In this document: piece by piece, positions 1 through 37,946 of the stretch
How the letters are laid out: each line of letters opens with the position of its first letter
Numbering within the stretch: position 1 is the first letter of the stretch
NCBI RefSeq assembly: GCF_015552075.1
Contig: NZ_JADNDZ010000009.1
Coordinates: forward strand, 1 to 37,946
DNA length: 37,946 bases
Direction: 5' to 3'
Origin: Collinsella aerofaciens
Lineage (GTDB): Bacteria; Actinomycetota; Coriobacteriia; Coriobacteriales; Coriobacteriaceae
Notes under the pieces: generated by a model
What the model saw: the letters and a program-made list of their open reading frames with translations, nothing else
The model's database searches: none
Told to the model about the DNA's origin: nothing
Made by a program: the position numbers and the translations under genes

Positions 1-54
1 GCGCGAGGACGTTTTCAAAACCAAGCCCGGTCCCGGCCGGACAGCCCACGAACG
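1..54. other. window edge, no gene assigned
   Basis: These bases lie downstream of the P-type ATPase stop codon. One plus-strand frame is open from the window edge to a TGA at 64-66, so the tail of a convergent gene is possible, but there is too little sequence to recognise anything. Confidence 0.2.
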
Positions 55-2007
55 CTACAGGTTCTTGACACCCATCGCGCGCATGGCATTCAGGATGGCG
101 ATAATCGCCACGCCCACGTCGCCGAACACAGCAAGCCACATGTTGGCGATGCCCAGTGCCGCAAGCACCAGAATCAGCAACTTAATGCCCAGCGCAAAGA
201 TGATGTTCTGCCAAACAATCGACATGGTCTTGCGCGCCACGCGGATCGCGCGGGAGATGTTGGACGGCTTGTCATCCATGAGCACGACGTCCGCCGCCTC
301 AATTGCGGCGTCCGAGCCCATAGCGCCCATGGCGATGCCAACGTCTGCGCGGGTAAGCACGGGTGCGTCGTTGATACCGTCGCCTACAAAGGCGAGCTTG
401 CCCTTGCCCGATTCTGCTGCAAGCAGCGCCTCGACACGCTCGACCTTATCACCCGGTAACAGCTGCGCGTGGAACTCGTCGAGACCGAGTTGCTTGGCTA
501 CAGACGCCGCAACCTCCTCACGGTCGCCCGTGAGCATGACGGTGCGCTTGACGCCGGCGGCGTGCAGGTCGCGAATCGTTTGCTCGGCATCGGTCTTTAT
601 GGTGTCGGCAATTACGATGTGGCCGGCGTACGTATCATCGACCAGCACGTGGAGGATGGTGCCGACGATCTCGCAATTGGGCGCTTCGATACCGGCCACA
701 GCAAGCATCTTGGCATTGCCGACGATGACGCGCTTGCCGTCGATAATCGCCGTCACGCCATGGCCCGCGTCATTGGTGGAGTCGCTTACGCGTTTGGGAT
801 CGAGCTCGCCCTGGAAGGCGGTGCGTACCGACTGCGCGATGGGATGGTCGGAGAATGACTCGGCAAGGGCCGCGACTTCGAGCAGCGACTGCTCGGTATA
901 GTCTGCCTCGGGGTGTACCGCCACGACCGAAAACGTGCCGTTGGTGAGCGTGCCGGTCTTGTCAAAGACGACGGTGTCCACATCCGCGAGCGTCTCGAGG
1001 TAGTTAGAGCCCTTGATGAGGACGCCCAGCTTGGATGCGCCACCGATGCCGCCAAAAAAGCTGAGCGGCACGCTGATCACGAGCGCGCATGGGCAACTGA
1101 CGACGAGGAAGGTCAGGCCGCGCAGAATCCAGTCGGACCAGGCGCCGGTGACCAAGCCACCGCCGAGCGCGAGTACCGCGGCCGCGCCGGTGACAGCGGG
1201 CGTGTAGACGCGGGCGAAGCGCGTGATGAAGTTCTCGGTGCGTGCCTTCTTCTCACTAGCGTTTTCTACGAGCTCCAGGACGCGCGCGACGGTGGACTCG
1301 CCAAAGGGCTTGGTGGTGCGCACGTGGAGGAGACCCGTCATGTTGATGCAGCCGCTGATGATATCGTCTCCAGTTTTGGCCGGGCGGGGGACCGACTCTC
1401 CGGTAAGGGCGGCGGTATCGAGCTGTGTCTCGCCCTCGACGATGACGCCGTCGATAGGCACGCGCTCGCCGGGCTTGACCACAATCACGGTGCCGACGGC
1501 GATGTCATCGGGGAAGACCTGCTCGAGCGTGCCGTCGGGTTGCTCGACGTTGGCGTAGTCGGGCGCGATGTCCATCATGGCGCTGATCGACTTGCGGCTC
1601 TTGCCCACGGCGTATGCCTGGAACAGCTCGCCGACCTGGTAGAACAGCATGACGGCGGCGCCTTCGGCCATGTGCGGGTCGGTATCGGGGAAGAGCACCA
1701 TGGCAAACGCGCCGATGGTTGCGACTGCCATAAGGAAACTCTCGTCGAAGGCCTTGCCGCGGCGGATGTTGTTGAATGCCTTCTGGAGCACGTCGTAGCC
1801 GGCAATCAAAAACGGCACGAGGAACAGTGCGAAGCTGGCGTAGACGTTGCCGGGCTCCCCAAATGCGATAGTGAGGGCGCCGAGCTCGTCGAGGGCATAA
1901 ACAACGGCAAAAATACCCAGTGCTAGCAGGATTCGATTTCGCTTGTGCTCAAGTGACTCTTTCTTCTTGCGCTTCTTCTTTTTCTTTGTGGGATCGGCGG
2001 CTGCCAT
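55..2007 (-). CDS. Zn/Cd/Pb-type P1B heavy-metal ATPase
   Basis: This 650-residue protein is a P1B-type ATPase that should pump divalent soft metals (Zn, Cd, Pb) out of the cell. Visible landmarks are TGES (about residue 202), the membrane CPC motif (305-307), the phosphorylated Asp in DKTGT (349), the HP locus (388-389) and GDGIND (about 542). The last two helices carry GIKLL (Lys about 609) and FGDVG (Asp 630), the pair typical of ZntA/CadA rather than CopA. There is no N-terminal metal-binding domain; instead residues 8-16 are nearly all Lys and Arg. The missing domain may be supplied by the separate CxxC protein encoded just upstream. The ATG start has a good GGAGG ribosome site. It is the last gene of the ArsR cluster, 99 bases after the small chaperone gene, with an ArsR-like operator in that gap. 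Exact metal preference is inferred. Confidence 0.93.
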   Translation of the reverse strand: MAAADPTKKKKKRKKKESLEHKRNRILLALGIFAVVYALDELGALTIAFGEPGNVYASFALFLVPFLIAGYDVLQKAFNNIRRGKAFDESFLMAVATIGAFAMVLFPDTDPHMAEGAAVMLFYQVGELFQAYAVGKSRKSISAMMDIAPDYANVEQPDGTLEQVFPDDIAVGTVIVVKPGERVPIDGVIVEGETQLDTAALTGESVPRPAKTGDDIISGCINMTGLLHVRTTKPFGESTVARVLELVENASEKKARTENFITRFARVYTPAVTGAAAVLALGGGLVTGAWSDWILRGLTFLVVSCPCALVISVPLSFFGGIGGASKLGVLIKGSNYLETLADVDTVVFDKTGTLTNGTFSVVAVHPEADYTEQSLLEVAALAESFSDHPIAQSVRTAFQGELDPKRVSDSTNDAGHGVTAIIDGKRVIVGNAKMLAVAGIEAPNCEIVGTILHVLVDDTYAGHIVIADTIKTDAEQTIRDLHAAGVKRTVMLTGDREEVAASVAKQLGLDEFHAQLLPGDKVERVEALLAAESGKGKLAFVGDGINDAPVLTRADVGIAMGAMGSDAAIEAADVVLMDDKPSNISRAIRVARKTMSIVWQNIIFALGIKLLILVLAALGIANMWLAVFGDVGVAIIAILNAMRAMGVKNL

Positions 2008-2023
2008 GATTCAAACCTCCCAT

Positions 2024-2052
2024 TTGAATGTATGAACACTCGCTCATATAAT
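2024..2052 (+). promoter_or_regulatory. third ArsR-like operator with an outward promoter
   Basis: TATGAACA, three bases, then GCTCATATAA (2031-2051) matches the two operators upstream of the ArsR gene. On the plus strand it lies inside a near-consensus promoter, TTGAAT (2024-2029), 17-base spacer, TATAAT (2047-2052), which points away from the ATPase and antisense to the chaperone gene. On the minus strand a weaker promoter for the ATPase (TTGCCG, 18 bases, TTATAT) overlaps the same site. Metal-dependent repression here is inferred from the matching operators. Confidence 0.6.
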
Positions 2053-2062
2053 TTCGCGAGCA

Positions 2063-2085
2063 AAGGCCGCGGCAAGCGCGGCCTT
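2063..2085 (-). terminator. GC-rich hairpin between chaperone and ATPase genes
   Basis: Nine-base perfect arms (AAGGCCGCG and CGCGGCCTT) flank a five-base loop. No T-run follows on either strand, so it is either a weak attenuator within the operon or a stabilising stem. It also lies just downstream of the plus-strand promoter at 2024-2052. Confidence 0.4.
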
Positions 2086-2106
2086 GCGGGTCAGCGTATA
2101 CGCAGA

Positions 2107-2325
2107 CTAGAGAATGATCTCGCAGTCCGGCTCGGCGTCGGCGGTAAACTCCACGACGCGGTCGAGGACCTCGTCGAACTCGGCGTCGTCGGCCTCGAGC
2201 GTCAACTTCTGAGTCATAAAGTTGACCGAAACGGACTTGACGCCCTCGAGCTTAGCCAGCTCGTCCTGAAGCTTGCGCGCGCAGTTGGCGCAGTCGATCT
2301 CGTCGAGCTTGAACTGCTTTTTCAT
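2107..2325 (-). CDS. small HMA-domain metallochaperone
   Basis: This 72-residue protein is a single heavy-metal-associated ferredoxin-like domain. The metal site is CANC (Cys12 and Cys15), in the loop where family members carry GMTCxxC. An acidic C-terminal tail contains one more Cys. It sits 63 bases after the ArsR gene and upstream of a P-type ATPase that lacks its own HMA domain, so it probably delivers metal to that pump or acts as its detached N-terminal domain. The ATG is preceded by GAAAGGA. The fold assignment is firm; the metal is not determined by sequence. Confidence 0.82.
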   Translation of the reverse strand: MKKQFKLDEIDCANCARKLQDELAKLEGVKSVSVNFMTQKLTLEADDAEFDEVLDRVVEFTADAEPDCEIIL

Positions 2326-2388
2326 GGTGGGTTCCTTTCTCTGTTTTTGCGGCTTGGGTGCAGGCCGCGTTGGTACCGTGGTTGGTCG

Positions 2389-2754
2389 CTATTCGCAGAT
2401 ATGGCTCATGCCCTGGTTGAGCATGGTGTAGACGTGATCGTCGGCGAGCGAGTAGAGAATGTTGCGGCCGTCGCGGCGGAACTTGACCAGGTGCGACTGC
2501 TTGAGCGTGCGCAGCTGGTGCGACACCGCAGACTGCGAGGTTGCGGTCGCCTCGGCGATGTCGGCCACGCAGAGCTCGCGGCCCATGAGGGCATAGAGAA
2601 TCTTGATGCGCGTGGTGTCGCTGAAGACCTTGAACAGGTCGGCAAGGTCGTAGAGAAGCTCCTCGTCGGGAAGGTCCTCGGGCGAGCAGGTGGTGGGGAC
2701 GATCGGCTCGGTGGCCTCGATGCCAGTCTTTGTTTCATCAGCGTGGCTGCTCAT
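2389..2754 (-). CDS. ArsR/SmtB-family metal-sensing repressor
   Basis: This 121-residue winged-helix protein belongs to the ArsR/SmtB/CadC group, dimeric repressors that leave DNA when metal binds. The recognition helix region reads TATSQSAVSHQLRTLKQ (about residues 70-86) and is followed by the beta-wing (FRRDGRNILYSL). The last helix holds Asp-x-His, then His-x2-Glu (the sequence HICE), which is the alpha-5 Zn/Co site of SmtB and CzrA. A Cys also lies in ELCVADIAE, where CadC has its alpha-3N thiolate site. Its own promoter carries two operators, so autoregulation is expected. It heads the cluster ArsR, chaperone, ATPase. Zn/Cd sensing is inferred from the alpha-5 ligands. Confidence 0.93.
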   Translation of the reverse strand: MSSHADETKTGIEATEPIVPTTCSPEDLPDEELLYDLADLFKVFSDTTRIKILYALMGRELCVADIAEATATSQSAVSHQLRTLKQSHLVKFRRDGRNILYSLADDHVYTMLNQGMSHICE

Positions 2755-2767
2755 TGCAATATCCTTT

Positions 2768-2828
2768 CATATGAACATGCGCTCATATAACTTGCTTTCG
2801 ATTATATGAGTGTATGTTCATATGTCAA
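2768..2828 (-). promoter_or_regulatory. consensus promoter with two ArsR operators
   Basis: On the minus strand TTGACA (2823-2828), 16 bases and TATAAT (2801-2806) form a perfect sigma-A-type promoter. Its spacer is filled by an operator (2802-2824) containing TATGAACA and CTCATATAA half sites. A second copy (2768-2790), in inverted orientation and differing at two positions, lies between the expected start of transcription and the ribosome site. This is the classic ArsR layout. Confidence 0.85.
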
Positions 2829-2905
2829 TACAATTTGCGTTAATTTCGATGACTGCTTGCCGCTTCTGCGATTTTCTGTGGGTTGGGAGACATCGACGCA
2901 ATGCT

Positions 2906-2933
2906 CGCCAACATATTTCGAGATGTTCGGCTA
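2906..2933 (-). repeat. short repeat around the AbiEi-like gene, copy A
   Basis: On the minus strand this reads CCGAACATCTCGAAATATG followed by TTGGCG. It is the most divergent of four related copies (see 3094, 4566 and 4726). The copies alternate in direction: minus, plus, minus, plus. Confidence 0.6.
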
Positions 2934-3093
2934 GCATGCTAAGAAAGCCACCTTGAGAAGCATTAGAACTGTTCATATTTGTACTTTATCGTGTCAAATA
3001 CCGCGAGAATCAGTTCTTCCTCTACGGGAGTTTCTGCAGAATCAGTTTTATCTAAAGTTATATTGAGCATTGCTGCAGCCAATCTGGCACATC

Positions 3094-3124
3094 GGTGGCC
3101 GAATAAGTCGAAAAATGTAGGTGG
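3094..3124 (+). repeat. short repeat around the AbiEi-like gene, copy B
   Basis: It reads GGCCGAATAAGTCG followed by AAAAATGTAGGTGG. It is nearly identical to copy D at 4726-4754 and lies just beyond the 3' end of the AbiEi-like gene. Confidence 0.75.
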
Positions 3125-3143
3125 ACATCCGCAGAGATCGCCT

Positions 3144-4574
3144 TTAGAAGAGCGAATTCTCAATTAGATCAATAATCGTGTCGTCTTCCGTGCGGTTTTC
3201 ATCGATTTTTGCGAACATGTCGCATTCCCAAGCCCCATTGATTTCCTCAGCAAGGGCCCCGACGTGTTGCATGTCGTCGGGTTCGGGCACATCGTTGATG
3301 CTCGGGTCATCAGCTTGCGGATATTGGCTTGCAATTTCGCGCTTGGCGGCCTCTTCTTCTTTGAGTGTCTCCAGGACGCGGCGACCGTATTCGAAGTAGC
3401 GCCGCAAGACAAATTGACGAAGAGTTTCTTGCAGGATGGCGAAGTTATCCGGGAGTCGACCGGGCCATATCTTCTCGCGAATGCGAATCGCTTCCATGAC
3501 CCGTTTAAAAGCGGACTGCTTGAAAAACGAATGACGATTAACCGTGATAACGGCATATCCCATGTTTCGCAGCGTGTTTCGGCGCTCCTCGTCAATTGAT
3601 TGCTGCTCGGGTTCGTCGTGGTAAAAGCCGTTGTATTCGATATCGGTCATCGAATTTTCGAGCAGCGCGTCGAGGTAGAAAACCGTCCGTCGCGTTAGGG
3701 CGGCGTATCTTTTGGGGACTGGGATCGGATAATCCGTTTTGATAGCGCGTATGGCTAAGCCACCCATTGACTTGGGCATTGTCAGCATCATGACAAACGC
3801 CGTTTCGAGTGGGGAGCGACAGCCTTCGTGTACATAAGAAAGTGCCTTAAGTGCTTTATTAGATCCACGATACCCCGGTGTCTCTGAAAAGAAGGCTCTG
3901 AGCTCTTCAACGCTGGTTAGGGCTGGGCGCTCGCGATATTGAGTTTCGTCGGACGTTCCAAGCGCGTAGGAGCCGCAGATTTCAAAGTAATACTCAACGA
4001 GCTCCGAAAGGTTGAGGTCGGCTGTTGCTTCTAACGCGCACAGCTTGATATCGACGATGTAGACGTTCGGCTCGAGTTCTAGGTAGCTTTCTGCATCAAA
4101 CGTATAGCGCGTGCAGTGGCAGATGCAGCCCTTGCGGTGCCTTTTGGCATTATTGGAAAACGTCAGCACATGGATACGTTCAGAATCGACATTCTTTCTG
4201 TTGAGCCATGCTCGTGCCGCTTCCAGGTCGGACGTGGTCGGCGCAGACACCCTGATCTTTTCCATAGGTATGGGACCGGTCGCGTAGCTTGCGAGCGAGT
4301 TGGCTGTTTGGTATACAGCGCGTGCCGTGGTATGTGACAGAATGATTCCCATACGCGCATGATGGCATAGCGGACGCCGCATACGCCCGAAACTTCGGGC
4401 AACGGTATTGGGGCGCGGCTTATCTTCTGCGAACGGTGGGTTTTTGAGCTGTCGTATTGAGGGAGCAGCTTTGGCTGGGGAGGTTTCTGCCGGCTGCCCC
4501 TTTTTGATGAACTTTAGTTGCGGATTCGTAGCTTCTAAGCGTTTTTGCCGACCGCTCAGATGCCTCACCAACAT
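3144..4574 (-). CDS. AbiEi-like protein with DUF559/Vsr-type nuclease-like C-terminus
   Basis: A hypothetical protein of up to 476 residues. The core looks like orphan proteins that join an AbiEi-type domain to a Vsr/DUF559-like PD-(D/E)xK fold. ILSHTTARAVY (78-88) matches the AbiEi 'LSH-T-A' signature. SPLETAFVMML (254-264) supplies a conserved Glu. FYLDALL (299-305), IEYNG (312-316), His319 and DEERRNTLRNMGYAVITV (about 328-345) follow the nuclease core, although the usual catalytic Lys is not evident. Residues 1-74 are basic and may not be translated: an ATG at 4350-4352 would start right before the AbiEi signature, but neither start has a clear ribosome site. Codon use is visibly more AT-rich than that of its neighbours, which suggests transfer. 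No partner toxin gene lies beside it. The role is unknown; a defence-related or regulatory function is inference. Confidence 0.6.
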   Translation of the reverse strand: MLVRHLSGRQKRLEATNPQLKFIKKGQPAETSPAKAAPSIRQLKNPPFAEDKPRPNTVARSFGRMRRPLCHHARMGIILSHTTARAVYQTANSLASYATGPIPMEKIRVSAPTTSDLEAARAWLNRKNVDSERIHVLTFSNNAKRHRKGCICHCTRYTFDAESYLELEPNVYIVDIKLCALEATADLNLSELVEYYFEICGSYALGTSDETQYRERPALTSVEELRAFFSETPGYRGSNKALKALSYVHEGCRSPLETAFVMMLTMPKSMGGLAIRAIKTDYPIPVPKRYAALTRRTVFYLDALLENSMTDIEYNGFYHDEPEQQSIDEERRNTLRNMGYAVITVNRHSFFKQSAFKRVMEAIRIREKIWPGRLPDNFAILQETLRQFVLRRYFEYGRRVLETLKEEEAAKREIASQYPQADDPSINDVPEPDDMQHVGALAEEINGAWECDMFAKIDENRTEDDTIIDLIENSLF

Positions 4575-4592
4575 AATTTGAGTTATTCGGCC
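4566..4592 (-). repeat. short repeat around the AbiEi-like gene, copy C
   Basis: On the minus strand it reads GGCCGAATAACTCAAATTATG followed by TTGGTG without a gap. The ATG inside it is the first possible start codon of the AbiEi-like gene, so the repeat and the gene's 5' end coincide. Confidence 0.7.
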
Positions 4593-4725
4593 TTATCCTA
4601 TACAAATGGTGCGATCGCAACGTCCTATTCGAATTGATTCAGGTAGATTTATGGGGCTTGGTTGCGAAATTAAGGCGATTTTAGCTTCGATTGCGGTTCA
4701 AGGGGCCTTGACTAGTGGTTCAGCT

Positions 4726-4754
4726 GGCCGAACAACTCGAAAAATGTAGGTGGG
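4726..4754 (+). repeat. short repeat around the AbiEi-like gene, copy D
   Basis: It reads GGCCGAACAACTCG followed by AAAAATGTAGGTGG, matching copy B with few changes. It closes the bracketed block 2906-4754. The rest of the 4575-4902 gap holds only this repeat and the terminator at 4802-4837. Confidence 0.75.
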
Positions 4755-4801
4755 CCAACCTGCCGACTATGTGAAGCACGCGTATTTGCTCGTTTTGATG
4801 A

Positions 4802-4837
4802 AAACTAGGGTGCAGCCATAAGGCTGCGCCCTAGTTT
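4802..4837 (-). terminator. intrinsic terminator of the exonuclease gene
   Basis: Sixteen-base arms with one G-T pair surround the loop ATAA, and a short T-run follows on the minus strand. It lies 65 bases past the exonuclease stop codon. Confidence 0.85.
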
Positions 4838-4902
4838 ACTGCGTGTCGGTGTGCCCAGACGGATTGCGCTGTGCCTGGCAGGCGCTCCCGCAGATGGATC
4901 GG

Positions 4903-5871
4903 TTATTTCGCGAATAGGTTCTTGAGGTTGAACTCGGCCTGAACCGTGCGGAGCATGAGGTCGGTGTCGTCGAGGCCCAGGTGCTGCTCGTTGGCGTCGG
5001 CGGCGAGGGTTCCACGGCGGCGCGCCCAGTTCTCGAGTGCGGCGGGCGCGGATTCGCGGGGGAGCGAGCGGACGTCGGCATCCAGGCTGCGGCAGATCTG
5101 GCGCGAGTCGATGACGATGATCTTGCCGGCGCGGCGTGCCTCGGCGTAACCGTCCAGGTGGATCTTGAACCAACTGTCCTCAAAGGCGGCGTTGTGCGCC
5201 ATGTACGGGTACTTCTTCATAAGCTTGAGCAGCTGCTTCTGCAGTTCCTTGTTCTCGCGGAATGGCTTTTTGCCGTCGATGTCGTCCCAGGTGATGTGGT
5301 GGATATTCGACAACGGCACATCCTCGCCGCGGTAGATGTCGGGCAAACCGCAGTAGTGCGCCTCGGCGTCGTGCGGGACGGCGTCGCTGGTGAGCTCCAT
5401 GATTTCCCAACCCACATTGATGATATAACCGCGCTCGGGTGCACGGCCGGTGGTCTCGATGTCGATACCGAGCACGGTGCCCTGGATGGGCTTGCGGGCG
5501 TAGGCCACGCCGAGCGCGTCGCGGTCGCCGCGGATCTCGCGCATGACCGACGCGGCGGTGCGCTTTTGCATCTTGCCGATGGCGGCGCAGGTGTCGGCAT
5601 CGGACAGGCCGCGCGAAAGCGTCGCGGGCGTCACGTTGCGCAGGCGCGCCTCGCCAATCTGGTCGCACAGGTCGCGGTTGCGGTCAGCCAGGTCGCGCAC
5701 GGTGGCAAAGTCGAAGCTGGGGTCGCCCTCGGCGGTAAAGTACTCGGTTTCGAGCACCTTAAGGGCCTCCTCGCCCTTCTGGCGCTCGGACTCCATGGCG
5801 CCGTGATCGCCATAGATAAACATGGGAATAAACGGCTGGCGCTCGTATTCGAGTGCTTGTGAAACGTTCAT
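4903..5871 (-). CDS. DEDDh-type 3'-5' exonuclease-like protein
   Basis: This 322-residue protein has an RNase T/DnaQ-like exonuclease domain in its C-terminal 190 residues. Exo I is GIDIETTG (Asp137, Glu139), Exo II is HNAAFED (226-232) and Exo III is HLGLDD (His297, Asp302), the DEDDh arrangement. In Exo II the usual Asp position is Glu231, followed by Asp232, so either could serve as the ligand. Residues 1-130 are not part of the nuclease fold and I do not recognise them; they are charged and probably helical. The ATG has AAGGAGC upstream. The gene stands alone with its own terminator and is divergent from the metal exporter. Substrate (DNA or RNA) cannot be told from sequence. Confidence 0.85.
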   Translation of the reverse strand: MNVSQALEYERQPFIPMFIYGDHGAMESERQKGEEALKVLETEYFTAEGDPSFDFATVRDLADRNRDLCDQIGEARLRNVTPATLSRGLSDADTCAAIGKMQKRTAASVMREIRGDRDALGVAYARKPIQGTVLGIDIETTGRAPERGYIINVGWEIMELTSDAVPHDAEAHYCGLPDIYRGEDVPLSNIHHITWDDIDGKKPFRENKELQKQLLKLMKKYPYMAHNAAFEDSWFKIHLDGYAEARRAGKIIVIDSRQICRSLDADVRSLPRESAPAALENWARRRGTLAADANEQHLGLDDTDLMLRTVQAEFNLKNLFAK

Positions 5872-5933
5872 ATAACTGCTCCTTGGACGGGCCGTGTCGC
5901 GCGGCTCGGTGGCATTGAGTTATGGCGAGATGA

Positions 5934-6011
5934 TAGTTTACCATGGACAACTATTGGCATCGCGCCTAGGACAACTACAATACCCTAGTTGACCGCTAGG
6001 ACTTTTACAAT
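5934..6011 (+). promoter_or_regulatory. promoter of the metal exporter with repeated operator-like boxes
   Basis: TTGGCA (5954-5959), 16 bases and TACAAT (5976-5981) form a good promoter. Around it are TAGTTTA...ACAACTA (5934-5953), GGACAACTA (5969-5977) facing TAGTTGACC (5986-5994, 8 of 9 paired), and a direct repeat beginning CTAGGAC at 5966 and 5996. Repeated, partly palindromic boxes overlapping the promoter suggest a metal-sensing regulator of the DtxR/MntR kind, which is inference. Confidence 0.6.
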
Positions 6012-6043
6012 GCTGCCGAAAGACATGAAAGGTTCCATCCGTC

Positions 6044-7144
6044 ATGGATTTGCTGATTGATATTCTGCTCGACGCCGGCAAGGACACGCTCTCGCTGGCG
6101 CCGTTTTTGTTGGTGACGTATCTTGCTCTCGAGACACTTGAGCACGTTGCGGGCGACCGCGTCAACGGCGCTATCAAGCGCGCCGGCGCTGCGGGTCCCG
6201 TGGCTGGCTCGCTGCTGGGCATTGTGCCGCAGTGCGGATTTTCGGCCATGGCAGCAACGCTGTACGCCGGCCGTGTCGTGACGCTGGGCACGCTGGTCGC
6301 CGTGTTCCTCTCGACCTCCGATGAGATGCTGCCGCTGTTGCTCGCCGAGCAGGTGCCCGTGCAGACCATGGCGATGCTTTTGGCTTCGAAGGCACTGATC
6401 GCGCTGGTCACGGGCTTTATCGTGGACGCGGCTATCCGCGGCCTTCGTCGTAATTCCCGCGCGCATGCGGCGATTCGCCGTACCGTGCTGGGGACCGCTG
6501 CCAATCCGGCTCATGTGAACTGCGCGCACGACGACCATACCGGGGGCGACATCATTGATGAAGTGGCCGAGGCGGGCGTGAGCGCCGACCACATCCACGA
6601 GTTGTGCGAGCGCGACCATTGCGGTTGCGATGATGATGAAGATGAACACGAGCGCGACCACGGACACAGCCATGACCACGGTCACGCAGGCGAGCATGAG
6701 CACCACCACGGCCATGGGCACGACCACGGTCACTCCCACGAAGGTGCGCCCGTCCTGTCGATTATCCGCAGCGCGATCTCGCACACCGTGCAGGTTTCGG
6801 TTTTTATTTTCCTGGTGACGCTGATTCTAGTTGCCGTGCTCGAGACCTTCGGAGAGTCCGCGATCGAGCAGTTCCTGCGTGGCAACGAGACGCTCGCCGT
6901 CTTGGGCTCGGCACTCGTCGGCCTGATCCCCAACTGCTTGGCCAGCGTGGTCATTACGCAGCTGTACCTGGAGGGCGCGCTACAGCTGGCGCCGATGCTC
7001 GCCGGCACGCTCATTTCCGCTGGCGTGGGCTATCTTGTCCTGTTCCGCACCAACCGCAGCGCTCGTGAAAACGCCGTGTTCCTGGTCATGATGTACGTCA
7101 TCGGCGCCGGCTGGGGCCTTATCCTATCCGCCTTCGGCCTCTAA
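6044..7144 (+). CDS. ArsP_2-type ten-TM heavy-metal (putative Mn) exporter
   Basis: This 366-residue polytopic membrane protein fits the ArsP_2 'putative manganese/heavy-metal exporter' family. Two homologous halves of about five helices each carry a related motif: PQCGFS in the first half and IPNCLAS in the second. The loop joining them (about residues 165-232) is extremely His/Asp/Glu rich, with repeated HGHDHGH-type stretches and a CERDHCGCDDDED segment, as expected for a cytosolic or periplasmic metal buffer. The ATG follows AAAGG at about 12 bases, a weak ribosome site. The gene is monocistronic, with its own promoter and terminator. Export is inferred from the family; the ion is not certain. 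Confidence 0.85.
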   Translation: MDLLIDILLDAGKDTLSLAPFLLVTYLALETLEHVAGDRVNGAIKRAGAAGPVAGSLLGIVPQCGFSAMAATLYAGRVVTLGTLVAVFLSTSDEMLPLLLAEQVPVQTMAMLLASKALIALVTGFIVDAAIRGLRRNSRAHAAIRRTVLGTAANPAHVNCAHDDHTGGDIIDEVAEAGVSADHIHELCERDHCGCDDDEDEHERDHGHSHDHGHAGEHEHHHGHGHDHGHSHEGAPVLSIIRSAISHTVQVSVFIFLVTLILVAVLETFGESAIEQFLRGNETLAVLGSALVGLIPNCLASVVITQLYLEGALQLAPMLAGTLISAGVGYLVLFRTNRSARENAVFLVMMYVIGAGWGLILSAFGL

Positions 7145-7152
7145 GTAGGCCT

Positions 7153-7228
7153 AAAAAATGGGCTTCAAATAGCCATGCTCGGCGCCTGCGCAATGCGGCG
7201 ACGCATGGCATTTTGAAGCCCATTTTTT
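7153..7228 (+). terminator. terminator of the exporter gene, probably two-way
   Basis: AAAAAATGGGCTTCAAA (7153-7169) pairs with TTTTGAAGCCCATTTTTT (7211-7228), and an inner GCCATGC/GCATGGC stem lies within. The T-run on the plus strand ends exporter transcription; the A-run makes it potentially active on the other strand. Confidence 0.85.
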
Positions 7229-7270
7229 GTTGAGCCATGGATTCCGAGCGCTCACACCGCTCAAAACAAA

Positions 7271-7307
7271 AAGGTAGATTTCCGGGCATGTCCCGAAAAT
7301 CTACCTT
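7271..7307 (-). terminator. terminator of the yaiI operon
   Basis: AAGGTAGATTTCCGGG pairs with CCCGAAAATCTACCTT apart from one mismatched position. On the minus strand TTTTTGTTTT follows. It begins right after the yaiI stop codon. Confidence 0.88.
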
Positions 7308-7309
7308 GG

Positions 7310-7792
7310 TTAGCGCAGCAGCTCGGTGAGGTTGCGCTTAAAGCGGGCCCGGTCTTCGCTGGTAAATGCCGCCGGACCGCGAGTGCGACCGCCGGCGCGG
7401 CGCACCTTCTTTTCCTCGTGGCGAATAAACAGTTGCATGTCGATGGTCGCCTTATCGTAGACGCGCCCGCGCACGCCGATGGCGGCGGCATCGCGCCCGA
7501 GCACCATGCTCGCCAAGCCAATGTCCTGCGTCACGACTACGTCGCCCGCCTGCAGGCGTTCGACAATGGCAAAGTCGGCGCTGTCGGCGCCCACGCTCAC
7601 ATCGAGCGTCGTGACCCAAAATCCGCGTCGCGCATGCTCGACGTCGCGCGGATCGTCGCGGCGAATGTGGCGTTCCAGGTTCTGTGTGCTGTTGCCGGCG
7701 ATAACGACGGCGACGCCCGCCCGCCGCGCGCAGTCAATCGACTCGCGCGTGACCGGGCAGGCGTCTGCATCAATAAAGAGCGTTCGCGGCAT
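7310..7792 (-). CDS. yaiI: YaiI/YqxD-family protein (UPF0178, DUF188)
   Basis: This 160-residue protein belongs to the UPF0178 family, whose fold is related to PIN nucleases. The N-terminal FIDADACPV carries the conserved acidic residues. Other family signatures are GNSTQN, DVSVGADSADFAI and GDVVVTQDIGLA. Its start codon directly follows the stop codon of the upstream membrane-protein gene with no gap, so the two are translationally linked. The strong terminator comes right after its stop. The biochemical role of the family is not established. Confidence 0.92.
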   Translation of the reverse strand: MPRTLFIDADACPVTRESIDCARRAGVAVVIAGNSTQNLERHIRRDDPRDVEHARRGFWVTTLDVSVGADSADFAIVERLQAGDVVVTQDIGLASMVLGRDAAAIGVRGRVYDKATIDMQLFIRHEEKKVRRAGGRTRGPAAFTSEDRARFKRNLTELLR

Positions 7793-8395
7793 CTAGTGCA
7801 CCAGTTTGCCAAATTGAATAGCGCGAACAATCAGCGTTACGCCAAACACCAGCAGTGCGGCGCCGCTAAAGATGACGAGCATCTTGGCCGACCACAGCGG
7901 ATAGATAAACACGAACATGCCGGCGATGATGGAGAGCGCGCCGCTCAGGATGGCGAGGGCACGGTTGGACGAAAGCTCGGACTCCAGAATGGACATGACA
8001 CCTTCGACGATCCAGCCAAAGCCGGCCACGATAACCACCATCGTGGTGAGCGTCGCGGTCGAGAAGGCCTGGTTGCGCAGGATTATGACGCCGCCCAAGA
8101 TAATGAGTAGGTTGGAGATGATGCTCGTCACGCGCCAGCCGGTGGGCAGCAGTGGCTCGAAAACAGCGGTAAACAGCCTGATCGCGGCCGTGATCACAAA
8201 GTAGAAGCCCAAGACGGTCGTTAAGAAGACGAGGGACTTGGCGGGCGCAAACAGCAGTGCGATGCCGGCGACGAGCGCCAAGACGCCCGTGATGGCGTAA
8301 ATCCAGCGCACGGCCTTGACGGCCTTGCCTGCCATGCTTTTCTCGTCAAATCCAAACTGGCTCGATTTTTGGTCATCATTCTTAAAGATGCCCAT
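7793..8395 (-). CDS. DUF308/HdeD-like membrane protein
   Basis: This 200-residue protein has six predicted membrane helices after a charged 28-residue N-terminus. The helices come in hairpin pairs (for example ITGVLALVAGIALLF and LVFLTTVLGFYFVITAAIRL), the pattern of DUF308/HdeD proteins. HdeD in enterobacteria is linked to acid tolerance, but no such role can be claimed here. A good AAAGGAGA ribosome site precedes the ATG. It forms a two-gene operon with yaiI; the reason for the pairing is unknown. Confidence 0.85.
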   Translation of the reverse strand: MGIFKNDDQKSSQFGFDEKSMAGKAVKAVRWIYAITGVLALVAGIALLFAPAKSLVFLTTVLGFYFVITAAIRLFTAVFEPLLPTGWRVTSIISNLLIILGGVIILRNQAFSTATLTTMVVIVAGFGWIVEGVMSILESELSSNRALAILSGALSIIAGMFVFIYPLWSAKMLVIFSGAALLVFGVTLIVRAIQFGKLVH

Positions 8396-8583
8396 AATGT
8401 CTCCTTTCCGTGCGGCGTAAGCCTTGATCGTTACGACCAGTATCGCCTAAAGGCGCTGACGTATGGGTCGGGGAGGGTGAAACGTAACCCAAAGGCCCCG
8501 AATTGTTTCCGTTGTTCCCCACGTCGCGATTTTCTATTCAACAGGTGTAGAACATTGCGGCCCTGTTCGTTATTGCCTACGTT

Positions 8584-8602
8584 TTAGGTTAGATTTTCCT
8601 AA
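8584..8602 (+). promoter_or_regulatory. DtxR/IdeR-like iron box
   Basis: TTAGGTTAGATTTTCCTAA matches 15 of 19 positions of the textbook DtxR/IdeR box TTAGGTTAGGCTAACCTAA. It lies 28 bases before the nitroreductase start codon, where a repressor would block transcription or the start of elongation. Iron or manganese regulation is inference. Confidence 0.5.
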
Positions 8603-8630
8603 GAACAATTGCCCGAAATTGGGGGTCCCT

Positions 8631-9302
8631 ATGAACGAAACAGTTCCCGCGGCGCCGTCTAGCGCGGAGTCGATGGCAAAGCAAGGTTGCGAAAAGCTCG
8701 GCCTGGACACGTTTGACGCGCTGGTCCGCCGCGCCCGTACGTGCCGTCGCTTTGACGAGTCCATGCGCGTGCCGCGCGAGTTTTTGCTCGAGCTGGCGGA
8801 ACTGGCGCACCTGGCTCCCTGCGGCGCCAATGCTCAGCGTCTGCGTTTTCATGTGGTAAGCGGTTCCGAGGACTGCGCTCGCGTGTTTGACGAGCTTGCA
8901 TGGGCCGGCGCGCTTAAGGACTGGTCGGGTCCTGCCGAGGGCGAGCGCCCGACCGGCTACATCGCGATTCTTGCCGAGCGCGCCGTTCCGGGCAAGCCCG
9001 CCGCTCCTATTACCGAGGTCGACACGGGCATTGCCGCGCAGACGATGATGCTCGCCGCCCGCAGCGCCACGCCCGAGGTGGCTGCCTGCATGTTCAAGGC
9101 CTTTACGCCCCACGCGATCGATGCCATGGGGCTCGATAGCGACAAGTATGAGCTCAAGCTGATCATGGCGTTTGGCGTTCCGGCCGAGACGCAGGTGATC
9201 GATGCGATCGATTCCAACCCCGACGGCTCAATTAATTACTGGCGCGACGAGGCGCAGGTGCACCACGTACCCAAGCGCCCGCTTGCCGACGTACTGGTGT
9301 AG
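8631..9302 (+). CDS. nitroreductase-family FMN oxidoreductase
   Basis: A protein of 223 residues in the nitroreductase superfamily of homodimeric FMN enzymes. Near the N-terminus RRARTCRRFDES matches the R-S-x-R-x-F FMN-phosphate loop, and LAPCGANAQRLRFHVV matches the APSxxNxQPW region. Later segments GIAAQTMMLAA and LIMAFGVPAE fit the conserved helix and final strand. I chose the ATG at 8631 because GGGGG lies just before it; a TTG at 8619 would add four residues. The electron acceptor is unknown. The iron box upstream hints at a role in low-iron or redox conditions. Confidence 0.85.
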   Translation: MNETVPAAPSSAESMAKQGCEKLGLDTFDALVRRARTCRRFDESMRVPREFLLELAELAHLAPCGANAQRLRFHVVSGSEDCARVFDELAWAGALKDWSGPAEGERPTGYIAILAERAVPGKPAAPITEVDTGIAAQTMMLAARSATPEVAACMFKAFTPHAIDAMGLDSDKYELKLIMAFGVPAETQVIDAIDSNPDGSINYWRDEAQVHHVPKRPLADVLV

Positions 9303-9332
9303 CTGAGCGTCACCGCGGTGTGATCCGGCGGT

Positions 9333-9370
9333 AAACCACCACAAAGTTACCTGTCCCCTTTGCGGTGGTG
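9333..9370 (+). repeat. CCACCAC palindrome (family R1), copy 1, degenerate
   Basis: Left arm AAACCACCACAAAG and right arm CTTTGCGGTGGTG flank TTACCTGTCCC. This copy has point changes in arm and centre compared with the copies at 23016 and 36550. It sits between the nitroreductase stop and the phosphatase ribosome site. Confidence 0.85.
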
Positions 9371-9384
9371 CGAGGGGAGGACGT

Positions 9385-9927
9385 GTGGCAGATTTGTATT
9401 TGGTGCGGCATGGACAGACTGAGCTCAATGTGCAGAACATTTTGCAGGGTGGGCACGATTCGCCGCTTACGGCGCGCGGGCGCGAGCAGGCGCTGGCGAC
9501 GCGCGCGGCGTTTGAGGCGCGTGGCGTGACCTTTGACCGTGTGTATTCCTCGCCGTTGGGCCGGGCGCGGCATACGGCTGAGCTAATTGCTGGTGAGGGC
9601 CGCTCGATAGAGCTGGTCGATGACCTGCGCGAGTGGCATTTGGGCTCGCTGGAGGGTACATCAAATCGCGAGATGCCGCCGCAGCCCTGGGGTGATTATC
9701 CGGTGGCCTTTGGTGGCGAGTCTGAAGGCGAGCTCCAGTCGCGCATGGTCGCGGCGCTGTCCCACATCATGGCCAGGCCGCAGCACGACTGTGTGCTGGC
9801 AGTCTCCCACGGCTCTTCCTGCCAGGAGTTTCTTGAGTATGTGACTGGCGGGGGAGAGCTACCCGACAACGGTGCCGTGCTTCATTTTGGCTATTGCGAC
9901 GGTGCGTTTTCGCTCCTTGATTGGTAA
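9385..9927 (+). CDS. histidine phosphatase (phosphoglycerate mutase-like), copy 1
   Basis: This 180-residue protein has the histidine phosphatase fold. LVRHGQTELN gives the catalytic His9 and its Arg8, SSPLGRARHTAE carries the second Arg, and VSHGSS gives His142. The start is GTG with a strong GAGGGGAGG ribosome site. The next gene, 17 bases away, encodes a paralogue with the same motif spacing, so the pair arose by tandem duplication. The family includes phosphoglycerate mutases, cobalamin-pathway phosphatases and broad phosphatases; the substrate is not evident. Confidence 0.9.
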   Translation: MADLYLVRHGQTELNVQNILQGGHDSPLTARGREQALATRAAFEARGVTFDRVYSSPLGRARHTAELIAGEGRSIELVDDLREWHLGSLEGTSNREMPPQPWGDYPVAFGGESEGELQSRMVAALSHIMARPQHDCVLAVSHGSSCQEFLEYVTGGGELPDNGAVLHFGYCDGAFSLLDW

Positions 9928-9944
9928 CGAACGAAAGGACCCCT

Positions 9945-10580
9945 ATGAATAAAGACCTGTATCTGGTTCGTCATGGGCAGACAATATTCAACCTTAAGCG
10001 CATTATTCAGGGTTGGAGTAACTCGCCGCTCACGCAGCTGGGATGCGACCAGGCGGCACGTGCCGGCATGTTCTTACGTGCGCGCGGCATTGAACCCGAT
10101 CATGCCTACACCTCCACACTTCATCGCACCGAGCAGACTATCGCCAACCTGTGGCCGGGCTTGGCGTACGAGCGCCTGGACGGTCTGCGTGAGTGGTTCT
10201 TTGGCGACTTTGAGGCCGAGCGCGTGATGCTTATGCCCGAGCGGCCGTGGCGAGATTTCTATCGTCAGTTTGGCGGCGAGGGCCAGATGCAGGTGCGCGA
10301 GCGCATGGCGGCGACGATAACCGATCTTATGCGACGTCCGGACCACGAGTGCGTGCTCGCGGTGAGCCACGGCTCGGCTATCAAGGAGTTTTTGGACCAC
10401 GTGCGGGGCGCGGCGGCCGACGAGCGCGAACGCGTGCCGGGCAACTGCTCAGTGCTGCAGTTTGCGTTTGACGATGCGGCCGATACGTTTGAACTGGTCG
10501 AAGTCTTTACGCAGGAAGACTACGCGCGCGAGCTGGGGCTTGAACCGCTCGTGGCTACTGCGGGTCCGCAGCGCGGATAA
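9945..10580 (+). CDS. histidine phosphatase (phosphoglycerate mutase-like), copy 2
   Basis: This 211-residue paralogue of the preceding gene carries LVRHGQTIFN (His10) and AVSHGSA (His142). Between them LREWFFGDFEAE holds the acidic residue expected near the active site. It is longer at the C-terminus, with an added acidic tail of about 30 residues. GAAAGGA precedes the ATG. It ends the operon, before a strong hairpin at 10628-10664. The substrate is unknown. Confidence 0.9.
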   Translation: MNKDLYLVRHGQTIFNLKRIIQGWSNSPLTQLGCDQAARAGMFLRARGIEPDHAYTSTLHRTEQTIANLWPGLAYERLDGLREWFFGDFEAERVMLMPERPWRDFYRQFGGEGQMQVRERMAATITDLMRRPDHECVLAVSHGSAIKEFLDHVRGAAADERERVPGNCSVLQFAFDDAADTFELVEVFTQEDYARELGLEPLVATAGPQRG

Positions 10581-10627
10581 CGCGAGCGCGGCGGCACGGG
10601 TCGTCGGCATAACTTCTCGACGCAAAA

Positions 10628-10664
10628 GGGGCGGAGATGCATGTACCTGCTGCATCTCCGCCCC
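10628..10664. terminator. bidirectional terminator between convergent genes
   Basis: Fourteen-base perfect arms (GGGGCGGAGATGCA and its complement) close a nine-base loop. TTTT follows on the minus strand and CTGTTTGTT on the plus strand. It separates the second phosphatase gene from the DUF1015-like gene. Confidence 0.85.
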
Positions 10665-10709
10665 CTGTTTGTTGGGCTGCCGATTTTTGTGCTGGACGGT
10701 CTGGTCTTG

Positions 10710-11390
10710 CTAGAACCGCGCGACCTGGTGCGTGAGCAGACCCGTCGGAACCTGCGCCGCGCCGCCGCTGACCTGCGCGGCGGGGAAGAGCGCAGCTACG
10801 GCAAAGTTGAACGGCTCTTTGCCCGTGTAGGTGCCGGCGGCACGTGCATCGTCGGCCAGGAGCTGTGATGCCTCGACTAGTGCGACAGCGTAGGCAGGGT
10901 CGTCGGCCAGTGCCGGCTCCGGCGCCTGGTCGAGCATGGCGCGGATGGCCCCGACGGCGTCCTCGCGCTTGACCTCCCACACGCGGTGCGTAATGCCGGC
11001 GGGGTCGGTGACGGCATAGAGTGAAGCGCCCTCTTTTGCGGCGCCGAGGATGATATCCATGACGGGAGAGGCTTCGTAGACAAGCGTTACGGGACGGGGC
11101 TGTACCTTGAGGTCGGCGATTGCGCGCGCAGCGGCGGTCGTATCGGCGGCAACCGCGTCGCCGCCCGCCAGCGCACCAACCGGGCAGATCGCCACGACAC
11201 CCGTCACACGTCCCGGCTCGCCCGAGCATTCGTACACGTAATACGCCGCACCCGGGTCCTTGAGCATCAGACCATCGGCAATGGCTCCGCGCAGAGCATC
11301 GTTGCCGCTCATGATGCTGTCCATTGCAGGCAGCGCCTCGAGCACGCGGTCCTGAGCCGGGCGGATGCAGGGAAACGGAAGTGCTTTCAT
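10710..11390 (-). CDS. short DUF1015-like protein
   Basis: This 226-residue protein resembles a shrunken DUF1015 protein. Segments such as AAYYVYECSG followed by RVTGVVAICPV, the middle part PVTLVYEASPVMDIILGAA, and YAVTDPAGITHRVWEV follow the order seen in DUF1015. The family usually exceeds 400 residues and contains ADGHHR; here the matching place reads LLADDARAAGTYTG, so the hallmark is lost. DUF1015 genes are often neighbours of serA and serC, and this one lies 1.4 kb past serA on the same strand. Function is unknown. The family call is my judgement from segment order. Confidence 0.55.
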   Translation of the reverse strand: MKALPFPCIRPAQDRVLEALPAMDSIMSGNDALRGAIADGLMLKDPGAAYYVYECSGEPGRVTGVVAICPVGALAGGDAVAADTTAAARAIADLKVQPRPVTLVYEASPVMDIILGAAKEGASLYAVTDPAGITHRVWEVKREDAVGAIRAMLDQAPEPALADDPAYAVALVEASQLLADDARAAGTYTGKEPFNFAVAALFPAAQVSGGAAQVPTGLLTHQVARF

Positions 11391-11429
11391 GGGCGGTCCT
11401 AACGCACGAGTCGGTTTGTTCGCGGCTTA

Positions 11430-12650
11430 TTATGCCCCAACTTGGCCGCTCGCGTCCCAGAGCACGTTGTCGGCGAGCACGATGAGCACGTTCTGACAAC
11501 GAACGATATCGGCGTGGGGCACATATTCGTTGGGCTTGTGCGCGAGCGCCAACGAGCCGGGGCCGTAGCTCATGCAATTGCGGTTACCCGTCTTGCTGGC
11601 AATGACGGCGGTATCGGTGTAGCCGGTAAAGAAGCCGACGGTCGTGTCCGCGTCCGTCGTATCGTCTGCTGCGCGCTTGAGTGCAGCTAGAAGGGGAGAG
11701 TTCGGGTCGCGCTCGATGGCGGGGCGGTCGCCCGTCACGGTGTAGCTGCCATGGCAACCGGGAACGGCGGCTTCGGCGACGGCGATGGCCTGCTCTACCA
11801 TGCGCGTCGCGGCGGCCGTATCGGTCGGCGGGGTCAGGCGCATGTCGACCCAGACTTTGGCGCGGTCGGGTACGACGTAGGGGCGATATCCGCCCTCGAT
11901 TTGGCCAAACGTGATGGTCGAAGGCCCCAGCTCATTATGCACGGGCAGCGCCGCAAATGCGCGGCGAAGCGAGCACACGGCCTCGGCCATGGCGGCGACG
12001 GCATCCGCGCCCTTCCAGGGCTGGCTCGCATGCGCCGTCACGCCAGCCATTTCAATCTCGAACCACGTACGCCCCTTGTGCGCCACCTGGATCTGTCCGT
12101 CGGTGGGCTCGGTGTCCAGCACCCATTCGCGCGAGCCGACCCAGCCAGCATCGATCGCGGCCTCTGAGCCGCGCATAAAATCTTCCTCGTCGACCGAGCA
12201 GATGAGCGAAAAGCCGCGACGCGGCAGCGCGCCATCCGCCACCACGCGCTCGAGCGTATGGACCAGCGCGGCAATGGCGCAGGCCAGGCCACCCTTCATA
12301 TCGCAGGCACCACGGCCGTAGAGCTTATCGTTGCGCACGATCGCTCCGAGCGGCGGAATGTCCGCGTCCCAGCCATCGCCCAAGGTGACGGTATCCAAAT
12401 GGCAGATGTAGACGAGCCGTGGCTCGTCGCTTTGGCCCGGCACGGTGACCATTAGATTGCGGCGTCCGGGGAGTACTTCGTGCTCTGCAATCTGCACGGC
12501 ATCGAGTACCGGATGGCTCAGCTGCGCCAATCGTTCCTCAATCAACGCTTTGATATAGCGTTCAATCTCGCCCTCATACGCACCTGGGTCGGAACTGTCG
12601 ATCCGCACGAGCCCTTGCGTAAGCCGCCAAGCAAAATCTGTATCAACCAT
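11430..12650 (-). CDS. M20-family metallopeptidase (ArgE/DapE-like)
   Basis: This 406-residue zinc hydrolase belongs to the M20 family. ICHLDTV carries the first metal His and the nearby Asp, GRGACDMKGG gives the bridging Asp, and CSVDEEDFMRGS holds the catalytic Glu pair. A dimerisation lid domain follows (WFEIEMAGVTAHASQPWKG), and the C-terminal HKPNEY supplies the last metal His. The ATG at 12648-12650 is preceded by GAGGTG; an upstream ATG in the same frame lies within the serA terminator region and is unlikely. Desuccinylase, deacetylase and dipeptidase activities are all possible. Confidence 0.9.
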   Translation of the reverse strand: MVDTDFAWRLTQGLVRIDSSDPGAYEGEIERYIKALIEERLAQLSHPVLDAVQIAEHEVLPGRRNLMVTVPGQSDEPRLVYICHLDTVTLGDGWDADIPPLGAIVRNDKLYGRGACDMKGGLACAIAALVHTLERVVADGALPRRGFSLICSVDEEDFMRGSEAAIDAGWVGSREWVLDTEPTDGQIQVAHKGRTWFEIEMAGVTAHASQPWKGADAVAAMAEAVCSLRRAFAALPVHNELGPSTITFGQIEGGYRPYVVPDRAKVWVDMRLTPPTDTAAATRMVEQAIAVAEAAVPGCHGSYTVTGDRPAIERDPNSPLLAALKRAADDTTDADTTVGFFTGYTDTAVIASKTGNRNCMSYGPGSLALAHKPNEYVPHADIVRCQNVLIVLADNVLWDASGQVGA

Positions 12651-12727
12651 AGGCACCTCACAGATAGTTAGGTCAACATACAGATTGTATGCCAAGAAGC
12701 GGCTCGGTGCATTTAATGGAGGGCTCA

Positions 12728-12765
12728 CAAAAACGGGGACGCCTCTCGTGCGAAAGGCGCCCCCG
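12728..12765 (-). terminator. terminator after serA
   Basis: CGGGGACGCCT pairs with AGGCGCCCCCG apart from one position, and the minus strand continues with TTTTTG. It separates serA from the M20 peptidase gene. Confidence 0.85.
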
Positions 12766-12827
12766 CGGGCATTCAATGTCAGCGACGGGCAGGCCACATG
12801 GGGAACTGCCCGTCAGATCAGCCGGCG

Positions 12828-13991
12828 CTATTTGATCACGCGCACGCGATACATCGACGGAATCTGCTTGAGCGCCTCGATGGTGCTGCTGTCCAGGTGC
12901 TCGTCGGTGTCGAACATGGTGTAGGCGTTCTCGCCGGCGGACTCGTTGGTCATACGCTGCACGTTGGCGTTGTCCTTGGCCAGGATGGCCGTGATCTGGC
13001 CGATCATGTTGGGCACGTTGGCGTGCAGGCAGGCGATGCGGCTCGCGGCGCGCGCCTTGCCCATGCTGCAGGCGGGGTAGTTGACGCTGTGCGCGATGTT
13101 GCCGTTCTCCAAGTAATCCTTGAGCTCGCTGATGGCCATATCGGCGCAGTTGGCCTCGGCCTCGCCAGTGCCGGCCCCCGAGTGCGTGGTGATAAACGTG
13201 TTGGGCATCTTGACGGTCTTGGGCGTGGCAAAGTCGCAGCTAAACCAGCTCAGCTTGCCCTCGCGCAGGGCAGCGTCGACGGCGTCCTCGTCAATGATGG
13301 TTTCGCGCGCGTAGTTGATGAGCACGGCGCCGGGTGCCAGCAGGTTAATCTGCTCGGTGCTGATCATGCCGATGGTGTCTGCCTTGCTGGGCACGTGCAC
13401 GGTGAGGTAGTCGCAGCCGCGGCAGAGATCCTCGAGCGTGCCCACGCGCTGCACCTCGCGGCTCAGCACCCACGCGTGCTCAACGGAAATGAACGGGTCG
13501 TAGCCGTAAACGTCCATGCCCAGATCGACGCAGGCGTTGGCTACCTTGGAGCCCACGTTGCCCAGGCCGATGACGCCGATGCGCTTGCCCTTGAGCTCGC
13601 GGCCCACAAAGGCCTTCTTGGCCTTCTCGGCATCGACCTGAATCTCGGGGTCGTCGGCGTTGTCGCGCACCCAGTTCATCGACTGCACTACGCCGCGGCT
13701 CGAAAGCACCAGCATGCCTAGGACGAGCTCCTTGACGGCGTTGCTGTTGGCGCCGGGGGAGTTAAAGACGACGACGCCCTTCTTGGCGTACTCCTCGACG
13801 GGGATGTTGTTGACGCCGGCACCGCAGCGGGCGATGGCGCGGATGCCCTCGGGCAGCTCGTAGCCGTGCAGGTCGGTCGAGCGCATCAGGATCGCGTCGG
13901 CCTCTTCGGCGGTGCTCACAAATTCGTAGCCCTCGCCAAACTCGACTTTGCCGTCCTTGGTGATATCGTCGATGGTCTTAATCTTACGCAT
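12828..13991 (-). CDS. serA: D-3-phosphoglycerate dehydrogenase
   Basis: This 387-residue NAD-dependent enzyme oxidises 3-phosphoglycerate, the first step of serine synthesis. The nucleotide fold shows GVIGLGNVGSKVANAC (about residues 138-153). RCGAGVNN and NYARETIIDEDAV mark the active-site Arg region, and the catalytic His lies in THSGAGTGEAE. Residues from about 318 to the end form a C-terminal ACT domain (ANVPNMIGQITAILA), a likely site of serine control. It is the short type without the extra intervening domain. AAGGAG precedes the ATG. It follows serC by 72 bases on the same strand, so the two are probably one operon. Confidence 0.95.
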   Translation of the reverse strand: MRKIKTIDDITKDGKVEFGEGYEFVSTAEEADAILMRSTDLHGYELPEGIRAIARCGAGVNNIPVEEYAKKGVVVFNSPGANSNAVKELVLGMLVLSSRGVVQSMNWVRDNADDPEIQVDAEKAKKAFVGRELKGKRIGVIGLGNVGSKVANACVDLGMDVYGYDPFISVEHAWVLSREVQRVGTLEDLCRGCDYLTVHVPSKADTIGMISTEQINLLAPGAVLINYARETIIDEDAVDAALREGKLSWFSCDFATPKTVKMPNTFITTHSGAGTGEAEANCADMAISELKDYLENGNIAHSVNYPACSMGKARAASRIACLHANVPNMIGQITAILAKDNANVQRMTNESAGENAYTMFDTDEHLDSSTIEALKQIPSMYRVRVIK

Positions 13992-14063
13992 GGAAAAACT
14001 CCTTAGCAGGTTTTGATCTAAACAGGGTGGTTTGAGATGGCTGGCCGGCCCGCGTGCTGCGGG

Positions 14064-15188
14064 CTAGTTAGATCGCGGGCTCAAACTATGCTGCGCTTCG
14101 AAGTCCTTCATGTACGAGGCCAGTGCCTGCACATCTTCCATGGTTACGGCGTTGTAGACGCTAGCGCGCATGCCGCCTACCAGACGATGGCCCTTGACGT
14201 TTTGAATCTGGTGCTCGGCCGCGCCTGCGACAAAGGCCGCGTCGAGCTCGGCGTCGCCGGTACGGAACGTGACGTTGGCGATGGAGCGACTGTCTGTCTG
14301 CGCGGTGCCGTGGAATAGTTTACTGTGCTCGAGCAGGTCGTAGAGCAGATTGGCCTTGGCCCAGTTGCGCTCGGCCATGGCGGCAAGTCCACCGGTCTGT
14401 TCAACCCAACGGAACACCTTGCCGCACACGTAGATGCCAAAGGTGTTGGGCGTGTTGAGCATGGAGCCCTTGGCGGCCTGGGTCTTAAGGTCCAGGTACT
14501 GCGGCGTCTGCGCAAAGGCGGGGCCATCTGCGATGAGATCGTCGCGCACGATGACCACGGTCACGCCCGCGGCACCGGCGTTTTTCTGCGCGCCGGCGTA
14601 AATGAGCCCGTAGCGCTCAACGTTGAGCGGCTGCGACAGAAAACAGCTCGAGACATCGGCGACCAGCGGCACATCGCCGCAAGCGGGCAGCTCGTGGTAC
14701 ATGGTGCCAAAGATGGTGTTGTTCTGGCAGATGTAGACGTAGTCGAGCCCGTCGCCCGCGGCCTCGTCGGCAATGCGCGCGTTGATGTCGGCCATGTTGG
14801 GAATGCGGTCGAAGTTGGTGTCCTCGGAGCTCGCGAGCAGCACGGCCTCGCCGTACTTGGCGGCTTCTTTGTATGCCTTGTTGGCAAAGTTGCCGGTCAC
14901 GATGTAGCCGGCGCGGCCGCGGCGCATGAGGTTCATGGGGATGCCCGCAAACTGCAGCGTGGCGCCGCCCTGCAAAAACAGGACGCGGTAGTTGTCGGGG
15001 ATGTGCAGCAGGTGACGCAGGGTTGCCTCGGCGTCGTCGATGATCTGCTGGTACATGCTAGATCGATGGCTCATCTCGAGCACGGACATGCCGCAACCGC
15101 GGTAGTCCATCATCTCGTCGGCGATCTCGGCGAGCACGCTTGTAGGCAGTGCGGCCGGGCCAGCTGAGAAGTTGTGCACACGTGCCAT
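14064..15188 (-). CDS. serC: phosphoserine aminotransferase
   Basis: This 374-residue PLP enzyme makes phosphoserine from 3-phosphohydroxypyruvate. FSAGPAALP at the N-terminus, MSHRSSMYQ, LFLQGGATLQFAGIPMNL and ADVSSCFLSQPLNV are family signatures, and the PLP-binding Lys is in YAGAQKNAG. The C-terminus VGGMRASVYNAV is also typical. I chose the ATG at 15186-15188, which has GAGGGG upstream; an in-frame ATG 48 bases further up lacks one. A GC-rich hairpin (14048-14065) overlaps its 3' end without a T-run and could tune serA expression downstream. Confidence 0.96.
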   Translation of the reverse strand: MARVHNFSAGPAALPTSVLAEIADEMMDYRGCGMSVLEMSHRSSMYQQIIDDAEATLRHLLHIPDNYRVLFLQGGATLQFAGIPMNLMRRGRAGYIVTGNFANKAYKEAAKYGEAVLLASSEDTNFDRIPNMADINARIADEAAGDGLDYVYICQNNTIFGTMYHELPACGDVPLVADVSSCFLSQPLNVERYGLIYAGAQKNAGAAGVTVVIVRDDLIADGPAFAQTPQYLDLKTQAAKGSMLNTPNTFGIYVCGKVFRWVEQTGGLAAMAERNWAKANLLYDLLEHSKLFHGTAQTDSRSIANVTFRTGDAELDAAFVAGAAEHQIQNVKGHRLVGGMRASVYNAVTMEDVQALASYMKDFEAQHSLSPRSN

Positions 15189-15322
15189 CTTCTGGTTCCC
15201 CTCGTAGTCGTTTGAACGTTCGGGATACTTTAGCACAGTGGAGCGGTAGGCGCGACCGCATCACGGTAAAACTCGACTACGCCGCTATGATTTACAGGAT
15301 GGTTACATGGGGGAGGGGCGCT

Positions 15323-15415
15323 TTACTCCTCAGGCAAATCCAAATCAGCGAGCGAAGACATAAGGTTCTCTAGGCGCTTGATCTCTTCGTCGCAAATTAG
15401 CCACCTCCTGGTCAC
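15323..15415 (-). CDS. possible 30-residue ORF overlapping the antiporter stop
   Basis: A GTG overlapping the antiporter TAG opens a 30-residue frame ending DEEIKRLENL then MSSLADLDLPEE. The second half is helical, acidic and codon-typical, so it may be a real small protein translated by coupling, or the surviving end of a lost gene. AGGAGG occurs inside it rather than before it. Support is weak. Confidence 0.25.
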   Translation of the reverse strand: MTRRWLICDEEIKRLENLMSSLADLDLPEE

Positions 15416-17016
15416 TACGACGCCAGCGTGGCGATGACGGCTTCGTCGCCGGCGTATATGAGGGTGTTGCCGTCGGGGATGATCGTTTGGCCTTCGCGCT
15501 TGAGCATCACCACAATAAACGGATGCTTGCCTTGCGGCACATCGCGCAGGCGCTGGCCGGCCAGGCGACCGTAGGGCGTCACGGTGACCTCGCGCAGCGT
15601 AACCTCGGCACGCTCTTCGAACGTTGGGGCGGCCATCACCAGCAGATCGCCTTCCTGGATCACGGTATCGCCGTTGGGCAGTACCGGGTGCGCCCCGTCA
15701 CGCAGCACCAAGACCACCAGCATGTCCGTTGCGCTGCCAATGTCGGCGAGCGAGCGTCCGGCAAACGGATGTCCAGCGCCCACCTTGAGCTTTACAAACG
15801 ACATGCCGTCCTCGTCGCGGTAGTCGTTAAAGGTGCGGCGCACGTCGCCGGTCGTATCGATCATATCGAGCTTCTTCGCCACTACTGGCAGCAGCGAGCC
15901 CTGCACCACAATGCTCGACACGGCAATCACAAATACCAGGTCAAACAGGTCGTGTCCGCCGGGAACGCCGGCCACCACGGCAAGGAGACTAAAGACGACC
16001 GAGGCTGCTCCGCGCAGGCCCGCCCAGCTTACGAGCGCGACCTGGCGGGGGTTCGTCTTAAAGGGCGCCAGGAGCACGTCGACGGCGATGGGACGGCTCA
16101 CGAAGAGCATAAACGCCATGAGCGCCAGGCCCGGCAGCAGCATTTGCGGCAGGCGGGCGGGCGTCACGAGCAGGCCGAGCAAGAAGAAGATTGTCATCTC
16201 GGCCATCTCGGTGAGGGTGTCAAAGAAGTGCGCCATCTCGACCTTGCCGGTGATGTCGCTGGCGCCCAGTACAATGCCTGCCAGGTACACGGCCAAAAAG
16301 CCGTTGCCGCCCAGGTGGCTCGGCAGCGCGTAGGCGACGATGGCCACGGCGAACAAGAAGATGGTCTGCGCGTCCTTGGCCGTTGCGTGCGCGCGTTCAA
16401 TCAGGCGGCCCGCCGCCCAGCCGATGGCAAGGCCCAGGCCCACGCCCAGGATAATCTGCTTGGCCAGCAGTGCGGGAATGTTGATGTCGCCGCCGGCCGC
16501 GAGTGTAGCGAGCACAGCGGTGAGCATGTAGGCGACGGGGTCGTTGGAGCCCGATTCGACCTCGAGCAGCGAGTCGGTGCCACCTCTCAGCGACAGGCTG
16601 TGCTCACGCAGTACGCTAAAGACGCTCGCCGCGTCGGTGGATGCCACGACCGATCCCAGCAGCAGGCTGCCGATCCAGTCGATCCCCAGCGCGAAGTGGG
16701 CGAACACGCCGGTGATGCCGGCAGTGATGACGACGCCGAGCGTGCTCAGCAGCACCGCCGGCGCAGCGACGGGCTTGGCGCGGTCGATATTGGTGTTAAA
16801 GCCGCCGTAGAACATGATGAACAGCAGCGCCGTGCTGCAGACGGTTTCGGTGAGTGCGTAGTCGCTAAAGTCGATATGCGTCGGGCCGTTGACGCCCAAC
16901 AGCATGCCGAGCGCGATAAAGATGAGCAGGGTGGGGAAGGGGAGTTTTTTGCCGACGGGTTTGATGGTCAGGCACAAAATGATGACGAGGCCGATAAAGA
17001 GAAGGATCTGGTTCAT
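15415..17016 (-). CDS. NhaP2/CvrA-type K+/H+ or Na+/H+ antiporter
   Basis: This 533-residue CPA1 antiporter has about twelve membrane helices in its first 390 residues. Transport motifs include STDAASVFSVLR and ESGSNDPVAYML, the latter holding the Asn-Asp pair of electroneutral exchangers. The cytosolic C-terminus carries two TrkA_C-like repeats (KLKVGAGHPFAG and RLAGQRLRDVPQGKHPFIVV), as in potassium/proton antiporters of the NhaP2 group. The gene starts at an ATG and stands alone, divergent from the phosphatase gene. A role in potassium or pH balance is family knowledge; ion choice is not read from sequence. Confidence 0.9.
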   Translation of the reverse strand: MNQILLFIGLVIILCLTIKPVGKKLPFPTLLIFIALGMLLGVNGPTHIDFSDYALTETVCSTALLFIMFYGGFNTNIDRAKPVAAPAVLLSTLGVVITAGITGVFAHFALGIDWIGSLLLGSVVASTDAASVFSVLREHSLSLRGGTDSLLEVESGSNDPVAYMLTAVLATLAAGGDINIPALLAKQIILGVGLGLAIGWAAGRLIERAHATAKDAQTIFLFAVAIVAYALPSHLGGNGFLAVYLAGIVLGASDITGKVEMAHFFDTLTEMAEMTIFFLLGLLVTPARLPQMLLPGLALMAFMLFVSRPIAVDVLLAPFKTNPRQVALVSWAGLRGAASVVFSLLAVVAGVPGGHDLFDLVFVIAVSSIVVQGSLLPVVAKKLDMIDTTGDVRRTFNDYRDEDGMSFVKLKVGAGHPFAGRSLADIGSATDMLVVLVLRDGAHPVLPNGDTVIQEGDLLVMAAPTFEERAEVTLREVTVTPYGRLAGQRLRDVPQGKHPFIVVMLKREGQTIIPDGNTLIYAGDEAVIATLAS

Positions 17017-17165
17017 AGATGGTGTCCGCTCCTGGGTGGTTGGCGTGGCACGGTCAGTTGTCTGCGGTTATTTGTACCCAAAGATGGTGGGTTTATGGGG
17101 TTGGATTGCGGGCGTGCGCGATATCGTCATAGACGGCTGCCGTCTTTGCCTCTGCTCGGAAACCC

Positions 17166-17194
17166 TTTCCAGCTTTATTGCAACGGAGTACAAT
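17166..17194 (+). promoter_or_regulatory. probable promoter of the metallophosphatase gene
   Basis: TTTCCA (17166-17171), 17 bases and TACAAT (17189-17194) precede a leader of about 70 bases. The leader contains the small palindrome TTCAACTTGAA. The -35 element is weak. Confidence 0.5.
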
Positions 17195-17269
17195 GGGTAA
17201 CGTTTAAGTTCAACTTGAAGTTTTAGTTGCGGCACCGGGCTTCGGCCGCAATGCAAGGAGAGGCGTACC

Positions 17270-18109
17270 ATGGCGATCTATGTGACATCTGACGCTCACG
17301 GGCACGTGCGTGCGCTTGACGAGGCCCTGTCTAAGATCTCGTTGACGTCCGACGACACACTGTACGTGCTGGGCGACATGATCGATCGCGGGCCCGATCC
17401 GGTCGGTGTTATTAAGCTCGTGCGCTCGCTGCCCAACGCCCGCGTGCTCAAGGGCAATCACGAGCAGATCATGCTCGATGCCATCATTGGCCAGGATCCG
17501 CTCGATGCCGAGACCTGGGATATCAACGGTGGCTGGACGACGCGCGAGCAGCTCAACGACATGGAATTTGAGGCATACGAGGAGCTCGTGCGATGGATGG
17601 CCGCGCTGCCGCTCTACGCGGTGGTCGAGACCGAGGAACGCCCGTATCTGCTGGTACATGCTGGAATCGAGATGAAGGCGGCGCGCGCGTTTTTGCTTGA
17701 GCATGGCGTCGATTGTGCCGATGGCGTCGGAGCGGTGGGTGCCGATCGCGAACTGCTGCAGCAGATGCTCGCGGTGCAGTCGTCCGATGACCTGCTGTGG
17801 ATTCGTCACGGCTATTGGGATGCGCCGACGGGACTGCTTTCTGCCGAGGGCGAGGGGCCGGTCGTGGTGAGCGGCCACACGCCAACGGTGTCGCTCGGGC
17901 GTTATTGCGAGGTAGGTGGCCTTGCGGGACTCGATGAGGAGTCGGGCCGCGGGCAGATTGTGCGTCTGGGTGGCGAGGATACCGCCGGCGTGCCCGATCG
18001 CATCGATATCGACTGCGCCGCCGCCACCGGCTCCGAGTTCGGCCGCGTCGGGATCCTGCGTCTGGACGACGGGGCTGAATTCTATGCAAACATCAACCCA
18101 GGGGAGTAA
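17270..18109 (+). CDS. calcineurin-like metallophosphoesterase
   Basis: This 279-residue protein has the five metal-site blocks of the PPP/ApaH-like phosphoesterases: SDAHGH (7-12), GDMIDRGPD, KGNHE, LVHAG and SGHTP. Such enzymes use two metal ions to hydrolyse phosphoprotein or dinucleoside polyphosphate bonds. Spacing and length fit bacterial PrpA-type Ser/Thr phosphatases about as well as ApaH-like proteins. The ATG follows CAAGGAGAGG. It is a single gene with a repeat-rich 315-base gap after it. The substrate is not determined. Confidence 0.92.
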   Translation: MAIYVTSDAHGHVRALDEALSKISLTSDDTLYVLGDMIDRGPDPVGVIKLVRSLPNARVLKGNHEQIMLDAIIGQDPLDAETWDINGGWTTREQLNDMEFEAYEELVRWMAALPLYAVVETEERPYLLVHAGIEMKAARAFLLEHGVDCADGVGAVGADRELLQQMLAVQSSDDLLWIRHGYWDAPTGLLSAEGEGPVVVSGHTPTVSLGRYCEVGGLAGLDEESGRGQIVRLGGEDTAGVPDRIDIDCAAATGSEFGRVGILRLDDGAEFYANINPGE

Positions 18110-18132
18110 TTGGTGCAAAGGGTAGCTCATTC

Positions 18133-18160
18133 GGGACGGGCTTTTTGACTACTTTTGCCC
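18133..18160 (+). repeat. R5 repeat, copy 1
   Basis: GGGACGGGCTTTTTGAC followed by TACTTTTGCCC. It resembles the minus-strand sequence at 29427-29453. The flanking AAGGGTAG and CTACTTTTGCCCTT can partly pair. It lies 11 bases before an R2 copy, as happens again near 29.4 kb. Confidence 0.55.
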
Positions 18161-18170
18161 TTCTTCCCAT

Positions 18171-18209
18171 CAAATGATTTTTCTGGGACGGGGATTAAAT
18201 AATCATTTG
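18171..18209 (+). repeat. R2 hairpin repeat, copy 1
   Basis: CAAATGATT and AATCATTTG form perfect nine-base arms around TTTCTGGGACGGGG and ATTAAAT. The second copy (29375-29409) has the same centre but different arm ends that still pair. Confidence 0.85.
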
Positions 18210-18221
18210 GCTGCCCGCTGG

Positions 18222-18344
18222 CTAAGTGAGTAGACTTTTTTGGAAATGCCGAGCACCCAACATATTTGCCTCAATAAAACCGCAGGTCACAGACTTGCGC
18301 TTCGTCGGTGTGGTCGTTGATTCGGTAAAAGTCTACTCACTTAG
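18222..18344. repeat. 123-base element with perfect 18-base terminal inverted repeats
   Basis: CTAAGTGAGTAGACTTTT (18222-18239) is exactly complementary to the sequence at 18327-18344, 87 bases away. The interior has no reading frame of note. It contains GCCGAGCACCCAACATATTT, whose complement loosely recalls the repeats around the AbiEi-like gene. The form is that of a small non-autonomous element or a long structured RNA. From 18345 to 18424 I see only a small CCACC/GGTGG stem before the flippase stop. Confidence 0.7.
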
Positions 18345-18424
18345 TTTTGCGTGATGCATATTGTCCGCAACGAGACCCCAGCGGGGTGATTCCACCGCGA
18401 ATTCCGGTGGCCGGGGGCAGCTAA

Positions 18425-20005
18425 TTACGCTCCGTAGGGGTTGCGGTCGCGTTCGATGCGTTGGCGGATGTGGGCGTACTCGATAATCAGCAGCACCAGC
18501 AGTAGCGACATGATCGCCAGGTAGCTCACGACGGCGCCCGTCAGGCCCAGCAGGTTGATAAGGATTACCGGCAGCACCACGCTCACGGCGAAGCAGACCA
18601 GATAGATCTTGGTGACGTCGCCGGCGTGACGCAGCACCGTGATAATGGCGTAGATAAAATCGATGGCCGCGGTTACGCCGCCGGCGACGACCATCAGCAG
18701 CGCTAATGTGCGGTAGCGCTCAAAGTTGAGGCCGTACATAAAGCTCATGAGGGGAATGCCGGGGCCTGCCATAAATGCGGCGCACACGCCGGTGATGGCC
18801 ACGATCAGCGCCATAACAGCAATAATAATCAAGTCAAAACGGCGGCGTTTTCGCGGGTTCGCCCAAATGCTCGACAGACGCAAAAGCTGCGGTTTATAGA
18901 CAAATCCGATGCTCAGCAAAATAGCCTGCGCCGGAAAGAACAGGGCATTAAAGTACAGCTGGTATTTGTAGGCCAGCGTGCCTTCCATCACAAACTTGGG
19001 CATGCTCTCGATGAGGTTGAACAGGAACAGTGCACCAAAGAGCGGAGCGCACTGGACAAACAGGTGGCCGACCTCGCGCAGGCTCACGCGGCGCGATTTT
19101 TCGGTCTCGAGCAGGGCGAGCGGCGCGGTGACCAGCACGAGCGAGGCGATGGCGGTGACACCCATGGCCATGGCCGCGATGGGCATGCTGCGCGTAAGGA
19201 ACAGCGCCACGCTAAAGACCGCGATGACGCCGACGGAGCGTAGCGTTTGGCTCATGCCGGCCAGGTAGAGTTTATCGGCCTGCTGCAGGCGGCCCTCGTA
19301 CACGTCCGCCACGCCGTCGATCACCTTATACAGGTAGACGCCCAGGCCGATCGTCGCCATCTGCGCGTCATAGCCGCGGGCGCTGCTGTACATGAGGCCG
19401 CAGCCCAGGGCGAGCGCTCCGCAAAGCCAGCGGTTGAGCTGGTAGGAGGCGAAGGAGGTTTTTTCGTCGATGTCCGAGACCTGAAAGTTGCGCACGCCGT
19501 AGTTGCACGCGATCATGATGAGCGTGCCGGTGACAAAGGCGATGGAGAACTTACCGGCTTCCTCGGCGCCCACAAGCTGCGTGGACACAATGGTGAGCAG
19601 CGGAAACGCCATGCCCCACACGGCGGTGCCCAGGGTATTCCAGAGATAGTCGCGGCGGGTGGCGTGCTCCTCGTATTCGGCTTCCTGCGTGGAGAAGCCG
19701 CCGCCGTAGACAGCGCCGAGCAGGCGGTTCCACCACGCGTTGACCATGCGGTGGATGGGACCAGGCTCGCGATCGCGCTCGCGGCGACGGCGCGTGGCCT
19801 GGCTGCTGTCGGGGCCGCCGGCGTTGCGCTGGCTCAGCTCCTGGATGCGCGCGAGCTCTTCGGCCGTGTGGGAGGCGGGGAACAGGCCATTCTCGATGCG
19901 TCCGCCCTGGGCCTTTGCGGTGCCGCTGCCCGCTACGGCGGGGTCGGCGACGCCATTGCGGCGGGCGATGGCGCGGCGGATGCTATCGAGGGGCGTGATA
20001 CTCAA
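18425..20005 (-). CDS. Wzx-like polysaccharide flippase / O-antigen translocase family protein
   Basis: This 526-residue protein has a long soluble N-terminus (about 110 residues, basic, with RRRRERDRE) and then about 12-14 membrane helices. The pattern of paired helices with short loops and YGVRNFQVSDI matches the polysaccharide-biosynthesis (Wzx/MATE-like) flippases that move lipid-linked sugars outward. No glycosyltransferase gene is adjacent. The start is TTG (20003-20005) with GAAAGGA before it; no ATG occurs until residue 87. A TATACT box lies 28 bases upstream. The family call is good and the substrate unknown. Confidence 0.8.
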   Translation of the reverse strand: MSITPLDSIRRAIARRNGVADPAVAGSGTAKAQGGRIENGLFPASHTAEELARIQELSQRNAGGPDSSQATRRRRERDREPGPIHRMVNAWWNRLLGAVYGGGFSTQEAEYEEHATRRDYLWNTLGTAVWGMAFPLLTIVSTQLVGAEEAGKFSIAFVTGTLIMIACNYGVRNFQVSDIDEKTSFASYQLNRWLCGALALGCGLMYSSARGYDAQMATIGLGVYLYKVIDGVADVYEGRLQQADKLYLAGMSQTLRSVGVIAVFSVALFLTRSMPIAAMAMGVTAIASLVLVTAPLALLETEKSRRVSLREVGHLFVQCAPLFGALFLFNLIESMPKFVMEGTLAYKYQLYFNALFFPAQAILLSIGFVYKPQLLRLSSIWANPRKRRRFDLIIIAVMALIVAITGVCAAFMAGPGIPLMSFMYGLNFERYRTLALLMVVAGGVTAAIDFIYAIITVLRHAGDVTKIYLVCFAVSVVLPVILINLLGLTGAVVSYLAIMSLLLVLLIIEYAHIRQRIERDRNPYGA

Positions 20006-20063
20006 GGCGGTTCCTTTCTCCTACTGCGCTCTAGTATAGTCGCGGTGGTGTCCATTCGTGTTT

Positions 20064-20080
20064 TTGAACAGGTTGTTCAA
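20064..20080. promoter_or_regulatory. short palindrome, possible operator
   Basis: TTGAACA and TGTTCAA face each other across three bases in the divergent gap between the flippase and pckA genes. The form suits a dimeric repressor site. No regulator is assigned. Confidence 0.35.
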
Positions 20081-20104
20081 TAATTGGGGCGGCGCCATTC
20101 AGTA

Positions 20105-20213
20105 GTCGGCACTTAGGGACGTTCCTTATGTGCCGGCATCTGGGGACACACCTTGGCTGTTGCCTGTTCAAGGGTGTCCCCAACGACTAGTCATTTAAGA
20201 ACGTCCCCAATGA
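20105..20213. repeat. cluster of three R3-type palindromes
   Basis: The first unit is GTCGGCAC, centre TTAGGGACGTTCC, then GTGCCGGC (20105-20137). The second is TGGGGACACACCTTG facing CAAGGGTGTCCCCA (20141-20182). The third, on the minus strand, is GTCATT, centre GGGGACGTTCTT, then AAATGAC (20187-20213). All contain GGGAC but their arms differ. A similar unit lies at 32954-33006. Confidence 0.75.
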
Positions 20214-20266
20214 CCAGGCCGCTTGCGTGCGATTTTTGACCGTTGGGCGGGCGCTTCGTCGTTGCC

Positions 20267-20282
20267 GCAAAAACGTTTTTGC
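20267..20282. promoter_or_regulatory. 16-base perfect palindrome upstream of pckA
   Basis: GCAAAAACGTTTTTGC is a perfect palindrome with a central CG, the shape of LacI/CcpA-type operators. It lies 75 bases before the end of the pckA leader, next to a TACAAC that could be a -10 box. Sugar or carbon control of gluconeogenesis would fit, but it is inference. Confidence 0.5.
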
Positions 20283-20356
20283 ATATCGGGTACAACGGGC
20301 TTTACGTGAGTAAAGTGCGCGCCGCGTCCACGTGTCGCGTTTTTAAAGGAGGCCCC

Positions 20357-22027
20357 ATGCCTGGTGTTACCCCTGCAGAAGTTCTGTCCAATTTTGGTAT
20401 TACGCTGGTCGAAGACCCCGCCGAGAACCAGCCCCGCCTGTTGGTTGACCTGCCGGCAGCCGAGCTCGTCGAGCACGCCATCCGCCGCGAAGAAGGCCGC
20501 ATGGCATCCAACGGCGCGCTGGTGATCGAGACGGGGGAGCGCACTGGTCGTTCCCCCAATGACCGCTTTATCGTTGACACCCCCGATGTTCACGACAAGA
20601 TTGCCTGGGGTGCCGTCAACCGCCCGCTTTCTGCCGAGAGCTACGAGGCCATCAAGGCCGGTATCGTCAACTACCTCAACGAGCGCGATGTGTTCGTCAC
20701 TCGCGGTATGGCCGGTGCCGATCGCAACCATACGCGTCGCCTGCTTGTCGCCTGCGAGCGTGCCAGCCAAGCGCTCTTTATTAAGCAGATGCTCGCCCGC
20801 CCGCTTGCCCGTGAAATCGCACGCACCGGCGAGCCGGACTTCTGCGTGCTCGCCGCTCCCGGCTACCAGTGCGATCCCGCCATTAAGGGCCTCAACTCCA
20901 GCGCCGCCGTGGTCATCAACTTCCAGGAGCGCGTGATTTTGGTTGCCGGCACCGGTTACTCCGGCGAAATCAAAAAGTCCATCTTCAGCGTCATGAATTA
21001 CCTGCTGCCCGTCGAGGACGACGTGCTACCCATGCACTGCTCGGCCAGCATGGATCCCGTCACGCACGAGACCGCCGTGTTCTTTGGCCTTTCGGGCACG
21101 GGCAAGACCACGCTTTCGGCCAACCCCACGCGGCTGCTGATCGGCGACGACGAGCACGGTTGGTCCGACATGGGCATCTTCAACATCGAAGGTGGCTGCT
21201 ACGCCAAATGCGAGGGCCTGGACGCGTTCCACGAGCCCGAGATCTTCAATGCCGTTCGCTTTGGCGCCATCTGCGAAAACGTGGTGCTCGACGAGGGCCG
21301 CAAGCCCAATTACGATGATATTTCAATCACACACAACACGCGCGTGGCCTATCCCGTCGAGCATATCCCCAACGCGTGGACCAAGGGCATGGGCACCACT
21401 CCCAGCGTCGTGCTGTTCCTGACCTGCGATGCCTTTGGCGTGCTGCCGCCTATCTCGCGCCTGACGGCCGACGCCGCCATGTATCACTTTGTGACGGGCT
21501 TTACGGCCAAGGTCCCCGGCACCGAGGTTGGCGTCACCGAGCCCACGCCCACGTTCTCCTCGCTGTTTGGCGAGCCGTTTATGCCGCTCGACCCCATGGT
21601 CTACGCTAAGATGCTCGGCGAGCGCATCGCCGACGGCCGCACGCGCGTCTACCTGGTCAACACCGGTTGGATTGGCGGCGGTTATGGCGTGGGCCATCGC
21701 ATCGAGCTGGCCTACACGCGCGCCCTGGTCGCTCGCGCCCTCGACGGTACCATCGAGGACAGCGAGTTTGTGCACGACGATATCTTTAATGTCGACATTC
21801 CCACTACGTGCCACGGTGTGCCCGACGGCATCCTGGTGCCGCGCCAGTACTGGCAGAGCACCGCGCGCTACGACGAGGCAGCGCACAACCTGGCGGTGAT
21901 GTTCGAGGAGAACTTCGAGAAGAAGTACTCGCACCTTCCCGAGTCCGTCAAGGCCGCCGGCCCGCACGCCCAGGTGTCCGCCGAGGCCCGTCATCGCGGC
22001 CGCGGCCTGCTGGGACTCCGCCACTAG
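20357..22027 (+). CDS. pckA: ATP-dependent phosphoenolpyruvate carboxykinase
   Basis: This 556-residue enzyme interconverts oxaloacetate and PEP using ATP/ADP. Signatures are ERTGRSPNDRF near the N-terminus, GTGYSGEIKKS, the kinase P-loop GLSGTGKTTLS, the metal site HGWSD, and NTGWIGGGYGVGHRI. Length and motifs fit the ATP type rather than the GTP type. AAAGGAGG precedes the ATG at 20357; upstream in-frame codons are part of the leader. It is transcribed alone and followed by an R1 palindrome. In fermenting gut bacteria it often fixes CO2 toward succinate, which is family knowledge. Confidence 0.97.
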   Translation: MPGVTPAEVLSNFGITLVEDPAENQPRLLVDLPAAELVEHAIRREEGRMASNGALVIETGERTGRSPNDRFIVDTPDVHDKIAWGAVNRPLSAESYEAIKAGIVNYLNERDVFVTRGMAGADRNHTRRLLVACERASQALFIKQMLARPLAREIARTGEPDFCVLAAPGYQCDPAIKGLNSSAAVVINFQERVILVAGTGYSGEIKKSIFSVMNYLLPVEDDVLPMHCSASMDPVTHETAVFFGLSGTGKTTLSANPTRLLIGDDEHGWSDMGIFNIEGGCYAKCEGLDAFHEPEIFNAVRFGAICENVVLDEGRKPNYDDISITHNTRVAYPVEHIPNAWTKGMGTTPSVVLFLTCDAFGVLPPISRLTADAAMYHFVTGFTAKVPGTEVGVTEPTPTFSSLFGEPFMPLDPMVYAKMLGERIADGRTRVYLVNTGWIGGGYGVGHRIELAYTRALVARALDGTIEDSEFVHDDIFNVDIPTTCHGVPDGILVPRQYWQSTARYDEAAHNLAVMFEENFEKKYSHLPESVKAAGPHAQVSAEARHRGRGLLGLRH

Positions 22028-22041
22028 TGTCGCCTCAGACC

Positions 22042-22097
22042 AAAAACCACCACAAAGGAACCACCACAAAGGGGACAGGCACCTTTGTGGTGGTTTT
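22042..22097 (-). repeat. R1 palindrome copy 2, reversed and with a duplicated arm
   Basis: The centre reads GGGGACAGGCACC on the plus strand, opposite to the other R1 copies. The left arm ACCACCACAAAGG occurs twice in tandem. The right arm CCTTTGTGGTGGTTTT ends in a T-run, so it can terminate pckA transcription. Its last bases overlap the -35 box of the next promoter. Confidence 0.9.
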
Positions 22098-22124
22098 GCT
22101 CGCGCGGATGACTCAGGTTACAAT
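22096..22124 (+). promoter_or_regulatory. promoter of the B3/B4-domain gene
   Basis: TTGCTC (22096-22101), 17 bases and TACAAT (22119-22124). The -35 box begins inside the R1 palindrome, so the repeat serves both as a terminator and as part of a promoter. Confidence 0.7.
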
Positions 22125-22130
22125 ACGCCT

Positions 22131-22268
22131 GACATATCGTCCCCTTCTCCGGATGGGGACAGCGCAAGCGCTCTTGTGGCGGCACCGTAGGACTTTGAAG
22201 GTGGCCGCTGTGAGGGCGCTTTTTGTTTAGGCGCCCTCACTCGGGCGCGCACAATGAAGGGAGAGCGT
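22131..22268 (+). promoter_or_regulatory. structured 5' leader of the B3/B4-domain gene
   Basis: About 138 bases lie between the promoter and the start codon. Stems visible: GTCCCC/GGGGAC (22140s-22160), AGCGC/GCGCT, GCGGCACC/GGTGGCCGC with one bulge, and GTGAGGGCGC (22210-22219) with GCGCCCTCAC (22231-22240) around a T-rich loop. No known riboswitch class is recognised. The arrangement suggests RNA-level control. Confidence 0.45.
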
Positions 22269-22988
22269 ATGAAGGGCTTTGTTGCCGAGAATTCGTTTTG
22301 GGAGCTGTTTCCACAGGCGGCGGTCGGCGTCGTGGTCGTAAAGGGCATGAAGCCCGCGGCTCAGATTCCCCAGGAGGACGTGGATGCCATTGCCGCGTTG
22401 CTCGACCGCGCCAATATTGATGCGGAGCGTCACCTGACGAGCGATACCATCAGCGAGAACGCGCCGGTGAAGGCTTGGCGTGACGCGTACCGGCTGTTCA
22501 AGACTAAAAAGGGCGCCCGCTGCTCGATCGAGAACTTGCTCAAGCGCGTGCTCAAGGGCAAGCCGGTCGGTCATATCACACCGGCGGTGGATATTTACAA
22601 CACGGTGTCGTTGACCTATGCGCTGCCCGTGGGAGGCGAGGATCTGCATGCGATTGAGGGAGACCTTCGCTTGAAGGTGACCGACGGCGGCGACGCGTTC
22701 TTGCCACTTGGCGAGGAGGCGGATGATCCGACGCTGCCCGGTGAGCTTGCTTATATCGATGATGCGGGCGCCGTGTGCCGTTGCTGGAACTGGCGCGATG
22801 GCGTTCGCACGGCGCTGTCCGACGATTCGGCGGACGCATTTCTGGCGATTGAGTGCGTGGAGCCCGAGCGGATGGGGGATTGCCAGGCCGCCATCGATCG
22901 CTTGGCCGAGCTGCTCGAGCGCTATCTGGGAGCGACGGTTGTCGTTAAGACGCTTGTGACCCGCGACAATCCCTGCGTGGAGCTGTAG
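22269..22988 (+). CDS. B3/B4 tRNA-binding-domain protein
   Basis: This 239-residue protein is a stand-alone version of the B3/B4 domain found in the phenylalanyl-tRNA synthetase beta chain. Features include WRDAYRLFKTKKGARCSIENLL and then DIYNTVSLTYALPVGGEDLHAIEGD, the conserved core of the family. Stand-alone members are thought to edit mischarged tRNA or amino-acid adducts, but few have been tested. The ATG at 22269 has AGGGAGAG before it; an ATG 15 bases upstream lacks a site. It has its own promoter and a structured leader, and an R1 palindrome follows. Confidence 0.85.
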   Translation: MKGFVAENSFWELFPQAAVGVVVVKGMKPAAQIPQEDVDAIAALLDRANIDAERHLTSDTISENAPVKAWRDAYRLFKTKKGARCSIENLLKRVLKGKPVGHITPAVDIYNTVSLTYALPVGGEDLHAIEGDLRLKVTDGGDAFLPLGEEADDPTLPGELAYIDDAGAVCRCWNWRDGVRTALSDDSADAFLAIECVEPERMGDCQAAIDRLAELLERYLGATVVVKTLVTRDNPCVEL

Positions 22989-23015
22989 CGGCGCCTAGAA
23001 CCTATTGATGCCCCA

Positions 23016-23055
23016 GACCACCACAAAGGTGCCTGTCCCCTTTGTGGTGGTTTTT
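23016..23055 (+). repeat. R1 palindrome copy 3
   Basis: Arms ACCACCACAAAGG and CTTTGTGGTGGTTTTT around TGCCTGTCCC. The T-run follows on the plus strand, right after the B3/B4 gene, so it probably terminates it. Confidence 0.92.
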
Positions 23056-23158
23056 ATGTTGATGGGTTAACAATTGGGTCGCGTGGAGGCGGCAGTCGCT
23101 GAGTACGGCTAAGATGTTTACCCGTTAGCATCATGCAAGCGAAAGGCGGTCGTCTCCC

Positions 23159-23608
23159 ATGCAGCAGAACGACGAGACACGTTTTGAGGATTTTGTCGGA
23201 CTGATTAGCGGGCTCTACAAGGAGATTCAGCGTATCAAGACGTCCGAGGGCGCAAGGCTGGGCCTCAAGGGCTCCGACGTCATGTGCCTGTACTACCTGG
23301 AGCGCAGCAAGGACGGCATGACCGGCGCCGACCTGGCTCGCGTGGCCGGTGTGACGCGCGCTGCCGTTTCGCGCACGCTGGCGCACCTGGAGGAGGGCGG
23401 CTTTGTCGAGGTTGATGACTCGGGCGATGCTGCCGTCAAGTACCGCGCACCGGTTCGCCTGACCACGCTGGGTGGCGAGAGCATGAACGAGGCCGACCGC
23501 ATCATCCATGACGTGCTCGACACCACCGGTAGGGCCATGGGTGTGGAGCAGCGCGAGCAGATGTATGCGTCGCTGCGTACGATTCTCAACACCCTGCGCG
23601 AGATCTAA
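23159..23608 (+). CDS. MarR-family transcriptional regulator
   Basis: This 149-residue winged-helix protein has the MarR layout. A helical N-terminus is followed by the HTH (MTGADLARVAGVTRAAVSRTLAHLEEGG), a wing rich in acidic and basic residues (VDDSGDAAVKYRAPVRLT) and a C-terminal dimer helix. The ATG has only a weak ribosome site (AAAGGCGG, 12 bases away). The next gene encodes DegV in the same direction 119 bases later, so it may control that gene. The ligand is unknown. Confidence 0.88.
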   Translation: MQQNDETRFEDFVGLISGLYKEIQRIKTSEGARLGLKGSDVMCLYYLERSKDGMTGADLARVAGVTRAAVSRTLAHLEEGGFVEVDDSGDAAVKYRAPVRLTTLGGESMNEADRIIHDVLDTTGRAMGVEQREQMYASLRTILNTLREI

Positions 23609-23727
23609 GGCCGCCAAGGCATTTGTTTCCCATTAACAACTGCATAGTCCCGTTTGAGCGCGTATGCCGCGCCGGGGCATTGCTGTCTAAATTCCCTGCG
23701 CGAGACCTGCGCAAGAAAGGATTCGTT

Positions 23728-24582
23728 ATGTCCGTCCGCATTATTACCGATTCCGCAAGCGATATGACGCCGGCGGAGCACCCCGCTCTGCGTGTTCTGC
23801 CGCTGTCCGTCACCTTTGGCACCGACGTGTACATGGATGGCGTCGACATCGATCACCAACGCTTTTACGAGATGCTCGTGGAGCGCGATGAGCTGCCCAA
23901 GACCGGCCAGGTCAACCCGTACGCGTTTTCGCAGGCTATTGCCAAGGCGCGTGAGGCCGGCGACGAGGCTGTGATTATTACCGTGGGCGCCAAGCTTTCG
24001 GGCACCAATCAGAGTGCCCGTACTGCACTTGCCGAGGCGCCGGGCGGCGACGTGTTCGTGGTAGACAGCAATAACGTAACCCTGGGCGAGCGTGTCCTGG
24101 TCGAGTATGCCCTGCGCCTGGTGGACGAGGGGTGTGGAGCTGCCCAGATCGCGGCGGCTGTCGAGGCCGTGCGCGACCGTGTGGTCGTCATCGGTCTGCT
24201 CGAGACGCTGGAGTACTTGGTGCGCGGCGGTCGCCTGTCTGCTGCGGCCGGCGCTGTGGGCACGCTGCTCAACGTAAAGCCCGTTGTGGCCGCCGAGGAC
24301 GGCCTGATCGTGCAGCTGGGCAAGGCGCGCGGTTCCAAGAACGGCCGCAACCTGCTCAACCAGAAGGTCGAAAAGGCGGGCGGCGTCGACTTTTCCATGC
24401 CGCTGGCGCTCGGCTATACGGGCCTTTCGGACGCCGTGCTCAAGAAGTACATCGAGGACAGCGCCGCGCTGTGGGCTGGACACACCGAGGGCGAGCTGCC
24501 CATCCACACCATTGGCGCCACCATCGGCACCCACGTGGGCCCCGGCGCCGTAGCCGTAGCCTTCTTCCGTCCCGCCAACTAA
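23728..24582 (+). CDS. DegV-family fatty-acid-binding protein
   Basis: This 284-residue protein fits the DegV (FakB-like) family. RIITDSASD at the N-terminus, then FGTDVYMDGVDI, GAKLSGTNQSA, ETLEYLVRGGRLSAAAG and IGTHVGPGAVAVAFF are the conserved blocks around the lipid pocket. In firmicutes such proteins present fatty acids to the kinase FakA for phosphorylation. No FakA gene is visible here. GAAAGGA precedes the ATG at 23728; upstream in-frame codons have no ribosome site. It is followed by a hairpin region at 24595-24738. Confidence 0.93.
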   Translation: MSVRIITDSASDMTPAEHPALRVLPLSVTFGTDVYMDGVDIDHQRFYEMLVERDELPKTGQVNPYAFSQAIAKAREAGDEAVIITVGAKLSGTNQSARTALAEAPGGDVFVVDSNNVTLGERVLVEYALRLVDEGCGAAQIAAAVEAVRDRVVVIGLLETLEYLVRGGRLSAAAGAVGTLLNVKPVVAAEDGLIVQLGKARGSKNGRNLLNQKVEKAGGVDFSMPLALGYTGLSDAVLKKYIEDSAALWAGHTEGELPIHTIGATIGTHVGPGAVAVAFFRPAN

Positions 24583-24594
24583 CTTACCTCCCAA

Positions 24595-24646
24595 AAAGGG
24601 ACAGGTTTATTTTGGCAGGTTCTATCTGGGCAAACACTGCCTGCCA
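24595..24646 (+). repeat. R4 hairpin with GGGACAGG
   Basis: AAAAAGGGACAGGTTTATTT precedes TGGCAGG (24613-24619), which pairs with CCTGCCA (24640-24646). The GGGACAG string recalls the R1 and R3 centres. It follows the DegV stop and has no T-run. Confidence 0.45.
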
Positions 24647-24653
24647 TGCCATG

Positions 24654-24738
24654 TGATCCCTCAGCGACGGCGGGGTTGCGGACCATCGGCCGCGCGGAGG
24701 TCTCAATGATCTACAACCCTGCCGTCCCCAAGGGATCA
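24654..24738. repeat. 85-base imperfect hairpin upstream of the MGMT-domain gene
   Basis: TGATCCCT pairs with AGGGATCA, and inside it GACGGCGGGGTTG pairs with CAACCCTGCCGTC apart from one G-T, separated by a 4/4 internal loop. A further GACC/GGTC stem lies in the apex. This is either a structured leader or a small inverted-repeat element. Confidence 0.6.
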
Positions 24739-24777
24739 TTTGTGCTTTATGCTGTTGCGGGCGGAAAGGGGTAGGCG

Positions 24778-25098
24778 ATGGCATCTGAGGGCTTTTTTGA
24801 GCGGGTGTACGAGGTAGTCGAGCAGATTCCCGAGGGGATGGTCGCCACGTACGGTCAGGTGGCGATGCTCGCCGGTCGTCCGCGGAGCGCGCGCTATGTG
24901 GGCTATGCGCTGCATAGCAACCCACGTCCTGGCCAAATTCCCTGTCATCGCGTGGTGTTTGCCGACGGCCGTATCTGTGAGGGCTTTGCGTTTGGCGGCC
25001 CCGATGCTCAGCGTGAGCTCTTACTGGGGGAGGGCGTGACGTTTACCGATCCCATGCACGTCAATCTGGGCGCCTGTCGCTGGCCTGCCGGACTCTAA
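24778..25098 (+). CDS. stand-alone MGMT (alkyltransferase) C-terminal domain protein
   Basis: This 106-residue protein equals only the DNA-binding, active-site half of O6-alkylguanine-DNA alkyltransferase. YGQVA, then GRPRSARYVGYAL (helix with the Arg finger) and IPCHRVV with Cys56 are present. In alkyltransferase-like (ATL) proteins of this size the Cys is usually Trp or Ala, but here the methyl-accepting Cys is kept. It may repair or only flag alkylated guanine. GAAAGGGG precedes the ATG. The long hairpin at 24654-24738 lies in its leader, and R1 copy 4 follows. Confidence 0.88.
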   Translation: MASEGFFERVYEVVEQIPEGMVATYGQVAMLAGRPRSARYVGYALHSNPRPGQIPCHRVVFADGRICEGFAFGGPDAQRELLLGEGVTFTDPMHVNLGACRWPAGL

Positions 25099-25114
25099 CA
25101 GTTCTGCCGTGGCC

Positions 25115-25155
25115 AAAACCACCACAAAGGTGCCTGTCCCCTTTGCGGTGGTTTT
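25115..25155 (+). repeat. R1 palindrome copy 4
   Basis: Arms AAAACCACCACAAAGG and CTTTGCGGTGGTTTT around TGCCTGTCCC, with one arm mismatch. It ends the MGMT-domain gene, and its T-run suits a terminator. Confidence 0.9.
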
Positions 25156-25241
25156 CCGTTGCAGGTTTACCGGGGCTAACTTATGGAGAAGGTGTGGCGG
25201 CGCACTTTGCAGTCAGAAAGTAAACCACGGTGAACTATATT

Positions 25242-25390
25242 GTATTCAGCAACGGAGTAGGCAATAGGCGATGAAAAAGCCTGCCCTGTTGAGTTTGATT
25301 CGCATTCCTCCCCTCTGTGCGATTCAACGGTGTACTTCGGGAACGGGCCCGCTGGCAACTGACTGCCGGCGGGCCCGTTCCCGTTTATCG
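25242..25390 (+). ncRNA. candidate small RNA with C-rich loop and strong terminator
   Basis: Between two convergent genes there are three stems in order. AGGC/GCCT spans 25266-25282. TTGATTCGCA (25295-25304) and TGCGATTCAA (25318-25327) enclose the loop TTCCTCCCCTCTG. A 15-base perfect GC-rich stem at 25338-25383 is followed by TTT. A TATATT box lies at 25236-25241 without a clear -35. C-rich loops of this type in Gram-positive small RNAs pair with ribosome sites. The frame at 25271 (63 codons) has no ribosome site and runs through the terminator, so I do not call it. Confidence 0.4.
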
Positions 25391-25428
25391 GGGGAGTGCA
25401 ATGGACGGAGCCGAGCTGGTCGGGCTCC

Positions 25429-25456
25429 AAAAAAGGCGGACGCCGTAGCGCCCGCC
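25429..25456 (-). terminator. terminator of trpS
   Basis: GGCGGACG pairs with CGCCCGCC apart from one position, followed by TTTTTT on the minus strand. It lies 35 bases past the trpS stop. A second stem, GGAGCC/GGCTCC, directly follows (25407-25428). Confidence 0.85.
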
Positions 25457-25491
25457 CCATAACAATCGAAAGCTCAAGCCAGCAGATCGGT

Positions 25492-26541
25492 CTAGTACAC
25501 CATGCCCATGGCGTCCCGAACCTCGGCCAGGGTCTGCTCGGCGATCTCGTTGGCACGACGGTTGCCCTCGTGCAGCACGTCCTTCACATAGTCCAGATCG
25601 TTCTCGTAGCGCTGGCGACGCTCGCGGATCGGCGCAAAGTACTCGTTGACGGCCTCGGTCACGTACTTCTTGAGCTGGCCGGAGCCGCCCATGCCAATCT
25701 CCTCGGCAATCTCGACCTCGGATCGGCCGGTGCAGATGGCAGCCGTCGAAAGCAGGCCGGACACGCCGGGGCGGTTCTCGGGGTCGAACGTGATCATGCG
25801 CTCGGAGTCGGTCTGGCTCTTCTTGATGCGCTTGGCCGTCTCCTCGGCGGTCATCGAGATATTGATGGCGTTGCCGTAGCTCTTGCTCATCTTGCGGCCG
25901 TCCAGGCCGGGCAGCAGCGGGGTCTCGGACAGCAGCGCCTCGACCTCGGGGAACACCTTGCCGTAGCGGTTGTTAAAGCGGCGGGCGATGGTGCGGGTGA
26001 GCTCGATGTGCGGCAGCTGGTCGCGACCGACCGGCACCACGTTGCCCTTGCAGAACAGGATGTCGCAGGCCTGGTGCACCGGATAGGTGAGCAGAAGGCC
26101 GGTAAGCTCGTGGCCCGAGGCCTCCATCTCGGCCTTGACGGTGGGGTTGCGCGCCAGCTCTGCCTCGGACACCAGCGACAGGAACGGCAGCATGAGCTGG
26201 TTGGCAGCGGGCACGGCAGAGTGTGCGTAGATCATGGTCTTGTCGGGGTCGATGCCGCAGGCAAGGTAGTCCATGACCATGTTGTACACGTTGTCCTGGA
26301 TGTGCTCGGTGGTGTCGCGGTCGGTGATGACCTGGTAGTCGGCAATGAGCACGTTGGTCTTGGCGCCCATGTTCTGCAGCTCGACGCGGCCCTTGAGGGT
26401 GCCAAAGTAGTGGCCCAGGTGCAGACGGCCGGTGGGGCGGTCGCCGGTAAGCATGGTGAACTTCTCGGGCGTCTTGGCCAGGCCCTCGCGAATGGCGTTG
26501 CTCTTTTGCAGCGCGACTTCGTAGCTGTTCTCGTTTGGCAT
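25492..26541 (-). CDS. trpS: tryptophanyl-tRNA synthetase
   Basis: This 349-residue class I synthetase charges tRNA-Trp. The HIGH motif appears as HLGH (41-44) in GRLHLGHYFG, and KMSKSYGNAI carries the KMSKS loop at about residue 217. GDRPTG just before the HIGH box and AYSA-like YAHSAVPA are also typical. AAGGAGC precedes the ATG. It is a single gene with its own terminator; no T-box leader is visible upstream. Confidence 0.96.
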   Translation of the reverse strand: MPNENSYEVALQKSNAIREGLAKTPEKFTMLTGDRPTGRLHLGHYFGTLKGRVELQNMGAKTNVLIADYQVITDRDTTEHIQDNVYNMVMDYLACGIDPDKTMIYAHSAVPAANQLMLPFLSLVSEAELARNPTVKAEMEASGHELTGLLLTYPVHQACDILFCKGNVVPVGRDQLPHIELTRTIARRFNNRYGKVFPEVEALLSETPLLPGLDGRKMSKSYGNAINISMTAEETAKRIKKSQTDSERMITFDPENRPGVSGLLSTAAICTGRSEVEIAEEIGMGGSGQLKKYVTEAVNEYFAPIRERRQRYENDLDYVKDVLHEGNRRANEIAEQTLAEVRDAMGMVY

Positions 26542-26700
26542 GATTGCTCCTTACGTATGTTCATGGGTCAAGATGATAACGCGTTTATTGGAGGGGTGGG
26601 GCGTAAGTAGGCGAGGGGCGGGAGAGGGGTGGCTTGTGCGATGGGCGCGGCGCGGCCGCGCTTGGCCAACGGTGCCTTGGCACATCCTCGGCAGCTTGCC

Positions 26701-27900
26701 CTAGAGCTTGTGGTGGCGCTCTTCTTTGCGCTCCTCGGCTGCCTGCTCCTCCTGCTTAAAAGCGGGGTCGTCGGGGGTGACCAGCTCATCTTCGTGCGTG
26801 CGCTTGTTGTAATGGTGGAGCAGCACGGGCTCAAATAGATGTAGATGCTTGGCGAAGGCCGCCGAGCCAATGGCGAGCACGGTAAAGATGAGCACGCGCA
26901 TGGGCACCTCGACCTGGTTAATCGCGGCGGCGCCGGCCGAAAGCATGATGCACCAGGCATAGATGAGCAGCACGGCCTGTTTTTGGTTGTAGCCTTCTTG
27001 GATCAGGCGGTGGTGGATGTGGCCCTTGTCGGCCTGCCCGATGCTAATGTGGGCGCGCTTGCGGCGCACAATGGCGCTAAACGTGTCGATGATGGGCACG
27101 CCGGCAACGATGAGCGGGATGATAAGCGAGGTGAGTGCGGCGGTGCGGCTCACGTTGAGCAGCGAGATGGAGCCCAGCGCAAAGCCCAGAAGCAGCGACC
27201 CCGAGTCGCCCAAGAAGATGCTTGCGGGGTTGAAGTTGTAGCGCAAAAAGGCCAGACAGGCGCCAAAGAGCGCAATGGAGAGCGCGGCGGCGTCGATGCG
27301 GCCCGAGAGAACGGCCATCGAAAACATGGTGAACGACGCGATGCCGCAGATGCCCGTGGCCAAGCCGTCGAGGCCGTCGATGAGGTTAATGATGTTGGTG
27401 AATGCCACCAGATAGATTACGGTGATGGGGTAGGCGAGCCATCCGAGCATGATCTCGCCGGGGGCAAACGGGTTGACGATGACGCCGATCCGCAGGCCGC
27501 CCATGCAGGCGATAAGCGCGGCGAGGACCTGTCCGGCCAGCTTTTGCTTGGGCGTGAGCTGGAAGACGTCGTCGATAGCGCCGGTCGCAAAGATAACGGT
27601 AAAAGAAAGCGCAAGTATGGGGTAGCTGATGTGCAGACGGGGGTGGGGCACCAAAACGGGCGGCCAACCCAGGTACCAGGTGCCTAGGATTTGCACAGTG
27701 CAGGCGACGACCAGGCCCAAAAACACCGCCGTTCCGCCCAAACGCGGGATGGGCTTGGTGTTGATGCGGCGCTTAGAAGGATAGTCGACGGCGTCGAGCT
27801 TGATTGCCAGGCGCTTGACCAGGGGTACCGTGAGGAAGGTCGTGATAAAGGCCGCCGCTGCCACGCATAGGTACGGTATGTAGCTCGGGGATGAAGCCAT
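26701..27900 (-). CDS. TagO/WecA-type undecaprenyl-phosphate sugar-1-phosphate transferase
   Basis: A protein of 399 residues from the ATG at 27898-27900, in the MraY/WecA/TagO family. These proteins move GlcNAc-1-phosphate (or a related sugar) onto undecaprenyl phosphate to begin wall polymers. Ten or eleven helices, RLGG, GAIDDVF (the Asp pair), FTNIINLIDGLDGLA, FLGDSGSLLLG and GHIHHRL are conserved. A 60-residue cytosolic tail (DELVTPDDPAF and then Glu-rich) is extra. A TTG 18 bases upstream is a possible start; neither start has a good ribosome site. The 525-base gap upstream holds a candidate RNA gene. GlcNAc specificity is inferred. Confidence 0.9.
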   Translation of the reverse strand: MASSPSYIPYLCVAAAAFITTFLTVPLVKRLAIKLDAVDYPSKRRINTKPIPRLGGTAVFLGLVVACTVQILGTWYLGWPPVLVPHPRLHISYPILALSFTVIFATGAIDDVFQLTPKQKLAGQVLAALIACMGGLRIGVIVNPFAPGEIMLGWLAYPITVIYLVAFTNIINLIDGLDGLATGICGIASFTMFSMAVLSGRIDAAALSIALFGACLAFLRYNFNPASIFLGDSGSLLLGFALGSISLLNVSRTAALTSLIIPLIVAGVPIIDTFSAIVRRKRAHISIGQADKGHIHHRLIQEGYNQKQAVLLIYAWCIMLSAGAAAINQVEVPMRVLIFTVLAIGSAAFAKHLHLFEPVLLHHYNKRTHEDELVTPDDPAFKQEEQAAEERKEERHHKL

Positions 27901-28130
27901 GAATCTAAAAACCGCCAAGCGTCGAAGGAAAAGGTCAGAAGAACGCCATGCGCAAAGGGCATAGCCGAACCATGATACTCGACCAAGGGGGGTGCATGGA
28001 ATTGCACGCAGCGATAATCACGCGCTTACCAGATATTGGAATGTTGTCGATGGCTTGTCGGGATGCCGGCGGGGATCCATATGGACTGTATGGTGATTTT
28101 CGGCAAAAGAAAACCACCCCCCACGTTACG

Positions 28131-28312
28131 AAAATGAACCCACCTAAAACAGGTGGGTGCCCTCATCGACTGTTCCAGCGTCCTTAACAACGAAGGATAC
28201 CTGTACTAGGTACGACTGTGTGGGCTCCCTAAATAAACGCGACGGTTCACCCAGTTGCTCCGCGGGGGGCGGAATACCTACATCATAAAGCGGCACTTTA
28301 TCGATTCCAGTC
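28131..28312 (-). ncRNA. candidate structured RNA gene with terminator
   Basis: Reading the minus strand, GACTG (28312-28308) can close onto CAGTC (28172-28168). Inside are three perfect stems: ATAAAG/CTTTAT (28285-28301), TACCT/AGGTA (28198-28212) and TCCTT/AAGGA (28181-28197). After the closing stem comes ACCCACCT/AGGTGGGT (28138-28158) and TTCATTTT, a clear terminator. CTGGGTG within the body could also pair with the terminator's CACCCA, an alternative fold as in riboswitches. I see no coding frame and no strong promoter. Family is undetermined; 6S-like RNA, a riboswitch or the Collinsella-1 motif should all be tested. Confidence 0.5.
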
Positions 28313-28341
28313 TTGACATTACAAAAATCGTGTCGGACGAT
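28313..28341 (+). promoter_or_regulatory. possible promoter of the radical SAM gene
   Basis: A perfect TTGACA (28313-28318) is followed after 17 bases by GACGAT (28336-28341), a poor -10 box. It starts where the minus-strand RNA candidate begins, so the two would be divergent. Confidence 0.4.
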
Positions 28342-28425
28342 TACGGCGCCTTAGGGACGGAGCCGTCTACGCGGTCTGGCCCTTTACGTTTGAGCTGCTG
28401 AATCGTTGTTTTGGAGCATGTTTTT

Positions 28426-29364
28426 ATGCCGACGTCGTTGACCGAACTTTTTTCGCCCGCCTGCCATTTGTGTCCGCGCCGTTGCGGTGCGGCGCGCGAT
28501 GAGGGCGCGCACGGCGTCTGCGGTGCTAACGACACGCTCAAGGTGGCCCGCGCCGCGCTTCATATGTGGGAGGAGCCGCCTATCTCGGGCGAGGCCGGTT
28601 CGGGCACGATCTTCTTTAGCGGTTGCTCGCTTAAATGTATCTACTGCCAGAACCACGAGATCTCGACCGGCAATTTTGGCCTTGAGATTTCGCCTGAGCG
28701 TCTGGTCGAGATTATGCTGGAGCTGCAGGACCAGGGTGCCAACAACATCAATTTGGTGACGGCGACGCACTATGCGCACCTGTTGTCTGCCGTGATTGCC
28801 GCGGCACGGGCGCGCGGACTGGTTATCCCGATCGTCTACAACACGAGTGGTTACGAGCGCGCGAGTGCCGTGGCCGCGCTGGGCGACCTGATCGATGTGT
28901 GGCTTACCGACTTTAAATATGCCGATGCGGCGCTTGCGCAGTCGCTCTCCCATATAAAGGATTACCCGCGTGTGGCCGTGTCGGGTCTGGCCCAGATGGC
29001 GCGCGAGATCGATCGCCGCGGGGGAGAGCTGGTGGATGACGACGGGCTCATGAAGCGCGGCATCATCGTGCGCCACCTGGTGCTGCCGGGGCATGCGGAT
29101 GACTCGTGCCGCGTGTTAGACCTGGTGTGGCAGACGGTGGGCGACGTGCCGATCTCGGTCATGAACCAGTACACGCCCAATGCGCTCATGCGCGAGCAGG
29201 GCGGCGAGTTGGCGCGCGCCGTGACGCGCGAGGAGTACGAGCAGGTGCTCGACCATGCCGACGACCTGGGCTTTACGACAATGTTCTGGCAAGAGGGCGG
29301 CGCGGTAGACGAGAGCTTCACCCCCGCCTTCGACACCACCGGCGTCCTCACCAGCGCAAAGTAG
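28426..29364 (+). CDS. radical SAM protein, pyruvate formate-lyase activase-like (COG1313)
   Basis: This 312-residue radical SAM enzyme has the cluster motif CSLKCIYC (Cys67, Cys71, Cys74). An N-terminal Cys set (ACHLCPRRCG, plus VCG at about 31-33) is typical of the PflX/COG1313 group and may bind another metal or cluster. Later blocks NINLVTATHYAH, VYNTSGYE and WLTDFKY fit the barrel. The ATG at 28426 has TTGGAG about ten bases upstream. No formate-lyase gene is adjacent, so the protein it activates is unknown. Confidence 0.9.
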   Translation: MPTSLTELFSPACHLCPRRCGAARDEGAHGVCGANDTLKVARAALHMWEEPPISGEAGSGTIFFSGCSLKCIYCQNHEISTGNFGLEISPERLVEIMLELQDQGANNINLVTATHYAHLLSAVIAAARARGLVIPIVYNTSGYERASAVAALGDLIDVWLTDFKYADAALAQSLSHIKDYPRVAVSGLAQMAREIDRRGGELVDDDGLMKRGIIVRHLVLPGHADDSCRVLDLVWQTVGDVPISVMNQYTPNALMREQGGELARAVTREEYEQVLDHADDLGFTTMFWQEGGAVDESFTPAFDTTGVLTSAK

Positions 29365-29374
29365 AGCGCACGCT

Positions 29375-29409
29375 GATGATTTTTCTGGGACGGGGATTAA
29401 AAAATCATC
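29375..29409 (+). repeat. R2 hairpin repeat, copy 2
   Basis: GATGATT and AATCATC arms enclose TTTCTGGGACGGGG and ATTAAAA. Compared with copy 1 (18171) the centre is kept, while the outer arm bases differ on both sides so that pairing is retained. It lies just past the radical SAM stop. Confidence 0.85.
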
Positions 29410-29426
29410 GAGAGGATCGCCTGTTC

Positions 29427-29453
29427 GAAAAGTTGTCAAAATAGCCGCGTCCC
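29427..29453 (-). repeat. R5 repeat, copy 2
   Basis: On the minus strand it reads GGGACGCGGCTATTTTGAC followed by AACTTTTC. It resembles 18133-18160 with small changes and again accompanies an R2 copy, here in the opposite relative direction. Confidence 0.55.
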
Positions 29454-29474
29454 AAAAAGACTGGTTATTGGGCG

Positions 29475-29502
29475 TTGACAGTTGGCGAGCCGTAGGTAAA
29501 AT
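29475..29502 (+). promoter_or_regulatory. promoter of tRNA-Ala
   Basis: TTGACA (29475-29480), 16 bases, TAAAAT (29497-29502); the tRNA begins 14 bases later. Confidence 0.85.
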
Positions 29503-29515
29503 ATCGACTTGTCCT

Positions 29516-29588
29516 GGGGACGTAGCTCAGTTGGGAGAGCGCTGCCGTCGCATGGCAGAGGCCGAGGGTTCGACTCCCTTCGTCTCCA
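29516..29588 (+). tRNA. tRNA-Ala (anticodon CGC)
   Basis: All 73 bases fold as a cloverleaf. The acceptor GGGGACG/CGTCTCC contains the G3-T70 pair that marks alanine tRNAs. The D arm is GCTC/GAGC, the anticodon stem CTGCC/GGCAG has loop GTCGCAT (CGC reads codon GCG), and the T arm is GAGGG TTCGACT CCCTT. The discriminator is A; the following CCCA shows that CCA is not encoded exactly. It has its own promoter and a terminator at 29603-29634. Confidence 0.97.
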
Positions 29589-29602
29589 CCCATGGATTTG
29601 AT

Positions 29603-29634
29603 AAGCCGCTGACATTGTGTCGGCGGCTTTTTTT
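29603..29634 (+). terminator. terminator of tRNA-Ala
   Basis: AGCCGCTGAC pairs with GTCGGCGGCT (one G-T), then TTTTTT. Confidence 0.9.
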
Positions 29635-29652
29635 AAAAGAAAGGGCTATATC

Positions 29653-30111
29653 ATGGCCGAGCTTGAGTCCCAACCATTGTCCGACGAGGAGCGCGCCGAG
29701 TTGGAAGAGCTCCGCGCTGAGAAGGCCCGCCGCGAGGCTCGGGAAGAGGCCCGTCGCGAGCGTGAGGAGCTGGCTGCCCTGCGTGCCGAGCGTGCGAAGG
29801 CCGAGGAGGCCGCCGCGAACGCCGCATCCGCATCGGCGCCCGCGCCCGCACCCAAGCCCGCTGCTGCGAAGCCTGCACCTGCCGCGCCCAAACCTCAGCC
29901 TAAAAAGGCCGCCCGTCCCAAGTCCGTCGAGCCCAAGCCGAGCCGTGACGAGATGACCTTTGCCCAGCGCATGGTTACCTCCAAGGAGCCTATGGGCGAG
30001 AACGAGATCCCTGGCATGGCGCCGGCTCAAAAAATCATCATTGTCCTTGCCCTCATCGCGTTTGTCATCTTTATGGGCTACACGATCCTGACCAGCATGG
30101 GCCTGCTCTAA
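29653..30111 (+). CDS. tail-anchored, coiled-coil small protein of unknown function
   Basis: This 152-residue protein is unrecognised. Residues 1-60 are Glu/Arg/Ala-rich (SDEERAELEELRAEKARRE) and should form a coiled coil. Residues about 65-100 are Ala/Pro/Lys-rich and probably disordered. Then comes a short conserved-looking segment (DEMTFAQRMVTS and ENEIPGMAPAQKI) before a single membrane helix at the very end (IIIVLALIAFVIFMGYTIL). With no signal peptide and the helix at the C-terminus, the bulk should face the cytosol. The ATG at 29653 has AAAGGG before it. It lies between tRNA-Ala and pncB; function is unknown. Confidence 0.75.
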   Translation: MAELESQPLSDEERAELEELRAEKARREAREEARREREELAALRAERAKAEEAAANAASASAPAPAPKPAAAKPAPAAPKPQPKKAARPKSVEPKPSRDEMTFAQRMVTSKEPMGENEIPGMAPAQKIIIVLALIAFVIFMGYTILTSMGLL

Positions 30112-30195
30112 CCGACTCGCATCGGGCGTCATGTCCGCATGCTCTGCTCTCGTCCAACCCTCAAATTCTGCACCACACATCCGAAAGGTCGCCCC

Positions 30196-31701
30196 ATGGC
30201 TTTGACCGACATCTCGCATCCCACCGACATTGCAATGCTCACCGATCTGTACGAGCTCACTATGGCCCAGGGCCTGTGGGAGAGCGGCAAGGCCAATGAG
30301 CAGGGTTGTTTTACCGCGTTTTACCGCGACCATCCCTTTGGCAGCGCCTATGCCGTCATGTGCGGCACCGCCGAGCTGCCCGAGCTGGTCGAGAATCTGC
30401 GCTTTACGCCCGAGGACATCGACTACCTCGCCTCGCTCCAGGCCCCTGCTGGCGATGCGATGTTCAAGTCTGGATTCCTCGACTACCTGCGCGATTTTCG
30501 TGCGCATGTAAACATCGACGCCGTGCCCGAGGGCGAGCTCGTCTTTCCGCGCGAGCCCATGGTGCGCGTCACCGGCCCCGCGCTGGAGTGCCAGCTGCTC
30601 GAGACGGCGCTGCTCAACATCGTCGGGTTCCAGACGCTTGTCGCCACCAAGACGGCGCGCGTGGTGCTCGCCGCCGACGGTCGCCCCGTGGCGGAGTTTG
30701 GCCTGCGCCGAGCCCAGGGTCCCGATGGCGGCCTGGCCGTTGCGCGCGCGAGCTACGTTGCCGGCTGCTCCTCTACGTCCAATGTGCTCGCCGGCCGCCG
30801 CTACGGTATTCCCGTCTTTGGCACGCATGCTCACAGCTGGGTGATGAGCTTCGATTCCGAGCTCGAGGCCTTCCGTGCCTTTGCCAAATCGAGCCCCAAG
30901 AACTGCACGCTGCTCATCGACACCTATGACGTGCGCGAGGGCTGTGAACATGCCATTACGGTTGCCAAGGAGATGGAAGCGGTGGGCGAGCGCTTGTCGG
31001 CCATTCGCATTGACTCCGGCGACCTCGCCAAGCTCTCCAAGTATGTTCGCGGCCGTTTTGATGCCGAGGGCCTGCCCTATGTGGGGATCTCGGTTTCTAA
31101 CGATCTGGATGAGTACACGATTCAGTCGCTGCTCGACCAGGGCGCGCCCATCGACAGCTTTGGCGTGGGTACCAAGCTTGCGACCTGCTATGACCAGCCG
31201 GCGCTGGGCGGCGTGTACAAGCTTTCCGCCCGCCGTGCGAGCGAGGCAGATCCATGGACGCCGGTGGTCAAGCTCTCCGAGCAGCCCTACAAGCGCACGA
31301 TCCCGGGTGTGCAACGCGTGCGCCGTTATTACGACGGCTTTGGCGGCCCGGTCTGCGACATGATCTACGACGAGGACCATCTGGCGGGGGAGGGCGCCGC
31401 GCGCGGCAATACCCTCGTGGCCGTGAATGATGCCGCCCTGGTGACCGACGTGTCCGAACTTGAGTATCGCGAGCTGCTGGTGCCGATCGTGCGCGATGGC
31501 AGTGCGGTGGCTCCGCGTGAGAGCATCCAGGACGCGCGCGAGCGCTGTGCTTGGGCGCTCAATCATCTGGACGCAGCTTTCAAGCGCTTCCTGTACCCGC
31601 AGACCTATGTGGTGGGCATGGAGCAGGGCCTGGCTCAGATGCGCGACGAGCTCGTGCGCAAGAACATGGCCGCGGCTTCTGCCTTTCCCTGGGCTCACTA
31701 A
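30196..31701 (+). CDS. pncB: nicotinate phosphoribosyltransferase
   Basis: This 501-residue enzyme converts nicotinate and PRPP to nicotinate mononucleotide in NAD salvage. LTDLYELTMAQG at the N-terminus, FGLRRAQGPDGG, GTHAHSWVMSF (phosphoribosyl site region), RIDSGDLAKLSK and GVGTKLAT are family landmarks. The length suits the longer Gram-positive type. AAAGG precedes the ATG at 30196; an in-frame ATG 57 bases up lacks a ribosome site. It is the last gene before proB, 79 bases apart, with nothing notable between. Confidence 0.95.
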   Translation: MALTDISHPTDIAMLTDLYELTMAQGLWESGKANEQGCFTAFYRDHPFGSAYAVMCGTAELPELVENLRFTPEDIDYLASLQAPAGDAMFKSGFLDYLRDFRAHVNIDAVPEGELVFPREPMVRVTGPALECQLLETALLNIVGFQTLVATKTARVVLAADGRPVAEFGLRRAQGPDGGLAVARASYVAGCSSTSNVLAGRRYGIPVFGTHAHSWVMSFDSELEAFRAFAKSSPKNCTLLIDTYDVREGCEHAITVAKEMEAVGERLSAIRIDSGDLAKLSKYVRGRFDAEGLPYVGISVSNDLDEYTIQSLLDQGAPIDSFGVGTKLATCYDQPALGGVYKLSARRASEADPWTPVVKLSEQPYKRTIPGVQRVRRYYDGFGGPVCDMIYDEDHLAGEGAARGNTLVAVNDAALVTDVSELEYRELLVPIVRDGSAVAPRESIQDARERCAWALNHLDAAFKRFLYPQTYVVGMEQGLAQMRDELVRKNMAAASAFPWAH

Positions 31702-31780
31702 TTTCTTGGGTGGTAGGGGCGAGTCACGCTCCCTTGGCCGCCAGCTCGGCCGTTCGCTGAACAGTTGATTGGTTTGACGT

Positions 31781-32908
31781 ATGACGACTTCTTATAAAAC
31801 GATGGTGGTAAAGATCGGTTCGTCCACGGTTGTGGGCACTGACGGCAAGGTCAACCGCTCCTTTATCGGCGGGCTTGCCGATCAGGCCGCAGCGCTGCGC
31901 AGGCTCGGCTGGCGTCTGGTCGTGGTGAGCTCGGGCGCTATCGCCTGTGGCTATCCCGTGCTGGGCTTCGACCGCAAGCCGGTCGGCGACCTGCCGAGCC
32001 TGCAGGCTTGCGCCTCGGCTGGTCAGTGCATCATCTCGTCGGCCTACGACGAGGAGTTCCATGCGCGCGACCTGCTCACCTCGCTCGTGCTGCTCACGCG
32101 CCACGATACGGCCCGCCGCACGTCTTACCTGCACGCGCGCGACGCCCTGCTGCGCCTCGTGGAGCTTGGCGTGGTGCCGGTCGTCAACGAGAACGATACC
32201 GTTACCGTCGATGAGATTAAGTTTGGCGACAACGACACACTGGCGGCGCTTGTGAGCTGCCTGGTTTCTGCCGATCTGTGCGTGACGCTCTCGGACATCG
32301 ATGGCCTCTATACTGCCAATCCGCATGAGGACCCCACGGCCGAGTTTGTTCCTGTCGTGCATAAGATCGATGCCAAGATTATTGCCTCGGCGGGCGATTC
32401 TTCCACATCGGTGGGCACGGGCGGCATGATTACCAAGATTCGCGCGAGCCGCATCCTGATGACGGCGGGCATTCAGAGCGTGATTTGCTCGGGCGAGGAG
32501 CCCGATGCGCTCGTGCGCCTCGCCCGCGGCGAGAGCGTGGGCACGCTGTTCGATCCGCCGGCGGAGCGTCTGGACATCGCACCCCGCAAGCTGTGGATCG
32601 CACTGGGCGACAAGGCGCATGGCTCGGTGACGGTCGATGATGGTGCTGCGAAGGCGCTGGTCAGCCGTGGCTCTTCTCTGCTTGCGGTGGGTATTCGCGA
32701 GGTCGATGGCCAGTTTGCCGAGGGCGATGTGCTCGATGTGTGCGACCCGAGCGGTATGGTCGTCGCCCGCGGTATCGCCGAGGCCGATTCGGACGTGCTG
32801 GAGCTTGCTGCCGGCCGCCGCCAGGACCAGATCGCCAGCAACCGCCTGCTCGCTAACTTGGCCGAGAAGCCGGCGATACACAGGGATAACTTGATCGTAT
32901 TTGCATAA
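31781..32908 (+). CDS. proB: glutamate 5-kinase
   Basis: This 375-residue enzyme phosphorylates glutamate, the first step of proline synthesis. The N-terminal kinase domain shows VVKIGSSTV, VVSSGAIACG, NENDTVTVDEIKFGDND and GTGGMITKIRAS. Residues from about 275 form a C-terminal PUA domain (ERLDIAPRKLWIALG onward), as in the full-length form. The kinase domain is the usual target of proline feedback. The ribosome site is weak. A strong terminator follows directly. proA, its usual operon partner, lies 1.6 kb on, beyond a reversed hydrolase gene. Confidence 0.95.
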   Translation: MTTSYKTMVVKIGSSTVVGTDGKVNRSFIGGLADQAAALRRLGWRLVVVSSGAIACGYPVLGFDRKPVGDLPSLQACASAGQCIISSAYDEEFHARDLLTSLVLLTRHDTARRTSYLHARDALLRLVELGVVPVVNENDTVTVDEIKFGDNDTLAALVSCLVSADLCVTLSDIDGLYTANPHEDPTAEFVPVVHKIDAKIIASAGDSSTSVGTGGMITKIRASRILMTAGIQSVICSGEEPDALVRLARGESVGTLFDPPAERLDIAPRKLWIALGDKAHGSVTVDDGAAKALVSRGSSLLAVGIREVDGQFAEGDVLDVCDPSGMVVARGIAEADSDVLELAAGRRQDQIASNRLLANLAEKPAIHRDNLIVFA

Positions 32909-32952
32909 AGAAAGACAGCACTGCGGATCGTTTCCCGCAGCGCTGTCTTTCT
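32909..32952 (+). terminator. terminator of proB
   Basis: AGAAAGACAGCACTGCGG pairs with CCGCAGCGCTGTCTTTCT (one G-T) around a short loop. It begins two bases past the proB stop and can act on both strands. Confidence 0.85.
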
Positions 32953-32953
32953 C

Positions 32954-33006
32954 GTGCCGGCACTTGGGGACGTTCCTTTTGTGCCGGCAGGTGGGGACAC
33001 TCCTTT
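32954..33006 (+). repeat. R3 palindrome copy after proB
   Basis: GTGCCGGCAC and GTGCCGGCA flank TTGGGGACGTTCCTTTT, followed by a half unit GGTGGGGACACTCCTTTG. It is closely related to 20105-20137. It lies between the convergent proB and hydrolase genes. Confidence 0.85.
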
Positions 33007-33007
33007 G

Positions 33008-34426
33008 TTAGAAGATCCGGCGCAGGTCTCCGCGGTTGAGTGCTTCGTCGAAGAGGTGCTTGAACACCACACTGCCGTGCAGACCGTCGTGCTCGAACTC
33101 GTTGGTCACCCAGGCATGCGAGTTGCCCACGCGGCTGAGCGTATCGAGCTGCAGGCCCGAATCCACGTACATGTCGTCGAAATACACCGCGGCCTGGAGC
33201 GGCACTTCGTTGTAGGCCAGGCGCTGCGGGTCGTAGATCTTGTCCCAGCTGGTGTCTTCCATCAGCAGGTCCATGGCGGGCTTGAAGGGCTTGAGCTCGG
33301 GCATCTGCTCGAACATCCACGGGAACATGGCCTCGCCGGTAAACATGAGCGGGCGCGCGAGGGTGTCGAACTCGGTGCGGTGAGCCTTCTCTTCAGCCGC
33401 GGCCCAGCCAATGGGCATAGTGTCACCGTCGGCGTATATGAACTCCTGCAGCGTCCAGTACAGCGGATTCGTGCGCGTGTTGGTGCGCTCGAAGGCGCGC
33501 ATCAAAAAGCTGTCAGATACCGAGGCGTCGCAGGTCAGCGTGCCGTCGCCATCAACAAAAGCGTGATCGATAATCCAATGCATGCGTTCAAAGCTCGGCT
33601 TCATGCCAAAGTCGCTGCCCATGAGCTGTAGGCGCTCGACTGTCATCGGCGAGCCGTCGGGCAGCACGGGCTTCTGGGCTTCGAGCGCATCGGCCAGGGC
33701 TGCCACGCGCTCGACGTCAGCGGGGTAGCGGTCATAATACTGCTGCGTCTTGGCGGCCATGCGCGGGAAGGTGTGCGCGTAGACCTCGCTTGCGCTCGCC
33801 GGCACGTGGGGGATTCCGCCGCAGGTAAAGCTCGCCGCCACGCCCTCGGGGAAGAGCGACAGGTAGCTCAGCGTCAAAAAACCGCCGTAGCTTTGGCCGA
33901 GCGTGACCCACGGCTTGCCTCCAAAGCCCACTAGGCGCAGGTACTCAAAATCGCGCACGATGGAGCTGACGAGGTGGCGCTTGAGGTAGTCCGCCTGCGA
34001 GCGGGCCGCATTGGCGCCTGCTGCCTCGGCGCGATCGCCCAAGGCGGCAATCGTGCGCCCGTCCACGCAGCTGCTGCGTCCGGTGCCGCGCTGGTCGGGA
34101 AGGACCACGCGGAAGTGCTTGACGGCCTCCTCGATCCAGCCGTCGCTTGTGGGCGTCAGCGGACGCGGGCTCTCGCCGCCGGGGCCGCCCTGCAAAAACA
34201 GGAGCAGTGGCAGATCGTCGTTGATGCGGTCGGGCGCGCAAACCACGCGGTAGAAGAGCTTGATGCTCTCGGGCGCGCCGGCGATGGGTGCCGGCATAGC
34301 GCCGCGGCGCATGGTGCTGCCGACGGCCAGGAGCATCGGCTCCAGGCCGCGCCAGTCAAGGGGGACGTCGATGCTGTGGTCCTCGACGTAAAGGCCGGGG
34401 ACGTGGTACGAAGTGATGAGGGCCAT
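33008..34426 (-). CDS. alpha/beta hydrolase, S33 proline iminopeptidase-like
   Basis: This 472-residue protein has an alpha/beta-hydrolase core with LPDQRGTGRSS (the oxyanion and DxRGxGxS block of S33 peptidases), the nucleophile elbow LGQSYGGF and a C-terminal FEHDGLHGS holding the likely catalytic His. LFLQGGPGGES is the HGGPG motif of proline iminopeptidases. A large cap domain accounts for the extra length. The ATG at 34424-34426 has GGAAGT before it; an upstream in-frame ATG lies too near the proA promoter. It sits reversed between proB and proA, and release of N-terminal proline would suit that place. The substrate is inferred. Confidence 0.87.
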   Translation of the reverse strand: MALITSYHVPGLYVEDHSIDVPLDWRGLEPMLLAVGSTMRRGAMPAPIAGAPESIKLFYRVVCAPDRINDDLPLLLFLQGGPGGESPRPLTPTSDGWIEEAVKHFRVVLPDQRGTGRSSCVDGRTIAALGDRAEAAGANAARSQADYLKRHLVSSIVRDFEYLRLVGFGGKPWVTLGQSYGGFLTLSYLSLFPEGVAASFTCGGIPHVPASASEVYAHTFPRMAAKTQQYYDRYPADVERVAALADALEAQKPVLPDGSPMTVERLQLMGSDFGMKPSFERMHWIIDHAFVDGDGTLTCDASVSDSFLMRAFERTNTRTNPLYWTLQEFIYADGDTMPIGWAAAEEKAHRTEFDTLARPLMFTGEAMFPWMFEQMPELKPFKPAMDLLMEDTSWDKIYDPQRLAYNEVPLQAAVYFDDMYVDSGLQLDTLSRVGNSHAWVTNEFEHDGLHGSVVFKHLFDEALNRGDLRRIF

Positions 34427-34538
34427 GTGAGACTTCCGTTCGTTGCGGTGTTTCGGGTTGACCAATTCTACCGCCGCGGGCGAGGCCATGCGCAAATCGG
34501 CTACCATGGTTGCAAACTTCTAGGAGAAAGGGCCGCCC

Positions 34539-35825
34539 ATGTCGGTCGATATAGCCACGTATGTCCACGATCTTGCCGTTGCCGCCAAGGCAGCGTCGGC
34601 CTCGCTTGCCACGGCGAGCGATGAGCAGCGCCAGGAGGCCGTGCGCGCCATGGCCGCAGCACTGCGCAACGGTGTCGACTCCATCGTCGCCGCCAACGAG
34701 CTCGATATGTCCGCTGCGCGCGATGCGGGTACCTCGGCCGGACTGCTCGATCGCCTGCTGCTGACGCCCGAGCGCGTCGAGGGCATGGCCGCCGGCCTGG
34801 AAAAGCTCGCCGAGCTGCCCGATCCCGTGGGCCGCGTGCTCGACCACCGTATACTCGCAAGCGGCGTGGACCTGACCCGCGTGAGTGTGCCACTGGGTCT
34901 GGTCGCCATAGTGTATGAGGCGCGCCCCAACGTGACGGCCGATGCCGCGGGCATCTGCATCCGCACCGGCAACGCCTGCATTCTGCGCGGCGGCTCGCTG
35001 GCCTATCACTCGTGTGCCATGATTGCCGAGCTGCTGGCCGATGCGCTCGAGGCCAAGGGCTTCCCGCGCGAGGCCGTGTCGATGATCGAGTCCACCGACC
35101 GCGAGGCCACTGGCGAGCTCATGAAGCTCCGCGGCATTGTCGACGTACTCATTCCGCGCGGCGGTGCAGGCCTGATCCAGCGCTGCGTGCGCGAGTCGCT
35201 TGTGCCGGTGATCGAGACGGGCACGGGCAACTGCCACATCTACGTGCATGAATCCGCCGACTTTGATAAGGCGCTCAACATTATCGTTAATGCCAAGACC
35301 CAGCGCGTAGGCGTGTGCAATGCCGCCGAGTCGCTGCTGGTCGACCGTGCTGTGGCCGATGCGTTTTTGCCTGCGGTCGTTGCCGTGCTGCACGACCACG
35401 GCGTGCTCATTCACGGCGACGAGGCCACGTGCGCCGCGTGCGCCGACGCCGGCTTTGTAGAGGGCGATGACTACGTCGCCGCGACTGAGGAGGACTGGGG
35501 TCGCGAGTACCTGGCGCTCGAGATGAGCGTGAAGGTCGTGGCAAACGAGGACGAGGCCATCGCGCACATCAACCGCTACGGTACCATGCATTCCGAGGCC
35601 ATCATTTCCGAGGACGTGGACGCCTGCGAGCGCTTCTTGGATGCGGTCGATGCCTCGGCCGTATATGCCAACGCCAGCACGCGCTTTACCGACGGCGGCG
35701 AGTTTGGCCTGGGCGCCGAGATCGGCATCTCGACCCAAAAGCTCCACGCCCGTGGCCCCTTTGCCGCCGAGGCCCTCACCACCTACAAATACAAGCTTCG
35801 AGGCACCGGCCAGGTCCGCCCCTAG
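34539..35825 (+). CDS. proA: gamma-glutamyl phosphate reductase
   Basis: This 428-residue NADPH-dependent enzyme reduces gamma-glutamyl phosphate to the semialdehyde, the second step of proline synthesis. It has the aldehyde-dehydrogenase fold: PLGLVAIVYEARPNVTADAA, RGGSLAYHS, IPRGGAGLIQ, GTGNCHIYVHE and the active-site Cys in QRVGVCNAAESLL. The end NASTRFTDGGEFGLGAEIG is characteristic. Its ATG follows AGGAGAAAGG. It is divergent from the hydrolase gene (112 bases between starts) and ends at R1 copy 5. Confidence 0.97.
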   Translation: MSVDIATYVHDLAVAAKAASASLATASDEQRQEAVRAMAAALRNGVDSIVAANELDMSAARDAGTSAGLLDRLLLTPERVEGMAAGLEKLAELPDPVGRVLDHRILASGVDLTRVSVPLGLVAIVYEARPNVTADAAGICIRTGNACILRGGSLAYHSCAMIAELLADALEAKGFPREAVSMIESTDREATGELMKLRGIVDVLIPRGGAGLIQRCVRESLVPVIETGTGNCHIYVHESADFDKALNIIVNAKTQRVGVCNAAESLLVDRAVADAFLPAVVAVLHDHGVLIHGDEATCAACADAGFVEGDDYVAATEEDWGREYLALEMSVKVVANEDEAIAHINRYGTMHSEAIISEDVDACERFLDAVDASAVYANASTRFTDGGEFGLGAEIGISTQKLHARGPFAAEALTTYKYKLRGTGQVRP

Positions 35826-35838
35826 CGTCCGCGCAAAC

Positions 35839-35880
35839 AAAAACCACCACAAAGGTGCCTTTCCCCTTTGTGGTGGTTTT
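35839..35880 (+). repeat. R1 palindrome copy 5, between convergent genes
   Basis: Arms AAAAACCACCACAAAGG and CTTTGTGGTGGTTTT surround TGCCTTTCCC, where TGTCCC is changed to TTTCCC. It lies 13 bases past the proA stop and 15 before the HD-protein stop, with A and T runs on the two sides, so it can terminate both genes. Confidence 0.92.
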
Positions 35881-35895
35881 AAGTGGCGCGGGCGG

Positions 35896-36495
35896 TTAGG
35901 CCTGGAAGGTATCGTGGTCGGGGGCGAAGGACTGCATGGCTGCGATGGTGCGGTCGAAGAGCTCAGGAAGCTCCCAGCCCAGCATCTCGGCGCCCTGCGA
36001 AATCACGTCGCGCGAGCAGCCGGCGGCAAAGCGCTTGTCCTTGAACTTCTTCTTGAGCGACTTGGTCGTAAAGTCCATAACGCTCTTGCTCGGGCGCATG
36101 ATGACTGCAGCGCCGATCAGGCCGGTGAGCTCATCGCAGGCAAACAGGATCTTTTCCATCTGCAGCTCGGGCTTGGGCAGCGAGGTATTGAAGTCCGACG
36201 TGTGCGTCTGGATGGCGCGAATGAGCTCGGGAGACGCACCTTCATCCTTAAGAATCTTGGCAGCATAGATGGTGTGGTTCATGGGGTCGTCCTCATGCTC
36301 CTCCCAATCCAGGTCGTGCAGCAGACCGACGATGCCCCAAAACTCCTCGTTCTCGGGGTCGAACTCGCGCGCAAAGTAGCGCATAGTGCCCTCGACCGTC
36401 TCGCCATGGGTGATATGGAACGGGTCCTTGTTGTGCTCATTGAGCAGTTCGAACGCGCGGTCGCGGGTGATTCCGGCGGTAAGCGGCTCTGCCAT
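35896..36495 (-). CDS. HD-domain phosphohydrolase
   Basis: This 199-residue protein belongs to the HD superfamily of metal-dependent phosphohydrolases. The His ligand in HITHGETV, the HD pair in GLLHDLDWEEH, His in MNHTIYAAKIL and a later Asp (FACDELTG) give the expected order. Single-domain HDIG-type proteins of this size act on nucleotides or related phosphates, but the substrate is not known. CAAGGAG precedes the ATG. The CarD gene lies upstream on the same strand in the order of transcription, with R1 copy 6 between them. Confidence 0.88.
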   Translation of the reverse strand: MAEPLTAGITRDRAFELLNEHNKDPFHITHGETVEGTMRYFAREFDPENEEFWGIVGLLHDLDWEEHEDDPMNHTIYAAKILKDEGASPELIRAIQTHTSDFNTSLPKPELQMEKILFACDELTGLIGAAVIMRPSKSVMDFTTKSLKKKFKDKRFAAGCSRDVISQGAEMLGWELPELFDRTIAAMQSFAPDHDTFQA

Positions 36496-36549
36496 AAGAG
36501 ACTCCTTGTGCTCGTGGGTATCGATAAGAATGAATACTACTAGAACAAG

Positions 36550-36590
36550 AAAACCACCACAAAGGTGCCTGTCCCCTTTGTGGTGGTTTT
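36550..36590. repeat. R1 palindrome copy 6
   Basis: Arms AAAACCACCACAAAGG and CCTTTGTGGTGGTTTT type, centre TGCCTGTCC. It lies between the carD stop and the HD-protein start, both on the minus strand, where it can terminate carD transcription. Confidence 0.92.
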
Positions 36591-36603
36591 TGGCGCGGAT
36601 GGG

Positions 36604-37089
36604 TTAGTTGAGGGCGGCTTGGGCTAGGCGGGCTTCGGCGGCCTCCTCGGTGACGCCCAAGGCCACGGCGAACTCCTCGATGGAGCGGCGTTTGGCCTCC
36701 TTGAGTACGCGCATGTAGTAGGAGCTGGGTTTTTTATCAGCTTCCTCGGCCTGGCGAATGCGGTGCATCATGGTCTTTGCCACGCGGACCGTCTCGGGCG
36801 CGCCCAGCTTGAGCTGCTGCTTAAAGTGCGTCTCCTCAAGTGAACTGTTGCGCTCGGTAAAAGTGTCGCACTCCAGCTCGTCATAGTGGCTCAGCAGGTG
36901 CTCGGCATCTTGCTGCGAGATGGCGGCGTGCAAACGGTCGGCCTGCGCCACGGGGTACATGAGGATCGTCTGCGCATGTCCCTGCTTGGTCTCGAGCAGT
37001 AGCATGGGCTGCGGTGTGTCGTCCCTAAAACCGACGACGGTGCAGACTCCCTGACCCGGATGAATGACGTGTTGACCGATTGAGAACAT
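36604..37089 (-). CDS. CarD-family transcriptional regulator
   Basis: This 161-residue protein is CarD-like, a family that binds the RNA polymerase beta subunit and stabilises open promoters. The N-terminal Tudor-like RNAP-interaction domain shows FSIGQHVIHPGQGVCTVVG. The C-terminal half is helical and binds DNA in known members (KPSSYYMRVLKEAKRRSIEEF). GGAGG precedes the ATG. Its promoter (37119-37147) and a small inverted repeat at the start of transcription suggest separate control. Rather divergent from the mycobacterial CarD, so the exact role is open. Confidence 0.88.
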   Translation of the reverse strand: MFSIGQHVIHPGQGVCTVVGFRDDTPQPMLLLETKQGHAQTILMYPVAQADRLHAAISQQDAEHLLSHYDELECDTFTERNSSLEETHFKQQLKLGAPETVRVAKTMMHRIRQAEEADKKPSSYYMRVLKEAKRRSIEEFAVALGVTEEAAEARLAQAALN

Positions 37090-37103
37090 GCTACCTCCAA
37101 CTT

Positions 37104-37147
37104 ATACGAATTTACGTATGTCTAGAATAACACGCTGACGTGCGCAA
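37104..37147 (-). promoter_or_regulatory. carD promoter with an inverted repeat at the start site
   Basis: On the minus strand TTGCGC (37142-37147), 17 bases and TAGACA (37119-37124). ATACG and CGTAT (37104-37119) face each other across six bases just downstream, around the expected first transcribed base. A repressor site is plausible. Confidence 0.5.
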
Positions 37148-37240
37148 ACCCTTACTTTATGCAGGAAAAGCACACAACTCCGATAGGTAAGAGTATTCGA
37201 TAACAGGCGCAGCTCATTCACACCTTTATGCATTTTCAAC

Positions 37241-37259
37241 GCCTGCATAATCTGCAGGC
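37241..37259. promoter_or_regulatory. perfect inverted repeat upstream of argS
   Basis: GCCTGCA and TGCAGGC flank TAATC. The 342-base gap between carD and argS (37090-37431) also holds several AT-rich tracts and TATGCA repeats but no gene. A weak argS promoter may be TGCGAC (about 37336) with TAGAGT (about 37360). Confidence 0.4.
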
Positions 37260-37431
37260 AGACTGGCATCTTTGAGTGACTCCATACAAGCTGTAGTCAA
37301 TTTTGTGCATATGCAATATCGATTGGCTTTACCCTGCGACAGTGCCCGTCGCTTGTGATAGAGTGCTACAAACTCTGGCTTTTGCCCTACGAGTGACCAA
37401 GAGCTCGGGGGCTTTAACACAAGGAGGATCT

Positions 37432-37946
37432 ATGCCCGAGAAGATTGAAGAGCTGGTACGCGCTGCGCTTGCTGCGGCCCAGGAGGCCGGCGACCTTTCC
37501 GCATTTGAACTTGACGATTGCGCTATCGAGCGACCGGCTGACACTTCTCATGGCGAGTGGACCTCTACCATGGCCCTGAAGTCCGCCAAGCTGGCCCATT
37601 GCGCCCCGCGCAAGATCGCCGAGGCCATCGTTGCCCATATGCCCGAGGACCCCGCGATCGAGAAGGTCGAGATCGCAGGCCCCGGCTTCATCAACTTCTA
37701 CCTCTCCGTTGCCGTCAAGAATGCCATCTTTGGCGAGGCTCGCGAGAAGGGTATGGACTTCGCTAAGTCCAACGTCGGTGGCGGCCTGAAGACCCAGGTC
37801 GAGTTCGTCTCCGCCAACCCCGTCGGCCCCATGCACATCGGCCATGGCCGCTGGGCCGCTCTGGGCGACTCCCTTTGCCGTGTGATGGACCACGCCGGTT
37901 ACGATATCCAGCGTGAGTTCTACATTAACGACCACGGCTCTCAGAT
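37432..37946 (+). CDS. argS: arginyl-tRNA synthetase, N-terminal part (cut by window end)
   Basis: The first 171 residues of a class I synthetase that charges tRNA-Arg. The N-terminal additional domain shows DTSHGEWTSTMALKSAK and AGPGFINFYLS, then VEFVSANPVGPMHIGHGRW holds the HIGH box, and FYINDHGSQ follows. These match ArgS well. A strong AAGGAGGA ribosome site precedes the ATG. The gene runs off the right edge, so the KMSKS loop and the anticodon domain are not seen. Confidence 0.96.
   Translation, partial: MPEKIEELVRAALAAAQEAGDLSAFELDDCAIERPADTSHGEWTSTMALKSAKLAHCAPRKIAEAIVAHMPEDPAIEKVEIAGPGFINFYLSVAVKNAIFGEAREKGMDFAKSNVGGGLKTQVEFVSANPVGPMHIGHGRWAALGDSLCRVMDHAGYDIQREFYINDHGSQ

Follow-up and report, generated by a model that had tools for sequence, protein, structure and literature searches.

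The window (the whole analysed stretch of 37,946 nucleotides from a Collinsella aerofaciens contig) contains a 123-bp non-coding element that is flanked by the stop codons of two converging open reading frames and whose two arms are exact reverse complements over 18 bases (Table 1). At gaps of up to 150 bp the window has no longer exact inverted repeat, the maximum in 60 window-sized first-order Markov sequences being 14, in agreement with the first-pass annotation, which had judged these ends unlikely to have arisen by chance. The 16-mer core of the arms, searched with up to 2 mismatches, occurs within the window only at the two ends of the element (shuffled expectation 0.00). No promoter-like or terminator-like sites were found in 17900-18650. 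A separate 39-bp hairpin repeat with a CTGGGACGGGGATTAAA core adjoins the element, and its second copy lies upstream of a tRNA at 29516.

Table 1. Positions of the element, its parts and its neighbours in the window.
Feature	Position	Strand	Remarks
Whole element, 123 bp, locus cl5	18222..18344	+	orientation reading AAAACCGCAGGTCA
Left arm, putative site of a lineage-specific protein	18222..18239	+	family consensus (C)YAAGTGAGTAGRCTTTT; pi 0.020
Right arm, same site inverted	18327..18344	-	pi 0.024
Central 14-mer AAAACCGCAGGTCA, on the dyad	18276..18289	+	order-wide; longer form in actinophages; IS110-family target point in relatives
Inner, weaker inverted pair, left half (GCCGAGCAC)	18248..18256	+	alignment columns 27-35
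Inner inverted pair, right half	18310..18316	-	alignment columns 89-95
Small hairpin repeat of the left spacer, outside the element	18171..18209	.	second window copy from ~29373
Metallophosphoesterase family gene, convergent neighbour	17270..18109	+	stop 112 bp left of the element
Lipopolysaccharide biosynthesis (flippase-like) gene, convergent neighbour	18425..20005	-	end 80 bp right of the element

The genome to which the window belongs (G000, 2.32 Mb) harbors five intact 123-bp copies and a sixth that an insertion sequence divides between two contig ends, and these six elements account for all 12 arm-like ends found genome-wide with at most one mismatch. The exact 16-mer end is present in 22 of 43 Collinsella genomes and a DNA match at E ≤ 0.01 in 24 of them, and a search for complete elements in named genomes yielded 53 stretches, every one of them in Collinsella. 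No match to the element was found in phage records or, with a strict pattern, in viral contigs. Among plasmid records, a full-length match was found in one entry, from C. aerofaciens. NZ_OY725717.1, which is labelled plasmid 6 of C. aerofaciens TSDC17.2-1.1 and measures 900 kb, has the core genes pckA and pflB and probably represents a chromosomal fragment.

The copies in the fetched regions, when grouped on their flanking DNA, yielded nine orthologous loci comprising 95 complete copies from 18 genomes of the C. aerofaciens group. Their length is exactly 123 bp in 88 cases (122 in two, 124 in five), and the likeness between copies of different loci ranges from 59 to 96% in the consensus matrix. 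None of the 95 copies has a target-site duplication at its flanks. Two genomes (G002 and G003) are without the element at the window locus, where their entire spacer is unrelated, so that this locus provides no clean empty site. Thus, the multi-copy, dispersed element that the first-pass annotation had suspected is real, and its suggestion of a miniature transposon is not supported, as far as a recent one is concerned, given the orthologous loci, the constant length and the lack of both target duplications and a clean empty site. The outcome that it had set against a mobile element, a fixed single-copy site conserved across species, is nearly what was found, except that the element occupies several loci.

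Two of these copies, of loci cl3 and cl0 in G017 (L179 5061-5183 and 6480-6602), provide the stop codons of genes reading into them, namely a GntR/aminotransferase regulator and a gene with a weak MTES_1575 nuclease match, and their arm contains stops in all three frames. A function for these three-frame stops was considered and dropped, the arm in G131 and G096 being without one of them. In G169, two elements of the same orientation stand around a small cassette with a hicB-like gene (L246 1940-2850).

Sequence constraint was assessed as pi (mean pairwise difference per site) in an alignment of the 17 genomes that carry the element at the window locus. Pi amounts to 0.063 in the element versus 0.150 in the left spacer and 0.142 in the right one; inside the element it is 0.016 in the central 14-mer, close to the values of the arms (Table 1), and 0.078 and 0.106 in the two parts of the interior. 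With 0.026, 0.021 and 0.194 at codon positions 1, 2 and 3 of a neighbouring gene, the arms and the centre are about as invariant as codon positions 1-2, and the spacers are far more variable. Over the 123 element columns of all 17 genomes there is not one gap cell and not one inserted column. In the left spacer, 74 inserted alignment columns were counted, and the earlier impression that this intergenic gap collects insertions is therefore correct for that spacer and incorrect for the element itself. Judging from this alignment, purifying selection is acting on the arms and the centre, and the length is fixed; the whole looks like an old, fixed and selected DNA element rather than a jumping one.

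A gap-free alignment of 74 distinct copies was used to compare the arms as DNA sites and as strands of an RNA stem. At position 2 the left arm and the reverse-complemented right arm both allow T or C, and at position 13 both allow A or G. The pair 13:111 is A-T in 50 copies, A.C in 19 and G.T in 5, with no copy changed on both sides, and compensatory changes in the main stem formed by the arms are absent among the 74 copies. Such one-sided, uncompensated changes point to two inverted copies of one protein site rather than to a stem kept by pairing. Of the 19 pairs that an RNAalifold consensus retains, 13 belong to the arms, and the window's own fold, when laid on the alignment, gives 77.2% paired cells. 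The inner pair 35:89 covaries (15 compensatory cells), and an inner change between CCAACA/TGTTGG and CCGGCA/TGCCGG is readable in the alignment of the window locus. For both strands, folding is better than that of shuffled sequences (z of -5.45 and -6.50).

A hairpin RNA, or a site at convergent 3' ends that terminates transcription in both directions or serves processing, would be in keeping with this strong folding of both strands, with the inner covariation and with the convergent genes at the window locus. On the other hand, it is opposed by the uncompensated changes in the arms, by a consensus structure that is nearly confined to them, and by the lack of terminator-like sites around the element. 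Covariance models of Rfam identified no family at the element; Collinsella-1 RNA (RF01700) gave no match and was ruled out as a candidate. We regard this explanation as unlikely, and a hairpin transcript, as proposed at first sight, is disfavored even though the window copy, taken singly, folds better than shuffled versions of it; with respect to the alignment, any role as RNA or cruciform appears weakened.

The middle of the element, AAAACCGCAGGT(C/A)A, is also found midway in hairpins with quite different arms in G000 and G037, the geometry of which is nearly the same as in the element. The pattern AAAACCGCAGGTNA occurs in 130 out of 197 Coriobacteriales genomes, representing 60 of 89 genera, compared with 2 matches for the reversed control. 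From the matches listed, 80 regions were hand-picked for variety. Inverted arms scoring at least 12 accompany 37 of the 98 distinct order-wide sites (2/294 with swapped sides and 3/239 at random local positions), and about half of the order-wide centre sites are without arms. The arm sequence depends on the lineage, as illustrated by AGATGGTTC in G203, TTGTGCACGATTTT in G045, GAGGGTATGTACAC in G169, CTAAGTGAGCGGGCA in G131 and GGTTTGGGTTCG in G081. Arm families differ even within one genome, and in several genomes the arms form arrays on both sides of the centre. By this distribution, the centre is older than the arms. Many of the armless sites (L294, L295, L306, L307, L336, L337, L346) read AAAACCGCAGGTAA and may constitute a separate class. 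A resemblance of the centre to helix 45 was rejected, as the actinobacterial 16S rRNA 3' end presumably differs from it.

The arms are positioned with respect to the centre. This comparison is confined to the 53 sites whose exact arms reach at least 10. In 23 of them the arm midpoint is no more than 1.5 bp away from the middle of the 14-mer, in 9 it falls near +5.25 and in 4 near -5.25; with swapped sides, the figures are 73/761 within 1.5 bp and 48/761 near +5.25. When each arm family is counted once per genome, 15 of 27 families have their dyad no more than 1 bp away from +0.75, versus 10/219 in the local null (13 of 25 if each of the sister-genome pairs G131/G096 and G137/G156, which share arms, is counted once). 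A Rayleigh test at 5.25 bp gives p ~2.5e-6, with most of the signal carried by offsets near zero, and in one setting of the phasing test the best period is 5.0 instead of 5.25. A midpoint shift of ~5 bp is what one arm moving by a whole helical turn would produce.

Most of the 98 sites are intergenic; their gene context is tandem in 43, convergent in 30, divergent in 12 and within a gene in 5, with 8 at the edge of a stretch; background intergenic gaps include 82 tandem, 45 convergent and 36 divergent ones. This spread of contexts counts against the terminator interpretation discussed above. Binding of a regulator at promoters was also rejected, the contexts of the sites being without promoter bias. 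No strongly enriched family was found among the neighbour proteins of the Coriobacteriales sites (138 scanned, largest count 5).

Beyond the order, the motif AAAACCGCAGGTCAGAG is present in at least 120 stretches of viral contigs, as opposed to 3 when the string is reversed. In annotated phage records, a 33-base query that includes the motif matched 423, nearly all of them actinophages and 3 of them Bacteroides phages; a second query retrieved 601 records, whose names point to actinobacterial hosts in all but one unspecified case. In 60 rows spread down the ranking of the latter query, the site lies within 1 kb of a genome end in 51, a count made by eye over phages that are mutually related and hence not independent. 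In Inventum, an example of the terminal kind, it stands 37 bp from the first gene, annotated as terminase small subunit. All 9 internal sites were opened, and an integrase gene lies at 90-306 bp in 7 of them (SnapTap, Patt, Renaud18, Yeet412, HaveUMetTed, EvilGenius and BangNhom), the sites away from an integrase being those of ObLaDi and BillNye. In bacterial genomes of the phylum, AAACCGCAGGTCAGAG was detected in 22 of 246 (control 0), and ~5 of 25 such sites, read by eye, come directly after a tRNA 3' end. The viral and phylum sites are without the inverted arms, arms of at least 11 being found at 3/71 viral sites and 1/25 phylum sites, the latter one a Collinsella.

In the viral contigs L365, L375, L398 and L428 the motif stands, on the opposite strand, just upstream of a sigma-70-like TTGACA...TATGCT as seen by eye. 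The border of a homing endonuclease was tried as an explanation of the viral sites and rejected; HNH is the commonest family beside them, yet it contributes only 7 of 115 neighbours. Literature searches by string and by topic, which mostly covered papers outside subscription, found no description of the motif, and the only phage match in the accessible text was a primer beside phiJoe attP (PMC5311408).

These positions, next to phage integrase genes and, in genomes, behind tRNA 3' ends, suggest a further interpretation, in which the element is a recombination site (attP or attC type) of a chromosomal recombinase. Same-orientation pairs around genes, such as those at loci cl0/cl3 and the one enclosing the hicB-like gene of G169, would also suit it. 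However, orthologous loci are stable and the arm families vary between lineages and within one genome, which makes this interpretation quite improbable.

Insertion sequences have also entered copies of the element. One IS110-family element, assigned by a weak Transposase_20 match below the Pfam cut-off, interrupts the centre at an identical point in three genomes, at locus cl2 in G017 and G000 and at the window's own locus in G004. An IS of the IS256/Mutator family lies inside the cl3 copy of G023 (G023:C1:1347604-1349236), away from the centre. According to the accessible part of PMC1525189, insertion sequences of the IS110 and IS256 families are known to target the REP sequences of other bacteria. 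The check for a partner transposon revealed no long relative, all 12 ends of G000 belonging to elements and the IS insertions lying inside copies.

The targeting by IS110, together with the species-specific inverted ends, the size of 100-130 bp, the intergenic position and the vertical persistence, could be accommodated by a REPIN, that is, by two inverted species-specific REPs spread by a RAYT (Y1) transposase. This possibility is nevertheless very doubtful, since Y1 genes are absent from 4 of the 8 genomes searched (G203, G045, G146 and G187), all of which have centre sites, and since neither arms nor centre were found near any of 14 Y1 loci. In addition, REPINs are not known to have a conserved centre. 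Least probable of all is a MITE, in this case a non-autonomous transposon whose 18-bp terminal inverted repeats would be acted on by a transposase supplied in trans: it would explain an intergenic element at several loci per genome with near-identical terminal inverted repeats common to its dispersed copies, but not the orthology of the loci between species, the constant length or the missing target duplications and clean empty site, nor a centre that is better conserved across the order than the ends, which is the reverse of a MITE, and no transposase with these ends was seen in the surroundings of Y1 transposase genes.

Overall, the orthologous positions, the selection, the fixed length, the centring on the dyad, the phase-like displacement of the arms and the insertion of IS110 in the centre lead us to favor, at slightly under an even chance, a composite double-stranded DNA protein-binding site resembling REP/IHF composites or P1 parS. 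In such a composite site, the arms would represent two inverted lineage-specific sites standing symmetrically about a central 14-bp site. A phylum-wide architectural protein would bind and bend the centre, thus bringing together the lineage-specific proteins bound, in phase with it, to the arms. The role of the element would probably be in chromosome folding or insulation at gene ends, and phages may exploit this host site in the vicinity of att and cos.

A candidate for the protein at the centre is the mIHF family (actinobacterial IHF), which was detected in all 8 Coriobacteriales genomes tested and, of 14 control genomes, in Corynebacterium only. The accessible text of PMC3724605 reports that mIHF stimulates the integration of mycobacteriophage L5 and that, alone, it shows no sequence preference at attP; likewise, the mIHF ChIP sites are reported to have no motif in the accessible sections of PMC6155035. 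As mIHF is reported to be non-specific, the binder may be another protein, or mIHF together with a partner. A second actino_IHF-like gene is located ~2.3 kb from a centre-motif site in G037 (G037:C1:2056722 and 2059368), and G000 has a second, weaker actino_IHF match at C98:14531.

A broader and more tentative proposal, which we hold to be possible with considerable reservation, is that Actinobacteria have an IHF-like system with a true specific site, AAAACCGCAGGTCAGAG, that phages adopted this site for integration and at their genome ends, and that Coriobacteriales built it into helically phased, dyad-symmetric elements, the outer sites of which evolve with a lineage-specific partner. If this is the case, the conserved 14-17-mer would be the missing specific site of an IHF that has been called non-specific, its binder could be found by a simple pull-down, and the phylum would gain its own version of REP/IHF elements.

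Several known systems share parts of this organization. MITEs and REPINs are likewise short, non-coding and present in several copies with inverted ends; the element differs from them by its conserved interior centre and by having no target duplication, empty sites or linked Y1 transposase. Phage lambda uses IHF near att and cos, between phage-specific sites. The central motif is similarly found close to the ends of phage genomes and next to integrase genes, whereas, unlike the Coriobacteriales elements, the actinophage sites are without inverted arms. In P1 parS, inverted boxes for one protein surround a central site of the bending host factor IHF, as described in the accessible part of PMC5016525. 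The element would have the same inverted sites flanking the central site of a (here putative) bending host factor, but at several chromosomal loci, and the likeness concerns the layout of sites only, with ParB and partition being no part of the comparison. Composites of the RIB type are REP/BIME elements that include an IHF site. The E. coli REP/BIME with an IHF site (RIB/RIP type) shares with the element the length of ~100-130 bp, the inverted species-specific repeats, the intergenic position and the targeting by the IS110 family; in contrast, the element has few copies at fixed loci and one conserved 14-17-mer centre with a putative binder, and the 14 Y1 loci inspected showed no link between it and a RAYT. 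REPs are reported to bind IHF, those of E. coli being IHF sites (accessible part of PMC1525189). As far as its sequence indicates, the element appears to have the geometry of such a RIB-like REP/IHF composite, in which inverted lineage-specific repeats are arranged about a putative host-factor site.
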